Position numbers and translations under genes: made by a program
Origin: Nanobdellota archaeon
Lineage (GTDB): Archaea > Nanobdellota > Nanobdellia > Woesearchaeales > GCA-2686295
Length of the DNA: 58,030 nt
Reading direction: 5' to 3'
Assembly (NCBI GenBank): GCA_018817005.1
Contig: JAHIUF010000017.1
Span: 1 to 58,030, forward strand
Shown: piece after piece, positions 1 to 58,030 of the stretch
Layout: the number at the start of each line of letters is the position of its first letter
How positions within the stretch are numbered: position 1 is the stretch's first letter
The notes under the pieces: model-generated
Seen by the model: the letters and a program-made list of their open reading frames with translations, nothing else
Database searches by the model: none
What the model was told of the DNA's origin: nothing

Positions 1-2
1 AT

Positions 3-1184
3 GATTGCTCTACCGAAAGAATTCTTCTTGGCGATTTTGATTATAACCACTCTGTTCCAAGAAAAAAAGCATTTATAGATATGATAAAATATTTTAGAAT
101 ATTTGAAAAATATTTTCAAGAACAAAAACCAGATGTTGTTATAGGTGGTGGACAAAGATATTTCAATTTAATTCCTTTCTTTATATGTAAGAAAATTAAT
201 ATAAAGTACATCAATGTTCACTTAGATATTTTTCCTGGAGAATTCACAATAACTGATAATATTTTTGATGAATCAAGTGAATTTAAAGCTTATTGGAATG
301 AAGTCAAAGAAAAAGAGATTAGCGAAGAAGAAAGGCTAGAAATTCAAGATTATTTTGATTCTATTACTAAAAAATTTCAAAAACCCACTTGGGCATCTAT
401 CGATCAAAGACCTAAAGTGAACAAAAAAAAGATTGCTTACTTATTCAACCGAGTGTACACCTACTTGTTTGTTGAAGATAAAAAAACACCTTATTTAAGA
501 GTTTTTAGAGGAGTAAAAAAATATTTTATGAAAATATTAAGATCAAAAATTGTCAGAATTATCTATTCTAAACCAGATTATAATTCAAAATATATTTTTT
601 ATCCTTTACATGTGGAATGGGATGATACAATTATTGTCAATAATCCTCAATTTATAGAACAAGAAAATCTTATTAAGCAAATTTCACAATCACTTCCTGC
701 AGGACACCAATTATACGTTAAAGAACACCCTGCAAATATTGGTGGAACACCAATTAGCATTCTTAGAAAAATTAAACGATTGCCTAATGTAAAACTTCTC
801 CCTTCGGAAGAAGACAGCTATAAAATTATCAAAAATTGTCAAGCAGTAATAACTATAGTTGGATCTAGCGGTTGGGAGGCATTGTTGTTTGAAAAACCAT
901 TAATTGTTTTAGGTAATGCTTATTATAAGTCTGCCGGAGTTACATGGAATGTTGAAAATCTCGCAGATATTCCTGTTGTTATGCGTAGAGCTCTTCAAGA
1001 AAAAAAGAATGATAAAGAAAAATTTTTAAGATTTGTTTCTGCCTATAAAAAATTTAGTTATAAAGGATTAGTTGCTTTTTCAGGATTATATTATTCAACT
1101 AGAAGTAATAGTGAAGAAGTTTTAGCGGATGAGAATATAAAATCTGTCAGCGAATCATTAATAAATTATTTTTCAAAATATTAA
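3..1184 (+). CDS. KpsS/KpsC-like capsule polysaccharide glycosyltransferase, 5' truncated by window edge
   Basis: The reading frame is open from the first bases of the window through the first in-frame ATG at 81, and the peptide before that ATG (DCSTERILLGDFDY...) looks like normal coding sequence, so the true start lies outside. The C-terminal half has the GT-B pattern of capsule/Kdo-type transferases: LYVKEHPAN near residue 215 and GSSGWEALLFEKPLIVLG near residue 262, the segment that binds the activated sugar in this family. No signal peptide or membrane segment is seen, so it probably acts at the cytoplasmic face. It precedes the nonulosonate operon and probably belongs to the same glycan locus. 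Family is likely; donor and acceptor cannot be read. Confidence 0.7.
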   Translation, partial: DCSTERILLGDFDYNHSVPRKKAFIDMIKYFRIFEKYFQEQKPDVVIGGGQRYFNLIPFFICKKINIKYINVHLDIFPGEFTITDNIFDESSEFKAYWNEVKEKEISEEERLEIQDYFDSITKKFQKPTWASIDQRPKVNKKKIAYLFNRVYTYLFVEDKKTPYLRVFRGVKKYFMKILRSKIVRIIYSKPDYNSKYIFYPLHVEWDDTIIVNNPQFIEQENLIKQISQSLPAGHQLYVKEHPANIGGTPISILRKIKRLPNVKLLPSEEDSYKIIKNCQAVITIVGSSGWEALLFEKPLIVLGNAYYKSAGVTWNVENLADIPVVMRRALQEKKNDKEKFLRFVSAYKKFSYKGLVAFSGLYYSTRSNSEEVLADENIKSVSESLINYFSKY

Positions 1185-1214
1185 AGGGAATTTAAAATTA
1201 TGTTAATGATTTTC

Positions 1215-1259
1215 TTTAGAATGTGAAAAACAATTCAATAACTATTGTCACATTCTAAA
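1215..1259. repeat. 12-bp perfect inverted repeat (hairpin) after the capsule gene
   Basis: The arms 1215-1226 (TTTAGAATGTGA) and 1248-1259 (TCACATTCTAAA) are perfect complements around a 21-nt loop that contains a further CAAT/ATTG pairing (1231-1234 with 1244-1247). A T-rich tract follows from about 1273. It lies in the 156-bp gap between two same-strand genes, so it may stop transcription of the upstream gene or bind a protein. The rest of the gap shows no gene. Confidence 0.5.
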
Positions 1260-1340
1260 ACACCAAAAATGATTTTTTCTTTCTTTTAAGTGATAAAAAA
1301 CGAAATAGTTAAAAACAAAAAGCTTTTCTCTGACTAGAAG

Positions 1341-2357
1341 ATGAGTAAAAACCTTTTCAAAGACAAAACAATTCTGATAACTGGGGGTACTGGTTTTCTT
1401 GGAAAACACTTAATTACAGAAATTCTAAAATACAAACCACACAGCATAAGAGTATTTAGCAGAGATGAAGTAAAACATCATAAAATCCAAGAACTTTTTC
1501 AAAATAATATTTTAATAAGAAACCTAATAGGTGATGTGAGAGACTTTGAAAGATTAAGAAAAGCTTGTCGAGATGTTGATATTGTAATTCATGCAGCTGC
1601 TCTGAAAAGATTGGATATACTAGAATATAACGTTGAAGAGTCCATAAAAACAAACATATTGGGAACATTAAATGTTGTAAATGCTTGTCTTGAAATGAAT
1701 GTTGAAAAAGCGGTGTTCATATCAACAGATAAAGCATGCTCTCCAGTAAACACGTATGGTGCTTGTAAATTTGTAAGTGAAAGAATATTTACTGAAAGCA
1801 ACTTTAACAAAGGAAACAAAAAAACAATATTTACAGTTGTAAGATATGGAAATGTTTTGGAAAGTACAGGTTCAGTTATTCCATTTTTTGAATCCAAAAT
1901 AAAAAACAATGAAGATATACCCCTAACAGACTCTAGAATGACAAGATTCATTATAAGTCCAGAAAAAGCAGTACAACTCGTATTTGACGCAATAAAATAT
2001 GCTGTAGGCGGAGAAGTGTTTGTACCAAAACTTCCGGCATTTAAAATAACTGACTTAATAGACATCTTAAAAGAAAAAAATCATGCAAACAATAAAATTC
2101 AAATAATTGGACTTAGACCTGGAGAAAAAATCCATGAATTAATGGTGAACTTTGCAGAGATTCAAAAAACCTATAGCTTCAAAAACCTTTATGTAATAAC
2201 TTCTTGTTTAGAAAAATACCACAAAATTAAAAAAGCAGATTACATTATAAACGGAAAGAAAGTAAAAGAAAAAGAGATGACTGAGTATAGTTCAGAAGAA
2301 GCAGTCATAAAAAAAGAAGAAGTAGAACAATTATTTAAGAAACTTGGTCTTCTATAA
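1341..2357 (+). CDS. pseB: UDP-N-acetylglucosamine 4,6-dehydratase (inverting), PseB-like
   Basis: Extended short-chain dehydrogenase/reductase of the FlaA1/PseB family, expected to convert UDP-GlcNAc to a 4-keto-6-deoxy sugar nucleotide, the first step of pseudaminic-type nonulosonic acid synthesis. The NAD(P)-binding motif ITGGTGFLGKHL is at residues 13-24. The family active-site block STDKACSPVNTYGACK (about residues 128-143) supplies the Asp-Lys pair and the Tyr-x3-Lys. At 338 residues it matches PseB rather than the longer membrane-bound relatives. It is followed after 8-23 bp by pseC, with a run of coupled genes behind it. Assignment is strong because family and neighbour agree. Confidence 0.88.
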   Translation: MSKNLFKDKTILITGGTGFLGKHLITEILKYKPHSIRVFSRDEVKHHKIQELFQNNILIRNLIGDVRDFERLRKACRDVDIVIHAAALKRLDILEYNVEESIKTNILGTLNVVNACLEMNVEKAVFISTDKACSPVNTYGACKFVSERIFTESNFNKGNKKTIFTVVRYGNVLESTGSVIPFFESKIKNNEDIPLTDSRMTRFIISPEKAVQLVFDAIKYAVGGEVFVPKLPAFKITDLIDILKEKNHANNKIQIIGLRPGEKIHELMVNFAEIQKTYSFKNLYVITSCLEKYHKIKKADYIINGKKVKEKEMTEYSSEEAVIKKEEVEQLFKKLGLL

Positions 2358-2380
2358 AGCTTTCTGTGAAGGTAAAATTT

Positions 2381-3517
2381 ATGATAAACTATGGAAAACA
2401 AAGCATAGATAGAACTGATTTAAAAAAAGTAAAATTCGCATTAAAAAGTGATTTTCTAACATCTGGACCAAAAGTAAATGAATTTGAAAAAGCATTTGCA
2501 AAAAAAACGAGCTCTAAATATGCCATTGCTGTTTGCAATGGTACTACTGCCTTACACTTAGCATGCCTTGCTGTAGGAATAAAAGAAGGAGATGAAGTAA
2601 TAGCAACACCAATGACCTTTGCAGCATCAGTAAATTGCATTCTTTACTGTGGTGGAAAACCAGTCTTTGTTGATATCAAAGAAGAAAACGGGTTAATTGA
2701 TGAAACAAAGATTGAAGAGAAAATAACAAAGAAAACAAAGGCAATAATCCCAGTTCACTACACAGGGCTTTCATGCAATCTTTCAGAAATAAAAAGAATT
2801 GCAAAAAGACATAAACTCATCGTAATTGAAGATGCCTGTCACGCACTTGGAGGAAGATATAAAAATTCAAAAATAGGCTCTTGCAAATATTCAGATATGG
2901 CTTGCTTTAGCTTTCATCCGGTAAAACATATTACAACCGGTGAAGGTGGAATGATAACAACCAATTCAAGAGAGTTATATGAAAAACTAAAGATTCTAAG
3001 AAATCACGGAATTACAAAAAACCCAAAACAATTTGTAAACAAAAGTGATGGACCATGGTATCATGAAATGCAAGAACTAGGCTATAACTATAGAATCACT
3101 GATTTTCAATGTGCATTAGGATTAAATCAATTAAAAAGATTAGAAACATTCGTTAGGAAAAGAAGAAAAATAGCTGATAAATATACTAAAACATTTGAAG
3201 ACGATAAAAACATCGAAATAATAAAACAAAGCAAAGATGTTTTAAACCCACATCATCTATATATAATAAAAGTAAAAGATAAAAAAATAAGACTTGAATT
3301 ATTTAATCATCTGAAAAAGAATAACATTTTTTGCCAAGTCCACTACATACCAGTTTATTGGCATCCATATTATAAAAAATTAGGCTACAAAAAGGGACTG
3401 TGTAAGCAAGCTGAAACTTTTTATGAAAAAATAATAAGTATACCAATTTATCCTGACCTAAAAAAAACAGAACAAAACAAAGTTATAAACACAATAAAAC
3501 AGTTTTTTAAAAAATGA
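2381..3517 (+). CDS. pseC: PseC-like sugar-nucleotide 4-aminotransferase (PLP)
   Basis: DegT/DnrJ/EryC1-family aminotransferase expected to transaminate the 4-keto sugar made by PseB, using PLP. The PLP-lysine segment SFHPVKHITTGEGGM is visible, as are the VCNGTTALHLAC phosphate-binding region and the IEDACHALGG aspartate. An in-frame GTG at 2366 would add five residues, but it lies within the purine-rich GTGAAGGT that looks like the ribosome binding site for the ATG at 2381, so I prefer MINYGKQ. The gene overlaps the next by ATGA, indicating translational coupling. Length (about 378 residues) is normal for PseC. Confidence 0.87.
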   Translation: MINYGKQSIDRTDLKKVKFALKSDFLTSGPKVNEFEKAFAKKTSSKYAIAVCNGTTALHLACLAVGIKEGDEVIATPMTFAASVNCILYCGGKPVFVDIKEENGLIDETKIEEKITKKTKAIIPVHYTGLSCNLSEIKRIAKRHKLIVIEDACHALGGRYKNSKIGSCKYSDMACFSFHPVKHITTGEGGMITTNSRELYEKLKILRNHGITKNPKQFVNKSDGPWYHEMQELGYNYRITDFQCALGLNQLKRLETFVRKRRKIADKYTKTFEDDKNIEIIKQSKDVLNPHHLYIIKVKDKKIRLELFNHLKKNNIFCQVHYIPVYWHPYYKKLGYKKGLCKQAETFYEKIISIPIYPDLKKTEQNKVINTIKQFFKK

Positions 3518-4176
3518 CAAATCAACAAGACACATTTTTGGCTAGTGAAGGTAACAAATGGTTTGAAAGAAATAAAAATAGTTTGTTAGCTGATGAAAAA
3601 GATTTACCTATTAGAATAATAACTCTTTACAACTTAAAACCTAAAAATATATTGGAAATTGGATGTAGTAATGGATTTCGGCTACGGTTTTTAAAAAAGA
3701 AATTAATGTGTAATTGTACAGGGATAGAACCTAGTGAACAGGCCATTGAAGATGGTAAAAATAAATACAAAGACATTCGCTTTGTTAGAGGAGTTTGTTC
3801 CAACATCCCACTTAACAAAACTTTTGATTTGATTATTGTAAATTTTGTTCTTCACTGGGTAGACAGAAACAACCTGAATAAATGCATTAGTGAAATTGAT
3901 CGACTGCTTAAAACTAACGGTCATTTAATTTTGGGTGATTTTTTACCTGATAAACCAACAATCAACAAGTATCATCACCTTCCAGAAAGTGATGTTAAAA
4001 CATTTAAACAAGACTATGCAAATCTATTTGTTTCATCAAAAGAATACATTCATTTGGCACATCTAAGCACAACACATTCTAACCTAAAGAAATTAATTTC
4101 AGAAAAAAATTCTAATGAAAGAGTATCTGTAAGCTTACTGTTAAAAAAGGATTTATCCAAGGTAAAAGATGATTAA
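3514..4176 (+). CDS. Class I SAM-dependent methyltransferase in nonulosonate operon
   Basis: Methyltransf_11/25-like protein of 220 residues. Motif I is ILEIGCSNGFRLRFL (about residues 46-60), the acidic ribose-binding residue follows in GIEPS, and the post-I region GVCSNIPL and motif IV-like FDLIIVNFVLHW are in order. It overlaps pseC by 4 bp and the aldo/keto reductase by 8 bp, so it belongs to the operon and probably methylates a sugar or precursor. Methyltransferases of this kind occur in other pseudaminic/legionaminic clusters; substrate unknown. Confidence 0.7.
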   Translation: MTNQQDTFLASEGNKWFERNKNSLLADEKDLPIRIITLYNLKPKNILEIGCSNGFRLRFLKKKLMCNCTGIEPSEQAIEDGKNKYKDIRFVRGVCSNIPLNKTFDLIIVNFVLHWVDRNNLNKCISEIDRLLKTNGHLILGDFLPDKPTINKYHHLPESDVKTFKQDYANLFVSSKEYIHLAHLSTTHSNLKKLISEKNSNERVSVSLLLKKDLSKVKDD

Positions 4177-5032
4177 ATTAAAACTCGCTTTAGGTACAGC
4201 ACAATTTGGCTTAGATTATGGCATAAATAATAATAAAGGACAAATAACTAAACAAGAAGCACAAAAGATATTAAAATTTGCACTCGAACATAAATTAAAT
4301 TTTATAGATACTGCACAAACTTATGGAGATAGTGAATTAATAATTGGAGAATTTATTCTAAACAATAAAACAAATTTCAAAATTATTTCAAAATTTTCAA
4401 CTGAAAAATTAAGCACTAAATTATTCGATGAATCACTGAAAAGACTTCATTCGAATCGGATGTATGGCTGCCTAGTTCATGATTTTAAATCATTTAAAAA
4501 GAACCCTTCGACATGGACGATTTTACGAAAACTGAAAAAAGAACAAAAAGTTAAAAAAATAGGTTTTTCATTATATTACCCAAAAGAAGTTGAATATCTC
4601 CTGGAAAGAAAGATACCTTTTGACATCATACAAGTTCCTTTTAGCATATTAGATCAAAGATTTAATGAGTTATTTCCACTATTAAAGAAAAAAAAAATTG
4701 AGATTCATGTAAGATCTGTATTCTTGCAAGGACTCCTGTTCAAAAACCCAAATAAATTGAAAGGTGAATTTAAGAGAATAAAAAATAAATTGACACTTTT
4801 ACAATCAATTTCAAAAGAAAATAATATACCTCTTTCAGCTCTTTGTATAAACTTTGCAGCATTAAACAAGTATATTGATAAAATTGTTATTGGTGTAGAT
4901 AGTCTAAAAAATTTACAAGAAAATGTGAATTCAATAAAGTACCAAAAAAAAGTTAGTCTTATATATACTAAATTACAAAACCTAAAGGAACTTGATGAAA
5001 GAATAATACTGCCGCTTAATTGGAGTGAATGA
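4169..5032 (+). CDS. Aldo/keto reductase-family oxidoreductase
   Basis: TIM-barrel NAD(P)H-dependent reductase. The catalytic Asp/Tyr block FIDTAQTYGDSE (about residues 46-57) and the HDF histidine around residue 103 match the AKR tetrad, with a lysine in IISKF. It is 287 residues, typical of the short AKR proteins found beside SpsF-type cytidylyltransferases in bacterial surface-sugar clusters. It starts inside the methyltransferase stop region and is followed at 3 bp by the cytidylyltransferase. A role in reducing a keto-sugar intermediate is inferred from context only. Confidence 0.75.
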   Translation: MIKLKLALGTAQFGLDYGINNNKGQITKQEAQKILKFALEHKLNFIDTAQTYGDSELIIGEFILNNKTNFKIISKFSTEKLSTKLFDESLKRLHSNRMYGCLVHDFKSFKKNPSTWTILRKLKKEQKVKKIGFSLYYPKEVEYLLERKIPFDIIQVPFSILDQRFNELFPLLKKKKIEIHVRSVFLQGLLFKNPNKLKGEFKRIKNKLTLLQSISKENNIPLSALCINFAALNKYIDKIVIGVDSLKNLQENVNSIKYQKKVSLIYTKLQNLKELDERIILPLNWSE

Positions 5033-5035
5033 TAT

Positions 5036-5791
5036 ATGAAAATCTTATCTATAATTCAAGCGAGAATGAGTTCTACAAGACTGCCAGGCAAATCTTTAAA
5101 CGAAATAAATGGGAAACCACTTATTTATTATGTGCTCAATCAAGTTAAGAAGTCCAAATTAATAAATGATATAATCCTTGCCACCACCAATACGAAAAAA
5201 GATTTGGCACTAATAAACTCAGTTAAAAACCTCGGGTTCAAAACATTTGCGGGAGATGAAAATGATGTTTTAGATAGATTCTATAAAGCTGCCAGATTGT
5301 TTAAAGGAGATGCAATAGTCAGAATAACAGGTGATTGTCCATTAGTAGATCCGAAAGTTATCGACAAAGTCATTAAACGATTTATTGATTCTAAATGTGA
5401 CTATTGTAGTAATATAAATCCCCCAACATTTCCAGATGGTCTTGATGTAGAAATATTCTCTTTTGAAGCGTTAGAACAAGCATGGAAAGAAGCTAAACTA
5501 AAATCTGAGAGAGAACATGTAACACCATATATCAAAAATAATAAACATAGATTTAAAATTATAAATGTTCGGAACAAAGAAGATATTTCTTATATGAGAT
5601 GGACTGTTGATGAAAAAGAAGATGTTATCTTTATCAAAAAGATACTGATGAAACTTGGAAAAAAAGACATAACTTTAAAAAACATATTAAATATATTAAA
5701 CAAGTTTTCTGGACTAAAAGAAATTAACGCAAAATTTAAAAGAAACGAAGGTTATGCAAAATCTATAAAAGAAGATCAAGTAGTAAAATGA
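5036..5791 (+). CDS. SpsF-type acylneuraminate/nonulosonate cytidylyltransferase
   Basis: The N-terminus IIQARMSSTRLPGKSL (residues 6-21) is the CTP-binding signature of the SpsF/NeuA nucleotidyltransferase fold, and ITGDCPLVDPKVID (about residues 98-111) carries the metal-binding aspartate. It probably activates the nonulosonic acid as a CMP-sugar. Length 251 residues. It overlaps the next gene by ATGA. A degraded fragment resembling the tail of a different, NeuA/PseF-like cytidylyltransferase lies downstream at 7115-7225, so this gene may now be the only functional activating enzyme of the operon. Confidence 0.78.
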   Translation: MKILSIIQARMSSTRLPGKSLNEINGKPLIYYVLNQVKKSKLINDIILATTNTKKDLALINSVKNLGFKTFAGDENDVLDRFYKAARLFKGDAIVRITGDCPLVDPKVIDKVIKRFIDSKCDYCSNINPPTFPDGLDVEIFSFEALEQAWKEAKLKSEREHVTPYIKNNKHRFKIINVRNKEDISYMRWTVDEKEDVIFIKKILMKLGKKDITLKNILNILNKFSGLKEINAKFKRNEGYAKSIKEDQVVK

Positions 5792-7080
5792 ACACTCAAT
5801 TTAAAAAAAGCGCAGAATGGCTAAATAAAGCAAAAGAACTCATGCCTTCTGCTGCACAAACATACAGTAAGAGCTATAGATACTTCTGTGAAGGTGCCGC
5901 ACCTGTTTTTTTAGATCATGGAGAAGGAAGTCATGTGTGGGATATAGATGGTAATGAATATATAGATTTTATTTGTGCTTTAGGTCCAATAACAATAGGT
6001 TATAATAACAAAGAAGTCAATAAAGCAGTTGTTAATCAACTTAAAAAAGGAATCTCTTTTTCACAATCTACAGTACTGGAGGTTCAACTAGCCGAAAAGT
6101 TGACCAAAATAATACCTTCTGCCGAAATGGTTAGATTTGTAAAAAATGGTGCTGATGCAACATCTGCGGCCATAAGGTTGGCAAGAGCATATACTAAAAA
6201 AGATGTGGTTTTAGCATCAGGATATCATGGCTGTCAGGATTGGTATATTGGCTCAACTATTAATGATTTGGGTGTGCCAAAGGCTGTTAAAAACTTAATT
6301 AAAACATTTGAATATAATGATATAAATTCATTAAAAAAGCTTTTTTTAGAGAATAAAAATAAAGTTGCCGCAGTAATAATGGAACCCATGCAAGAAAATG
6401 GTCCAAAAAAAGGATATCTTGAAGAAGTTAAAAGAATAACTCATGATAATGGTGCTTTACTGGTTTTTGATGAAATTGTTTCAGGATTTAGGATGGCTTT
6501 AGGAGGCGCTCAGGAATATTTTAAAGTTATTCCTGATTTATCTGCATTCGGAAAGGGTATGGGTAATGGTCTACCTGTATCAGTCATTGTGGGTAAAAAA
6601 AAAGTTATGAAGCTTATAGATGAGGGTGCGTTTATCTCTTTTACTTTTGGAGGTGAAACATTATCCTTGGCTGGAGCATTAACCACAATAAAATTATTGG
6701 AAAACCCCAAATCTTTTAAGAAAATATGGGCTCTGGGAAATAGATTAAAAAAAGGATTTCAAGAATCTATTGAAAAAAAGAACATTTTCAAAATCGCAAA
6801 AATTGTAGGTGCGGCGCCGCACTGTGGAATAATATTCTTAAAAACAGGAAACTTATCAGACCACGACCTTTTCTCAGTCTTCCAGCAAACACTAATAAGG
6901 GGAGGCATATTAACATTAGGAATAAATAACTTTTGTTTAGCACATACAAAAAAAGATGTTGATACATTCATAAAAGCCGCAGATAAAGCCTTTGATGATG
7001 TTATACTGGCAGTTAAAAAGAATAGTGTTAAAGGAATTCTGTTAGGGAAAAAATTCAGACCGATTTTTAAAAGAAACTAG
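5788..7080 (+). CDS. Class III aminotransferase, glutamate-1-semialdehyde aminomutase-like
   Basis: PLP enzyme of 430 residues. The PLP lysine lies in AFGKGMGNGLPVSVIVG (about residues 254-270), preceded by the aspartate of LLVFDEIVSGFRM; NGADATSAAIRLARAY is the GSA-aminomutase-like cofactor-phosphate region. Real heme-pathway HemL would sit with other heme genes; here it lies between a cytidylyltransferase and a NeuB-family synthase, so I infer amino-sugar transamination. Similar GSA-AM-like genes accompany SpsF in bacterial glycan clusters. It overlaps the upstream gene by 4 bp. Confidence 0.8.
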   Translation: MNTQFKKSAEWLNKAKELMPSAAQTYSKSYRYFCEGAAPVFLDHGEGSHVWDIDGNEYIDFICALGPITIGYNNKEVNKAVVNQLKKGISFSQSTVLEVQLAEKLTKIIPSAEMVRFVKNGADATSAAIRLARAYTKKDVVLASGYHGCQDWYIGSTINDLGVPKAVKNLIKTFEYNDINSLKKLFLENKNKVAAVIMEPMQENGPKKGYLEEVKRITHDNGALLVFDEIVSGFRMALGGAQEYFKVIPDLSAFGKGMGNGLPVSVIVGKKKVMKLIDEGAFISFTFGGETLSLAGALTTIKLLENPKSFKKIWALGNRLKKGFQESIEKKNIFKIAKIVGAAPHCGIIFLKTGNLSDHDLFSVFQQTLIRGGILTLGINNFCLAHTKKDVDTFIKAADKAFDDVILAVKKNSVKGILLGKKFRPIFKRN

Positions 7081-7114
7081 AAGAACAAATACAATAAAAA
7101 TATAAAATAAGTTG

Positions 7115-7225
7115 ATGAATGAAAAAAGAACAAAATTTATTGTTATGAACGAAAATGAGTTAATTGATATAGATACATTAAAAGACTGGAAAAATGCAGA
7201 AAAAAGAATTAAAAATAGGAAATAA
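7115..7225 (+). pseudogene. C-terminal remnant of a NeuA/PseF-like cytidylyltransferase
   Basis: A 36-codon reading frame contains FIVMNENELIDIDTLKDWK followed by NAEK. The block D-I-D-T-x-x-D-W-x-x-A-E is the characteristic end of acylneuraminate/pseudaminate cytidylyltransferases, and here no enzyme precedes it: an in-frame stop (TAA at 7103-7105) lies just upstream. It overlaps the start of pseI in another frame. I interpret it as the tail of a deleted pseF/neuA gene, the usual neighbour of pseI. A chance short ORF is possible, but the motif match is specific. Confidence 0.5.
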
Positions 7226-8267
7226 AATTATTAGCGAAAACCATCCTTGTTTTATCATAGCTGAAGCAGGTGCAAATTTTCGAATATCGAATGATTCTAA
7301 AAAGAACTTTAAACAAGCGTTGAAATTAATCGATTTTGCTGCAAAAGCCAAAGCTGATGCAGTCAAGTTTCAACTTTACAGAGCAAAAAAACTGTATGTA
7401 AAAGAAGCAGGATATGCAGACTACATCGGTAAAAAAAAATCAATTTACAACATAATAAAAGAAATGGAACTACCCTATGAATGGCTCAAAAAACTCAAAA
7501 ATTATTCTAAAAAAAAAGGATTGATATTTCTCTGCACGCCATTTGATGAAGAATCAACTGATGAACTTGAAAAGATAGGAATCAAAGCATATAAAATAGC
7601 TTCATATACTATTTCACACATACCTCTTCTTAAATACATTGCAAAAAAAGGAAAACCAATAATAATGTCAACAGGCGCAGCAGATAAAAAAGACATAAAA
7701 AAGGCAATAAGTGTTATTAGAAAAACAAGCAATAACCAAATAGCATTAATGCAGTGTACTGCCAAATATCCTGCACCGCTTGAAACAATAAACCTAAAAA
7801 CAATTCCTGAAATGAAAAAACAGTTTGGAGTAATAACTGGTCTTTCGGATCATTCAAGAGAGCCGCACATAGCGCCTATTGGAGCAGTTGCCCTTGGAGC
7901 AAAAATAATTGAAAAACACTTCACAACAAATAACAACTTACCAGGACCAGATCATGGATTTGCAATACTTACAAATGAATTAAAAGACCTTGTCACCAAT
8001 ATAAGAAATTTAGAAAAATGTTTGGGTAAAAGTGAAAAAAAAGTCGAGTCTGCAGAACAAGAACTACACCAATTCTGCAGACGAAGAATTTATGCAATAA
8101 AAAATATTAAAAAAGGAGAAACACTAACTAAAGAAAACATTGCAATCCTTAGAAGTGGAAAAAAAGAAAAAGGACTTGAACCAGAACACTTTGAAAAACT
8201 AATTGGAAAAAAAGCGAATAAAAACATCGTAAAAAATCAGCCCATATTAAAAGGTGATATTAAATGA
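7194..8267 (+). CDS. pseI: Pseudaminic acid synthase PseI (NeuB family)
   Basis: Condenses a 6-carbon N-acyl amino sugar with phosphoenolpyruvate to make a nine-carbon nonulosonic acid. NeuB-barrel landmarks in order: IIAEAGANF near residue 19, CTPFDEES near 107, MQCTAKYPAP near 182, GLSDHS near 218. The C-terminal SAF (antifreeze-like) domain starts at about residue 295 with RRRIYAIKNIKKGETLT. At 357 residues it is full length. It overlaps the acetyltransferase by ATGA. Pseudaminic rather than sialic is preferred because pseB, pseC and a pseH-like gene are adjacent. Confidence 0.87.
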   Translation: MQKKELKIGNKIISENHPCFIIAEAGANFRISNDSKKNFKQALKLIDFAAKAKADAVKFQLYRAKKLYVKEAGYADYIGKKKSIYNIIKEMELPYEWLKKLKNYSKKKGLIFLCTPFDEESTDELEKIGIKAYKIASYTISHIPLLKYIAKKGKPIIMSTGAADKKDIKKAISVIRKTSNNQIALMQCTAKYPAPLETINLKTIPEMKKQFGVITGLSDHSREPHIAPIGAVALGAKIIEKHFTTNNNLPGPDHGFAILTNELKDLVTNIRNLEKCLGKSEKKVESAEQELHQFCRRRIYAIKNIKKGETLTKENIAILRSGKKEKGLEPEHFEKLIGKKANKNIVKNQPILKGDIK

Positions 8268-8746
8268 TAGAAGAACCTATTTATTTTAGATTTGCCACTA
8301 AAGAAGATTTGAAAGATATTTATAACTGGCGAAATGATAAACAAACAAGACAAGTTTCTTTTAATTCAAAAAAAATATCTTTAAATGAACATAAAGAATG
8401 GTTTAACAAAGCCGTCAATAACAATTATATAAATATTTTCATAATTACAAAAAAAAATGGAGATAAAATAGGACAAATAAGATTTAACAAAAATAAAAAC
8501 AAAAAACAAACTGAAATTAGCATCATGATTGGCCCTGAATATAGGGGACAGGGATATGGCACAAGAATATTGATAGAAGGTACAAAACTTTTCTTTAATA
8601 ATTTTGATGCTACTGAAATAATTGCGAAAATAAAAAATGAAAATACTGCTTCTTTAAGAGTATTTGAAAAAACGGGCTTTCAAAAATATAAACTAAATTC
8701 TAAGCAATCTGAACTGAAACTAAAGAAAAATGCAATTAGGAATTAA
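8264..8746 (+). CDS. GNAT N-acetyltransferase, PseH-like
   Basis: A 160-residue GCN5-related acetyltransferase. The acetyl-CoA pyrophosphate-binding loop is GPEYRGQGYGTRIL (about residues 92-105), and the C-terminal NTASLRVFEKTGFQ is the usual GNAT ending. The start RFATKEDLKDIYNWRND is characteristic of PseH and of the acetyltransferase half of PseG-PseH fusions. Probably acetylates the 4-amino group made by PseC. Coupled to pseI by 4 bp and to the next gene by 17 bp. No PseG hydrolase domain is attached. Confidence 0.75.
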   Translation: MIEEPIYFRFATKEDLKDIYNWRNDKQTRQVSFNSKKISLNEHKEWFNKAVNNNYINIFIITKKNGDKIGQIRFNKNKNKKQTEISIMIGPEYRGQGYGTRILIEGTKLFFNNFDATEIIAKIKNENTASLRVFEKTGFQKYKLNSKQSELKLKKNAIRN

Positions 8747-9473
8747 AATCTGGAGTATAAATTTTGACTTGATAAAAGAAGCTAAAAAGATAGAAGATAG
8801 AATTGATTTTCTTGAAGTTTATTTTGTGCCAAAAACTCCTAAAAAAAATATTAGTGAATTAAAAAAAATAAACATTCCAATAATAGTTCATGCGCCAATA
8901 GAACTGCATGGATTTAATCTTGCTGATAAAAACAACAACACACAGAATAATTTAATATTAAAAAAAGTAATTAACTTTTCCAACCAATTAAAATCAAAAA
9001 AAATCATCTTTCATCCGGGTTCCGGTGGAGATATAGAAAATGTTATTTCAATGCTGAAAAACATCAAAAACAAAGAGATATTTATTGAAAACTTAACAAA
9101 AGAAGGAATCAACGGAGAGAAAATGATTGGATTTTTACCAGAAAACATTGCTCGAATAAAAAAAGAGTTAAATTGTGAGCTTTGTCTTGATTTAAGTCAT
9201 GCAATAAAAGCAGCTTTCAGTCTGAAAAAAGATTATAAAAAATTTATAAAAGAACTCTTAAAGCTAAAACCAATTCTTTTTCATTTAACTGGTGGAAATT
9301 CAAATGTCGAAATTGATGAACATCTTAATCTGTGGGATGGAGATTTTGACTTAAATTTTTTAAAAAAGACAATTAAAGAAAATAATGCTCAAGTTACTTT
9401 TGAAACTCCTAAAAAAAATCTTAAAACACTAAGTCAAGATTTAAAAAACATTGATTTCTTCAGAAAAATTTAG
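8730..9473 (+). CDS. Xylose isomerase-like/endonuclease IV-like TIM barrel protein
   Basis: A 247-residue AP-endonuclease-2-superfamily barrel. Candidate metal ligands follow the endonuclease IV order: FHPGSGG, ENLTKEG (Glu), LDLSHA (Asp, His), FHLTGG, DEHLNLWDGD (Asp-x-His) and a terminal TFETPK (Glu). Such barrels act as sugar isomerases/epimerases as well as nucleases; inside a nonulosonate operon a sugar-directed role is more likely. It occupies the place where a PseG UDP-sugar hydrolase might be expected, though the fold is unrelated. Last gene of the coupled operon. Confidence 0.65.
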   Translation: MQLGIKIWSINFDLIKEAKKIEDRIDFLEVYFVPKTPKKNISELKKINIPIIVHAPIELHGFNLADKNNNTQNNLILKKVINFSNQLKSKKIIFHPGSGGDIENVISMLKNIKNKEIFIENLTKEGINGEKMIGFLPENIARIKKELNCELCLDLSHAIKAAFSLKKDYKKFIKELLKLKPILFHLTGGNSNVEIDEHLNLWDGDFDLNFLKKTIKENNAQVTFETPKKNLKTLSQDLKNIDFFRKI

Positions 9474-9516
9474 TTTTCAAAAAAGATTTATAAAAACAAA
9501 TTAATTTCGTCTAAAA

Positions 9517-10686
9517 ATGAACATCATATTGCTTGTAAGAAATCTTCATCCAAAGCTGAAAGAATCTCTCAGTATTACAACAATCAATCATGCTTTAGAA
9601 TTAAAAACTAAACACAACAATGTTTATGTTGTAACTAGTGCTAAAAATGACTGTGATAAGAAAATAAACGATGTTCACATCCATAACTCTGCTTTCTTTT
9701 CAAGAGTTCCTTTAATAAAGAATTGTTCTTTAACAGCAAACATTGATAGTTTATTCTCGGGTTTTTATGGTATTAAAAAAATAAAAAAACTTACTGGAAA
9801 TAAAATTGATTTGGTCCATTCTTTTTCTGCAGCACCTATATTTGCATTAAGAGGTTTAATTTTAAAGCTGTTTTTCAAAACAAAATATGTTCATACTTTA
9901 AAGTCTCAATCTTATCTGTCAAAAAATAAGTTTAGTTTGGGAGGATATTCTTTTTCAAGAGTTTTAAATTGTTGTGATGCAGTAACTGTACAGACCAAAA
10001 AAATGGCAGAAGAAATAATTAGTCACGGTTGCAAAAAAGAAAAAGTCCATGTAATAAGATCGCACATTGACCTTGAGAAGTTTAAACCAAAAAATAAAGA
10101 TCAACTTAAGAAAAAATATGGTTTCAAAGACAAAAAAGTTATTTTATACTATGGATACTTCGGAGAAAATAAAGGTTTAAGTTATCTATTAAAAGCAGCA
10201 CCATTGGTTTTAAAGAAAAATCCTGATACAAAAATAATTCTTATCTCCCGTTGGGAAAAGTATCCAAAGTTTTATGATAAACTGATAGAAACACTTGGAA
10301 TAAAAAAACAAGTCTTAATAATTACAAAGGATGTGATAATTGAAGATTATGTAAACCTTGCAGACATGGTTGTTCTTCCTTATCCGAATCTTGTATCAAC
10401 CGAAAGCAATCCTTCATGTATTTTAGAAAGTCTTGCCTGTAAGACGCCGGTTGTAACAACAAATCTTTCTGAAATAAGAGAACTTGTCACACATAAAAAA
10501 GAAGCTATTCTTGCAAAGCCAAAAGATGTTTTTTCACTTGCAGAAAATATAAACCTTCTTTTTAGCTCTAAAAAACTTCAAACAATAATTACGAATAATG
10601 GTTTTAAAAGAGCAAAAGATTTTGGAATAAAAAAAATTGTGAGTGAATTCTCAAAGGTTTATGAAAAGGTATTATCCAACAAATAA
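9517..10686 (+). CDS. Glycosyltransferase family 4
   Basis: GT-B fold glycosyltransferase of 389 residues. The C-terminal half shows VILYYGYFGENKGLSYLL (about residue 208) and the donor-binding segment NPSCILESLACKTPVVTTN with E-x7-E geometry (about residues 307-325). A TATA-like ATTTATAAAA at about 9487 lies 20-30 nt before the start, suggesting its own promoter. The 3' end overlaps the convergent kinase-fusion gene by 28 bp. Probably transfers a sugar to a lipid-linked surface glycan; substrate unknown. Confidence 0.82.
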   Translation: MNIILLVRNLHPKLKESLSITTINHALELKTKHNNVYVVTSAKNDCDKKINDVHIHNSAFFSRVPLIKNCSLTANIDSLFSGFYGIKKIKKLTGNKIDLVHSFSAAPIFALRGLILKLFFKTKYVHTLKSQSYLSKNKFSLGGYSFSRVLNCCDAVTVQTKKMAEEIISHGCKKEKVHVIRSHIDLEKFKPKNKDQLKKKYGFKDKKVILYYGYFGENKGLSYLLKAAPLVLKKNPDTKIILISRWEKYPKFYDKLIETLGIKKQVLIITKDVIIEDYVNLADMVVLPYPNLVSTESNPSCILESLACKTPVVTTNLSEIRELVTHKKEAILAKPKDVFSLAENINLLFSSKKLQTIITNNGFKRAKDFGIKKIVSEFSKVYEKVLSNK

Positions 10687-11975
10687 TTAAAAATTATTTC
10701 AGACACATTTTCAGAAGTTCTCTGTTTGTCTTCTGTTTTTACACAAACAAAGTTAAGGGTTTTCTGAAAACCATCAAAAAGCTTTTTTTGTCTCTCTAAA
10801 TCCAGTATTGGGTGCGTTGGTCTTCTCTTGTGAAGAACATTTAAATCATTATATAGATATATTATGAGTGTTGGCTTTGGAAACAAGCAATACAAAATCT
10901 TTCTTAAAGTTAAAGGAACATTATCCATCAATAAAAGATCAAATGCGTATCTGTCTGTTATAACAACTGAGTATTTTTTTCTGGCAGGCATCACTCTAAA
11001 TATGTATCTTAAAAAAAGATCCAAGGCGAAAATCGGAGCAGAAGCTGAATATATTACTTTTTTAAGAAGCGTGTTTTTATTCTTTTTTTTAGATTCAACT
11101 TTCTTTTCAAGTTTTTTATAAGGTCTTCCAAAAAAACTTATTGGTAAAATATTATGACTGCCTCTTCCTGTGTATATTAGTTTTGCAGATAAATCATTGT
11201 CTTTAAAGATTTGCATAATGTTTTTTGTAGTAGTTGTTTTTCCTGAACCATCCATTCCAATAACAGATATTAGTGGTGCTCTTAAAAACCAATGTTTGTT
11301 TTGAAAAACTATCCATTTCAAAAAAACTCTTGTGAATAGAATGATACTCTTCACATTTTTGAAAATAAATTTATTAATGAGCTCTCTTTTCATTTTCAGT
11401 ATTAATTGATACTGCTCTTTTTCTAATAATATCATTATTTTTTTTGTATACTTTTTGCCAAAGCTTCTTTTAAAAACTGCTTGTAAGTACTGTTTATCAA
11501 AATTCTTTTTCAAAAACAATTCTTTCATTATTAGTTCATATTTTGGTTTAAACATTCTTTTTCCAAGAACACTATGATGAAAAAACATCAAAAAATAATC
11601 TTCATCAGACAACACATAAAAAAAAGATTTTTTTTGTCTTTTTAGACCTATTTCTGTATCTTTTAGATAAAATAAGTCATTCCAAAAAAGACCTCCTGCT
11701 TCAACTCCTAAAGAAAGAGTTCTGAAGTCTTTGGAAATAAATTTTGCATATCCCAAATGCTTTGTAGTGTAGTGAAAAATTCTTTTCTTGAACCCATTTT
11801 GAGCAAGTATCTTGTGAGCCTTTTGTAAATCATTTCTTGCTATTGTCATATCAACATCTTTTGGAAGCTCAAGTTTCGGATTTGATAAAAACTCGTAGTT
11901 TCTAAGAATACAATAATGAATTTTTTCATTTTCAAACTCAATTAAGAGTTTCTTTAGATTATTCACGTAATTCAT
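10659..11975 (-). CDS. Nucleotidyltransferase-like/thymidylate kinase-like fusion protein
   Basis: Two-part protein of 438 residues. The first half has a nucleotidyltransferase-like strand with D-V-D (LPKDVDMTIA, about residues 38-47) and LRNYEFL, a pattern seen in MNT-type and inositol-phosphotransferase-like proteins. The second half starts with a Walker A loop, SVIGMDGSGKTTTTKNIM (about residues 237-254), and has ITDRYAFDLLL and the lid-like LHKRRPTHP typical of thymidylate kinase relatives. It overlaps the flippase upstream by 4 bp, so it lies in a polysaccharide export operon; kinase relatives in such clusters usually act on sugars or lipids rather than dTMP. Function not assigned. Confidence 0.6.
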   Translation of the reverse strand: MNYVNNLKKLLIEFENEKIHYCILRNYEFLSNPKLELPKDVDMTIARNDLQKAHKILAQNGFKKRIFHYTTKHLGYAKFISKDFRTLSLGVEAGGLFWNDLFYLKDTEIGLKRQKKSFFYVLSDEDYFLMFFHHSVLGKRMFKPKYELIMKELFLKKNFDKQYLQAVFKRSFGKKYTKKIMILLEKEQYQLILKMKRELINKFIFKNVKSIILFTRVFLKWIVFQNKHWFLRAPLISVIGMDGSGKTTTTKNIMQIFKDNDLSAKLIYTGRGSHNILPISFFGRPYKKLEKKVESKKKNKNTLLKKVIYSASAPIFALDLFLRYIFRVMPARKKYSVVITDRYAFDLLLMDNVPLTLRKILYCLFPKPTLIIYLYNDLNVLHKRRPTHPILDLERQKKLFDGFQKTLNFVCVKTEDKQRTSENVSEIIFNYLLDNTFS

Positions 11976-13474
11976 TTTAACACGAGTTTTAAGTATTTCT
12001 TTATTTCATTTATATCAACAAGTTTTAGTAAAAAAATCAGAATAACGTATAACATCATTGCAATAGCTATTACTAAAAAAAGCTCCACCCACACATTCAA
12101 AAAGAATATTTTCTTCAAAAAAAATATTGTTAATACAAAAGTAATCCCTGAAATAAATGTTTTTATCCAGTTATATACTGGAGGTTTTAATTTAACATAA
12201 TTTTTAAGTTTCCAAGTAGATAAAAAGAATACTAAAATGTAACTAATGGTTGTAGCAATAGCTGCGCCTACAATGCCAAAAGGCGGTATTAAAATTATGT
12301 TTAATATTAAATTAAAGATTGCTGCAAAAATAATTATTTTAGTTGCAACTTTTGGCATTCCTATTCCTGCCAAAATAGAAGTGTTTATTTGTGCAACGAC
12401 ATAAAAAACAACACCCACAAGCAATATCTGTAAAGCAAATGAACCTACCATGTATTCTTTTCCGAAAAAAATCTTAAGAAAGAGTCCTGAAAAACCAATT
12501 ATTGAAAATATTAACGGAATTATGATAACAAAAGAATATTTATATAATAATCTTAGACCCTCGGATAGTTTCTCATTTTCCTTTTTAGCCCATAATTCTG
12601 AAGTCATAGGGAATAAAACTATTGATAAGCTGGCTGTTAAGAAAAGAAAAATTCTTGCTGAGGGAAGTACAACATTATAAATTCCTACTTCATACAATGT
12701 TTTGAAATATGTTAAAATTAATGTATCTATTTGTCCAATAACACTTCCACCTATTGAAGTTAGAAGAACTGGTAATCCAAAAAAAAATAAGTTTTTTGTA
12801 GTTTTGGAAAAATATTTTATTTTATATTTAGAGTAATTGAAAAGTTTTATTCCAAAAAGCAAAAATACAAGAAACAAAAAAAGAGCACTAAAAACATATC
12901 CTATTACTGGTGAAAATTCTTCAAAGCCCAGATTAATAAAGATAAAAGTTATCAAAAGAATTAATAAATTCTTTACCGGAGAGATAAAAGAATATATTCT
13001 TATTTTTTGAAATCCTATAAATAGATTAGATAAGAAAATGAATAACATGCTAAAAAGAATATAAAATGTTAAAAACTTTAGTATTGGTGCTGCAGCTACA
13101 TTTTTAAAATAGTTGACTGAAAGCCAATTTGCGCAGAAAAAGAAAACTATCATAAAAATGACTGTAAATAGTAATTGAAAAATAAAAGATGAAGTTATTA
13201 CTGTTTTTAATTTGTCGTTTTGGTTTTTTGCATTGAATTCAGATATAAACTTTACCATTGCAGATCCAAGACCAAAACTTCTAAAAAAAAGAAAGAATGT
13301 TAGAAATGTAAAAACTGAGTAGAAAAGACCGAATTGTTCAACGCTCAACCTTCTTGCAAGAAGTAATCTTAATAGATATGAAAAAACTGTTGCAAACAAG
13401 GAATTTATGAATATAATTGATGTTCCTCTTACAGCTTTTTTTGTATAGTTTTCCATTTGTTGAAAAGAAAACAT
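11972..13474 (-). CDS. Wzx-type polysaccharide flippase (MATE/MVF superfamily)
   Basis: A 500-residue multi-pass membrane protein with about 12-14 hydrophobic segments and the family N-terminus GTSIIFINSLFATVFSYLLR followed by LARRLSVEQFGLFYSVFTF. It probably flips lipid-linked oligosaccharide across the membrane for the glycans made by neighbouring genes. An internal ATG at 13456 (MENYTKKAVRG) is an alternative start: a TATA-like AATTTAATAA near 13480 is better spaced for a leaderless transcript from there. Divergent from the sulfate operon. Confidence 0.85.
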   Translation of the reverse strand: MFSFQQMENYTKKAVRGTSIIFINSLFATVFSYLLRLLLARRLSVEQFGLFYSVFTFLTFFLFFRSFGLGSAMVKFISEFNAKNQNDKLKTVITSSFIFQLLFTVIFMIVFFFCANWLSVNYFKNVAAAPILKFLTFYILFSMLFIFLSNLFIGFQKIRIYSFISPVKNLLILLITFIFINLGFEEFSPVIGYVFSALFLFLVFLLFGIKLFNYSKYKIKYFSKTTKNLFFFGLPVLLTSIGGSVIGQIDTLILTYFKTLYEVGIYNVVLPSARIFLFLTASLSIVLFPMTSELWAKKENEKLSEGLRLLYKYSFVIIIPLIFSIIGFSGLFLKIFFGKEYMVGSFALQILLVGVVFYVVAQINTSILAGIGMPKVATKIIIFAAIFNLILNIILIPPFGIVGAAIATTISYILVFFLSTWKLKNYVKLKPPVYNWIKTFISGITFVLTIFFLKKIFFLNVWVELFLVIAIAMMLYVILIFLLKLVDINEIKKYLKLVLK

Positions 13475-13521
13475 TTTCCTTTATTAAATTATTGCTGTAA
13501 AAACAAAAAATTTATATAACC

Positions 13522-13539
13522 ATACATAATATTATGTAT
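13522..13539. promoter_or_regulatory. Perfect 18-bp palindrome overlapping the predicted start of transcription
   Basis: ATACATAATATTATGTAT is its own reverse complement. A TATA box (TTTATATAAC, about 13511-13520) lies immediately upstream, so the palindrome covers the region where transcription should begin. The first gene downstream encodes a ribbon-helix-helix protein, a class of repressor that binds such palindromes as dimers or tetramers, so autoregulation of the sulfate operon is the simplest reading. The palindrome is seen directly; the binding is inferred. Confidence 0.6.
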
Positions 13540-13557
13540 TGTGTTTTATTTGTTAAA

Positions 13558-13890
13558 ATGAAAAACAGAACAACAATCCAACTAACAGAAAACTTAAGAA
13601 AAGAACTAAAAATTCTTGCAGCAAAAAGAGACTTATCTTATCAGGAACTACTTTCTGACATGATTAGCGTATTCCAAGAATTAGACCAGAAAAAAACAGT
13701 TATTTCGATACCAACAACACTCACAGAAAAAATAAAAGAGAAAATAAAAAACACAGATTTTAACTCAATAAGTGAATATACAACATTCATCTTAAGAACA
13801 ATACTTCTCGAATCAATGGAAAAAGAAAAAATTACTGATGTAAACGAGGAGAAAATAAGAAAAAAACTTCAAAAATTAGGCTACATATAA
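13558..13890 (+). CDS. Ribbon-helix-helix regulator with LGYI tail, head of sulfate operon
   Basis: The MKNRTTIQL start at 13558 is preferred over the in-frame ATG at 13534, because that ATG lies inside the palindrome and the extra residues add no motif. The first 40 residues (RTTIQLTENLRKELKILAAK, then DLSYQELLSDMI) fit an RHH DNA-binding fold: a beta strand with alternating polar residues and two helices. A second RHH-like unit follows (VISIPTTLTEKIKEKIK, SISEYTTFIL). The protein ends in EEKIRKKLQKLGYI, a tail also seen in the next gene. About 110 residues. Probably binds the upstream palindrome. Confidence 0.65.
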   Translation: MKNRTTIQLTENLRKELKILAAKRDLSYQELLSDMISVFQELDQKKTVISIPTTLTEKIKEKIKNTDFNSISEYTTFILRTILLESMEKEKITDVNEEKIRKKLQKLGYI

Positions 13891-13908
13891 ATAATGAGGT
13901 GTAAAACC

Positions 13909-14124
13909 GTGAAAGTAAAAATACAAGAAGAAATAATAAAAAAGATTAGTGAACGAATAAAAGAAACAAATGAATTCGAAAATGAAGAAGAATACATAAA
14001 TTATATTTTAACCCAAGTAGTTGAAAAACTTGAAGAAGAAAAAGAAGCAAAAAAAACAGTTTTTTCAAAAGAAGATGAAGAAAAAGTCAAAGAACGACTC
14101 AAAGGTCTAGGCTATTTAGAATAA
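13909..14124 (+). CDS. Small RHH-like protein with LGYLE tail
   Basis: About 71 residues from the GTG at 13909, which has GAGGTG 6-7 nt upstream; an ATG at 13894 would add five residues but lies across that binding site. VKVKIQEEIIKKISERIKE followed by NEEEYINYILTQVVEKL matches the second RHH-like unit of the preceding protein, and the ending EEKVKERLKGLGYLE matches its tail, so the two genes are probably partial duplicates. Charged-helix endings with LG-Y are also familiar from sulfatase/alkaline-phosphatase-superfamily proteins. Lacks an obvious second DNA-binding unit, so it may be a partner subunit. Function unknown. Confidence 0.5.
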   Translation: MKVKIQEEIIKKISERIKETNEFENEEEYINYILTQVVEKLEEEKEAKKTVFSKEDEEKVKERLKGLGYLE

Positions 14125-14139
14125 AAACAGGTGACATAA

Positions 14140-14940
14140 ATGGATCATTTAGAACAATTAGAAAGTCAAAGCATATACATTATAAGAGAAGCATATAAAA
14201 AATTCAAAAAATTAGCGATGCTCTGGAGTGTTGGAAAAGACTCAACAGTACTCCTTTGGCTTGTTAAAAAAGCATTTTTTGGAAAAGTACCATTTCCAGT
14301 CATACACATAGATACAGGCTTTAAATTCAAAGAAATGTATGAATTCAGAGACTGGTGCGTAAAAAAATGGGATTTAAATCTAATTGTCGCCTCAAAACAA
14401 AAAGAAGCAGACGAAAAAGGAATCGGTCCAGAAGCAAAACTTGAATGTTGTACATTAAGAAAAACCGAAGCCCTAAAAGAATGCATTGCAGAACATAAAT
14501 TTGAAGCACTGCTTTTAGGCATACGAAGAGATGAACATGGAGTAAGAGCAAAAGAAAGAGTTTTTTCGCCAAGAAACGTAGACTTTCAATGGAACTATAA
14601 AGATCAACCACCAGAATTATGGGATCAATTTAAAACACAAAAAGAACATGAACAGCACCTTCGAGTGCACCCGCTTTTACAATGGACAGAAACAGATGTT
14701 TGGAACTATGTCAAACGCGAAAAACTCCCAATAAACCCATTATACTTTGCAAAAAATAATAAAAGATACAGAAGCTTAGGATGCGTCCCATGCACAAACC
14801 CAATAGAAAGCAAAGCAGATGATGTGGATAAAATAATCACTGAAGTTATGGAAAACAAAACATCAGAACGCTCTGGAAGAGCACAGGATAAAGAAGAAGC
14901 AAACGCAATGCAAAAATTGAGAAGTCTGGGGTATATGTAA
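14140..14940 (+). CDS. cysD: Sulfate adenylyltransferase subunit 2 (CysD)
   Basis: Catalytic ATP-sulfurylase subunit that makes adenosine 5'-phosphosulfate from ATP and sulfate. The PP-loop AMLWSVGKDSTVLLWL (about residues 27-42) and FPVIHIDTGFKFKEMYEFRD (51-70) match CysD, as do GIRRDEHGVRAKERVFSPR and the end TSERSGRAQDKEEANAMQKL. Length 266 residues, slightly short of bacterial CysD (about 300). The ribosome binding site AGGTGA precedes the ATG. cysN follows, separated only by a permease gene, so the two-subunit enzyme is encoded here. Distinguished from PAPS reductase by the CysD-specific middle and tail. Confidence 0.88.
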   Translation: MDHLEQLESQSIYIIREAYKKFKKLAMLWSVGKDSTVLLWLVKKAFFGKVPFPVIHIDTGFKFKEMYEFRDWCVKKWDLNLIVASKQKEADEKGIGPEAKLECCTLRKTEALKECIAEHKFEALLLGIRRDEHGVRAKERVFSPRNVDFQWNYKDQPPELWDQFKTQKEHEQHLRVHPLLQWTETDVWNYVKREKLPINPLYFAKNNKRYRSLGCVPCTNPIESKADDVDKIITEVMENKTSERSGRAQDKEEANAMQKLRSLGYM

Positions 14941-14941
14941 A

Positions 14942-15766
14942 ATGGAACCAACAATAATAATATTAATTTTAGCAGTAGCAATTGTGATGGAACTTATCGA
15001 TGCAGGACTTGGAATGGGCTATGGTACAGTTCTTTCACCATTATTAATAGGTGTTGGGTATTCACCAATAGTCGTAGTTCCAGCAGTTCTATTTTCACAA
15101 GCAATAGGTGGATTTACAGCAGCAATGTTTCACCACAAACAAAAAAATGTTGATTTTAAACCAAAAACAACAAACATACAAAAAATTATCAAAAGCATAA
15201 AAACAAACGGTTTGGTGTACTCATTCAATAAAGGTTTTTCAAAAGATACAAAAATAGTTTTTGCAATAACTATTCTTGGAGTGCTAGCAACTATTTTCGG
15301 AGCAGTTGTTGCAATAAACATACCAAAATGGCTGCTAACAACATACATTGGAATACTTGTAATAGTAATAGGACTTATTATGATTTTCAGAAAAAAATTC
15401 GTGTTCTCATGGAAGAAAATGGTAGGAGTGGGAATCCTTGCTTCATTTAATAAAGGACTGTCAGGAGGTGGATTTGGGCCTGTAACAACCGGCGGACAAA
15501 TAATAGCAGGACACAAACATAAAAACGCAATTGGATGTACAACACTCTCCGAAGCGCCAATATGCATTGCAAGCTTTCTAACATATGCAATAGTAAAAGG
15601 AATTGCAACATATGACTTATTAATTATTCTATCAGTAGGTGCTTTAATCGGTGCACCATTTGGAGCAATGCTAACAAAAAAGCTTAACACAAAAAGGCTA
15701 AAACTAATACTGGGAATAATTATAGTCTTACTCGGATTATGGACTATTATAAACATGCTAATCTAA
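14942..15766 (+). CDS. TauE/SafE-family permease, probable sulfate or sulfur-oxyanion transporter
   Basis: A 274-residue membrane protein with about eight hydrophobic segments. The first half has LIDAGLGMGYGTVLSPLLIG and the second LSGGGFGPVTTGGQIIAG, the paired glycine-rich repeats typical of TauE/SafE (DUF81) carriers. It starts 2 bp after cysD and ends 13 bp before cysN, so a role in taking up the substrate of sulfate activation, or moving a sulfur compound out, is strongly suggested. Direction and substrate cannot be read from sequence. Confidence 0.8.
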   Translation: MEPTIIILILAVAIVMELIDAGLGMGYGTVLSPLLIGVGYSPIVVVPAVLFSQAIGGFTAAMFHHKQKNVDFKPKTTNIQKIIKSIKTNGLVYSFNKGFSKDTKIVFAITILGVLATIFGAVVAINIPKWLLTTYIGILVIVIGLIMIFRKKFVFSWKKMVGVGILASFNKGLSGGGFGPVTTGGQIIAGHKHKNAIGCTTLSEAPICIASFLTYAIVKGIATYDLLIILSVGALIGAPFGAMLTKKLNTKRLKLILGIIIVLLGLWTIINMLI

Positions 15767-15778
15767 ACAGGTGAAAAA

Positions 15779-17011
15779 ATGACAGAAACAATGAAATTTG
15801 TGATTGTGGGACATATAGACCATGGAAAATCAACATTAATAGGACGATTATTTTATGACACTAACTCTCTTCCTGAAGGAAAAATTGAAGAATTAAAAAC
15901 TGTTTGTGAAGCACTCGGAAAAGAACTGGAGTTTGGATTCTTAATGGACCATCTTGAAGAAGAAAGAGACCAAGGAATAACAATTGATACTGCACAAACA
16001 TTTTTTCGAACAAAAAACCGAGAGTATAACATAATCGATGCACCAGGTCATGTTGAATTCATAAAAAATATGATTACAGGAGCAAGTCAAGCAGAAGCAG
16101 CAATCTTAATTGTTGATGCAGAAGAAGGAGTTCAAGAACAAACGAGAAGACATGCATACATCTTAAACATGTTAGGGCTTTCACAAGTAATTGTTGTCAT
16201 AAATAAAATGGATAAAATTGAATATAAAAAAGAGCGATTTGAAAAAGTAAAAAAAGAGCTTTTAGAATTCTTATTAAAAATAAACATACAACCAAGTTAT
16301 ATAATACCAATATCTGCAAAAAATGGAGATTTTGTAGCAAAAAAAAGCAATACTCTTCCATGGTATCAAGGACCAACAGTTCTTGATGCGTTGGACAGCT
16401 TTAAAATAAAAGAAAGTGAAAAAAATAAAGAACTAAGATTTCCAGTGCAAGACGTTTACAAATGGGATAAAAGAATAATTGCAGGAAAAATTGTGAGTGG
16501 AACAATAAAAAAGAAAGATAAAATTGTTGTTTTACCATCAGAAGAAGAAACTATTGTTGAAAGTATAGAAGAATTCGGAAAAGAAAATATTGAATTTGCC
16601 GAAGCAGGAAAAAGCACAGGGATTACAACAAAAGACAAACTATTCATTGATAGAGGTGCAGTGATTATTAGAAAAAATGAAGAAAAACCCCTTATTACCA
16701 ACAAAGTTGAAGCTCATCTTTTTTGGATGGATAAAAATCCATATAAAAAGGGTGAACGATTGCTTTTCAAGTGTGCAACGCAAGAAGTGATGTGTGAGAT
16801 AGAAACAATAAAAAAAGTTGTTGATTCCTCAACTCTTCAGACAATAAAAGAAAATGCTGAAGAAATAAAAAATAGAGAAGTTGGAGATATAATTATAAAA
16901 ACAGAAAAACCCGTTGTTGTAGAAGATTTTAACAAAACACAAGAGCTTGGAAGATTTGTACTTCAAAGAAAAGACACTTGTGCAGGTGGAATAATAACCA
17001 GAATAAAATGA
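15779..17011 (+). CDS. cysN: Sulfate adenylyltransferase subunit 1, EF-Tu-like GTPase (CysN)
   Basis: GTPase subunit that drives CysD. The nucleotide-binding motifs are complete: GHIDHGKST (G1, residues 11-19), DQGITIDTA (G2), DAPGH (G3), NKMD (G4), SAK (G5). Two beta-barrel domains follow, and the ending [18 protein letters not shown] is typical for CysN. Length 410 residues with no APS kinase (CysC) domain fused. AGGTGA precedes the start. The stop overlaps the next gene by ATGA. Confidence 0.87.
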
Positions 17012-17733
17012 TAGTTGTAATAGCAATAGACGCATTAGAATTTGATCTTGTAAAAGAATTTAACTACGAAAATCTAAAACAAGAATTTTATGGAAAAACC
17101 AACATCTCAGAATTTTCACAACCAAGAACAATGGTTCTTTGGAGCTCATTTATGACAGGTGAAAATAAAGAAAAAGAGATTGTTGCAAAAGACGGAAAAA
17201 AAGTGAACTGGGATTACAAGATATCTTTAGAAAAAACCTTTTTTTCAAAATTTAACAAACCAAAAATAATAGATTTACCAGGATTCAACTATGATAAAGC
17301 AGTTCATGATAAGTCAAGGAATTTGCTTAAAAACTATTTTGAAACAGAAAGTTCTGAAGAGAAAAAAAAGATATTACAAGAGTACAATAAAGATGCTATG
17401 TATCATCATAAAACTGTAAGAGAAGAATTCTTAACAGCCATTGAAAATGATTACGATTTCATACTGGGATACTTTAGCGCAATAGATGTTATCGGACACT
17501 TAAATTTCGGAAACAAGTTATTGATGAAAATGCTCTACAAAGAAATGGATGAAATAACAGCGATTGTAAGAAAGAAAACAGACAAAATATTTGTTTTATC
17601 AGATCATGGAATGATTGCAATTGGTAATTTTGGTGATCATTCCACACATGGATTTTGGAGTACAAACTTCAAAGAATTAAATAATCCAAAAATAACAGAC
17701 TTTGCAAAGATAATCAGTGGATTAAAAAAGTAA
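17008..17733 (+). CDS. Alkaline phosphatase-superfamily phosphodiesterase-like hydrolase
   Basis: The start [13 protein letters not shown] at 17008 overlaps the cysN stop by ATGA, which I prefer over the upstream TTG. Metal-binding pattern of the type I phosphodiesterase/nucleotide pyrophosphatase group: Asp near residue 7, [12 protein letters not shown] (nucleophile region), [11 protein letters not shown] (Asp, His), LSDHGM (Asp, His) and STHGFW (His). Only about 241 residues, so a minimal core. Its place at the end of a CysDN operon suggests it acts on a sulfate-activation product or by-product such as APS, or on a sulfated/phosphorylated metabolite; that is inference. Confidence 0.72.
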
Positions 17734-17753
17734 AAATAACAAAAAATAAGTTA

Positions 17754-18818
17754 TCATCTTTTTCTATTCTTCCACTCAATCATTTCTTTAATTATCTCTT
17801 TAACAGGAATTGTTATTTTCCAATTAGGATAATCTTTCTTGAACTTAGACATGTCGGAATAATAACATATATGATCACCTATCCTGTTAGTTTCTGAATA
17901 TGTATAGTTAAGTTTCAAGCCGAAGTCCTTATCTAGCAAATCAATAACTTCAAGGATTGAAATAGAGTTTTCTTTACATCCACCAAGATTATAAGCAACT
18001 CCTTGCTTCGGATTTTTATAAAATTCATAAAAAACCGCCACTACATCTCGGCTATGTATTTGGTCTCTTACTTGTTTTCCTTTGTAACCAAAAATCGTGT
18101 ATGGCTTTCCTGTCACTGCACAGTCAACTATGTATGCTAAAAATCCATGAAGTTCCACTGCTGAATGTTGTGGACCAGTAAGACAACCCCCCCTAAAAAC
18201 ACCGACATTTAAATTGAAATAACGCCCGTACTCCTGAGCCATAACATCTGCCGCTACCTTCGAAGCTCCAAAAACACTATGCGTACTATCATCAATAGTC
18301 ATCTGCTCACTTACACCATTTAAAGATATACCGCTCATTATTTGTTTATTATCATATTTCCATCTTGTTTTTTGCTCTATAAGATTAACCTTGTTGGGTG
18401 CATCTCCATAAACTTTGTTTGTAGAAGTAAAAATAAAAACTCCTTTCGGTGAATAAAGTCTAAAAGACTCGAGCATATTTAGTGTTCCAACAGCATTAAC
18501 ATCAAAATCTGTAAACGGCTCTTTTGCAGCCCAATCATGAGAGGGTTGAGCAGCAGTATGAATAATCAAATCAAAATGTCCTTCTTTCTCAAATAACTTC
18601 AAAACATCATTCCTGTTGCGAATATCAAGCTTTATATTTCGAAATTTTTTACTCAGACTTTCAAGATAAGTTATGTTTCCTGTTGTATCGCCTTTTTCAC
18701 CAAAAAAATATCTTCGCATATTGTTATCAACACCTACAACTTCTGCATTTTTTTGTAGAAAAAAGTTACATGATTCGTAACCAATCAATCCTCCAGAACC
18801 TGTTACCAATACTTTCAT
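17754..18818 (-). CDS. NAD-dependent sugar epimerase, CDP-paratose/tyvelose 2-epimerase-like
   Basis: Extended SDR of 354 residues. The motif VTGSGGLIGYESC is at residues 5-17. A serine/threonine block FTSTNKVYGDAP precedes a long insert, and the Tyr of the usual Tyr-x3-Lys is replaced: the site reads VFGASKVAAD. GPQHSAVELHGFLAYIV and YKGKQVRDQIHS are features of the RfbE/paratose-epimerase subgroup. A strong GGAGGT lies 5-7 nt before the start. A paralogous enzyme lies two genes upstream, with a GT2 between them. Substrate unknown. Confidence 0.75.
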   Translation of the reverse strand: MKVLVTGSGGLIGYESCNFFLQKNAEVVGVDNNMRRYFFGEKGDTTGNITYLESLSKKFRNIKLDIRNRNDVLKLFEKEGHFDLIIHTAAQPSHDWAAKEPFTDFDVNAVGTLNMLESFRLYSPKGVFIFTSTNKVYGDAPNKVNLIEQKTRWKYDNKQIMSGISLNGVSEQMTIDDSTHSVFGASKVAADVMAQEYGRYFNLNVGVFRGGCLTGPQHSAVELHGFLAYIVDCAVTGKPYTIFGYKGKQVRDQIHSRDVVAVFYEFYKNPKQGVAYNLGGCKENSISILEVIDLLDKDFGLKLNYTYSETNRIGDHICYYSDMSKFKKDYPNWKITIPVKEIIKEMIEWKNRKR

Positions 18819-18858
18819 CTTAAAACCTCCAGCTATTATGATCTAAAAAAATAATTCT

Positions 18859-19602
18859 TTAAAAAGATTGCTTTTTTAGATAATCTCCTTTGCTTAACAA
18901 TTTTTCCAAAAAACAATAAAGAATAATGAATAAATATCTTGAACCCATTTCTTTAAGCTTAAGTTTTGAAACACCCTTTTTTCTATTTTGCCAACTTATG
19001 GGAACAACTGTATAAGAAAAACCCCTAATAATTGCTTTTAGAGGTAATTCCACTGTAAGATTAAAGTGAAGAGATAGTATGGGTTTCACTCCTTCAATAA
19101 CTTCTCGAGTGTAACCCTTAAAAGCATTTGTTGTATCATTTAGTTTAAACTGAAATAATATTTTTATAAACATGTTTGTCATTCTATTCAAAACAAGCTT
19201 AAATTTTGGATAATCAGTTATCTGACTTTTTCTCATAAATCTTGAGCCAAAAACACAATCAAATCCTTCTTCAAGTTTCCGATAATATTTAACAAGGTCA
19301 TCTACTGAATCGGATTCATCAGCCATCATAACTACAACATAATCTCCTTTAAAATGTTCCAGACCTTTTCTTACAGCAAAACCAAACCCATTAGGTGAAC
19401 CTTTCGTTATGTAACGAAGAGTTGGAATTTTCTTTGTAAGTCTCTTAAGAATTAAAGGTGTTTTATCAGAACTATTGTCGTTGACAACAAGTATTTCATG
19501 GGGTATACTTTCTTTTAAAAGCCCTTTATAAACATGGTTTATTGTGTTCTCAATTTGTCCTTCTTCATTGTAAGCAGGAATTAATACTGTAAGTCGCTTC
19601 AT
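18859..19602 (-). CDS. Family 2 glycosyltransferase, dolichol-phosphate sugar synthase-like
   Basis: A 247-residue GT-A enzyme. TVLIPAYNEEGQIENTI opens the fold and VVNDNSSDKT supplies the nucleotide-binding aspartate. The metal-binding segment reads MMADESDSVDDLV (about residues 93-105), resembling the DADxQ region of DPM1-type synthases. The C-terminal helices are amphipathic but there is no clear membrane segment. Located directly between two sugar epimerases (1 bp gap upstream), it may put their product on a polyprenyl phosphate carrier. Confidence 0.78.
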   Translation of the reverse strand: MKRLTVLIPAYNEEGQIENTINHVYKGLLKESIPHEILVVNDNSSDKTPLILKRLTKKIPTLRYITKGSPNGFGFAVRKGLEHFKGDYVVVMMADESDSVDDLVKYYRKLEEGFDCVFGSRFMRKSQITDYPKFKLVLNRMTNMFIKILFQFKLNDTTNAFKGYTREVIEGVKPILSLHFNLTVELPLKAIIRGFSYTVVPISWQNRKKGVSKLKLKEMGSRYLFIILYCFLEKLLSKGDYLKKQSF

Positions 19603-19603
19603 T

Positions 19604-20683
19604 TTATTTTAAAATAGGTTTTAATTGCTTTTCGTTTTTTTTCAGCCAAAGAAACACTTCTTTCAAAATTTCTTCCGGTTTGATTTTCGGTTTCCAACCA
19701 CATAATTTATTAATTTTTGAAATATCTGTTATGTAAACAGGAACATCTTGGTTTCTATTTTCAAGAACTTTACTTATATTTAACTTATTTTTAGTATGTT
19801 TTTGACAAATTTCCGTTAGTTCTTTAAGGGAAATGCTGACATTTCTTCCACCACCAACATTATATGTTTCACCTGAAAATTTGTTTATGTTAGTTAATTG
19901 TAACTTGATAAGATCGTACAAATCTTTAACATGAAGTATGTCTCTTACTTGTTTTCCAAGTCCACCAAATCCTATGTAGCTAAGCTTTCCTTTAAAAAAA
20001 TGTTTTGCAGCCCAAAGAACTACAACTCCCTGATCAATTTTACCCATCTGCCAAGGGCCTGTAATAACACCACACCTATTAATTACTGTTTTTAAGTTGA
20101 AGGCGCTTGCATATTCATTGATTATTATTTCTGAAGCTAATTTTGTTGCGCCATATAATGATCTTGATCCTTCAAGAGGAAAGTTTTCAGATACTCCCTT
20201 ATCTGAAATCCCTTGAAAAGGTTGTTGATGCTTTATTTCAAAACGAGAATCTGACTCTTCTAAGTCAAGTGAATTTAAAGTTTTTGTTGGATAAACCCTG
20301 CTTGTTGAAAGAAAAATAAACATTGATTTATTTTTTCTTGCTAATTCTAAACAATTTAGAGTTCCCATAAGATTTGTATTAATAAGATATTCAGGCGAAC
20401 CATCATATCCTGCCAAAACTGAAGGCTCAGCAGAACATTCAATTAATACATCAACATTTTTAATACCCTGTAAATCTTCTTTATTTCTTATATCACCGTG
20501 AAAAAAAAGAATGTTGTTTTCTTTTAATCTAGAAATTGACAACTCAGAACCACGGCGTTTCAAATTATCTAAACAAATAACTTCTGTTTTGGGAAAATCC
20601 TTTTTTAAGAAAATTGCCAGATTTGATCCCACAAAACCCGCACCACCAGTAATCAATATTTTCGAAAAAAGTTTTTTTTTCAC
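19604..20683 (-). CDS. NAD-dependent sugar epimerase, paratose-epimerase-like paralogue
   Basis: Extended SDR of 359 residues with ITGGAGFVGSNLAIFL at residues 10-25, LSTSRVY and LYGATKLASE (Tyr-x3-Lys). NRCGVITGPWQMGKIDQGVV and GFGGLGKQVRDILH place it in the same subgroup as the 17754-18818 enzyme. A TATA box (about 20705-20716) fits a start around 20683, and a perfect palindrome lies just upstream at 20732-20749. It heads a three-gene minus-strand operon. Probably interconverts a nucleoside-diphosphate sugar. Confidence 0.75.
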   Translation of the reverse strand: MKKKLFSKILITGGAGFVGSNLAIFLKKDFPKTEVICLDNLKRRGSELSISRLKENNILFFHGDIRNKEDLQGIKNVDVLIECSAEPSVLAGYDGSPEYLINTNLMGTLNCLELARKNKSMFIFLSTSRVYPTKTLNSLDLEESDSRFEIKHQQPFQGISDKGVSENFPLEGSRSLYGATKLASEIIINEYASAFNLKTVINRCGVITGPWQMGKIDQGVVVLWAAKHFFKGKLSYIGFGGLGKQVRDILHVKDLYDLIKLQLTNINKFSGETYNVGGGRNVSISLKELTEICQKHTKNKLNISKVLENRNQDVPVYITDISKINKLCGWKPKIKPEEILKEVFLWLKKNEKQLKPILK

Positions 20684-20731
20684 AGAAAATTAAATAACAA
20701 ACTAATATTTATATAATCTTCGTTTTGAACC

Positions 20732-20749
20732 ATGAATATACATATTCAT
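20732..20749. promoter_or_regulatory. Palindrome upstream of the epimerase-operon TATA box
   Basis: Arms ATGAATAT and ATATTCAT are separated by AC. The site lies about 15-20 bp upstream of the minus-strand TATA-like ATTATATAAATATT (about 20703-20716). A perfect palindrome directly upstream of a TATA box is where archaeal activators often bind; AT-rich sequence also makes chance palindromes common. The remaining part of the 136-bp gap shows no gene. Confidence 0.3.
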
Positions 20750-20819
20750 AATAATAAGTCTGCATCTAAGCACAAATTTAAAAGAATAAAAAAAGTTACG
20801 TTTTACAAGTTTAGATAAA

Positions 20820-21773
20820 CTATGAAGAATTTTTCTTTATCAAAGGAAGTAATCTAAACCAGTCTATTGTTAGGTTTAATCCTTCTTCTAAACCAACAAT
20901 TGGCTCCCAACTAAGAAGTTCTCTGGCTTTAGAAATATCAGGCTGTCTTTTTGTCGGGTCATCAACAGGGAGTTTTTCAAAAATAATTTTTGATTCTGAA
21001 CCTGTTAGTTTTAAGATTGTCTTTGCTAGTTCGAGTACTGTGTATTCCTCAGGATTTCCCAAATTTTTAGGACCTACAAATCTTGAATTCATCATGAAAA
21101 CAAGACCCTTCACAAGGTCGCTAACATAACAAAAACTTCTTGTTTGGTTCCCATCACCATATATGGTTATTGGTTTTCCGGTTAAAGCCTGTGTTATAAA
21201 ATTTGATATAACCCTGCCATCACCAGGTCTGAGCCTTGGCCCATACGTATTAAATATTCTTACAATCTTTATATCTGCATTTTTGCTTCTTAAATATGCC
21301 ATTAAAAGGGCTTCTCCAAACCTCTTACTTTCATCATAGCAGCTTCTTATACCAACAGGGTTGACATTTCCCCAATATGTTTCTTTTTGAGGATGTTCTC
21401 TTGGCTCACCATAAGCTTCGCTTGTAGATGTAAAAAGAAGTGTTGCGTTTTTTTTAAGCGATAGTTTTGCAACATTATTTGTACCAATAGAATTTGAAAG
21501 AGCAGTTTCTACAGGAAATTTTTGATAATCTATTGGGCTTGCTCTGGAAGCGAGATGATATATCTGATCCAATCCTCTTTTAATATTAAATGGTTTTACA
21601 ACATCATGATTGATGAAAGTAAATCTTTTATGTTTTAGTAAATGTTTTATATGATATAAATGTCCTGTACTCAGATTATCCATGCAAATTATTGTATGAC
21701 CTTGAGCTAATAAATAATCACACAAGTGACTTCCTATAAATCCTGCACCGCCCGTAACTAATATTGTTTTCAT
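20820..21773 (-). CDS. UDP-glucuronate decarboxylase (UDP-xylose synthase)-like epimerase
   Basis: Extended SDR of 317 residues. The N-terminus TGGAGFIGSHLCDYLLAQGH and the CYDESKRFGEALLMAY block match the UXS group, where the Tyr-x3-Lys is YDESK. GPRLRPGDGRVISNFI and YGDGNQTRSFCYVSDLV are conserved in UXS-like enzymes. The upstream gene encodes UDP-glucose dehydrogenase, which would provide UDP-glucuronate, so UDP-xylose formation is likely. GAGG precedes the start, and a 19-codon ORF overlaps the start by ATGA. Confidence 0.8.
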   Translation of the reverse strand: MKTILVTGGAGFIGSHLCDYLLAQGHTIICMDNLSTGHLYHIKHLLKHKRFTFINHDVVKPFNIKRGLDQIYHLASRASPIDYQKFPVETALSNSIGTNNVAKLSLKKNATLLFTSTSEAYGEPREHPQKETYWGNVNPVGIRSCYDESKRFGEALLMAYLRSKNADIKIVRIFNTYGPRLRPGDGRVISNFITQALTGKPITIYGDGNQTRSFCYVSDLVKGLVFMMNSRFVGPKNLGNPEEYTVLELAKTILKLTGSESKIIFEKLPVDDPTKRQPDISKARELLSWEPIVGLEEGLNLTIDWFRLLPLIKKNSS

Positions 21774-21829
21774 AAATTTCCTCTGAGAAATTTATGGATT
21801 AAAAAATTCTCAAAATTTTTAAATTTCAT
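21770..21829 (-). CDS. Possible 19-residue leader peptide coupled to the UXS-like gene
   Basis: Between the dehydrogenase and decarboxylase genes, an ATG at 21829 follows a GGGGG run with 6-nt spacing and opens 19 codons (MKFKNFENFLIHKFLRGNL) whose TGA overlaps the next start as ATGA. This is a layout typical of translational coupling. It could equally be a chance frame in a short AT-rich spacer; no homology is recognised. Confidence 0.3.
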   Translation of the reverse strand: MKFKNFENFLIHKFLRGNL

Positions 21830-21847
21830 AATAATCCCCCTAAAAAC

Positions 21848-23149
21848 TTATTTTCTACCAACTCCTGCGTATTCAAAGCCTAAAGCTCTAATACTATCAG
21901 GGTTGTAAATATTTCTGCCATCAATTATTATTTTTCTTCTCATGAGCTTTTTCATCAGTTCAAAATCTGGTTCTCTGAATTCATCCCACTCAGTCATGAT
22001 AATCAATGCATCCGATCCTTTTAAAGCAATATACGCATCATCAATAAAATTAACTCCTTTAACCTGTTTTTTTGCTTCAGGTATCGCTTCAGGATCATAC
22101 GCTGATATAACTGCATATTCATTTTTTAGTTGTTCCATTACGACAAGTGAAGGTGCGTCTCTTATATCACTTGTTCTTGGTTTAAATGATATGCCCCAAA
22201 GAGTTATTCTTTTGCCTTCTAAATTTGGTAAGAATTTTTTTAGCTTAGGAATAAGTGATTTTTTTTGTCGTTCATTCACATAATCAACAGCCCTTAAAAT
22301 GTTTGAAGCAAATCCATGTTGCTCTAAAGTTTGCGCAAGACCTTTAACATCCTTTGAAAAACATGAACCACCATAACCCACACCTGCTTGTAAAAATCTT
22401 GATCCAATTCTATTATCCAAACCAACACCTGTTGCAACTTGTTTTATGTCTGCTCCCGTTGCTTCACAAAGATAAGATAGTTCATTAACAAAACTTATTC
22501 TAAGAGCAAGCATTGCATTTGAGGCATATTTTATTATTTCGGAGGTTTTAGTGTCAGTAAAAAGCATTGTTCTTTCAGCTCGCAAAACTGGTTTGTATAA
22601 TTGATTCATAATCAGTTTTGCTTTTTCCGAATCAGTGCCGATTATTATTCTATCAGGATTTTGAAAATCTTTTACAGCAGCGCCCTCTCTTAAAAATTCT
22701 GGATTAGAAATTACATCAAAAGAAATTGGTTTTTTGAGTTTAGATTTGATTATTCTTTCAACTTTTTCTGCAGTACCAACAGGCACAGTGCTTTTGTTAA
22801 TTATTATTTTATAACTATTCATGTGCTTTCCTATTTCTTCAGCGACAGAATATATCTGACTTAAATCAACATTACCATTAGTTTTAGAGGGTGTTCCAAC
22901 GCAAATAAAAATAACATCTGCAAATTCTACAGCGCCTTTGAAATCTAATGTGAATCGTAATCTTTTTTGTTTTAAATTTCTTTGAACTAATTCTTTTAAG
23001 CCTGGTTCGTAGAATGGGATTAAGCCCTTTGTTAAGTTTTTTATCTTGTTTTTATTAATATCAACACAGATAACTTTGTTTCCTAAATCTGCAAAGCAAG
23101 TGCCTGTAACAAGACCCACATAACCTGTGCCAAAAAAAGCTAATTTCAT
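21848..23149 (-). CDS. ugd: UDP-glucose/GDP-mannose 6-dehydrogenase family protein
   Basis: A 433-residue NAD-dependent dehydrogenase with the Rossmann motif FFGTGYVGLVTG (residues 5-16), the family block ADVIFICVGTPS, the central dimer helix, and the catalytic cysteine in GVGYGGSCFSKDVKGLA (about residue 265). The C-terminal domain has WGISFKPRTSDIRDAPS. It oxidises C6 of a nucleotide sugar to the uronate. UDP-glucose is favoured over UDP-N-acetyl sugars because a UXS-like decarboxylase follows. It faces the 5S gene divergently. Confidence 0.87.
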   Translation of the reverse strand: MKLAFFGTGYVGLVTGTCFADLGNKVICVDINKNKIKNLTKGLIPFYEPGLKELVQRNLKQKRLRFTLDFKGAVEFADVIFICVGTPSKTNGNVDLSQIYSVAEEIGKHMNSYKIIINKSTVPVGTAEKVERIIKSKLKKPISFDVISNPEFLREGAAVKDFQNPDRIIIGTDSEKAKLIMNQLYKPVLRAERTMLFTDTKTSEIIKYASNAMLALRISFVNELSYLCEATGADIKQVATGVGLDNRIGSRFLQAGVGYGGSCFSKDVKGLAQTLEQHGFASNILRAVDYVNERQKKSLIPKLKKFLPNLEGKRITLWGISFKPRTSDIRDAPSLVVMEQLKNEYAVISAYDPEAIPEAKKQVKGVNFIDDAYIALKGSDALIIMTEWDEFREPDFELMKKLMRRKIIIDGRNIYNPDSIRALGFEYAGVGRK

Positions 23150-23205
23150 TATCTACTTGAAAATAGCAACTGGTTTATATGCTTTTCTTAAAAGAAACAG
23201 CAAGC

Positions 23206-23215
23206 TTTATAAATA
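23206..23215 (+). promoter_or_regulatory. TATA box of the 5S rRNA gene
   Basis: TTTATAAATA ends about 20 nt upstream of the first base of the 5S helix, the right spacing for an archaeal TBP site. It lies in the divergent gap shared with the ugd gene. Confidence 0.6.
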
Positions 23216-23234
23216 AAACGAGTTTTTTGTCATA

Positions 23235-23347
23235 TGGACGGTCATAGTGACGTGGTCCTACCCGATCCCATTTCGAACTCGGAAGTCAAGCGCGTTCACG
23301 TTCCAAGTGGTACTGCACTTTGTGTGGGAACCTTGGATCGCTGTCCA
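23235..23347 (+). rRNA. rrf: 5S ribosomal RNA
   Basis: About 113 nt. Conserved 5S core elements are seen: CCCGATCCCATTTCGAACTC, GGAAGTCAAGC and the loop E/helix IV region. The first bases TGGAC pair with GTCCA at the 3' end to form helix I. Ends are placed by this helix and may be off by 1-2 nt. A T-run follows directly. The gene stands alone with no 16S, 23S or tRNA nearby, a dispersed arrangement common in DPANN and some other archaea. A short open frame across it is not a protein gene. Confidence 0.93.
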
Positions 23348-23355
23348 CTTTTTTC
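23348..23355 (+). terminator. T-run after 5S rRNA
   Basis: CTTTTTTC (23348-23355) directly after the closing helix is the usual archaeal T-stretch terminator. It lies in the 14-bp gap before the end of the convergent methyltransferase gene. Confidence 0.6.
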
Positions 23356-23361
23356 TAAAAT

Positions 23362-24252
23362 TCAAGTGTTTCGCAGTTCTATTTTAGCTATAAAAAACCC
23401 TTGTGTTGCAATCTTATGAGGCCAAAAACGCCTACAATTTTTTATCTCGGAAGAAAGTTGTTCACCGAAAACATTAACAACACCCTCATCACCAACAGAC
23501 AAACCTGTTTCTACCAGTCTTAAATTAGGATGATTTTTAAGAAGCCAACTAATATTTAACTCATTTTCTTCAGGTTCTAAAGAACAAGTAGAATAAACGA
23601 GCACACCCCCCGGTTTTAAGACTTTAACCGCTGACTTTAACAACTCTTTTTGAAGCATTGCCCGACTATTTATGTCTTCAATTGTTCTTGAACAAAGCCA
23701 ATTATTATTATCAACAAAATTTCCGGAACATGGAGCATCAAGAAGTATCTTGTCAAATTTTAATCCCAAGTCCGAAACAAATCTTGAATCTTTTTTAAAA
23801 ATAACTACATTCTTAACACCTAATCGCTCAAGATTGTTCCTTAAAGAGTTCAATCTTAGAGTATTATTATCTAAAGCAACAACAAGACCCTTATTTTTCA
23901 TAAACCCAGCAATCTGAGTTGTTTTACCACCAGGAGCAGCGCTCATATCTAAAACAAGTTCATGAGACTCAGGATGCAATACCTGCACTGATAACTGGCT
24001 TGCAACCTCCTGAAGATAATAATAGCCCAACAGATACTCAGGGGTTGCCCCAAGAGAAAAATCTGCTTCATAAAAAAAGCCATCATCTAAAAAGGGAATT
24101 TTTTCAAGTTTTATTTTGTTCTTTTTAAGTCTTGAAATTAATTTTTCTGTAGAAATCTTTAATGTATTTACTCTTAAAGATTTTTTTAAAGAGATATTGT
24201 CTGGTGAAAATTTTTCTCCTAATTCTTCATATCTTCTTAAAAAAAAGCTCAT
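23362..24252 (-). CDS. RNA (cytosine-5) methyltransferase, NSUN/Trm4/RsmB family
   Basis: SAM-dependent enzyme that makes m5C in tRNA or rRNA. Motif I MSAAPGGKTTQIAGFM, motif IV DAPCSGNF with one cysteine, and motif VI YSTCSLEPEENE with the nucleophilic cysteine are all present, so the two-cysteine mechanism is intact. About 296 residues. I prefer the internal ATG at 24252 (MSFFLRRYEELGEK), because a TATA box GGTTTATAAAG near 24278-24288 would give a leaderless transcript there. Divergent from mtnP. RNA target unknown. Confidence 0.85.
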   Translation of the reverse strand: MSFFLRRYEELGEKFSPDNISLKKSLRVNTLKISTEKLISRLKKNKIKLEKIPFLDDGFFYEADFSLGATPEYLLGYYYLQEVASQLSVQVLHPESHELVLDMSAAPGGKTTQIAGFMKNKGLVVALDNNTLRLNSLRNNLERLGVKNVVIFKKDSRFVSDLGLKFDKILLDAPCSGNFVDNNNWLCSRTIEDINSRAMLQKELLKSAVKVLKPGGVLVYSTCSLEPEENELNISWLLKNHPNLRLVETGLSVGDEGVVNVFGEQLSSEIKNCRRFWPHKIATQGFFIAKIELRNT

Positions 24253-24318
24253 AACATTTAGAATGTGGGACAATCTTTATAAACCTTTTATTTTTATCAA
24301 AAAACGAGGTGGTTTAAG

Positions 24319-25104
24319 ATGAAAATAGGAATTATTGGTGGTTCTGGAGTTTATGATCCTGGAATGCTAACAAATATAAAAAAAGTAAAATTACACACCC
24401 CTTATGGTGCAACATCAGAAATTATAACTTCAGGAAAATTTGAGAATATAGATGCTTTCTTTATTTCGCGACATGGTGCAAATCATGAAATTAATCCAAC
24501 AAATGTTAATTATAGAGCAAATATCTGGGCTTTAAAAGAACTGGGCGTAACACATATTTTAGCTCCAAGTGCCGTTGGTTCATTAAAAGAAGAGTACAAA
24601 CCTGGCGACATGGTTTTTACAGACCAATTTATAGATAAGACAACTAAAAGAATTAGTACGTTTTATGAAACTGGGCAAGTAGCACACGTAGGCATTGCTG
24701 AACCAACCTGTCCAGAAATGCGCAATCTTTTATCAAAAGAAGCTAAAAAACTAGGAATTCCATTTCATAAAAGCGGAACTTGTGTTACAATTGAAGGACC
24801 AAGATTTTCTACAAAAGCTGAATCAAAAATGTTTAGACTATTGGGTGGAGATATTATTGGAATGACAATGGTTCCGGAATGTGTTTTAGCAAGAGAAGCA
24901 GAGATGTGTTACGCAACAATAGCTATGGTTACAGACTATGATGTTTGGAAAGAAGGTGAAGAAGTAAGCAATAAAAAAGTTCTTGCAACTATGAAAAAAA
25001 ACGTTGAAAACATTAAAAGAATTCTCAAAGCTGTAATTCCAGAAATTGCAAAGCTTGAAAGAAAATGTTTTTGTAAAAATGCTATGAAAGAAGCATTTAT
25101 GTGA
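24319..25104 (+). CDS. mtnP: S-methyl-5'-thioadenosine phosphorylase
   Basis: Phosphorolyses methylthioadenosine, the by-product of polyamine synthesis and other SAM-consuming reactions, to adenine and methylthioribose-1-phosphate. Phosphate loop GIIGGSGVY (residues 3-11), ISRHGANHEINPTNVNYRAN, the purine-binding GTCVTIEGPRFSTKAES and MTMVPECVLAREAEM match MTAP. 261 residues with a cysteine pair near the C-terminus (KCFCKN). GAGGTGG precedes the start. The adenine phosphoribosyltransferase follows after 10 bp, forming a two-step salvage unit. Confidence 0.88.
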   Translation: MKIGIIGGSGVYDPGMLTNIKKVKLHTPYGATSEIITSGKFENIDAFFISRHGANHEINPTNVNYRANIWALKELGVTHILAPSAVGSLKEEYKPGDMVFTDQFIDKTTKRISTFYETGQVAHVGIAEPTCPEMRNLLSKEAKKLGIPFHKSGTCVTIEGPRFSTKAESKMFRLLGGDIIGMTMVPECVLAREAEMCYATIAMVTDYDVWKEGEEVSNKKVLATMKKNVENIKRILKAVIPEIAKLERKCFCKNAMKEAFM

Positions 25105-25114
25105 GGTAAATAAG

Positions 25115-25636
25115 ATGGACTTGAAAAAAACTATTAGAACGGTTCCAGATTGGCCAAAAAAAGGTATTATGTTTCGTGATATAACAACACTTTTACAAAA
25201 CCCTGCAGCTTTTAAAGAGTTATGCGATACACTTTATGAGCGTTATAAAAATGAAGCTGTTGATTATGTTGTTGGTATTGAAAGCAGAGGGTTTATTTTA
25301 GGAAGTGTTTTAGCATATAAACTGGGTGTTGGATTTGTAATCATAAGAAAACCTGGAAAACTGCCTGCAGAAACTATCAAACAAGAGTACAAACTTGAAT
25401 ATGGAACTGACACTATTGAAATTCATAAAGACGCTATAAAACCTGGCGATAAAGTATTAGTGGTTGATGATTTAATTGCAACAGGCGGAACAGTTTGTGC
25501 AGCCGTAGACTTAGTTGAAAAGTTAGGCGCAACAGTTGTTGAATGTGTTTTTGCAATAGAACTACCAGATCTTAAAGGACGAGAAAAACTGACTGGACAT
25601 AAAGTTTATTCTGTAATGATATTTGAAGGAGATTAA
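25115..25636 (+). CDS. apt: Adenine phosphoribosyltransferase
   Basis: Converts adenine and PRPP to AMP. The PRPP loop VLVVDDLIATGGTVCAAVDL (about residues 110-129) and the start TVPDWPKKGIMFRDITTLL are diagnostic of the bacterial-type APRT; VGIESRGFILG is the nucleobase/phosphate region. 173 residues, full length. Immediately downstream of MTA phosphorylase, so adenine released from MTA is recovered. It converges on the NFACT gene with a 3-bp gap. Confidence 0.9.
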   Translation: MDLKKTIRTVPDWPKKGIMFRDITTLLQNPAAFKELCDTLYERYKNEAVDYVVGIESRGFILGSVLAYKLGVGFVIIRKPGKLPAETIKQEYKLEYGTDTIEIHKDAIKPGDKVLVVDDLIATGGTVCAAVDLVEKLGATVVECVFAIELPDLKGREKLTGHKVYSVMIFEGD

Positions 25637-25639
25637 AGT

Positions 25640-26740
25640 TTAAAGATTAACAGTCACTTTTCTTTCTTTTTCATTTACGTCTTTGATTATTTTATGCCCC
25701 TTTAATTTTTCCTTAATTTCTTTCCATGAAAACTTTTCTTTTGCAAAGTTTAACTGAACCAGAATATCTTTTAAAACACTATAGTTTTCGTAAATGAATT
25801 CTCCTTTTCTCTGATTTTCCAAAGCACTTGTTTCTAACCCATTTATTTTTTCTGTTTGTTGTTCTAAAATAAGTTTTAATTTGTCTTTTTTTCCTTCTTT
25901 ATGCTTTTTTTCTTCTGATTTAAGTTCAGTTATTTTATTTGTCGTAAGTTCTTCATCAATTGCTTGATTAAAGGACTCATAAAAAATTTTTTTCTTGGTT
26001 TGCAGTATTTTTAGTTCAAAAGGTAAAAGTTCATTTTCACAAATATTTGCTTTAATCTTTTTTGAAAATAATTCTTTTGCCTCTTTAAGAATTCTTTTTA
26101 ATTCTTCTTTTGAAAATTTTTTCTTTGTTTTATCTATTTTTGCTGCAAAACAAATCTCTTCTGAATACAAACCACCAAACCCGAAATCTATAGCTAATGT
26201 TTTTACTATTGAATCTTTATTTGAAGCAGCAATCTTTTGTAAAAAGTCCTCATCTGAAAGTTTGGGAGTGTTTGTTTGAGATGGCGGAAACTCATATTTC
26301 ACCCTGCCCCTAATTGTTCTGTCTTTCCAGTTCTGAGATTTAAAAGGGCTAATGATTGTATAGTCTTCCTCGCATAAAAGCAAATTTCCTTTGCTAAAAA
26401 GCTCGACTATTAATATTAATTCACTTTCTTTTGCTTCAAATATTATTTCAAGTATTCTTTCAAAACTTTTTTGCTTAAGACTTTTTATGCGAGCATTTTT
26501 CAAACGTTTTCTTAAAAATGTACAGTAACCAGGTGGATTTTCTGGAAACTCTTCTTTGTATTCTGTAAGAAACAAAACATTTGATTTTATTTTCAAAGTT
26601 TTTTTCCCAATACTTGTTTTATGAAAACGAAATGTGAAAACAGCATTTTTTTCGTATATTTGATCTATTTTGGCACCTATAAGTATCTGTAATTCTTTTT
26701 CTAGGTAGTGTAAATCTATAGCTGATAATTCTTCTTTCAT
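25640..26740 (-). CDS. rqcH: NFACT (RqcH/NEMF/Tae2) protein lacking the C-terminal half
   Basis: The N-terminus SAIDLHYLEKELQILIGAKI, then IYEKNAVFTFRFHK and LRKRLKNARIKSLKQ (about residues 76-90) match the NFACT-N domain of archaeal RqcH-type ribosome-quality-control factors, followed by helix-hairpin-helix and coiled-coil regions. The protein stops at 366 residues with a normal stop codon at VNEKERKVTVNL, where full-length family members continue for 200 or more residues into the NFACT-R domain. No continuation is seen because apt converges 3 bp away. This may be a lineage-specific short form. Pairing with a separate NFACT-R protein elsewhere is possible. Confidence 0.72.
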   Translation of the reverse strand: MKEELSAIDLHYLEKELQILIGAKIDQIYEKNAVFTFRFHKTSIGKKTLKIKSNVLFLTEYKEEFPENPPGYCTFLRKRLKNARIKSLKQKSFERILEIIFEAKESELILIVELFSKGNLLLCEEDYTIISPFKSQNWKDRTIRGRVKYEFPPSQTNTPKLSDEDFLQKIAASNKDSIVKTLAIDFGFGGLYSEEICFAAKIDKTKKKFSKEELKRILKEAKELFSKKIKANICENELLPFELKILQTKKKIFYESFNQAIDEELTTNKITELKSEEKKHKEGKKDKLKLILEQQTEKINGLETSALENQRKGEFIYENYSVLKDILVQLNFAKEKFSWKEIKEKLKGHKIIKDVNEKERKVTVNL

Positions 26741-26771
26741 AAGAGTCTAAAAGAAACAAGTATATTTAAAA

Positions 26772-27473
26772 CTATTCTTCATAATGGTTTTTTAAGAATT
26801 GCTCCATCTTAGAAATATCTTCTGGACAACCCATATCTTGCCAGCAATCTGCTTTAATAAATTTCACTGTTTTTTTTGCAGCCAAAAAATTTATTGCATC
26901 AGTTACTTCATATTCTCCTCGCTCGGATTTTTTTACTTTGTCAAGCTCTTTAAATATTTCAGGTGTGAATTTATAGAGTCCAATATTTATTAGGTTACTT
27001 ACAGGTTTTGGTGTTTTTTCAAGTATTTTCTCAAGATATTCTTCTTCTACTTTAAGATTTCCAAATTTCTCCGGATGTTCATGTTCATAACCAAAAACAT
27101 AGTTATACTTATCTTTAGTGTTTATTTTTTTAAAGTCTGAAAGTGCATAAAAATTATCTGACATTAGAACAACAAAATTTTCTTTAATATGGTCTTCCAT
27201 TATTTTAAGTGCATGACCTGTTCCGAGTTGTTTTTCCTGTTCAATAAACTCAAAAGCCATGTTATAGGATGATTTTTTTATATATTCTATGAGCTGCTCT
27301 TTTTTATAGCCAACCACGAAGTATACTTTTTCAAACCCTGATTTTTCAAGATTTGTTAATAAGTAGTGTAAAAAGGGTTTTCCACTGACTTTTACGAGTG
27401 GTTTTGGAACTTTATCTGTTAAAGGCCTCATACGCACACCTTTACCTGCTGCGAGAATGACTGCTTGTTTCAT
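26772..27473 (-). CDS. Sugar-1-phosphate nucleotidyltransferase
   Basis: GT-A-like nucleotidyltransferase of 233 residues. The signature AVILAAGKGVRMRPLTDKVPKPLV (first 27 residues) binds the NTP; VLMSDNFYAL carries the metal-binding Asp and GQGE-like residues are replaced by KSERGEYEVTDAI. No left-handed helix acyltransferase domain, so not GlmU. It makes a UDP-, dTDP- or GDP-sugar; the base cannot be called. It lies downstream of the cobalamin gene in the nrd operon orientation but separated by about 50 bp. Confidence 0.78.
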   Translation of the reverse strand: MKQAVILAAGKGVRMRPLTDKVPKPLVKVSGKPFLHYLLTNLEKSGFEKVYFVVGYKKEQLIEYIKKSSYNMAFEFIEQEKQLGTGHALKIMEDHIKENFVVLMSDNFYALSDFKKINTKDKYNYVFGYEHEHPEKFGNLKVEEEYLEKILEKTPKPVSNLINIGLYKFTPEIFKELDKVKKSERGEYEVTDAINFLAAKKTVKFIKADCWQDMGCPEDISKMEQFLKNHYEE

Positions 27474-27525
27474 AAGAACTAGAATTGTAAACTCTTTTTT
27501 AAAAGTTTCCTAAAAAAAAATAAAT

Positions 27526-28146
27526 TTAATACTCTATCCCTCTTCTTGCTAAAACACCTTTGTTAAAAGGGTGTTTTATCATCTGTATGTCACTTGCATA
27601 ATCTGCTACTTCAAACAATTCTTTTGGAGCGTTCCTGCCTGTTAAAACCAATTCTGTTTTTTCAAATTTATTTTTTATCAATGATAAAACGTCCTCTAAT
27701 TTTAAAAACCCCAGGTTCAAAGCAACATTTATTTCATCAAGCACCACTAAATTGTAATCTCCGGAAGTTATAACTTTTTTTGAAAGGTTAAAAGCATCCT
27801 TAACAAATTTTTTTTGCTCATCATCATTTACAAAACAATCTCTGCAATCACCACAATCAATATCTTCTCTTATATAATCAAATAAAGGTGCATCCGAATC
27901 TATTCCTTGAAGTTTCATCTGTTTTTGTTCTTTTACGCATTGTTTTCCAAACTGCATAAAATTAACATTTGAAAGAAAGTTTTTCGCGGAAATATATTCC
28001 CCCGTATAAGCCCCACCTTTCATAAACTGAATTATTGAAACCTTTAAGCCTTGACCCAAAGCCCTCATCGCTATACCTAAAGCCCAGGTTGTTTTTCCTT
28101 TACCATTCCCAGTATATACATGTACTAATCCAAGATTTTTTTTCAT
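27526..28146 (-). CDS. btuR: Cob(I)alamin adenosyltransferase, BtuR/CobA type
   Basis: Makes adenosylcobalamin from cob(I)alamin and ATP. The unusual P-loop VYTGNGKGKTTWALGIAMRALGQ (residues 9-31) is the CobA/BtuR signature, and VVLDEINVALNLGFL is the second family block. A cysteine-rich stretch IDCGDCRDCF (about residues 96-105) sits in the middle; this may bind metal. It is 6 bp downstream of nrdJ, whose enzyme needs this cofactor, so the operon supplies its own coenzyme. Confidence 0.85.
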   Translation of the reverse strand: MKKNLGLVHVYTGNGKGKTTWALGIAMRALGQGLKVSIIQFMKGGAYTGEYISAKNFLSNVNFMQFGKQCVKEQKQMKLQGIDSDAPLFDYIREDIDCGDCRDCFVNDDEQKKFVKDAFNLSKKVITSGDYNLVVLDEINVALNLGFLKLEDVLSLIKNKFEKTELVLTGRNAPKELFEVADYASDIQMIKHPFNKGVLARRGIEY

Positions 28147-28152
28147 TTTCTA

Positions 28153-30342
28153 TTATGCTGAACAATAAGAGTAACCGCAATCAATACAGGTTGCACAGCC
28201 TTCTGTAAATTTCATTCTGCCCTGACAATGTGGACATTTAGATTTATCTTTTTCAAGTTGTTCTTTTTTGCCTTTCTCTTTTTTAAGATTCATATTTAAA
28301 TTCATAACTTGATTGTCTTTACTTCCATCTCTATAGATTGTTGTTCCTTTACAACCAAGTTTAAATGCTTGAATGAAAACATCTTCTACAGCTTTTATGG
28401 TTGCATCATGAGGAAAATTCACTGTTTTTGAAACTGCGTTGTCAGTATATTTTTGAAATGCTGCTTGCATCTTTACATGCCATTCCGGAGCAATATCATG
28501 CGCTACAACAAACACAACCCTTATCTCTTCAGGAATTTCTTCCATGTATTGTATTGATCCCTTATCAATTATTCTTTCCATTATATCCTCACTATAAATA
28601 CCATGATTTTCTAATGCTTTTTTAAAATATTTGTCAACATACAATAATTCCTTTCCGTCCATTACTCTTTTTACATAGCTTAATGCAAATAATGGTTCTA
28701 TTCCACCAGATGCGTCTGCAATCATACCAATTGTTCCTGTTGGTGCAATAGTTGTTCTTGTGGCATTTCTTAAAAGCCTGTGTTCTCCTTTGAAATATTT
28801 GCTTTTTTTATTATAAATGCTTTCCTTCCAATTAGGAAAAACCCCTCTTTTCTTTGCAAGATTTTCTGAAGCATTATCTGCTTCTGTTTTTATAAAGGAC
28901 ATTATTTCTTCAGCCTTTTTTATTCCTTTGCTTGAGTTATAAGATATTTTAAGTTGTGAAAGCATATCTGCCCAACCCATTACACCAAGACCTATTTTTC
29001 TGTTTGCTTTAACTATTTTGTTTATTTCTGGTAAAGGATATTTTCCTCTGTCGATAACATTATCTAAAAAGTGTATTGCGATGTGAATCACTTTTTTTAG
29101 ACGATTCCAATCAACTTTTTTGTTTAAAATAAAATTTCCAAGATTTATTGAACCCAGATTACAAGCTTCATAAGGTAAGAGTGGTTGTTCTCCGCAAGGA
29201 TTTGTGCTTTCTATCTCACCTAAAGCAGGGGTTGGATTATTTTTATTTATTCTGTCTATAAATATAACGCCTGGATCTCCATTTCTCCACGCAGCTGAAA
29301 TCAACATATCAAAAACAGTTCTTGCATTTAACTTTCCTACAGGCTTATTTAATCCTGGATCCATCAAGTCATAATCTTGATTGTTTTTTACAGCTTTCAT
29401 GAAATCATTTGTTACACCAACTGATATGTTAAAATTGGTTATGTCATCATTTTTTTCTTTACAAGCAATAAATGATAATATGTCTGGGTGATTAACTTTC
29501 AAGATGCCCATATTAGCTCCTCTCCTTTTTCCTCCTTGTTTTATGACTTCAGTTGCCGCATTATAAACTGTTAGAAAAGATATGGGTCCTGATGCAACTC
29601 CTTGTGTTGACTTAACCATTGCATTTTTCTGTCTTAATCTGCTAAAAGAAAATCCTGTTCCACCACCACTTTTATGTATAATTGCGGCATCTTTTAATGA
29701 ACCAAATATTCCTTCCATGCTATCTTCTATTGGAAGTACAAAACATGCTGCGAGTTGTTGGAGTTCTGTTCCTGCATTCATGAGTGTTGGTGAATTTGGC
29801 AGAAAGTCAAGATTTGCTATTAACTCGTAGAATTCTTCTTCAATTTTTTTCAAATTAGCTGATTTATCATAAAGCTTGTCTGCTTTAGCAATATCCCTTG
29901 CAACCCTCTTAAAAAGTTCACCTGGTGTTTCTATTATGTTACCTTCAAGATCTTTAATTAGATATCTTTCTTTTAAGACTTTAAGGGCGTTTACAGAAAG
30001 CTTTGTCTGAACCATTTTTCCGAATATTGCAGATTTTGCGGTCCTTATCTCTTTGTGTTTATATCGATAGATTATGTAGGATTTTGCTATTTTCATTTCG
30101 CCATTTCTTATTAAAACATCTTCTGCAAGATCTTGTATTTGTTCTACTTCTGGAACTTGATTTTGAAATTTTTCTTCCAAAATTCTTACAACCTCATCTG
30201 AAAGAAACCGCGCTCTTTTTTCAAAACCTTTTTTTTCTGATTCTGCAGCATTATAGATTGCATTTGTTATTTTTTCTTGATCAAAAGAAACTATTCTTCC
30301 ATCACGTTTTTTTATTTTTTTTATTTTGCATTGCTCTGTCAT
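28153..30342 (-). CDS. nrdJ: Adenosylcobalamin-dependent (class II) ribonucleoside-diphosphate reductase
   Basis: Reduces ribonucleotides to deoxyribonucleotides with a B12-generated thiyl radical. Domains in order: N-terminal ATP cone (RDGRIVSFDQEKITNAIYNA, from about residue 12), the catalytic barrel with SPTLMNAGTELQQLAACF (active-site cysteine), NPCGEQPLLPYEACNLGSIN (active Asn, Cys and Glu) and ATRTTIAPTGTIGMIAD, and a C-terminal cysteine cluster (CPHCQGRMKF, CATCIDCGYSYCSA) for redox relay or zinc. 729 residues. GAGGT precedes the start. btuR follows and nrdR precedes it. Confidence 0.92.
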   Translation of the reverse strand: MTEQCKIKKIKKRDGRIVSFDQEKITNAIYNAAESEKKGFEKRARFLSDEVVRILEEKFQNQVPEVEQIQDLAEDVLIRNGEMKIAKSYIIYRYKHKEIRTAKSAIFGKMVQTKLSVNALKVLKERYLIKDLEGNIIETPGELFKRVARDIAKADKLYDKSANLKKIEEEFYELIANLDFLPNSPTLMNAGTELQQLAACFVLPIEDSMEGIFGSLKDAAIIHKSGGGTGFSFSRLRQKNAMVKSTQGVASGPISFLTVYNAATEVIKQGGKRRGANMGILKVNHPDILSFIACKEKNDDITNFNISVGVTNDFMKAVKNNQDYDLMDPGLNKPVGKLNARTVFDMLISAAWRNGDPGVIFIDRINKNNPTPALGEIESTNPCGEQPLLPYEACNLGSINLGNFILNKKVDWNRLKKVIHIAIHFLDNVIDRGKYPLPEINKIVKANRKIGLGVMGWADMLSQLKISYNSSKGIKKAEEIMSFIKTEADNASENLAKKRGVFPNWKESIYNKKSKYFKGEHRLLRNATRTTIAPTGTIGMIADASGGIEPLFALSYVKRVMDGKELLYVDKYFKKALENHGIYSEDIMERIIDKGSIQYMEEIPEEIRVVFVVAHDIAPEWHVKMQAAFQKYTDNAVSKTVNFPHDATIKAVEDVFIQAFKLGCKGTTIYRDGSKDNQVMNLNMNLKKEKGKKEQLEKDKSKCPHCQGRMKFTEGCATCIDCGYSYCSA

Positions 30343-30363
30343 TTGTAGACCTCTTTGTTTTTT

Positions 30364-30807
30364 CTAAGATAATTTATTTAACTCTTCTTTAAAAGAATCA
30401 ATATCTGTAAATTCACGATAAACACTTGCAAATCTTATATAGGCCACTTTATCAATTTTTTTTAGTTTTCTCATAACAAGAATTCCTATATTTTTGCTTT
30501 TTACTTCTTCAGATTTTTTTGTCCTAAGTTCTGTTTCTATTTCATCTACAACAATATTTATCATCTCTGTAGTTATTGGTCTTTTTTCGCAGGCTCTGAG
30601 TATCCCTTTTTTTAGTTTTTCCCTGTTAAAACTTTCTCTTAATCCGTCTTTTTTTATTATTATCAAAGGATTCATCTCGACTCGTTCATATGTTGTGAAC
30701 CTTTTCAGGCAACTTGGACACTCTCTTCTTCTTCTATTTATTTCTTCAGAACCTTCTCTTGTTTCTATGACTTTTGTTGTTGAACTAGAACAAAAAGGAC
30801 ATTTCAA
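30364..30807 (-). CDS. nrdR: NrdR transcriptional repressor of ribonucleotide reductase
   Basis: Zinc-ribbon plus ATP-cone repressor that senses dATP/ATP. CPFC and CPSC around the basic EINRRRRECPSC make the DNA-binding zinc ribbon; RFTTYERVEMNPLIIIKKDG and REKLKKGILRACEKRPI are the ATP-cone region. I set the start at TTG 30807 (MKCPFCSS, as in known NrdR), with CGAGGTG 7 nt upstream; the GTG at 30825 overlaps an operator half-site. About 147 residues, normal size. It heads the nrdR-nrdJ-btuR operon. NrdR is mainly bacterial and uncommon in archaea. Confidence 0.9.
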   Translation of the reverse strand: MKCPFCSSSTTKVIETREGSEEINRRRRECPSCLKRFTTYERVEMNPLIIIKKDGLRESFNREKLKKGILRACEKRPITTEMINIVVDEIETELRTKKSEEVKSKNIGILVMRKLKKIDKVAYIRFASVYREFTDIDSFKEELNKLS

Positions 30808-30821
30808 AAATAACACCTCGA

Positions 30822-30837
30822 ACACTACATATAGTGT
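30822..30837 (-). promoter_or_regulatory. NrdR box 1
   Basis: ACACTACATATAGTGT matches the known NrdR-box consensus (acaCwAtATaTwGtgt) nearly perfectly as a 16-bp imperfect palindrome. It lies just upstream of the nrdR ribosome binding site, downstream of the predicted transcription start. Confidence 0.85.
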
Positions 30838-30852
30838 TTAGTTTGATGAAAT

Positions 30853-30868
30853 ACACTATATCTGGTAT
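30853..30868 (-). promoter_or_regulatory. NrdR box 2
   Basis: ACACTATATCTGGTAT is a weaker match to the same consensus and begins 31 bp from box 1. About three helical turns between box starts is the classical spacing of tandem NrdR boxes. It overlaps the expected transcription start for the TATA at 30884-30893. Confidence 0.8.
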
Positions 30869-30883
30869 GATAGAATGCAGCCT

Positions 30884-30893
30884 TATTTAAATA
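30884..30893 (-). promoter_or_regulatory. TATA box of the nrdR-nrdJ-btuR operon
   Basis: TATTTAAATA lies about 16 bp upstream of NrdR box 2, placing transcription start near 30862, inside that box. This suggests the repressor blocks initiation directly. The rest of the 198-bp gap to 31006 contains a second TATA-like CTTTAAAAAAG near 30973 for the divergent gene and nothing else I recognise. Confidence 0.5.
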
Positions 30894-31005
30894 TTTTGGT
30901 GATAAATAATATATTATGTAAGATTAGTTTTAGAAAAAAGAAAGTGAAATATAACAATCAAAATTAACAAAGCTTTAAAAAAGAAACCAAATACTTTAAA
31001 CATAT

Positions 31006-32145
31006 ATGAATGGTGCAATAATAACTCATCAAGGCTGTGAAGAAATCGCACAGATGGAAATAAAAGAACTAATTGGTTGTGTTTCAAAAAAGAAAAACAC
31101 GATTGTGGAGTTTAAAACTAATAAGCTTCAAGACTTTGTTTTACTTAATTATAAATCACAAACAGCAAAAAAAATCATAATTCTTTTATCAGAAGCAGAC
31201 ATAAAACCAAACTTTTCAAAAACGAAAAAAGCCCTTAAAAAAGCAGTCGAAAATATAAAAATAGATGACTGGATTGAACCCAGTCAAACATTCAAAGTTG
31301 ATTGTGAACGAGAAGGCGAACATGAATTTACTAGCACAGAAATAGAACGAGAAATCGGAAAAGAACTTCAAATTAAAACAAAAAGAGAAGTCTCATTAAA
31401 ATCTCCTGATTTAAGAATAATCATATACATACAAGAACAAAAAGCATATGTTGGTATCGACTTAAGTGGTAGAGATTTAAGTAAACGAGAATATAAAATA
31501 TTTACCACATCAAATTCCCTGAAAGGAACAATAGCTTATAGTGTTATCAGAATGTCAGGATTTAAACCAAAAGAAAAAATTCTCGATCCAATGTCTGGTG
31601 ATGGAGCAATTGCCATAGAAATCGCAATTTACGATTCAAAAACACCAATAAATTTTTACAAAAAAGAGTTTTTATTTCAAAAACTCAAACCATTTAAAAA
31701 AGTAAATGAAAAAGCTATTTTTGAACAAGAAGATAAGCTCATCAGTAAGAAAAAAACAAATGTGTATTGTTATGATTATCTCTTAAGAAATGTAAAATCC
31801 TGTCAAAAAAACGCAAAAATTGCAGGTATTGAAAGAATCATGAATTTCTCAAAGGTTGAAATCGAATGGATGGACACAAAGTTTGAAGAAGAAGAAATCG
31901 ACCGCATAATTACCCACTTACCATCAGAATCCAAAAGAATGGAAAAGAAAAAAATTGAAAAAATGTATCAAGAACTATTCTATCAAGCAAGATATGTTTT
32001 AAAAAATAAAGGCACAATAACAATCATCACACAAAAAGATGAAATATTGAAAGAAATATCAAAAAAAGATTTTGAAATCTCTAAAGAAGCAAATATTTAT
32101 TCTGGAAAACAAAAACTTAAGATTATTGTTCTACAAAAAAGATAA
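31006..32145 (+). CDS. THUMP-domain RNA methyltransferase (Trm14/TrmG10-like) with atypical motif IV
   Basis: The N-terminal part (about residues 1-165) fits ferredoxin-like plus THUMP RNA-binding domains (ITHQGCEEIAQMEIKELIG; SPDLRIIIYIQEQKAYVGIDLSG). The C-terminal Rossmann domain has the SAM-binding motif ILDPMSGDGAIAIEIA (about residues 193-208). The catalytic N/D-P-P-Y motif of N2-guanosine methyltransferases is not present: the equivalent strand reads IDRIITHLPSES. It may therefore have changed specificity or lost activity. 379 residues. Function presumably tRNA modification. Confidence 0.7.
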   Translation: MNGAIITHQGCEEIAQMEIKELIGCVSKKKNTIVEFKTNKLQDFVLLNYKSQTAKKIIILLSEADIKPNFSKTKKALKKAVENIKIDDWIEPSQTFKVDCEREGEHEFTSTEIEREIGKELQIKTKREVSLKSPDLRIIIYIQEQKAYVGIDLSGRDLSKREYKIFTTSNSLKGTIAYSVIRMSGFKPKEKILDPMSGDGAIAIEIAIYDSKTPINFYKKEFLFQKLKPFKKVNEKAIFEQEDKLISKKKTNVYCYDYLLRNVKSCQKNAKIAGIERIMNFSKVEIEWMDTKFEEEEIDRIITHLPSESKRMEKKKIEKMYQELFYQARYVLKNKGTITIITQKDEILKEISKKDFEISKEANIYSGKQKLKIIVLQKR

Positions 32146-32199
32146 ATTTAAATAGTTTGAAAACAAAATATTTAATAAGAATTTCTGGGGTGAAAAAAC

Positions 32200-32652
32200 A
32201 TGCAATGTGACATGTGCGGAACTGAAAAAGAGTTATTTGAATGCAAAATAGAAGGCACATACCTTAATGTTTGTGAAATATGTGCACAACACGGAACAAT
32301 AAAAAAAAAAGTTAGCGAACAACCAACAAAAAAAGACAAAAATAAGTTGATTAATGAACAAAAAGTTGAGTTAATTCAAATGATTGTCCCGAATTATGCA
32401 ACAATTATAAAAGATAAAAGAGAAGAACTAGGGCTAAAACAAGAAGAGTTTGCAAAAAGAATAGCTGAAAAAGAATCAGTCATACATAAACTAGAATCTG
32501 GTAAAATAAGACCAAGCATAAGTCTTGCAAGAAAATTAGAAAAATTTCTAAAAATAGAACTTGTCAAACAATATGAAGAAAAACATGAATCAATACATCA
32601 AACCAAAACTGAAGGTTTAACTATAGGAGATTTACTAAATCAAGGAAAATAA
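32200..32652 (+). CDS. mbf1: Archaeal MBF1 (zinc ribbon plus HTH, multiprotein bridging factor 1)
   Basis: Residues 1-30 form a zinc ribbon with two C-x2-C pairs (CDMCG and CEICA). After a lysine-rich linker, a Cro/C1-type helix-turn-helix occupies about residues 66-125 (IIKDKREELGLKQEEFAKRI, SVIHKLESGKIRPS). This domain order and the 150-residue length are typical of archaeal MBF1, a translation/transcription-associated protein. GGGGTGA precedes the start and a TATA-like sequence lies further upstream. Confidence 0.88.
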   Translation: MQCDMCGTEKELFECKIEGTYLNVCEICAQHGTIKKKVSEQPTKKDKNKLINEQKVELIQMIVPNYATIIKDKREELGLKQEEFAKRIAEKESVIHKLESGKIRPSISLARKLEKFLKIELVKQYEEKHESIHQTKTEGLTIGDLLNQGK

Positions 32653-32672
32653 CCCAAAAAAAAAATTAATTA

Positions 32673-33368
32673 TTAATTTATATTTTTACAATCCAGAACC
32701 GAAGAATTATAAAACTTACATATTTCTAAAAGTATATTATCTTTAGAAGTCAAACCCTCAAACTTTTTACCTTCAATAATTAAAGTTGGAAATGTGTTTA
32801 TTGAATAGGTGTGTTTCAAAAGATCAAGGCTTTTTTCAGTCTCAAGCTCTGCATTTAAAGCGAAGTTCAAAAGTTTGTCGCCAAAACGTTTTTTAAGATA
32901 AGTTAAAATAAACGCTTGCTCAGAACATTCAGGACAAATCTTTTCATTAGAAAAAAAGTAAAGAATCGTTGCAACTTCAGTATCACAAAGATCACGAGAT
33001 TTCTTTGATAAAAGCCAATAACCAAGTTGAGAGAGAACATAATCCCTATACAAATACTCAAACTCATCTTTACTGAGCTTCGCATCCTCATTATAATTTG
33101 TGAGTTTTATTCTTGTCTCTTCCAAAGACTCTAAATTCTTATTAAGAGCCTTTTCCATGAAAGGACAATTATTCTCCTCACCAAGCAAATCAATAAACTG
33201 GTATTGAAACTGCAGACCCCTATAATCAAGTCTTTGTTCCTCGGATTTTTGCTGTATAAAATCAACTCTTTGAGTCTCCATAACAATTCCAAACATAAGA
33301 CCGAAAACAAAAATAAAAGAAGTAATCAACAAGGCAAACACATATCTTCTTTTTTTTATTGTTCTCAT
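32673..33368 (-). CDS. Membrane-anchored thioredoxin-fold protein (DsbA-like)
   Basis: Start set at ATG 33368 (MRTIKKRRYVF), which has GGTGAT just upstream; the longer TTG start overlaps the preceding gene. One N-terminal membrane anchor (about residues 10-30) is followed by an extracytoplasmic domain. ICPECSEQ (about residue 145) is a CxxC active site and NTFPTLIIEGKKFEG (about residues 192-206) gives the cis-proline loop of thioredoxin folds. Probably a disulfide oxidase or reductase outside the cell membrane. Other cysteines (NNCPF, LCDTE, ILLEIC, LDCKN) may form structural bonds. It is downstream of GT2. Confidence 0.65.
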   Translation of the reverse strand: MRTIKKRRYVFALLITSFIFVFGLMFGIVMETQRVDFIQQKSEEQRLDYRGLQFQYQFIDLLGEENNCPFMEKALNKNLESLEETRIKLTNYNEDAKLSKDEFEYLYRDYVLSQLGYWLLSKKSRDLCDTEVATILYFFSNEKICPECSEQAFILTYLKKRFGDKLLNFALNAELETEKSLDLLKHTYSINTFPTLIIEGKKFEGLTSKDNILLEICKFYNSSVLDCKNIN

Positions 33369-33373
33369 AGTTA

Positions 33374-34621
33374 TCACCAAACATGTTTCTTATGAAATAT
33401 AACTTCCGGAAGAAGCAAAATCCATGAAACTCCCAGCATTAAAAAATAAAAAAACAAAAACAAAGCAATATGGATTTTTCCCTGATTAAAAACTTTCTCA
33501 TTAGAAAAAGTATAAGATAAATACAAAACGAATATTGATATAAAAAGCATACAAATAAAAATAAAAAAAGTATTAAAATTTAAATCTAAGAAAGTAAAAG
33601 AAAAACTTAAATCCTTAAGAAAAGTGAAAAAGTCAAAATTCACATAACGCAAATTTAAAAGATTCTGAACATGGGGTTTAAGACCTGTATAAAGCGTTGT
33701 AAAAATTATTGAAATACCAATTATACCTGATAAAATAAGCATGGGTAACTGAATTATTCCAAAATCACCATATTTAGGATTAAACATTAAACGCCTATAT
33801 TTAATTCCATTAAAAAGACCGCCCTTATACCACCTTTTTCTTTGACGAAAAAAAGCTTTAATATTTGCGGGTGTGTTTGTAAATACTTGTGCATGCATAT
33901 CCTGAACGATTTTATAATGGTTTTTTTGAAGTTTCAAAGTCATCTCTAAGTCTTCAGTTAAATTGTTCTCATCATAACCACCGAGTTTTAAAAGAACACT
34001 TTTTCTATAAATACTAAAAGGACCTGGAGCAACAGGAATACAATGCAAAAAACCCATTAGTTTCTTATAAAAAATATTTACTAAATATTCTGAAAACTGA
34101 ATTTTTTGTAATATGTTCTTTGGTTTGCTTGCTTTCATTAAAGGAAGAGCACAAGCCACACTCTTATCATTAAAATTAGGAATCAAGTGCAAAAGGGCAT
34201 CTTTGTGAACAAAAGAATCAGCATCCAGGCAAATAAAAAACTCACCTTTACAAATTTTTAGAGCTTTGTTTAAAGATGCACCTTTACCGATATTTTCATG
34301 GCTAATAAATTTTATCTTAGGATAATTTTTGATAAACTCAAGTACCATTTTTTTAGTATTGTCAGTTGACCCATCATCAATGATAATTATTTCCAATTTA
34401 TCCTTCGGATAATTTAAAGATAATACTGATTTAACAGAAGGAATAATTGTTTTTTCCTCATTATGTGCTGGTAAAATAACTGAAACTAAAGGAAATTTTG
34501 TAGACTTTTTTTTAGGACCAACAATATCTTCATTTTCAAAAAATACTAAAAGCCAGAAAACCACAAAGTAAAGCGATATAAAGTAAATAATCCATAAAAT
34601 AATATTTGCAAGAGTTATCAT
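33374..34621 (-). CDS. Processive family 2 glycosyltransferase with membrane segments (PgaC/hyaluronan synthase-like)
   Basis: A 415-residue protein with one N-terminal and several C-terminal membrane segments. The cytoplasmic GT-A domain has VILPAHNEEKTI, IIDDGSTDNT, CLDADSFV (metal site), NLTEDLEMT (catalytic Asp, TED) and FRQRKRWYKGG, the Q-x-x-R-W motif of processive synthases. It probably builds and extrudes a polysaccharide or extends a lipid-linked glycan. Its stop overlaps the ribosome binding site region of the thioredoxin-fold gene. Confidence 0.83.
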   Translation of the reverse strand: MITLANIILWIIYFISLYFVVFWLLVFFENEDIVGPKKKSTKFPLVSVILPAHNEEKTIIPSVKSVLSLNYPKDKLEIIIIDDGSTDNTKKMVLEFIKNYPKIKFISHENIGKGASLNKALKICKGEFFICLDADSFVHKDALLHLIPNFNDKSVACALPLMKASKPKNILQKIQFSEYLVNIFYKKLMGFLHCIPVAPGPFSIYRKSVLLKLGGYDENNLTEDLEMTLKLQKNHYKIVQDMHAQVFTNTPANIKAFFRQRKRWYKGGLFNGIKYRRLMFNPKYGDFGIIQLPMLILSGIIGISIIFTTLYTGLKPHVQNLLNLRYVNFDFFTFLKDLSFSFTFLDLNFNTFFIFICMLFISIFVLYLSYTFSNEKVFNQGKIHIALFLFFYFLMLGVSWILLLPEVIFHKKHVW

Positions 34622-34668
34622 TTCAAAATCAACAATAACAAAATAGGGGCTTGGTTTATAAATATTTT

Positions 34669-36120
34669 TTATTTTTTCAAAAAGAAGAGATAATCATAAC
34701 CTAAAGCTGAAACATTATCGATCATTTTAAAATCATTTCTTATGTTTTCCAATAACAATTTTTTTCTTTCAATACATTTCGGACCAAAAAATTCACAAGG
34801 ATAAAAATCATTGTAAAAAAGAATTGCGTGAGCATCAGGGTTTTGTTCATAAATAATCAATGCCTCAACATCATCAAAATAAAAAGGAACATACTTTGCA
34901 TCATTATAGGCTGCAGCCATGGGTATCATTGAAAGAACAGTGCCATTAAAACCATCAAAATAATTATAGACCTTTAAAACATCAGTCGGTGGTTCATTAA
35001 ACTGTTGAGGATACCAAAAACTATTAATTAAATTAAAAGAATTTTTCAGAATAAAAAACAATAAAAGTAAAGAACATAATTTTACAATCCGACTGTTTTT
35101 GAAAGAAAAAACCTTCTCAAATCCAAGACCTGCAATGATTGCCAGATAGGGAATAAATATTATTGCAAAACGAGCCTGTTTGTTAACGATTAAAGAAAAA
35201 TATAAGAAAAGAAATAATGGCACAAAAAAGAGAATGTTTTTTTGTGATGAAAAAAACTTGTTCTTAAATAAAAAAAACAATCCAACAAGTAAAAAAGCAT
35301 AAGAAAAATTAGAAAACAAAATGTTCTTCGGGTAAAATAACAAATTATCCCAAAAAGAAACTAAAGCATACACAGGATTTGCTTGGTGCTCTGAAGCTTT
35401 TAAAAAAGGATAAAAAGCTGCAACAACAATTGAATCAGAAGTAGAAGCATACATGAATAAATTTATTATGATAAAAGTAAATATTATTAAAAATAAACCT
35501 GCAAAAAATAATAATCCTTGAAAAAATATTTGTTTATAATTTTTTGATGAAAAAAACAAAGACACAAAAAAACAAATTATGCCAAAAAGAATCAATCCTT
35601 GAGGATATCTAAAAAGAACGCCTAAAGCAAACATTACTCCTGCAGAAAAAAAACGTTTTTTTAAAAGCAAGTAAATAGAAAGAAGAGCAAAAAAAGTTGA
35701 AGGAATACCTGTTAATAGCTGAAATGAATGCTGGAAAAAAACTGGTGTAAAACCTAAAATAACAATTGAAAAAAAACCTATTTTTTTATTAAACAAAACA
35801 GAAGAAATCTTATATGTTAAAAAAAGAACTCCCGCAAAAAAAAACAACGAAAGAATCCTAAAATGCATTACTGAATCAAACCCAACTATTCTTAAAAAAG
35901 CAAGAGTCATAGGATAAGCAGGCGGTCTTAAAGATTCAAACAACCCTTCTTGACCTGCAGAAGAAATATATTTACTCATACCAACATAAACCGATTCATC
36001 CCAGCCAACAATATAAAATCTTTTAAGAAAAAAAATGTTTAAAAGTAAAAAAAAGACTATGAATAAGAATACTAGAAAATCCATTAATCTGTTTTTTAAA
36101 TCTGCTTTGGATGAACCCAT
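34669..36120 (-). CDS. GT-C membrane glycosyltransferase, ArnT/PMT (GT39/GT83)-like
   Basis: A 483-residue protein with about 10-12 membrane segments. The first outside loop contains YIVGWDESVYVGMSKYI (about residues 32-48) with the conserved Asp-Glu of PMT/ArnT transferases, followed by LRPPAYPMTLAFLR. These enzymes use polyprenyl-phosphate sugars outside the membrane. The start overlaps the upstream gene's end by 25 bp. Probably modifies a protein or lipid glycan. Confidence 0.72.
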   Translation of the reverse strand: MGSSKADLKNRLMDFLVFLFIVFFLLLNIFFLKRFYIVGWDESVYVGMSKYISSAGQEGLFESLRPPAYPMTLAFLRIVGFDSVMHFRILSLFFFAGVLFLTYKISSVLFNKKIGFFSIVILGFTPVFFQHSFQLLTGIPSTFFALLSIYLLLKKRFFSAGVMFALGVLFRYPQGLILFGIICFFVSLFFSSKNYKQIFFQGLLFFAGLFLIIFTFIIINLFMYASTSDSIVVAAFYPFLKASEHQANPVYALVSFWDNLLFYPKNILFSNFSYAFLLVGLFFLFKNKFFSSQKNILFFVPLFLFLYFSLIVNKQARFAIIFIPYLAIIAGLGFEKVFSFKNSRIVKLCSLLLLFFILKNSFNLINSFWYPQQFNEPPTDVLKVYNYFDGFNGTVLSMIPMAAAYNDAKYVPFYFDDVEALIIYEQNPDAHAILFYNDFYPCEFFGPKCIERKKLLLENIRNDFKMIDNVSALGYDYLFFLKK

Positions 36121-37505
36121 ATTTCAACACCATCAAGATTATATATCTTACTAAATGAATCGCTATTTTCTAAAAGAAAAAGAAGACCTGCATCTGGTTT
36201 TTTCCAAACCAAACCTTCTTTCATTTCAGGAGTTATGAGAATAAATCTAATATTTTTTTCTAATAACAAAAGATTTGTTTTGTCCAAATCTTTTGAATAA
36301 AAAATTTGTTGCGTAAAATTATCTAACACAGCATAATCATTAAGAAACCTGCTTTTTTCATCAATAAAAGTTTCTTTTGAAGAGAAATATTCAACAAAAA
36401 AACCATAGGATTCATGAGTAAACACCAAATCTTCATTAAAATTTTGTTCCTTTAGAAAAATAAAAGCATTAAAAAGTCCTTTTGAAGGTTGCGACTCTGA
36501 TAAAACATCAATATACACTAATGTCGAAAAAATAATAGAACAAAAAATTAATAGAATAGTGAACTTTCTTACAAGTACAACAGCCCATTTTCTTTTCATA
36601 AAAAAATTGAATGCAAATCCTGCAAAAAAGCACATAAAAAAATTAAAGACAATCATTATTGATTTTGAAAAAAAACTCAATAATAAAAACAATACAAAAG
36701 TTAGTGATAAAAACAAAAATTCTCTTTTTTTATTCCACAAAAATATTAATCCGATAACAGATAAAAACAAAACAAATACTGGAATTCCAATCATTGCACC
36801 AAATGAAGTAAAAACATTTTCAAACGAATTTTTCAAGAAAATAATAATGGGATTATAGGAAAATGCAAAAACTGCTATAATTAAAGAAACAGATGAAATA
36901 ATTATTGGAATTAAAATCTTTGAATAATTTTTCTTCACATGAGAAAAAACAAGCATTAAAAAAACTGTTATAATAAAATGAGGAATGTTGAACAGAGAAA
37001 TAAAAAGTAAAGGTAAAGATGAAAGAACCCTTCTACCTTTAAAAAATAAGATTAAAGAAATAAGCATTAAGGGTATTGAAAATGATGAACTTCTAAGAAC
37101 TGCAAATAAATAAATAAAAATTGGTGAAAGTATAAAAATTAAAATTGAGAAAAAAGAGGAATCAAAATCTACTTCAAAAAAAGTCAATAACTGCCAATAA
37201 AAAATAATAGTTATTATTCCCAAAAACAATCCAAAAATTTGTATTACTAAGTTATTATTTGAAAATAAAGATAGAACATAGTGAAATAAGTTTATGTCAA
37301 AACGTCTTTCCTGCAAATCATCAAATACAACAAAACCATTTTCTCTAATGGCTTCTGCAACTCTCAAATCATAATAAACAGAATCAAAAAAAACAGGCTT
37401 TTCTTGCATATACCGAAATAATGAAGGAAGAAGAAGAATTATTAAAACAAGTATTAAAAAGAAAATTATTGCAGATACCTTTTTCATAGAATATCTTTTT
37501 TTCAT
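36096..37505 (-). CDS. GT-C-like multi-pass membrane protein
   Basis: Start set at ATG 37505 (MKKRYSMKKV) overlapping the upstream stop by ATGA; the TTG at 37514 is less likely. About 469 residues with some 10-12 membrane segments and a soluble C-terminal end (FVEYFSSKETFIDEKSRF). The first loop FFDSVYYDLRVAEAIRENG resembles the loop of the neighbouring gene at 37502-38977, with a conserved Asp. Probably a polyprenyl-sugar-dependent transferase; no specific family named. Confidence 0.5.
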   Translation of the reverse strand: MKKRYSMKKVSAIIFFLILVLIILLLPSLFRYMQEKPVFFDSVYYDLRVAEAIRENGFVVFDDLQERRFDINLFHYVLSLFSNNNLVIQIFGLFLGIITIIFYWQLLTFFEVDFDSSFFSILIFILSPIFIYLFAVLRSSSFSIPLMLISLILFFKGRRVLSSLPLLFISLFNIPHFIITVFLMLVFSHVKKNYSKILIPIIISSVSLIIAVFAFSYNPIIIFLKNSFENVFTSFGAMIGIPVFVLFLSVIGLIFLWNKKREFLFLSLTFVLFLLLSFFSKSIMIVFNFFMCFFAGFAFNFFMKRKWAVVLVRKFTILLIFCSIIFSTLVYIDVLSESQPSKGLFNAFIFLKEQNFNEDLVFTHESYGFFVEYFSSKETFIDEKSRFLNDYAVLDNFTQQIFYSKDLDKTNLLLLEKNIRFILITPEMKEGLVWKKPDAGLLFLLENSDSFSKIYNLDGVEIWVHPKQI

Positions 37506-38977
37506 ATTTCGCAATGCACCTCATAAACTTTTATAGAAGAATTATAAACTAATGTAAAACAATCACTAGAATCTGCATAAAACAGCTTTGTTTCAGGACC
37601 GAATTTTGAAGAGAAGTATATGTAATCAACATCATATTTATTTAGTTTTCTCACTACCTCTATTTTAAAACGAACCTTATAAATCATATTAACATCCATG
37701 AAACGTTGATTAGCATCCGTTATTAATAAATAATTTGAATCTAAAACATTTTTTCTTTTAGCAAAATAAGTTATTAAATGTCCTTCTTCCGGCCTTGAAA
37801 GAATAACAGCGTCTTTGGGAGTATTTTCTTCAATCCATAAAAGAGCGTTTATTTCTTCATCCGAAGGAACTAATTTAGAAGAATTATTCGCAAGTGAAAT
37901 TGCAGGAATGAAAGACGAGATGATAAAAAGAATAAATACAATTATAAGAAAGACGTTTGCATTTTTTGGAACTTTAGTTTTGCGAAGATAAGAATAAAAC
38001 AATTTCCAAGAATAGGCTGCAAGTAAAACAAGCATTACTCCAAGAAAAATCAAACCAAGACGAAATCGTATTAGTTTAAGCCATAATAATATTAAAGATG
38101 ATGTTACAAAACCTACAATCATAAAAACAGATTTTTTCTTAATCTGAGAAAAAACATGAAAAACCGCATAAAAACCAAATATTAAAGGTATAAAACCTAA
38201 ATAGTAAATAACTTCTAAAATATTAAACTCAGAAAAAAAGTTTTTCAAAATTTGCAAAGGAATATTTTGCCAAATCACAAAAGGCCCATGCACGAATAAT
38301 GCTTGTTTAAAAAGCACAAAATTAAACCAAAAAATAAGAAATGTTGAAAAAAGAATGATTTCAATTTCTCTATCTTCTATAACCAAACCTTCAACTTTCA
38401 AAAAAAACAAAAACAGTAAAAAACCAAATATTAAAAAAAAAGATGAAGAATGGGTTAAAACAAGCAAAATTAAAAGAAATAAAGAAAGATTAAGATAATT
38501 CTTATCCTCTGATTTCAAAACACAATAAATTATGAACAAAAACAAAGGTAAAACTAGAGAATAAACAGAAACGTTATTTAGGTTCAAAAAATATATTGGG
38601 ATGAAAGCTGAAGAAAAAGCTGCAAGAAGAGAAATTACCCTTTTTTTTGTAATGTGAAATGAAAGAAGATAAACTGCAAAAATTGAGAGTGAATAAAAAA
38701 CATTCGGTAAAATCTTCACAACATATTCAACACTAAAAACAAAACTAAAAAGTGAAAGAATATAATAAAATAGCGGGGGAAAGATAAAGACTCGCCCACC
38801 AAAACTTAAAGAATCTGAAAAAATAGGTCGCCCAGTTTCCTTAATATGCTCCACCTGCCTTAAAACAAAATAAGAATCATAAGAAAATTCGGGACTTTGA
38901 AAAGCAAAAAAAAGCCTTAAAAAAAGAGCAAATAAAAATATTGCCAACAAAAATATTGAGGCTGTAAATTTTTTCAT
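37502..38977 (-). CDS. GT-C-like membrane glycosyltransferase
   Basis: A 491-residue protein with about 11-13 membrane segments. The first loop FSYDSYFVLRQVEHIKETG recalls the Asp-containing loop of STT3/AglB-type and related GT-C enzymes, and the C-terminal soluble part has ALLWIEENTPKDAVILSRPEEGH, a pattern common in archaeal GT-C proteins. The WWDYG motif of the oligosaccharyltransferase AglB is absent, so I do not call it AglB. First gene of a five-gene minus-strand membrane cluster. Confidence 0.55.
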   Translation of the reverse strand: MKKFTASIFLLAIFLFALFLRLFFAFQSPEFSYDSYFVLRQVEHIKETGRPIFSDSLSFGGRVFIFPPLFYYILSLFSFVFSVEYVVKILPNVFYSLSIFAVYLLSFHITKKRVISLLAAFSSAFIPIYFLNLNNVSVYSLVLPLFLFIIYCVLKSEDKNYLNLSLFLLILLVLTHSSSFFLIFGFLLFLFFLKVEGLVIEDREIEIILFSTFLIFWFNFVLFKQALFVHGPFVIWQNIPLQILKNFFSEFNILEVIYYLGFIPLIFGFYAVFHVFSQIKKKSVFMIVGFVTSSLILLWLKLIRFRLGLIFLGVMLVLLAAYSWKLFYSYLRKTKVPKNANVFLIIVFILFIISSFIPAISLANNSSKLVPSDEEINALLWIEENTPKDAVILSRPEEGHLITYFAKRKNVLDSNYLLITDANQRFMDVNMIYKVRFKIEVVRKLNKYDVDYIYFSSKFGPETKLFYADSSDCFTLVYNSSIKVYEVHCEI

Positions 38978-39045
38978 AGTTTTATCAATGAAATGATGTT
39001 TTAATAATTTTCTTAAAAATCAACAAAAATAACAAGAAAAAGCCT

Positions 39046-39309
39046 TTATTCTTCTGAGCTGTAAGCAGGTACTGCTGACTTGCTAATAATCATTATGTCG
39101 CCAATGCTTTTAACAAGTTGGTGGGGAACAATAACTCCTTTTGCAGAACCTAAAACTTTGTTTAAAAATGAACTTTTAGTGGCTTTAACTCTCCAACCAA
39201 AAACTTTGCTGTTGGTAAGAATTGCTTCTTCAATATCTCCAAAATAGTCACCAGTATCTGTAAATACACGCATATCATACGCTTCAGATATTTTTTTCAT
39301 TTTAAGCAT
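39046..39309 (-). CDS. PRC-barrel domain protein
   Basis: A beta-barrel domain of about 88 residues: MRVFTDTGDYFGDIEEAIL, then VFGWRVKAT, then GVIVPHQLVKSIGDIMII. The start at ATG 39309 is preferred because GGAAGGTGG, which would encode the extra residues of a longer frame, is the probable ribosome binding site. Small PRC-barrel proteins are frequent in archaea; CdvA and ribosome-maturation factors share the fold. Divergent from a small membrane protein. Function unknown. Confidence 0.75.
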   Translation of the reverse strand: MLKMKKISEAYDMRVFTDTGDYFGDIEEAILTNSKVFGWRVKATKSSFLNKVLGSAKGVIVPHQLVKSIGDIMIISKSAVPAYSSEE

Positions 39310-39440
39310 ACTACCACCTTCCAATTATTATAAAATATTAAAATCATTCATATTTATATAACTTTCGCTTAGGGATAACAACGAAAAATATATATATGAA
39401 AAAGAGATATAGTATTTAAAATAAAGAGGTGACCATAAAA

Positions 39441-39671
39441 ATGGCGATAGATTCAGTTATACTGGCAATAATCATTGGAACACTAGCAGCGATAGTTTAC
39501 AGTCTTCGAGTGCTTGTCTTAATGGAGCGAAGAATTGCGAGAATGGACTTAAACATAGAAAGCCTTGCGAGACATATTTTAAAAGAAGAATTTAAAATTG
39601 AAAAAGAAGAAGAAAAGATTGAAACACTAGAAAAGCAATTAATCAAAGGCAGTAAGAAAAGAACAAAATAA
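39441..39671 (+). CDS. Small membrane protein with one TM segment and coiled coil
   Basis: A 76-residue protein. Residues 2-25 are a membrane helix (SVILAIIIGTLAAIVYSLRV) and residues 30-70 a charged coiled coil. The ATG at 39441 has GAGGTGA 7-9 nt upstream; the GTG inside that site is not the start. A TATA-like sequence lies near 39412. A T-rich stretch at 39672-39690 probably ends transcription. Similar short anchored coiled-coil proteins are widespread in DPANN archaea; no function recognised. Confidence 0.6.
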   Translation: MAIDSVILAIIIGTLAAIVYSLRVLVLMERRIARMDLNIESLARHILKEEFKIEKEEEKIETLEKQLIKGSKKRTK

Positions 39672-39690
39672 CTTTTTTTATTTTTTTATT
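39672..39690 (+). terminator. T-rich terminator
   Basis: Two runs of seven Ts (within ACTTTTTTTATTTTTTTATT) lie immediately after the coiled-coil gene, a standard archaeal stop signal. Confidence 0.45.
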
Positions 39691-39714
39691 AAGAATTCTT
39701 CGCAGCGATGACTT

Positions 39715-40347
39715 ATGATAAAACATGTATCTTTAAAGCACGGTTGGTATTACCATTTTCGTATTCACTCTGAAAAAGCAAGAGTTCTATGTAAAAATAA
39801 CCATACAAAACTAAAAGATTTCTTATACAAAACATTTGAAAACTGTCCTGGTGAGCATTTTGAAGAAGGACCAAGAAGCAGCGCTCTTAAATTTCCAATT
39901 AATGTTAGTTTAAAAGAAGAGTTCAATCATGAAGTTAGTACACTCTGCATGCAAGGACTAAAAAACATGCCCCAATATAAAACATCTCATTCTAAAGTAC
40001 AAATGTTTATGCTACAATTTGACAAGAATACTATTAGCATGGAAATACCCATCTGGCTTTTTAAAGAAGAATACGATGATTTCGAAAAAATCTTTAAGAC
40101 AACTCAACCATTATCAGGACATATTGATGTACTACGAATAGAAGACGATGAAAAAATATGGATTTGGGATTATAAACCAAACGCTCAGAAAGAAAAATAT
40201 GCTGCAACACAAGTATATTTCTATGCTTTAATGCTTAGCAAAAGAACAGGCGTCCCTATTGAAAATATAAGATGTGGATATTTTGATGAAAACATTGCTT
40301 ATAGCTTCAAACCTGCACAAAATGTATTAAATCAAATATACTTTTAA
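39715..40347 (+). CDS. PD-(D/E)XK nuclease-superfamily protein
   Basis: A 210-residue protein with the nuclease core LSGHIDVLRIEDDEKIWIWD followed by YKPNAQ, i.e. Asp ... D-x-K, and the following helix with YAATQVYFYALML, which resembles the Q-x3-Y motif of RecB/Cas4-type nucleases. An upstream glutamate (EHFEEGPRSSALKF region) could complete the site. No cysteines for an iron-sulfur cluster are seen. Not near other repair genes; neighbour downstream is an unknown protein 26 bp away. DNA processing role inferred from the fold only. Confidence 0.6.
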   Translation: MIKHVSLKHGWYYHFRIHSEKARVLCKNNHTKLKDFLYKTFENCPGEHFEEGPRSSALKFPINVSLKEEFNHEVSTLCMQGLKNMPQYKTSHSKVQMFMLQFDKNTISMEIPIWLFKEEYDDFEKIFKTTQPLSGHIDVLRIEDDEKIWIWDYKPNAQKEKYAATQVYFYALMLSKRTGVPIENIRCGYFDENIAYSFKPAQNVLNQIYF

Positions 40348-40373
40348 ATATAACTTTTGATTTCTGACGTTTT

Positions 40374-40886
40374 ATGAACAAATATTTGCTTGGACAGGTC
40401 TTAGAACACAAAATCTGCAAAGCCAGAAAAAGATTTAATGATTTTAATTCTCAAACAATTCCTTATACAAATCTAGAAGAATGCCTAACAATAGCAAATG
40501 ATATTGCAGTCAACAGTCTGGAACAAGGAACCTGGTTAAACAAGTTAATCCTTCATGGAACCAGCAATCCTTCTTGTGTCCATTATTCTAAATATACTTA
40601 TGCTGCATTCCTAAATCTGACAGAAGCTAACCAAGAGTTTAGGGATGATGTTGTTTTTGTAATAGGATACACTATATTAGAGTTTGAGAACAAAAAGAAG
40701 AAAGGATATCACGCATTTCTTATGTACAATAAAGATAGTAAATATAAAGTTTTGGAAACGATTCCTGATAACAGAGACGCAATCCGAAAAGAATATTATC
40801 CGATGGCTGCTTTCCAAACAGGGAAAAAACTTGCATCTAAAAAAATGGCTGCTGCCGTGTTTTTTACAGATATACTAAGAAAATGA
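40374..40886 (+). CDS. Uncharacterised protein, possibly papain/transglutaminase-like
   Basis: A 170-residue soluble protein I do not recognise. The order Cys (NPSCVHYSKYTYAAFLNL, about residue 68), His (KGYHAFLMYN, about residue 112) and an acidic/Asn position (KVLETIPDNRD) resembles the Cys-His-Asp layout of papain-like and transglutaminase-like enzymes, where the strand after His often reads HAxxxY. That is a suggestion only. A TATA-like TTTTAAATATA about 30 bp upstream suggests its own leaderless transcript. Confidence 0.4.
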   Translation: MNKYLLGQVLEHKICKARKRFNDFNSQTIPYTNLEECLTIANDIAVNSLEQGTWLNKLILHGTSNPSCVHYSKYTYAAFLNLTEANQEFRDDVVFVIGYTILEFENKKKKGYHAFLMYNKDSKYKVLETIPDNRDAIRKEYYPMAAFQTGKKLASKKMAAAVFFTDILRK

Positions 40887-40916
40887 CTGTTTTATCATTC
40901 TTAAAGTAATAAAACA

Positions 40917-42092
40917 CTAATCTATCAAGTGTTCTTCTTCAACCTTTGAAAAAACAGCAAAAGTTATTGCTATTAAACCTAAAATTATCAATGCATAATT
41001 CAAGGATTTATCAACAAAAAAACCTATAATTGGATTAAAAACAATGATTAAAATTCTTCTCAGCATAGAAATAGCGGAAAGAACAGTTGCCCTGTTATGA
41101 GATGGAATATATTTATTCATATAACTAATCAAAAGAGGTCTTCTTGTAAGTCCAAAACTCATCGAAACAATTATTGCAAGTAAAACCAAAGGTAAAAAAG
41201 TTGTTAATCCTGCAAGAATAAACATTAAACCAGTGATTATTGAACTTAAAAAGATAACTCTTTTTTTTGAGCCAAATAATTTTTCTAAAAAAATATAATT
41301 ATTCATAACAACTATTTCTCCTATAACAAAAGCTGCATGAACAAATCCAAATAAAGCCATAGAACAACCAGATCTCATAAGCAATGGTTGATAAAGCCAA
41401 ATCATGAGATATGCTATTGAAGATATAACCACCATATCTAATGCTAGAATTTTAAGGATTTTGTGTTTATAAAAAAATTTAACGCCAGACTTTAAGATAA
41501 CAAAATAATTTTTCTTTTCTTGTTTTAAATGGATTTTTGGTTCTTTAAAAGTAAATCCTATGACAAAAGCAATCATGAAAGGTATGGACATCAGCATCAT
41601 AGGATAACGTACTCCTAAAAAGAAAGCAATAAAACTCCCAATAGGTGCACCTACAAGAATTCCTGTAAGATGAAAACTTTCAGATCTACCAAAAACACTT
41701 TTTGAATCTTTAGTTAAATTATTCTTTTTTAAAGTATCATATATTAATGCTTCTTTAGATCCTGATATTAAAGAAACTGACAAAGCAAAAAATATTTCAC
41801 CAATCAAAAATAGAAAATAGTTTGGAGTTATAGAATAAATCAATACTGCAATAACATTTGCCCCTGCTCCAATAATCATTGATTTTTTTCTTCCTAAAAA
41901 ATCTGCAATCGCACCTGTAGGAATTTCAAAAATAAATATCCAAAGCATAAACCATGATTGAAGAATCATTATTTTAGAAAAAGAAATATTACCCCATTCA
42001 GTAAAAAAAGGGATTAGAACTGCACTGATAAAATGCATACTTACAAAAAATTCAAATAAATAAACCTTCCAAATATTTGACTTTAAACTCAT
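40917..42092 (-). CDS. Major facilitator superfamily transporter
   Basis: A 391-residue protein with 12 likely membrane segments. The loop 2-3 motif GAIADFLGRKKSM (about residues 59-71) is the MFS motif A, and a second, weaker copy occurs after the sixth segment. It resembles drug/sugar efflux members, but substrate cannot be called. It converges on the upstream unknown gene with a 30-bp gap. Confidence 0.8.
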   Translation of the reverse strand: MSLKSNIWKVYLFEFFVSMHFISAVLIPFFTEWGNISFSKIMILQSWFMLWIFIFEIPTGAIADFLGRKKSMIIGAGANVIAVLIYSITPNYFLFLIGEIFFALSVSLISGSKEALIYDTLKKNNLTKDSKSVFGRSESFHLTGILVGAPIGSFIAFFLGVRYPMMLMSIPFMIAFVIGFTFKEPKIHLKQEKKNYFVILKSGVKFFYKHKILKILALDMVVISSIAYLMIWLYQPLLMRSGCSMALFGFVHAAFVIGEIVVMNNYIFLEKLFGSKKRVIFLSSIITGLMFILAGLTTFLPLVLLAIIVSMSFGLTRRPLLISYMNKYIPSHNRATVLSAISMLRRILIIVFNPIIGFFVDKSLNYALIILGLIAITFAVFSKVEEEHLID

Positions 42093-42130
42093 ATATAAAG
42101 AATTGAATAAGTTATTTTATAAATTTATTC

Positions 42131-42535
42131 TTAAAAAGTTGTAAGATCTTCAAAAGAAAGACCTTTAATTTTAGCCATATCAAGGCTTGCAACAAATGAC
42201 GCTGCAGTTTCTTCCAAATCATCAAGGCTTATAAAAAAGAATTGTTCTCTGTCCCATTTTATTACAACCCATGGCTCAGCACCAAATTTTTCAGAAAAAT
42301 ATTTTAAGTTGTTTATTTCTTCTTTTGGAAAATATTTTTTAGCATCCTTTGTTGCTTTTACTTCCAAAGCTATCTTTCTAATGTTATTTCCAACGAGAAG
42401 ATCAGGACTTGGAAACTGACTCGAACCAGAGCCTGCAACCCTTACAGCAGCCCAACCAACAGACCAAAACTTGTGAATTAGTTCTCTCTCAGCAGCTGTG
42501 CCTTTGCTTTTTCTTCGACTATGAGATATGCTCAT
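42131..42535 (-). CDS. hjc: Archaeal Holliday junction resolvase Hjc
   Basis: Structure-specific nuclease that cuts four-way DNA junctions. Catalytic pattern: Glu in KGTAAERELIHKF (about residue 17), Asp in SPDLLVG (about residue 44) and E-x-K in IALEVKATK (about residues 57-59), with the basic SRRKSKG start. 134 residues, normal for Hjc. A TATA-like TTATATATTTAA (about 42551-42562) fits a leaderless transcript; the gene is divergent from the histone. Confidence 0.88.
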   Translation of the reverse strand: MSISHSRRKSKGTAAERELIHKFWSVGWAAVRVAGSGSSQFPSPDLLVGNNIRKIALEVKATKDAKKYFPKEEINNLKYFSEKFGAEPWVVIKWDREQFFFISLDDLEETAASFVASLDMAKIKGLSFEDLTTF

Positions 42536-42620
42536 AAAAAGGATAACTAGTTAAATATATAAAAGTTTTTCCAATAAAAATTTAAATAATAAGATTTTGA
42601 ACACCTTTGGTGAAACAATA

Positions 42621-42830
42621 ATGGCTACAAAAAAAACTATTGCGCTTGCAGCAATGGAACGACTTATGAAAAAAGCTGGTGCAAAAAGGGTTTCTGAAGA
42701 TGCAAAAGAAACTCTTAGAGAATTTCTTGAAGATGTAGGGCTTGAAATATCTGAATCCGCTCTAAAACTTGCAATGCACGCAGGAAGAAAAACCATAAAG
42801 TCAGAAGATATAAAACTTGCTTCAAGATAG
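42621..42830 (+). CDS. Archaeal histone
   Basis: A 69-residue histone-fold protein from the ATG at 42621, which has GGTGA upstream; a TTG at 42597 would add eight residues and is unlikely. IALAAMERLMKKAGAKRVSE, then a long central helix, then AGRKTIKSEDIKLASR match archaeal histones, including the loop-2 RKTIK DNA-binding segment and the terminal ED-x-KLA helix. It wraps DNA as dimers or longer multimers. A TATA box TTTAAATA is at 42581-42588. Confidence 0.93.
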   Translation: MATKKTIALAAMERLMKKAGAKRVSEDAKETLREFLEDVGLEISESALKLAMHAGRKTIKSEDIKLASR

Positions 42831-42849
42831 AAAAAAACTGTACATAAAA

Positions 42850-43749
42850 TTAAAGTTTTATCTTCATAAAGTCGTAAGCACAAATAGAATCTTCAAAATA
42901 ATCTTTTGCATCTTTTTCTAACTTTTCAACAGTTTTATACCTTTGTGAAAAATGAGTTAAAATGAGTTTTTTTACTCCTGACTTACTTGCAATAAGAGCT
43001 GCTTGCTTTGTTGTCATGTGCTTGTAAAAATCAGCTTTTTCTTGAAGATCTGGAAGATAACAAGCTTCAGAGATCAAAATGTCTGCATTTTCAGAAAGAC
43101 TATAACAATTTTCACAAAGAACACTGTCTAATATGAATGTTATTTTTTTCCCTTTTTCCACTCTTGATACATCATTAGGACTTATTTTCTTTCCATTTAA
43201 AACAATTGATTTTCCTTCCTGTATTTTACCAAGAACAGGACCTTCGGGTATTCCTAGACTTTTGATCTTTGAAAGATTTATTTTTCGCCTGTCTTTCTCA
43301 ACAAATGAATACCCTAAACAAGGAGTTGTATGATCTAAATATGCACATTCAATTTGATAATCTTTTTTGTCAATAAATACTTCAACAGATTTGGGATCTA
43401 ATTCAAAAATTTGTAGATCAATTCTCAAATCAAAATCACAAGTATTCAAGATATGATTCATTTTTTCTTTTGTTCCTTTTGGACCATAAACTTCAAGTGT
43501 GGAAGGATTATCAGTATTTCCCATTGTTTGTATTAGTCCAATTAAACCAGCAACATGATCACCATGCCAATGACTAATGAGAATTTTTGTAACCTTATTT
43601 CGGTTTATTCCGGCAATATTCATCTGTCTTTGAGTTCCTTCTCCGCAATCAATTAAAATTCCTTCATTTTTATAACTAAGAAAAATACCTTGTACATTTC
43701 TTTCTTTTGTCGGAACCATACAACTGGTGCCTAAAAAAACTAATTCCAT
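42850..43749 (-). CDS. rnz: Ribonuclease Z
   Basis: tRNA 3'-end endonuclease of the metallo-beta-lactamase fold. The start MELVFLGTSCMVPTKERN at 43749 is canonical; an upstream frame extension is not. Zinc site ISHWHGDHVAGLIGL (about residues 61-75), IDCGEGTQRQM, the exosite region near residues 150-200, SEACYL and LTHFSQRY with the final ligand His are all present. About 299 residues, a short-form RNase Z. It is divergent from the tRNA-splicing endonuclease, so two tRNA maturation genes share a promoter region. Confidence 0.9.
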   Translation of the reverse strand: MELVFLGTSCMVPTKERNVQGIFLSYKNEGILIDCGEGTQRQMNIAGINRNKVTKILISHWHGDHVAGLIGLIQTMGNTDNPSTLEVYGPKGTKEKMNHILNTCDFDLRIDLQIFELDPKSVEVFIDKKDYQIECAYLDHTTPCLGYSFVEKDRRKINLSKIKSLGIPEGPVLGKIQEGKSIVLNGKKISPNDVSRVEKGKKITFILDSVLCENCYSLSENADILISEACYLPDLQEKADFYKHMTTKQAALIASKSGVKKLILTHFSQRYKTVEKLEKDAKDYFEDSICAYDFMKIKL

Positions 43750-43826
43750 GCCCTTTAAGAAAGAATAATAGTTTATAAGGGTTTGCATGAGAAAAGTATA
43801 TAAATAAACCCTTGTTTAGGAAGTAC

Positions 43827-44477
43827 ATGCCTAAAAAGACATCAACAAAAACAATAATAAATAAGAAAACAAAAACCGCTGTTAAGATTGTTGCAGATAA
43901 AAAAAAAGAGAAAAAAGCACCTAACATAATTAAAAAGGAAGAGTCAAAAAAAGAAAAACCAAAGGCTTTTTTTGCCCGAGAAAGAGTTATTACAGAAGAT
44001 AATGATTCTGCAAGAGAACTTTTTAACCAAAGTTGTTACGGAAAAATTCTTGACGATGGAAAAGTCCAATTATCACTTCAAGAAGCACTCTACCTGATGG
44101 ACAAAGGAAAAATGCTAATTTTAGACGGCAGAAACAAAGAAATGAATTTTCAAGGTTTCTTAAAAAGAGCAAATAAAATCGAACCTAACTTTTGGATAAG
44201 ATATTGTGTTTTTAAAGATATGAGAACAAGAGGATACGTTGTAAAAACAGCTCTTAAGTTTGGAGCTGATTTCAGAGTTTATGATAGAGGTATAAAACCT
44301 GGTGAAGATCATGCACGGTGGATTATTTATCCTGTTCATGAAGGATCAACTTTGACTTGGTATGAATTTGCTGCAAAAAACAGGGTTGCACATTCAACAA
44401 AAAAAAGATTGATGATGGGTGTTGTTGATGATGAGGGTGATGTTACTTACTGGGAAATCAAGTGGCTTAGACCTTAA
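43827..44477 (+). CDS. endA: tRNA-splicing endonuclease EndA with basic N-terminal extension
   Basis: Cuts introns from pre-tRNA at the bulge-helix-bulge motif. Catalytic Tyr in RVYDRGIKPG, His in EDHARWIIYPV and Lys in AHSTKKRLMMG are all in order in the last 80 residues. A lysine-rich extension of about 45 residues precedes the N-terminal domain (REL FNQSCYGKIL). I chose ATG 43827 (MPKKTSTK) over the TTG at 43812. About 216 residues with one catalytic unit, suggesting a homotetramer or a dimer with a partner. A TATA box lies near 43800. Confidence 0.88.
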   Translation: MPKKTSTKTIINKKTKTAVKIVADKKKEKKAPNIIKKEESKKEKPKAFFARERVITEDNDSARELFNQSCYGKILDDGKVQLSLQEALYLMDKGKMLILDGRNKEMNFQGFLKRANKIEPNFWIRYCVFKDMRTRGYVVKTALKFGADFRVYDRGIKPGEDHARWIIYPVHEGSTLTWYEFAAKNRVAHSTKKRLMMGVVDDEGDVTYWEIKWLRP

Positions 44478-44518
44478 ACGAAACTTTTTAAAACATTGCA
44501 ATACTAAAAACATAATAT

Positions 44519-45382
44519 ATGGCTTTAAAAGAAGAAATTCTAAAAATAGTAAAGGATAAAGGTCCTGTTATACCGAATGATATTAAGAAAATTATCGGAG
44601 GAGACACATTTCTTATAAGTGCTATTCTTTCAGAACTTTCAACTGATAAACTAATAAAAATTTCTCACACCAAAATAGGCGGAACGCCCGCATATTATAC
44701 ATCAGGACAAGAATATAAGCTTTTAGAACTTAAAAAACATCTTAATGAAAAAGATCAACGCACATTTGATTTGTTAAGACAAAAAATTGTTCTACGTGAT
44801 AAAGATCAAGACCTGCTTACAAGAGTTGGTTTAAGACAAATAAAAGACTTTGCAAAACCCTTAGAAGTAAATGTTAAAGGTGAAAAAGAGGTTTTTTGGA
44901 AATGGTATCTTTCCCAAAAAGATGAAGTTGAAAGAAGAATTAGGGGTTTTTTCTCAAGCGAAAAAGACATAAAACATGAAGAAAAAGAAAGACCAAAACA
45001 AGTTCCAGAAGAAAGTGAAAAACAAGAAGAGAAAACAGTTGTTAAAGAAACACAAAAAACAAACGAAATTAATGATTTTTTCTATAAAAAGTTAACAAGA
45101 TATTTTGATGAAAAAAATATTGTCATCTTAGAAACCAATATCATTCGAAAAAATAGTGATATTGAACTACTACTTCAAATACCAACTAGTTTAGGAAAAG
45201 TTGAATATTTTTGCAAGGCAAAAAACAAGAAAAAATGTGGTGATGGAGACCTAAGCTCCGCATACATTCAAGGTCAAATGAAAAAATCACCCATTCTATT
45301 CATAACAACAGGTGAAGTTACAACAAAAGCAATGGAAAAACTTGAAAAGGATTTTAAAGGATTAATAGTAAAACAAATCTAA
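44519..45382 (+). CDS. Winged-helix protein with nuclease-like C-terminal domain, uncharacterised
   Basis: The first 65 residues fit a winged helix (LKEEILKIVKDKGPVIPNDI, KLIKISHTKIGGTPAYYTS). A charged, low-complexity linker (about residues 148-182) precedes a C-terminal domain of about 100 residues: IELLLQIPTSLGKVEYFCKA, GDGDLSSAYIQGQ, SPILFITTGEVTTKA. This resembles a restriction-endonuclease/archaeal Holliday-junction-resolvase-like fold, with IELLLQI and EYFCKA matching the strand pair that would hold D-x-n-E-x-K, although the lysine is displaced. 4 bp before FEN1 and after EndA, hinting at nucleic-acid work. Function unknown. Confidence 0.5.
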   Translation: MALKEEILKIVKDKGPVIPNDIKKIIGGDTFLISAILSELSTDKLIKISHTKIGGTPAYYTSGQEYKLLELKKHLNEKDQRTFDLLRQKIVLRDKDQDLLTRVGLRQIKDFAKPLEVNVKGEKEVFWKWYLSQKDEVERRIRGFFSSEKDIKHEEKERPKQVPEESEKQEEKTVVKETQKTNEINDFFYKKLTRYFDEKNIVILETNIIRKNSDIELLLQIPTSLGKVEYFCKAKNKKKCGDGDLSSAYIQGQMKKSPILFITTGEVTTKAMEKLEKDFKGLIVKQI

Positions 45383-45386
45383 AAAA

Positions 45387-46421
45387 ATGGGCACGCCAAT
45401 AACAAGTCTAATAACATCAAAAGAAATTTCTATTCAAGATTTAAAAGGGAAAACTCTCGCTGTAGATGCATTTAATATGCTTTATCAGTTTTTATCAACA
45501 ATCAGACAAAGAGATGGTTCTCTTTTAACAGATTCAAAAGGACAAGTTACAAGTCACTTAACGGGTCTTTTTAGCAGGGTTACAAAACTAATGCTTGAAG
45601 GTGTAAAATTGGCCTTTGTTTTTGACGGGATTGTCCCTGATTTAAAAACAAAAGAACGTGAGAGAAGAAAAAAACTAAAGATTGAAGCAAAAGACAAATA
45701 TGAAGAAGCAAAACAAGCAGAAGATATTGAATCAATGAATAAATATGCCTCTAGAACATCTGTTTTGACTACTGAAATGATAGTGGAAGCAAAAAAACTT
45801 TTGAAAGCTTTAGGAATCGTTGTTGTAAACGCTCCAAGCGAAGGAGAAGCTCAAGCGTCATATATGGTGGAAAAAGGGGATTGCTATGCAATTGTTAGTC
45901 AAGACGCGGATGCATTATTATTCAAAGCTTCAAGGATTATTAAGAACTTAACAATATCTGGTAAAAGAAAAGCCACAAACCAATTAACTTACAGAACCAT
46001 AAATCCTGAAATAATAAACCTTGCTGAAACACTGAACAACCTTGGCATAACACAGGAGCAACTAATAATTATTGCTTTGCTTTCAGGAACAGACTACAAT
46101 ATTGGCGGAGTAAAAGGAATTGGTCCAAAAAAAGCCTTAGGACTCGTAAAACTTCATGGAAATAACTATGATGAAATTTTTGAAGAAGTAGAATGGGATA
46201 AATATTTTGATATTCCCTGGACTGAAGTTTTTTACACCATAAAACATATGAAAACAACTGATGATTATTTGTTAGAATGGCAAACGCCTGATAAAGATGC
46301 AGTTGTTGATTTGTTAGTGCATAAACATGACTTTGGACTTGAAAGAATTGAAAGTACTATGAATAAATTATTAAAAGGGAGACCGGATAAAACTCAAAAG
46401 GGTTTAGGGGATTTTTTTTAA
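45387..46421 (+). CDS. fen: Flap endonuclease 1
   Basis: Removes 5' flaps during Okazaki-fragment maturation and repair. XPG-N region from residue 1 (MGTPITSL, LAVDAFNMLYQFL), the helical arch (RERRKKLKIEAKDKYEEAKQ), XPG-I with APSEGEAQASYM and SQDADALLF metal ligands, and the helix-hairpin-helix LSGTDYNIGGVKGIGPKKAL. The last residues QKGLGDFF are a perfect PCNA-interacting Q-x-x-L-x-x-F-F box. 344 residues, normal. Confidence 0.94.
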   Translation: MGTPITSLITSKEISIQDLKGKTLAVDAFNMLYQFLSTIRQRDGSLLTDSKGQVTSHLTGLFSRVTKLMLEGVKLAFVFDGIVPDLKTKERERRKKLKIEAKDKYEEAKQAEDIESMNKYASRTSVLTTEMIVEAKKLLKALGIVVVNAPSEGEAQASYMVEKGDCYAIVSQDADALLFKASRIIKNLTISGKRKATNQLTYRTINPEIINLAETLNNLGITQEQLIIIALLSGTDYNIGGVKGIGPKKALGLVKLHGNNYDEIFEEVEWDKYFDIPWTEVFYTIKHMKTTDDYLLEWQTPDKDAVVDLLVHKHDFGLERIESTMNKLLKGRPDKTQKGLGDFF

Positions 46422-46434
46422 GAGGTAAAAACAA

Positions 46435-47307
46435 GTGGAGTGGTTCATATATGTTTTAGTTTCAGCGGTGTTCACAGCAGTACTATCAATATTTAATAAA
46501 AAAATATTAACGCACGAACACGCATTAGAATTTTCTGCAAGTAGAGGAGTTATAATGTTTTTTCTCTGTCTTTTTCTAATTCCATTTATTAATTTAAAGC
46601 TTCATTGGAGTGTTTTTATTTTGGTGTATTTCACATCACTTATAACTACAGCAGGGGTTTTATTTTATCTTAAAAGCTTACGACATGGAGAGGTTTCAAC
46701 AATAGCACCACTTATGAATATGAGCCCATTATTTCTTTTAATAATAGCATTTTTTATTCTAGGAGAGGTTCCAAGTCCCCGACAATATTTTGGTGTGTTT
46801 CTCTTAGTATTGGGAACATATTCTTTAGAAGTGGGTGTTAATAATAAAGGCTTTTTTGAACCAATAAGAATTTTTTTAAAATCAAAAATAATACATTTTT
46901 TGTTTTTTGCAATGATTATTTTTAGTATTACGGCAACCCTCGATAAATTCATAGTTTCAAATTACACCAATTTTTTAAGTTACTTTTTCTTATTAACAAT
47001 ATTTAAGATGATAAATTTTGTTGCACTCGAAACCTATCAACATGGATTTGGAGAAATCATAGGTGATTTAAAAAAAGATTTTCGACTCTTGACAATAACT
47101 GCTGTTTTCGCATTTTTCGGACATATATTTTACTTGCTGGCAGTATCTATTCCCGGAGCTGCAATTTCATTAATTATTCCAATTAAAAGAACATCTAATT
47201 TATTTACAACTATCATCGGTGGAAAACTTTTTCATGAAAAAAATCTTTTAATAAAAGTTCTTTCCTGTATTATAATGCTTTGGGGGGCAGTTTTTATACT
47301 AATATAA
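46435..47307 (+). CDS. EamA/DMT-superfamily transporter
   Basis: A 290-residue protein with ten likely membrane segments in two repeats. The first repeat ends with TIAPLMNMSPLFLLIIAFFILGE, the second with AAISLIIPIKRTSNLFTTIIGG, both characteristic of EamA domains. It starts at GTG 46435 with AGAGGT about 8 nt upstream. Substrate unknown; it lies between fen and the Trm5-like gene with short gaps. Confidence 0.78.
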   Translation: MEWFIYVLVSAVFTAVLSIFNKKILTHEHALEFSASRGVIMFFLCLFLIPFINLKLHWSVFILVYFTSLITTAGVLFYLKSLRHGEVSTIAPLMNMSPLFLLIIAFFILGEVPSPRQYFGVFLLVLGTYSLEVGVNNKGFFEPIRIFLKSKIIHFLFFAMIIFSITATLDKFIVSNYTNFLSYFFLLTIFKMINFVALETYQHGFGEIIGDLKKDFRLLTITAVFAFFGHIFYLLAVSIPGAAISLIIPIKRTSNLFTTIIGGKLFHEKNLLIKVLSCIIMLWGAVFILI

Positions 47308-47314
47308 CACTAAA

Positions 47315-49078
47315 ATGATTGGAGCAAAAATATCATTAAAAAAAGCCGAGAAATTAAAAAGATTCATTTTAAAAAAAAATCTTTTAGATTTTGATTATAA
47401 ACCTATAAACAATGAAACGCACATTATTTTTCCTGTTAAAAAAAAGTTTGAATTTGAAGAAGTTGAATTTGTAAAAAAAAACTTCATAAAAAAAGACAAA
47501 AACTCATGGATTGATTTGTTAAAAAAATCTTTAACAAAAAATGAGTTTTCAAAACTAATAACTGCTCATGATGTGGTTGGAACTATTGCTATTTTAGAGA
47601 TTCCAGAAATCCTTGAAAAAAAAGAAGAATTAATTACGAAAACACTTCTAAAATCCAATAAGAATTTAAAAACTATTTTAAAAAAAGTTGGACAACATAA
47701 AGGGATTTTTAGAACTCAAAAACTGAAATTTCTTGCAGGAGAAAACACTAAAGAAACAATTCATAAAGAAAATGGTGTTAAAATAAAAGTTGATGTTGAA
47801 AAGGTTTATTTTAGTGCTAGACTTTCAAGTGAGAGAAAAAGAATTGCAAAACAAGTAAAAGAAGGTGAAGATATTCTTGTTATGTTTTCCGGATGTGGAC
47901 CTTACACTTGTGTTTTATCAAAAAACACTCTTGCAAGAAACGTATTTGGAATTGAAATAAATCCTCTTGGACATAAATACGCAGATGAAAACGTGAAACT
48001 CAATAAACTTCATAATGTTATAAATGTTAATGGTGACGTAAAAAAGGTTGTTCCAAAAATATTTCATTATCTTGTGGGTTTGAAGTCTGCAGATAAAGAT
48101 GATGAAATGCAAAAAAGGCTTGTACATCATCCTGTTTTAATGGAGTTTCATCTCTTTGATGATGATTTATTTGAAAATAAAAAAAGAGAAAAACTCGAAA
48201 AAACAATTCAGAAATTACAATCAAAAGGAATACAAGTAGTTTTACACATGCTCTTTAAACATAACGGAAAAAATTATTCTTTAGGACAAAAAGATATTAA
48301 AACAGAACTTCAAATGTTTAAAACTCTTGGTGGTCTTTGCAAGAAATATCACCTTAAAGCAATAATTCATCCAACTCAAAACATAGGTGTCGCAGAAGAT
48401 GAAGAAATGCTTGTTGAACACATTAAACTATTAGAACCTTGGTTTGATTATTTCTATTTTGAAAATGTGACTTTTGGGTTATTCACTAAAGCGAACAATA
48501 TTATTCGAATAGGAAAAAAAGCCGGAATAAAAAATATGTGTATTGATACTTGTCATTTATTCATTACTTATCAAGACAATGCAAAAATAGAAAATCATAT
48601 TAAAAAAATAAGAAAACACTTCAACACATATTTTCACTTGAATGATCATGATTACAAAACCCATTCGTGTGAAATTGGAACTGGTTATATTGATTTTTCA
48701 AAAGTGCTTCCTTATGTCAATTTTGGTGTTACAGAAGTTTGTAGCAAAAATGAGAAAAAACCAAAAGAAATGGTACATAGCTATTTAAAAATTGAACATT
48801 CACACAGAAAGTTTGACAGAATTTTAATGCCGCTTCCAAAATCTGCAGAAGATTTTTTACCAACTGCATTAAAGGTTGTAAAGAAAGGCACAATAATTCA
48901 TTTTTATGACTTCTTGCATGAAACAGAATTTGACAAATGCGAAGAAAAAGTGAAAACTGCTTGCGACAAAAACAATGTGAAATACAAAGTGTTAAATTTT
49001 GTAAAATGTGGACAATACAGCCCTGGAAAATATCGGGTCTGTTTGGATTTTAAAATAACTACTCAAAAAAACAAATAA
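47315..49078 (+). CDS. Trm5-type tRNA (guanine37-N1)-methyltransferase interrupted by a TIM-barrel domain
   Basis: A continuous 587-residue frame with three parts. Residues 1-248 are the Trm5 N-terminal domain and first half of its Rossmann fold: DVVGTIAILEIPEIL, VYFSARLSSERKRIA, SGCGPYTCVL (SAM motif I), FGIEINPLGHKYADEN, VNGDVKKVVPKI. Residues about 250-497 are an endonuclease IV/xylose isomerase-like barrel: IIHPTQN, YFENVTFG, CIDTCHLF, YFHLNDHD, EIGTG, VTEV. Residues 498-587 resume Trm5: FDRILMPLPKSAEDFL (motif IV), IIHFYDFLHETEF. In Trm5 proteins the first and third parts are normally contiguous. tRNA m1G37 or wyosine-type function is expected; the barrel's role is unknown. Confidence 0.8.
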   Translation: MIGAKISLKKAEKLKRFILKKNLLDFDYKPINNETHIIFPVKKKFEFEEVEFVKKNFIKKDKNSWIDLLKKSLTKNEFSKLITAHDVVGTIAILEIPEILEKKEELITKTLLKSNKNLKTILKKVGQHKGIFRTQKLKFLAGENTKETIHKENGVKIKVDVEKVYFSARLSSERKRIAKQVKEGEDILVMFSGCGPYTCVLSKNTLARNVFGIEINPLGHKYADENVKLNKLHNVINVNGDVKKVVPKIFHYLVGLKSADKDDEMQKRLVHHPVLMEFHLFDDDLFENKKREKLEKTIQKLQSKGIQVVLHMLFKHNGKNYSLGQKDIKTELQMFKTLGGLCKKYHLKAIIHPTQNIGVAEDEEMLVEHIKLLEPWFDYFYFENVTFGLFTKANNIIRIGKKAGIKNMCIDTCHLFITYQDNAKIENHIKKIRKHFNTYFHLNDHDYKTHSCEIGTGYIDFSKVLPYVNFGVTEVCSKNEKKPKEMVHSYLKIEHSHRKFDRILMPLPKSAEDFLPTALKVVKKGTIIHFYDFLHETEFDKCEEKVKTACDKNNVKYKVLNFVKCGQYSPGKYRVCLDFKITTQKNK

Positions 49079-49082
49079 AAAA

Positions 49083-49090
49083 ATTTATAA
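49083..49090 (+). promoter_or_regulatory. TATA box of the zinc-ribbon membrane gene
   Basis: ATTTATAAAG (TATA core 49083-49090) lies 26 bp upstream of the ATG at 49116, matching a leaderless transcript and supporting translation from the zinc-ribbon frame rather than from ATG 49187. Confidence 0.55.
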
Positions 49091-49115
49091 AGAACATAAA
49101 GCGAGAATAAGATTA

Positions 49116-49591
49116 ATGGTTAATTGTTCAAAATGCGGAATAACTGTTGTTCAAGGAGACTATGTTGAAATAGATGATAAGTCTGTATGCTTTGCTTGTT
49201 TAGAAAAAAAAAAAAAAAAAAATCTATAACTCCAAAAAAAGGATTAATGAAAAATCTTTCTATAAAAAAACCTTTTAGTCTTAAAATAATAATCTTTTTT
49301 GTTTTCCTAATTGCAGTTTCTTCACTTGTTTTGTTACAAAGCTATTCTAAGCTCATAAATATCTTAGGAATAATGCTTTTTATAGGTTTTTTCTTAGTTG
49401 GAATTGGATTAATTTTTTTATTGAACAAAGCAAGAATTATCACAATCTTGTTAATGATTGCATCTATAATTATGGATTTATCAATCTTAATGCGAACAGC
49501 CATGTTGTTTGGTGTTATTGTTAGAATTACTATTGCAATACTAATTATTATATCTCTTCAAAAATCCAAGATAAAAGATTTATTTGTTTGA
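49116..49591 (+). pseudogene. Zinc-ribbon plus multi-TM protein broken by a frameshift in a 19-A tract
   Basis: From ATG 49116 a frame encodes a zinc ribbon (NCSKCG ... VCFACLE, two C-x2-C pairs) and then a lysine run, but stops at 49227-49229 just after a run of 19 As (49204-49222). The frame offset by two bases opens before the tract (from 49187), reads through the same lysine run and continues to 49591, encoding about four hydrophobic segments (SLKIIIFFVFLIAVSSLVLL, then three more). Adding one A or removing two would fuse both into one ~158-residue protein. Explanations: assembly/sequencing error, real mutation, or slippage-dependent expression. A start at 49187 alone would make an unlikely protein. 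Confidence 0.65.
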
Positions 49592-49600
49592 ATAAACAAA

Positions 49601-49858
49601 TCATTCTAAGAATAAAGATTTAAGATAAATATTAGCTATTTCAAAATTGATGGCTCTTTTTTTTCCTTCTCTATAAATAGAATTATATCTGGCATGATTT
49701 CCGTAACTAAAAACAGGTATTGTATGGATATCTTTTAAGACGTTAGAATCTTTTTTTGCCAAACTCCACATCTCATTTTTAAGTTCATCAATGCTTAATT
49801 CACTAATCTTTTCTGTCTTTGTTTCTAAAGTTTGTCCGAAACCAACAATTTTTACCAT
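49601..49858 (-). CDS. Small uncharacterised protein
   Basis: About 85 residues from ATG 49858 (MVKIVGFGQTLE); the longer frame would read through the promoter, since a TATA box GATTTATAAAC (about 49880-49890) would give a leaderless start here. Helical and charged, without membrane segments, with HTIPVFSYGNHARYNSIYRE near residues 46-65. It may be a fold I do not recognise. The stop lies 9 bp from the convergent zinc-ribbon gene. Confidence 0.45.
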   Translation of the reverse strand: MVKIVGFGQTLETKTEKISELSIDELKNEMWSLAKKDSNVLKDIHTIPVFSYGNHARYNSIYREGKKRAINFEIANIYLKSLFLE

Positions 49859-49945
49859 AAAAAAAAGAAAGAATATTTTGTTTATAAATCTTTTAATTAT
49901 ACGCAACCAAATAACAAAAAGTATTCAGAATAAATAATAAATCAT

Positions 49946-50560
49946 TTATCTCTTCCTTAATTTAGGAAATATAATTCCTAATTGATATTTAAAATCAACA
50001 TCTTTTACTACAGGAATTTTTGCAACTGGTTGCACGGAATTATACGATTGAAACTTGTATTCGGCCTTTTTAACTTCAAAAAAATGGTCATTTGGAACAA
50101 TATAAACATATCCATCACTTCTAGTGTTAAACACTTCTGGAGACACAGAAAACCTTTTTTCGTCTGCATCATAAACAATCATTCCTTTACGACCATATTC
50201 TTTTATGAGTTTGTTTTTATTAATAGTTGCCCAAAACAAAGCGATAGCCGGACAAGAAGTTGCATTCACAACTGCAATCTGTTTTTCTTTAGGAACATTA
50301 CAATCCAACAATTCCAGTCGAGGATCAATTTGAGGAATATCCGCATATGAACCATGAAGCAAATATCCTTTCTGCGATGCATAAGTCAGGATGTGCTCAA
50401 GTATAGAAGTAGTTTTAGTTTGTTGCATCTGCTTTTGCAGTTCAACATCTAACAAGTGCAATTTGACAAGTTCTTCAGATGTTGGTATGTGTATGTCTGA
50501 TGACTTGTTTTTCTTATCAGGAAATAATTTACTTAACAGTTGATCTGTTTTTTCAATCAT
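49946..50560 (-). CDS. Uncharacterised protein with ADP-ribosyltransferase-like pattern
   Basis: A 204-residue soluble protein. After a helical N-terminal part (about 65 residues), LLHGSYADIPQIDPRLEL (about residues 73-90) and VVNATSCPAIALFWATIN (about residues 98-115) resemble the first two motifs of the H-Y-E group of ADP-ribosyltransferases (LxHGT ... xATxxPxxALxxA); a glutamate in FFEVKKAEYKF could be the third. These are pattern similarities only. Such proteins include RNA 2'-phosphotransferase-like and toxin-like members. No antitoxin partner is evident. Confidence 0.4.
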   Translation of the reverse strand: MIEKTDQLLSKLFPDKKNKSSDIHIPTSEELVKLHLLDVELQKQMQQTKTTSILEHILTYASQKGYLLHGSYADIPQIDPRLELLDCNVPKEKQIAVVNATSCPAIALFWATINKNKLIKEYGRKGMIVYDADEKRFSVSPEVFNTRSDGYVYIVPNDHFFEVKKAEYKFQSYNSVQPVAKIPVVKDVDFKYQLGIIFPKLRKR

Positions 50561-50626
50561 AAAATATAAGAAATAAAATCTGTTTTATAAATCCTTTTCT
50601 TGATTTTAAAAAAATTCTAAAAAAAA

Positions 50627-50695
50627 CGTGCTCAGGAGTTACTTCCGTTCATCATTGGCATAGCCTCTGTGGGTGTTCACATCTTCATTGCACGC
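50627..50695 (-). ncRNA. C/D box guide RNA
   Basis: Read on the minus strand, a 5-bp closing stem (CGTGC 50694-50690 with GCACG 50631-50627) brackets box C-like ATGAAGA (50688-50682), a 12-nt guide (50681-50670), box D'-like CAGA (50669-50666), a 10-nt spacer, box C' ATGATGA (50655-50649), a 13-nt guide (50648-50636) and box D CTGA (50635-50632). C' and D are perfect; C and D' have one mismatch each. A TATA-like TTTTTAAAC near 50719-50727 is about 26 bp upstream. The symmetry and size are typical of archaeal 2'-O-methylation guides. Outside it the 219-bp gap shows nothing. Confidence 0.75.
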
Positions 50696-50779
50696 AAACA
50701 AAACTATACTCTCATTGTTTAAAAATCTTTAGAAAAAAATTAAAAAAATAGTGAAAATTAACAAAAACAGTTTTAATTA

Positions 50780-51919
50780 TCATCCAAACATACGAAGATA
50801 ATCATTTCCAAAAAACTCTTCTTTCTTTTTAACTTTAATCACCGCCTTTTTAAAGTCATCTTCTTCAATTATTGTTTTATTCTTTCTTATAGCGAAATAT
50901 CCTGCTTCCGTGCACAAAGCCTTTATCTCTGCTCCGGAAAACTCTTTTATTTCCTTCATTAATTTCTTAATGTTAATATTTTTATTAAGGGACATCTTTC
51001 TGGTGTGAATTTTAAATATTTCAAGCAGTCCTTCTTCGTTTGATATGGGAACTTCAATTAATCTGTCAAGTCTTCCTGGTCGAATTATTGCAGGATCTAA
51101 TATGTCCTTTCGATTAGTACAACCTATAATTTTAACATTTCCAAGTGGTTTAAAACCATCAATTTCTGCCAATAATTGCATAAAAGTTCTCTGAACTTCT
51201 CTTTCACCAGAAGTACCCACATCTATCCTTTTGGAGGCTAATGCATCTATTTCATCAATGAATATTATTGATGGTGCTTTTTCTTTTGCCAATTCAAACA
51301 TTTCTTTTACAAGCTTTGCACCTTCGCCTATAAATTTTTGAACTAGTTCTGATGCAACTACCTCAATAAATGTTGAATTTGTTGATGAAGCAACAGCTTT
51401 TGCAAGGATTGTTTTTCCTGTACCAGGAGGTCCGTGAAGAAGAATTCCTTTAGGTGGTTGAATACCAACTTTTTTAAATAACTCGGGTTTTTTTAAAGGA
51501 AGTTCAATTACTTCTTTTATCTCTTCAATTTGTTCAGATAAACCACCAATATCTTTCCATGTGGTGGTTGGTTTTTCAACTATTACAAAACTTTGAACAT
51601 TAAATTTTTTTGTTGATTTTATTTTATCAACAACTGTAAGATTTTTTTGTTCTACAATAACACCATCTCCTGCTCGTAAATTTTTAACAGAAGAAGATAC
51701 TTCCACTAAAAATTTATTTCCGTTTGAAAGCTGAATAATTGCAGTATCATTAATTACTTCAAAAACCTCTGCAACAAGAAGCGCAGGACTTCTAAATCTC
51801 TCAACTTCAGACCTTAATTGAGAAACTGTTTCTTTTAAAAGTTTGTTTTCTTCTTCTAGTTCATTATGATTTTCTGTATATGAAAACATCGCTTTTTTTA
51901 GGTTGTCTTCTGAGGCCAT
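50780..51919 (-). CDS. pan: Proteasome-activating nucleotidase (PAN)
   Basis: AAA+ unfoldase that feeds the 20S proteasome. N-terminal coiled coil (about residues 10-42), an OB domain, then Walker A GPPGTGKTILAKAV (about residue 164), Walker B IIFIDEIDALASKR and DPAIIRPGRLDRLIEVP arginine fingers. 379 residues, a little short because the N-terminus is short. The C-terminus is DYLRMFG, so the HbYX gate-opening motif would read Met-Phe-Gly with Phe in place of Tyr. Confidence 0.92.
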   Translation of the reverse strand: MASEDNLKKAMFSYTENHNELEEENKLLKETVSQLRSEVERFRSPALLVAEVFEVINDTAIIQLSNGNKFLVEVSSSVKNLRAGDGVIVEQKNLTVVDKIKSTKKFNVQSFVIVEKPTTTWKDIGGLSEQIEEIKEVIELPLKKPELFKKVGIQPPKGILLHGPPGTGKTILAKAVASSTNSTFIEVVASELVQKFIGEGAKLVKEMFELAKEKAPSIIFIDEIDALASKRIDVGTSGEREVQRTFMQLLAEIDGFKPLGNVKIIGCTNRKDILDPAIIRPGRLDRLIEVPISNEEGLLEIFKIHTRKMSLNKNINIKKLMKEIKEFSGAEIKALCTEAGYFAIRKNKTIIEEDDFKKAVIKVKKKEEFFGNDYLRMFG

Positions 51920-51952
51920 TTTATGTGTAAATCAGTCTCACTTTTTAAAACT

Positions 51953-52972
51953 TTAGTATGACAGCACCTTTAATTTTTTAGGAAACATTGTTAGCAATTG
52001 CGCACCATTATTTGTTACTAAAACATCATCTTCTATTCTTATACCTTGTGTATTGTAATATCCTGGTTCTATAGTTATAATCATTCCTGTTCGTAAAATA
52101 TCATCTGATTTCAAATTTAATCTTGGCAATTCATGAATCTCTACCCCTAAACCATGACCTAAATTATGTACAAAATACTTACTATCTGATTTCATCATAA
52201 CCCTTGCTTTTTTTTCTAAATCAGCAGTTTTAATACCTGGTTTTATACTTTTTATTATCTTTTTTTGAATTTTAAGAATTGTTTCATACAGTTGTTTTTC
52301 CTTTACTGATGGCACACCTAAATAGAACGTTCTTGTGATATCTGAACAGTAACCCTTATATTTCAAACCAAGATCAATTATTAAAAAGCCTTTGTTCAAT
52401 TTTGTTGATTTTTTATAATGGGGGATTTGAGCATTCGCTCCTGATGCAACAATTGGTTCGAATGAAAGTTCACAATTATTTTTTATTGCTTCAATCTTAA
52501 TAAATCTCTTTATTTCACCTTCTGATTTAAATGTAAAATTATTAATTATTTTAGAAAGTATTTGCTCTGTTTTTTTGCACGCCTTTTTTATACATGATAA
52601 TTCATAAGAGTTCTTTGTTTTCCGCATAAAAAAAAGATTCTCACTAATATCTGTGAGTTCATAAGATAATTTAAACTCATTAAAGGTATTTATTGATTCA
52701 GAAAAATAATTTAACCCTATTTTTTTAATTTGTTTTTCTAAAAGTATTTGTTTCAAATGTACACGATAATCTGAACAAAAAAAAGTATTTATTTTTGTTG
52801 CAACTTCTTCTATTTTGTTAATACATAACAGAGGCTCTTCAAAAGGAAAAACTAATAATGCTCCCGAAGATTCTTCTTGAACAAAGTAAAAGAATGAAGG
52901 ATCTTTACTAAAAATTAGGGCTACATCGAGATGTCTTTTTTGAAGGATTTTCTGCAACTGTTTTATGTGCAT
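51953..52972 (-). CDS. pepQ: M24-family Xaa-Pro aminopeptidase/dipeptidase
   Basis: A 339-residue pita-bread metallopeptidase. Two metal-binding Asp in LIIDLGLKYKGYCSDITRTF, His in GHGLGVEIHELP, Glu in TIEPGYY and Glu in GIRIEDDVLVT give the complete dinuclear site. The N-terminal creatinase-like domain spans about residues 1-120. It cleaves peptides at proline and lies downstream of nothing on its strand, divergent from the Cas4-like gene; a TATA-like AATTAAATAAAA is near 53000. Confidence 0.87.
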   Translation of the reverse strand: MHIKQLQKILQKRHLDVALIFSKDPSFFYFVQEESSGALLVFPFEEPLLCINKIEEVATKINTFFCSDYRVHLKQILLEKQIKKIGLNYFSESINTFNEFKLSYELTDISENLFFMRKTKNSYELSCIKKACKKTEQILSKIINNFTFKSEGEIKRFIKIEAIKNNCELSFEPIVASGANAQIPHYKKSTKLNKGFLIIDLGLKYKGYCSDITRTFYLGVPSVKEKQLYETILKIQKKIIKSIKPGIKTADLEKKARVMMKSDSKYFVHNLGHGLGVEIHELPRLNLKSDDILRTGMIITIEPGYYNTQGIRIEDDVLVTNNGAQLLTMFPKKLKVLSY

Positions 52973-53017
52973 AAAACAAAAATGGTGTTTGTCTTTTATT
53001 TAATTGTTTTCATTTTT

Positions 53018-53096
53018 GACATTGTTTACTAATAGTCACATCTAATCAGATGTTCCTATTAATTGTGCTGCTTTTTGTCGATAAGTAAACAATGTC
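53018..53096. repeat. Nested inverted-repeat element between two divergent promoters
   Basis: Outer arms GACATTGTTTACT (53018-53030) and AGTAAACAATGTC (53084-53096) are a perfect 13-bp inverted repeat. Directly inside, AATAG (53031-53035) pairs with CTATT (53056-53060), and ACATCT (53038-53043) with AGATGT (53048-53053) around an AATC loop, with symmetrical TC/TC mismatches between them. A 23-nt unpaired segment follows. It lies between the promoters of pepQ and the Cas4-like gene and outside both predicted transcripts. It could be a small structured RNA, a remnant of a mobile element or a protein-binding cruciform. Confidence 0.6.
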
Positions 53097-53152
53097 TCAT
53101 TTTTAGCTTGTTTTAGATAAACCTTTTTAAATAAAAAAACAGTTTTTTTATT

Positions 53153-54025
53153 ATGATTCCTGTTTCATTCCTTTCATCATATGAATTTTGTCCAAGAAAA
53201 CTTTTTTTAGAACGAGTCTTAAAACTTGAATCTGCTTCTGATAAAACAGTTATAAAAATTGATGTTAAGCACGAAGTTTTAAAGCTTATAAATGATAAAG
53301 AAGAAGAAATAGTTACATCTATTAAAAAAAGACCTGCATACAGTCAAGTACGTGATTTATACAAAGACAAATATGCAGATATTTTAAGAAGTGCAATCTC
53401 AATTTACAAGCCAAAATTGTTAGAGGTTAATATTTCTTTAATAGACACTTTCAAATCTCTTTGGCCGGTTGTTTTACGGGAGGCAAAAACTCGTTGTGAA
53501 AATTTATTTGAGTTCATTGCAAAAAATGAAGTTTATGGTGAGTCACTTTGGAATTTGCTTTCACCAAAAATAAAAAGCAAGTATGATGTTGAATCTGAAA
53601 ACCTAGGATTAAAGGGTGTTATTGATCAGATAAAAATTTATCCTGATAGAATTATTCCTATAGATATAAAAAATGGTTCTGCGCCAAGTACAGGTGTTTG
53701 GTCTGGACAAAAATTACAGGTTTGCGCATATATCATGATTCTTGAAGATATGGGTGAAGTTGTCGGTGATGGATTCGTAAACTACATTGATCATGACATA
53801 ATTAGGCCTGTTCCGATTAATCCTTTTTTAAGAAATCATGTTTTAGAAACACGTGACTCAATTAAAAGATTATTTGATGAGAAAAAAATCCCTGATTTTT
53901 GTGAAAACAAAAACAAATGCAAAACTTGTTCTTTAAAAGAAAACTGTTATAATAATACTTTTATAGGTACAAAAATGAAAAACTTACTTTTTAAAAACAC
54001 CCGTTCCAATTCTAACCATGTTTGA
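53153..54025 (+). CDS. Cas4/Dna2-like iron-sulfur PD-(D/E)XK exonuclease
   Basis: A 290-residue protein. One cysteine lies near the start (FCPRKLFLE, residue 13) and three in the C-terminal block ENKNKCKTCSLKENCYNN (about residues 263-278), the four-cysteine iron-sulfur arrangement of Cas4. The nuclease core is GVIDQIKIYPDRIIPIDIKNG (Asp, D-x-K) with QLQVCAYIMIL-like Q-x3-Y helix (KLQVCAY). No CRISPR array or cas genes are nearby, so a repair role is likelier than adaptation. A TATA-like TTTTTAAATA near 53126 suggests a leaderless transcript. The end overlaps the convergent gene by 42 bp. Confidence 0.72.
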   Translation: MIPVSFLSSYEFCPRKLFLERVLKLESASDKTVIKIDVKHEVLKLINDKEEEIVTSIKKRPAYSQVRDLYKDKYADILRSAISIYKPKLLEVNISLIDTFKSLWPVVLREAKTRCENLFEFIAKNEVYGESLWNLLSPKIKSKYDVESENLGLKGVIDQIKIYPDRIIPIDIKNGSAPSTGVWSGQKLQVCAYIMILEDMGEVVGDGFVNYIDHDIIRPVPINPFLRNHVLETRDSIKRLFDEKKIPDFCENKNKCKTCSLKENCYNNTFIGTKMKNLLFKNTRSNSNHV

Positions 54026-54634
54026 TCCTTCTTTTATTGCAACTTCGAAATCATTTGTCATGCCCATACTTAAATACTTCATTTCAATCAAAGGAATCTT
54101 TCTTTCCTTTGCTTGATTAAACAACATTTTCAACTCTTTAAAATAATGCCTCACTTTTTCTGATTCTATAAATGGCGTTGTTGCCATAAACCCTAACACT
54201 TTTATGTTTTTTAGTTTTGAAAGTTCTTTTAGGAAAGAAAAAACATCTTCTGGTCTTATTCCATATTTCTGTGGCTCACGACCAATATTTACTTGGACTA
54301 AAATAGACATGACTTTGTTTTTTAACTTGCACCAAAAATCTATTTTCTTTGCGAGTTTAAGCGAATCAACACTTTGTATCATATCAAAAATATTGATTGC
54401 GTCTTTTACTTTGTTTCTTTGTAAATGACCTATCATGTGCCAGTTTACTTTTTTTGTTATTATCTGCATCTTTTTTTCTTTTGCTTCAGAAACTTTATTC
54501 TCACCAATATCTTTCACTCCAAGAAATATTGCTTGGTTTATTTCTCTTATTGAACGATTCTTTGTCACAACAACAAGCTTTACACCTGAACCTATAATTG
54601 AATTTATTGATTCTAAATTTTTTGCAACACTCAT
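53984..54634 (-). CDS. YggS/PROSC-family PLP homeostasis protein
   Basis: A 216-residue single-domain alanine-racemase-like barrel. The PLP lysine is in KLVVVTKNRS (about residue 26), followed by GENKVSEAKEK, WHMIGHLQRNK, QVNIGREPQKYGI and YLSMGMTNDFEVAIKEGSNMVRIGTG, which are the family landmarks for phosphate and ring contacts. It binds PLP and buffers vitamin B6 and amino-acid metabolism; many PLP enzymes are encoded in this window. 3' end overlaps the Cas4-like gene. Confidence 0.9.
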   Translation of the reverse strand: MSVAKNLESINSIIGSGVKLVVVTKNRSIREINQAIFLGVKDIGENKVSEAKEKKMQIITKKVNWHMIGHLQRNKVKDAINIFDMIQSVDSLKLAKKIDFWCKLKNKVMSILVQVNIGREPQKYGIRPEDVFSFLKELSKLKNIKVLGFMATTPFIESEKVRHYFKELKMLFNQAKERKIPLIEMKYLSMGMTNDFEVAIKEGSNMVRIGTGVFKK

Positions 54635-54786
54635 ATATTTTAAGAAGTTATACTAGTATAAAAAAATTTTGTTTTAAAAAGAACGAATTTAAAAAAACAA
54701 AAAAAACAAGTTTTATATAGCTTTTTTCTTTACTAACACACTAAAATAAAACTTTTTTCAAATAAAATGACTGAGGTATTAAAAAA

Positions 54787-55767
54787 ATGAAGGTTTTTAT
54801 AACAGGAATTTCGGGTTGTGATAGTACAAATTACCTTAATGAAACTAAGGCTTTTGCAAAAAAGAAAGGTGAAGACTTAACTGTTTATTCTGTTGGTGAA
54901 TTATTGATTGATTATTTTAATAAAGAAAATCAATTAAATTATGATGCTTCAAAAATACTTAATTGTCCAAAAGATGTTAGAAAGCTTGCAAGTGGCGCTA
55001 TATTTGAAAGGATAAAAGCTCAAATGAAAAGTGAAAAAAACGCAATTATTGATTGTCATGCAACTTTCTTTTGGAAAAAAGTTTTTGAAAACGCTATAAA
55101 CTGGCATTATATTGATAATATTAACCCTGATATGTTTGTAACGATAATTGATTATGAAGTAGATATAAAAAAACGATTAAGTGCAACAAAACAATGGAAA
55201 GGACAAAAATTATCTATTGAAGAAATACTTTTTTGGCAAAATGTTGAAGTTTTAACAACACAAATAATTGCTCAGTGTAAAAACAAGCCTTTTTATGTTG
55301 TTCCAAGAAAACACGCTAAAAAAACTCTCTTTGGTCTGATGTTTTATCCAAAGGTTCCAAAGGCTTATGTTAGTTTTCCAATGTCTCACTTAAAAAAAGA
55401 GGAAAGTAAAAAAAGAATTGACATTTTTGCAGAAAAACTTCAAGACTATTTTTTGGTTTTTAACCCTAGAAGTGTTGAACTTGACTCGAACTTTAATATT
55501 GTTCAAGCAGGACAAACAACTATAAGAGATCTTGATTGGTTTATCGACCAAGTTGACTATGTTATAACCTTTGTTGCAGAACCAGTATTTACACAAGGCG
55601 GCTCAAGTGAGATTAAAGAAGGGGATGAAAATTGTAAAACTGTTTATGGAATATTTCCAATGGGTTATGGTCCTTTTGAACAAAAACAATGTGATAAAGC
55701 ATTTATATCTGAAGATGAACTTTTTGAGTTCTTAAAAAAAGAGAAGTTTCAAAAATTAAAATTTTAA
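54787..55767 (+). CDS. Fusion of degenerate adenylate-kinase-like and deoxyribosyltransferase-like domains
   Basis: A 326-residue protein. Residues 1 to about 185 resemble a small archaeal nucleoside-monophosphate kinase: MKVFITGISGCDSTNYL at the P-loop position, then IIDCHATFFW, but the Walker lysine is replaced (GCDST). From about residue 190, AYVSFPMSHLKKEESKKRID, IRDLDWFIDQVDYVITF and TQGGSSEIKEG follow the pattern of nucleoside 2-deoxyribosyltransferase-like proteins, with a Glu near the GG. GAGGT 9 nt upstream supports the start; a seven-codon frame at 54767 overlaps it. Near other deoxynucleoside genes, so a nucleotide role is likely. Confidence 0.55.
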   Translation: MKVFITGISGCDSTNYLNETKAFAKKKGEDLTVYSVGELLIDYFNKENQLNYDASKILNCPKDVRKLASGAIFERIKAQMKSEKNAIIDCHATFFWKKVFENAINWHYIDNINPDMFVTIIDYEVDIKKRLSATKQWKGQKLSIEEILFWQNVEVLTTQIIAQCKNKPFYVVPRKHAKKTLFGLMFYPKVPKAYVSFPMSHLKKEESKKRIDIFAEKLQDYFLVFNPRSVELDSNFNIVQAGQTTIRDLDWFIDQVDYVITFVAEPVFTQGGSSEIKEGDENCKTVYGIFPMGYGPFEQKQCDKAFISEDELFEFLKKEKFQKLKF

Positions 55768-55799
55768 ATTGTTAATTTTTTATAATACCATCAGAATAT

Positions 55800-56531
55800 T
55801 TATGTATTATTTAAAGACTCCACACCAAAAGAAAAAGGTAAAAGTTCTGAAACAAACATTCTTTCTTCTAAACCACTTGCAGTCTTGGCAATGACCTCTA
55901 TTTTTTCATTTTGTTCTTTCTCTATTTCTGCTAATAGTTGTCTATTAAACCCGCTGGGAAATAAAGGTTTTTTTGAATCTGAAAAATAAAGTACAGATAA
56001 TATCTTCTCATTATCAGACATATAACATTTTTTTAAAGATAGCTCCAACGCTTGTCTTTCTGTAAATGCAGATGTATATCTGTTTTTATCAGTTCTAACT
56101 TGAACCAATATTTTTTTTTTAGAAAAATTATTGTATCTTGGTAAAATTGTTGATATTTTTTCTATCGAAAAAACATCTTTGTCGTTTCCTGCAATGATGT
56201 TCGGATTCATATCATATAAAAGACTGCTATCAGCTATTATTTGTCTACAATGGCCGCAAGGAAAAGGCGGGATTTGAGAATTTGTATATACTACTAAAGA
56301 AATAATTTTATTATGACCTGCTTCTTTTGCTAATCGTATGGCTTGTTCTTCTGCGTGAGGAACAATATAAGTTATATTTTCCAGATTAAATCCTGAAAAT
56401 ATTTCTTTATTTTCAGTCATTACTGCTGCACCAACTTTGTATCCTGAGTATGAAACTCTTGCTTTTTCTCTTGTTTCAAAAGCTATTTCTACAAGTTTCT
56501 TTTGTAAATTTAACAGTGCATTAAATCTCAT
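55800..56531 (-). CDS. cdd: Cytidine deaminase, tandem-domain with degenerate second half
   Basis: A 243-residue protein. The first half has the zinc/proton-shuttle site PHAEEQAIRLA (about residue 70) and PPFPCGHCRQIIADS (about residues 89-103), i.e. HAE and PC-x-x-C intact. The second half repeats the fold (TAFTERQALELSLKK, LFPSGFNRQLLAEIE) but lacks the zinc cysteines, as in E. coli-type deaminases where the second domain is inactive. Deaminates cytidine and deoxycytidine to uridine forms. It faces the salvage genes on both sides. Confidence 0.85.
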   Translation of the reverse strand: MRFNALLNLQKKLVEIAFETREKARVSYSGYKVGAAVMTENKEIFSGFNLENITYIVPHAEEQAIRLAKEAGHNKIISLVVYTNSQIPPFPCGHCRQIIADSSLLYDMNPNIIAGNDKDVFSIEKISTILPRYNNFSKKKILVQVRTDKNRYTSAFTERQALELSLKKCYMSDNEKILSVLYFSDSKKPLFPSGFNRQLLAEIEKEQNEKIEVIAKTASGLEERMFVSELLPFSFGVESLNNT

Positions 56532-56660
56532 AAAAGAAGGAAAATGAGTTCTTAAATAAAAAGATTCTCATTTGTATCTATTTTGAAATAGTAATATTTA
56601 AATAGTTTAGTTGATAAACATTTTACTGGGGAAAAAGGACATAAAATATTTGTTCTAAAA

Positions 56661-57371
56661 ATGACAGAATATCAGCTATTTAAGATTTGGCCAGAACACT
56701 TACAAGAAATAAGAATCCCTGGAAGAAAAATAATCGATATAAGAGTCCCTGATCCGAATGATGCATCCAAAGATTTTTCTAAATTAAAAACATGGGATGT
56801 TTTACATTTTAAAGATACAACAGGAGAAGTTCTAAAAACTAAAGTTATGAAAGATAAAAATAACAAACCATATGTACGACACTATAATACTGCAAAAGAA
56901 TTACTAATAAATGAAGGTATAGAAAATGTTTGGCCGGAAATAGAAGATTTTGACGAAGGAATAGAAAAATGCTTACAATTTCCAGGATATAAAGAACGAG
57001 AAAAAAAACACGGTATTTATGCAATTGGTCTGGAAAAACTATTGATATATGTTGCAGGACCATACACTGCAAAAAACGAAATAAAAAAAAATGAAAACAT
57101 TCTGAGAGCTGTAAAAACAGGTATTGAAATATCAAAACTAGGATATATACCTTTCGTTCCACACTCTGCACTTCAAAACTGGGAAAAATTAGGTCTTAGT
57201 GAAGCAGAATGCATAGCTCTAGAAAATGATTATATTAGAAAATCAGATGGATTCTACTTTATCGCACCATCAAAAGGAACTAACAATGAAAGGAAACTTG
57301 CACTAGACCTAAATATTGATGTATTCACATCCATAAATGACTTGAGATATTGGAGGTCAAGTAATAAATGA
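56661..57371 (+). CDS. ASCH-like RNA-binding domain fused to DUF4406/deoxyribosyltransferase-like domain
   Basis: A 236-residue protein. The first 125 residues resemble ASCH domains (RKIIDIRVPDPN, TWDVLHFKDTTGEVLKTKV, then YAIGLE). The second part from about residue 128 is LIYVAGPYTAKNE, EISKLGYIPFVPHSAL, ENDYIRKSDGFYFIAPSKGT, NNERKLALDLNI, matching the DUF4406/nucleoside 2-deoxyribosyltransferase-like group, with a Glu near the end of the nucleotide loop. A TATA-like TTTAAATAG (about 56597-56605) lies upstream. The stop overlaps the thymidine kinase start by ATGA, so the two are co-translated. Nucleoside or modified-base metabolism is likely. Confidence 0.65.
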   Translation: MTEYQLFKIWPEHLQEIRIPGRKIIDIRVPDPNDASKDFSKLKTWDVLHFKDTTGEVLKTKVMKDKNNKPYVRHYNTAKELLINEGIENVWPEIEDFDEGIEKCLQFPGYKEREKKHGIYAIGLEKLLIYVAGPYTAKNEIKKNENILRAVKTGIEISKLGYIPFVPHSALQNWEKLGLSEAECIALENDYIRKSDGFYFIAPSKGTNNERKLALDLNIDVFTSINDLRYWRSSNK

Positions 57372-58018
57372 TTGAACCAGAAGGTAGCCTTGAATTAATC
57401 CTAGGAACTATGTTTAGTGGAAAATCTACAAAACTAATACTTAGACTAAAAGAAATAGAACATAGAACACACTACAATTTTTTACTTTTTAAGCCAACAA
57501 TAGATGCAAGATATGGAACAAAAAGCCAAATACAAACACATGACCAATTAGGAATGGATTGTGTGATGATAAATAATTCTAGTGAACTTTCAAAATACCT
57601 GCACTCTAAAGAAAAAGAAATAAATAAAAAAATAAAAGTTATCGGTATTGATGAGATACAATTTTTAGACGGAAAAATCCTTGATTATTGTAAAAAATGG
57701 ATTAAGAATGAAGAAAGAATTGTTATTGCATCAGGATTATTATATGATTTCAGAAACAAATTTTTCAAATTTAAAAATTCCAGAAAAACAATGATTGACT
57801 TGTTAAATCTAGTTCCAGACAAAGTAGATTATGGTGTTGCATCATGCCAATATGAAGAAGAAAATGGACTATTATGCAAAAAACCAGCGCCTATGACACA
57901 AAGATTTATAGGCGATAATGTCGCATCCTATAATGATGAATTAATAAAAGTTGGAGCCGATGAACTCTACAAACCAATGTGCAGAGAACACTACAAATAT
58001 TATAAAGAAAACAAATGA
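57368..58018 (+). CDS. tdk: Thymidine kinase (TK1 type)
   Basis: A 216-residue thymidine kinase with Walker A LGTMFSGKSTKLILRL (about residues 12-27), Walker B VIGIDEIQFLDGKIL (about residue 95), and the lasso/zinc region: SCQYEEENGLLCKKPAPMTQRF and MCREHY, giving a C...C...C...H set for zinc. The GASGLLYDF-like ASGLLYDFRNKFF segment follows the Walker B. Salvages thymidine to dTMP. The four-base overlap with the ASCH fusion suggests linked function. Window ends 12 bp later. Confidence 0.88.
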   Translation: MIEPEGSLELILGTMFSGKSTKLILRLKEIEHRTHYNFLLFKPTIDARYGTKSQIQTHDQLGMDCVMINNSSELSKYLHSKEKEINKKIKVIGIDEIQFLDGKILDYCKKWIKNEERIVIASGLLYDFRNKFFKFKNSRKTMIDLLNLVPDKVDYGVASCQYEEENGLLCKKPAPMTQRFIGDNVASYNDELIKVGADELYKPMCREHYKYYKENK

Positions 58019-58030
58019 ATAAAATTAAAA

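What the first reader, a model, noticed from the sequence alone, without database searches (positions are those of the whole stretch)
47315..49078. Trm5 tRNA methyltransferase split by a TIM-barrel insertion
Residues ~1-248 and ~498-587 of one continuous frame are the two halves of a Trm5 domain, joined elsewhere at the loop between the GDVKKVVPKI strand and the FDRILMPLP catalytic strand. Here ~248 residues (DNA ~48062-48805) intervene, with the sequence order of an endonuclease IV/xylose isomerase-like barrel (HPTQN, FENVTFG, IDTCH, HLNDHD, EIGTG, VTEV). Insertion of a whole metal-dependent barrel into the catalytic Rossmann domain could link tRNA G37 methylation to a second reaction, such as a further wyosine-type step, sugar chemistry or RNA cleavage. 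I know of no described Trm5 with this architecture.
Basis: partly seen in the sequence, partly recalled or inferred. Interest (0 to 1): 0.85.

Follow-up and report, generated by a model that had tools for sequence, protein, structure and literature searches.

The report
Mobile metal-enzyme barrel inside Trm5
In some Woesearchaeota-like archaea, the enzyme that makes a near-universal tRNA modification (Trm5, m1G37) carries a complete second metal-enzyme domain in one surface loop; this domain has been passed between distantly related species by local gene conversion, and what it catalyses is unknown.

Summary
ORF 47315-49078 (587 aa) is one intact archaeal Trm5. A complete TIM barrel (residues ~250-498, xylose-isomerase/AP-endonuclease-2 superfamily) replaces the two residues that relatives have between helix alpha-C and strand beta-4. 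AlphaFold2 predicts both domains (pLDDT 87). The insertion is not an assembly artefact. It occurs at the same site in 26 of 353 genomes of the order, in one genome of another order and in independent MAGs, including a single-contig genome where it is the only full Trm5. Seven metal-site residues are invariant in the nine aligned intact barrels (27-76% identical to the window's barrel), and dN/dS is low. Two genomes keep decayed barrels, and two carry the barrel as a separate gene. The finding missed that the barrel travels sideways. The window's gene is a mosaic: its outer parts belong to its own family, but the barrel and ~50/~35 flanking codons belong to a lineage of other families. A second genome shows the same signature upstream of the insert. 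A wyosine link is not supported by distribution. The barrel lacks two Endo IV ligands and resembles sugar isomerase/epimerases at least as much as nucleases. Most likely it is an active, substrate-unknown metalloenzyme riding in a permissive Trm5 loop. I found no published description.

The parts
47315..49078 (+). Trm5 (tRNA m1G37 methyltransferase-like) ORF with internal TIM barrel, 587 aa
47315..48061 (+). Trm5 N-terminal part: D1, D2 and first half of the Rossmann methyltransferase domain (residues 1-249)
   Evidence: Pfam and PDB matches
48062..48808 (+). inserted (beta/alpha)8 barrel, residues 250-498, PF01261 superfamily
48809..49075 (+). second half of the Rossmann methyltransferase domain, residues 499-587, beginning with the beta-4 motif FDRILMPLPK
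47915..48061 (+). upstream flank (residues ~201-249) that tracks the barrel's lineage rather than the host family: gene-conversion tract
48809..48916 (+). downstream flank (residues ~499-534) that tracks the barrel's lineage
48245..48247 (+). H311, strand beta-3 metal-site His (Endo IV H69-like)
   Evidence: invariant in A1; 25/29
48368..48370 (+). H352, strand beta-4 metal-site His (Endo IV H109-like)
   Evidence: 28/29
48461..48463 (+). E383, strand beta-5 metal-site Glu (E145-like)
   Evidence: 29/29
48545..48556 (+). D411-x-x-H414, strand beta-6 metal-site motif (D179/H182-like)
   Evidence: 28/29 and 27/29
48635..48637 (+). H441, strand beta-7 metal-site His (H216-like)
   Evidence: 28/29
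48734..48736 (+). E474, strand beta-8 metal-site Glu (E261-like)
   Evidence: 28/29
48083..48085 (+). K257, conserved Lys at strand beta-1, kept even in the decayed barrel of G028
48143..48145 (+). E277, conserved Glu at strand beta-2, typical of sugar isomerase-like barrels and not of Endo IV (from knowledge)
   Evidence: 27/29
48830..48841 (+). PLPK (506-509): NPPY-motif position with Pro where M. jannaschii Trm5b has Asn265
   Evidence: alignment; papers PMC7761594, PMC5372744
45387..46421 (+). upstream FEN1-like flap endonuclease gene, syntenic with fused and unfused relatives
   Evidence: named by eye
46435..47307 (+). upstream EamA-like transporter gene, syntenic with fused and unfused relatives
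   Evidence: named by eye

Best explanation
The gene encodes a working tRNA m1G37 methyltransferase (Trm5) with a second, complete metal-dependent TIM-barrel enzyme in its alpha-C/beta-4 loop. Shown: the architecture, the single shared insertion site, conservation of the barrel's metal-site residues, purifying selection, and horizontal exchange of the barrel between trm5 genes of different families with short flanking co-conversion. Inferred: one ancestral insertion of a free-standing barrel gene into a loop that tolerates inserts, then spread and loss by gene conversion between occupied and empty trm5 alleles. The barrel most likely acts as a tethered but independent metalloenzyme, with isomerase/epimerase-type or phosphoester chemistry on a sugar-phosphate- or nucleotide-like substrate, rather than as a step of G37 modification. 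Its substrate is unknown.
For: Architecture. Recurrence at one site: 26/353 genomes of the order plus one in another order, and eight named independent contigs. Only full Trm5 in a one-contig, 100% complete genome (G017), so the methyltransferase presumably works with the insert. Trm5 residues kept: R133 (= Mj Arg145), E173 (= Mj E185) and SAM motifs. Metal-site residues invariant among nine barrels 27-76% identical to the window's and >=25/29 overall. Barrel dN/dS ~0.04-0.26 in pairs with unsaturated dS. Free-standing barrels in G329 and G087. Mosaic gene: outer parts group with own family at 100/99.9 and reject the donors (p-AU 4e-6); flanks group with the donors at 95/86; barrel groups with the donors at 100/100, and the two fused members of its family are not sisters (p-AU 0.003). 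Window-scan permutation p about 0.0005. Second case: G025 versus same-genus unfused G129, 10 of 10 informative sites at 223-249 follow G109, its barrel's sister. Conserved synteny with unfused same-genus G001.
Against: No activity, metal content or substrate is known. Third codon positions between the window gene and its donors are saturated, so exchange is inferred from amino-acid patterns, and the flank-only data do not by themselves reject the family grouping (p-AU 0.32). Two genomes keep decayed barrels, so activity is not needed for retention. A single origin is parsimony only: the methyltransferase tree needs 13 changes. Only two free-standing barrels anchor the root.
Confidence: 0.62

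Rival explanations
1. The barrel is an RNA-directed second active site: a tRNA-bound Trm5 presents the anticodon arm or damaged tRNA to an Endo IV/UVDE-like metal centre that cleaves, trims or repairs it.
For: Beta-3 and beta-4 histidines plus the E/D-H/H/E set resemble Endo IV and UVDE; UVDE and Endo IV appear among sequence and fold matches; the domain sits on a tRNA-binding enzyme.
Against: Endo IV ligands D229 and H231 are not conserved. The best fold matches are ketose 3-epimerases. The insertion loop lies away from the catalytic face (established topology). Free-standing barrels show no RNA-related neighbours by eye.
Confidence: 0.15
2. The barrel takes part in wyosine-type hypermodification of position 37 after m1G37 formation.
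For: These Trm5s carry PLPK, the proline that in P. abyssi Trm5a (Taw22) accommodates imG-14 (PMC7761594), and Taw1 is present in the window genome.
Against: The proline is general in the order, fused or not. Taw1 presence does not differ: 8/10 fused versus 40/50 unfused; a 93% complete fused genome (G047) lacks Taw1.
Confidence: 0.05
3. The insert is a selfish, homing-like element: a nuclease-fold domain that spreads between trm5 alleles by break-induced gene conversion and is tolerated because the loop is permissive.
For: Patchy presence within genera, one exact site in a conserved gene, short co-converted flanks, decayed copies.
Against: No intein splicing residues at the borders. No family match to homing endonucleases. 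The barrel superfamily is not known for site-specific cutting. Sustained purifying selection. Not found in the virus, phage or plasmid collections.
Confidence: 0.08
4. The barrel is now a structural or regulatory module (stability, partner or ligand binding) and its metal site serves folding rather than catalysis.
For: Two decayed barrels persist (G028, G245), and an unrelated ~100-aa insert occupies the same loop in another family.
Against: Catalytic-face residues are far better kept than the rest in nearly all members.
Confidence: 0.12
5. Assembly or binning artefact joining two genes.
For: The window genome is a 91-contig draft.
Against: Same junctions in many independent assemblies including a single-contig genome.
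Confidence: 0.01

Closest known systems
Archaeal Trm5b / Trm5a (Taw22), COG2520 (PDB 5yac, 5wt1, 2zzm)
   Same: Domain order D1-D2-Rossmann, SAM motifs, Arg145 and Glu185 equivalents, best sequence and fold matches
   Different: ~249-aa barrel between alpha-C and beta-4; Pro instead of Asn at the NPPY position (shared with Taw22 and with unfused relatives)
Xylose isomerase-like / AP endonuclease 2 superfamily (PF01261), e.g. MJ1311 (3wqo), D-tagatose/D-psicose 3-epimerases
   Same: (beta/alpha)8 fold; Glu, Asp, His, Glu metal ligands; MJ1311 is the best PDB profile match (6e-6) and epimerases are the best fold matches
   Different: Nested inside a methyltransferase; extra beta-3 and beta-4 histidines shared with MJ1311 and Endo IV; about 9-16% identity to the solved barrels it matches
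Endonuclease IV (Nfo) / UVDE
   Same: Seven of nine Endo IV zinc ligand positions occupied by the same residues; weak sequence match to M. tuberculosis Endo IV (0.0054)
   Different: D229 and H231 positions not conserved; NCBIfam deoxyribonuclease IV score 14.7 against cut-off 244
Inteins and homing endonucleases
   Same: In-frame insertion at one site of a conserved gene, patchy distribution, horizontal spread with co-converted flanks, decayed copies
   Different: No splicing residues, domain stays in the protein, different fold and no known target cutting

Membership tests
Trm5 (tRNA guanine-37 N1-methyltransferase, COG2520) | TRM5/TYW2 methyltransferase domain with D1 and D2 N-terminal domains | tested here: met
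   PF02475 157.9 bits, PF25133, PF18093 all over cut-off
Trm5 (tRNA guanine-37 N1-methyltransferase, COG2520) | Arg145 and Glu185 (M. jannaschii numbering) present | tested here: met
   R133 and E173 align to them and are invariant in fused members
Trm5 (tRNA guanine-37 N1-methyltransferase, COG2520) | curated NCBIfam Trm5b equivalog score | tested here: not met
   251 bits against 600; uninformative, since 0 of 353 genomes in the order and none of the control genomes reach it
Trm5 (tRNA guanine-37 N1-methyltransferase, COG2520) | m1G37 methylation activity | not testable with these tools
   needs enzyme assay
Taw22 (bifunctional Trm5a) | Pro at the NPPY Asn position (PTPK motif) | tested here: met
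   P506 aligns to Mj N265 (PMC7761594); shared by unfused relatives
Taw22 (bifunctional Trm5a) | NCBIfam Taw22 score cut-off 550 | tested here: not met
   180.3 bits
Taw22 (bifunctional Trm5a) | imG2 formation | not testable with these tools
   needs enzyme assay
Xylose isomerase-like TIM barrel (PF01261) | profile match over cut-off and eight beta/alpha units | tested here: met
   37.4 versus 31.1 bits
Endonuclease IV | Zn1/Zn2 ligands H69, H109, E145, D179, H216, E261 and H182 | tested here: met
   H311, H352, E383, D411, H441, E474, H414; Endo IV numbering from knowledge
Endonuclease IV | Zn3 ligands D229 and H231 | tested here: not met
   positions vary across members
Endonuclease IV | AP-site cleavage | not testable with these tools
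   needs assay
D-tagatose 3-epimerase-like | Glu, Asp, His, Glu metal ligands on beta-5, 6, 7, 8 | tested here: met
   E383, D411, H441, E474
D-tagatose 3-epimerase-like | ketose epimerisation | not testable with these tools
   needs assay
Intein | Cys/Ser at start and His-Asn-(Cys/Ser/Thr) at end of insert | tested here: not met
   borders read ...VPKI|FHYLV and HSHRK|FDRIL

The most novel reading that the evidence does not exclude
A protein-embedded mobile domain: a catalytic TIM barrel that propagates between orthologous trm5 genes of different archaeal families by targeted gene conversion, possibly driving its own spread, and remains in the mature enzyme as a second active site.
Probability: 0.08. 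Interest if true: 0.9.

Novelty: new variant of a known kind. Interest (0 to 1): 0.62.

Why it matters
Trm5 makes a modification found in nearly all archaea, yet here its catalytic domain hosts an entire second enzyme under purifying selection, in a subset of a large archaeal order. The insert moves between species as a domain cassette with short co-converted flanks, so it is a natural example of horizontal domain swapping inside a core translation gene. It gives a direct route to an untested question: what metalloenzyme chemistry, if any, has been tied to tRNA position-37 methylation in these small-genome archaea.

Tried and rejected
Assembly artefact: rejected by recurrence in independent assemblies. 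Wyosine link: no association with Taw1. Replacement of a missing Endo IV: fused genomes also carry free-standing PF01261 barrels, e.g. in the complete genome G017. Mobile-element carriage: nothing in IMG/VR, phages or plasmids. PDB search with the barrel sequence alone gave only a chance match to SusA. Literature searches found no Trm5 with this architecture; the library holds open-licence papers only. Considered and set aside: selection for barrel contacts as the cause of donor-like flanks. Flank residues such as GHKY also occur in unfused genes, the donor-like stretch ends within ~50/35 codons, and two unrelated recipients each match the lineage of their own barrel.

Full report
Observation. 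The frame 47315-49078 is one open reading frame of 587 codons. Pfam assigns Trm5_N, TYW2_N_2 and TRM5-TYW2_MTfase (157.9 bits, in two stretches), with PF01261 (xylose isomerase-like TIM barrel, 37.4 bits, cut-off 31.1) between the methyltransferase pieces. NCBIfam ranks Trm5b first (1.7e-74), aligned in two stretches. P. abyssi Trm5b/Trm5a and M. jannaschii Trm5 align to residues 1-249 and 499-582 with nothing for the middle. In unfused relatives the loop is 1-6 residues, mostly two, typically LK.

Structure. AlphaFold2 with an alignment of nine fused proteins from the window and genome-contig loci gives pLDDT 87.4 and pTM 0.81, with eight beta/alpha units in residues 254-494 between Rossmann helix 242-253 and strand 500-504. 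Foldseek matches the whole model to Trm5b/Trm5a across the gap and, separately, to D-tagatose 3-epimerases and UVDE. The barrel alone (pLDDT 79.4) matches ketose 3-epimerases, UVDE and MJ1311. A barrel profile finds MJ1311 (6e-6), then weakly Endo IV (0.0054), in the PDB.

Metal site. In nine intact barrels, 27-76% identical to the window's, the invariant residues include E277, H311, H352, E383, D411, H414, H441 and E474 (window numbering); in 29 rows, including partial and decayed ones, each is kept in 25-29. By the model they sit at the C-terminal ends of strands beta-2 to beta-8, the active-site side of a TIM barrel. Seven coincide with Endo IV ligands, but the D229/H231 positions are not kept, so I do not file it as Endo IV. 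A conserved Glu on beta-2 and Lys on beta-1 are not Endo IV features (from knowledge).

Not an artefact, and old. 26 of 353 genomes of the order carry the insert (some cut by contig ends), always at this site, plus one genome of another order. Eight named contigs from separate studies, titled Woesearchaeota, Nanoarchaeota, Nanoarchaeia or archaeon, have it. In the single-contig, 100% complete genome G017 it is the only full Trm5, so the protein presumably works as a methyltransferase. R133 and E173, which align to Mj Arg145 and E185, are invariant. The NPPY position is Pro, as in Taw22 (PMC7761594), but this holds for nearly all sampled Trm5s of the order, fused or not.

Decay and ancestry. 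G028 has an insert recognisable only by profile comparison (E 4e-6) with its metal residues gone; G245 is likewise degenerate. G329 and G087 carry the barrel as a separate gene of 259 and 244 aa, each with a Trm5 elsewhere that lacks the barrel. In family f85, G329's family, Trm5 has an unrelated ~100-aa insert in the same loop, absent from one congener, so the loop tolerates inserts.

Horizontal movement. Within genera the insert is present in some species and absent in others (g1, g2, g20; in g166 decayed or absent). The methyltransferase tree needs 13 changes of state. The window's methyltransferase groups with its family f1 (100/99), yet its barrel groups with G047, G243 and G022 of other families (100/100), and grouping it with the barrel of G003, the other fused f1 member, is rejected (p-AU 0.003). 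Residues 1-200 plus 535-583 group with f1 (100/99.9) and reject the donors (p-AU 4e-6). Residues 201-249 plus 499-534 group with the donors (95/86), although this short stretch alone does not reject f1 (p-AU 0.32). A scan over all windows gives permutation p about 0.0005. A second case: G025 is ~80% identical to unfused congener G129 over most of the gene but 46% at residues 226-249, where it is 83% identical to G109, whose barrel is its sister; 10 of 10 informative sites there follow G109 against 9 of 71 elsewhere. FEN1-EamA-trm5 gene order is the same in the window and in unfused same-genus G001 (names by eye), so the locus stayed and the insert arrived. Barrel and short flanks thus moved by gene conversion. 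Third positions are saturated between window and donors, so the events are old.

Selection. In pairs with usable dS the barrel's dN/dS is about 0.04-0.26, in the same range as the methyltransferase part.

Function. Taw1 is present in 8 of 10 fused and 40 of 50 unfused genomes, so a wyosine step is unlikely. Fused genomes also have free-standing PF01261 proteins, so the insert is not a replacement AP endonuclease. I therefore favour an independent, tethered metalloenzyme of unknown substrate, and list RNA-directed, structural and homing-like readings as rivals.

Novelty. No paper in the searched library describes it. It is a new variant of Trm5, not a new kind of system; the unexpected part is the domain's horizontal mobility inside a core gene.

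Noticed in passing
L071 661-2709 (G053:C24); L070 (G000:C61); matches in most genomes of the order: A ~650-750 aa protein in which two PF01261 barrel segments (profile ~1-100 and ~137-230) are separated by roughly 300 aa: a second unusual barrel-with-insert, nearly universal in the order.
   Followed up: no
L126-L131, L123 (family f85 Trm5): Trm5 of family f85 carries a different ~100-aa insert in the same alpha-C/beta-4 loop, absent in one congener (G327), plus ~30 aa after alpha-B.
   Followed up: partly
48830-48841 and orthologues: Trm5 proteins of this order, fused or not, nearly always have MPLPK at the NPPY motif, i.e. the Taw22-like proline, although they score best as Trm5b.
   Followed up: partly
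window 8856-9440: Another, free-standing PF01261 barrel protein (249-aa open frame) lies in the same window.
   Followed up: no
43812-44477: ORF that looks like a tRNA-intron endonuclease, a few genes upstream of FEN1-EamA-trm5 (by eye).
   Followed up: no
L122 8965-9807 (- strand): HerA/VirB4-like ATPase ORF that seems to contain an intein C-terminus (VYDITVEDTHNFIANNIISHN|C) (by eye).
   Followed up: no
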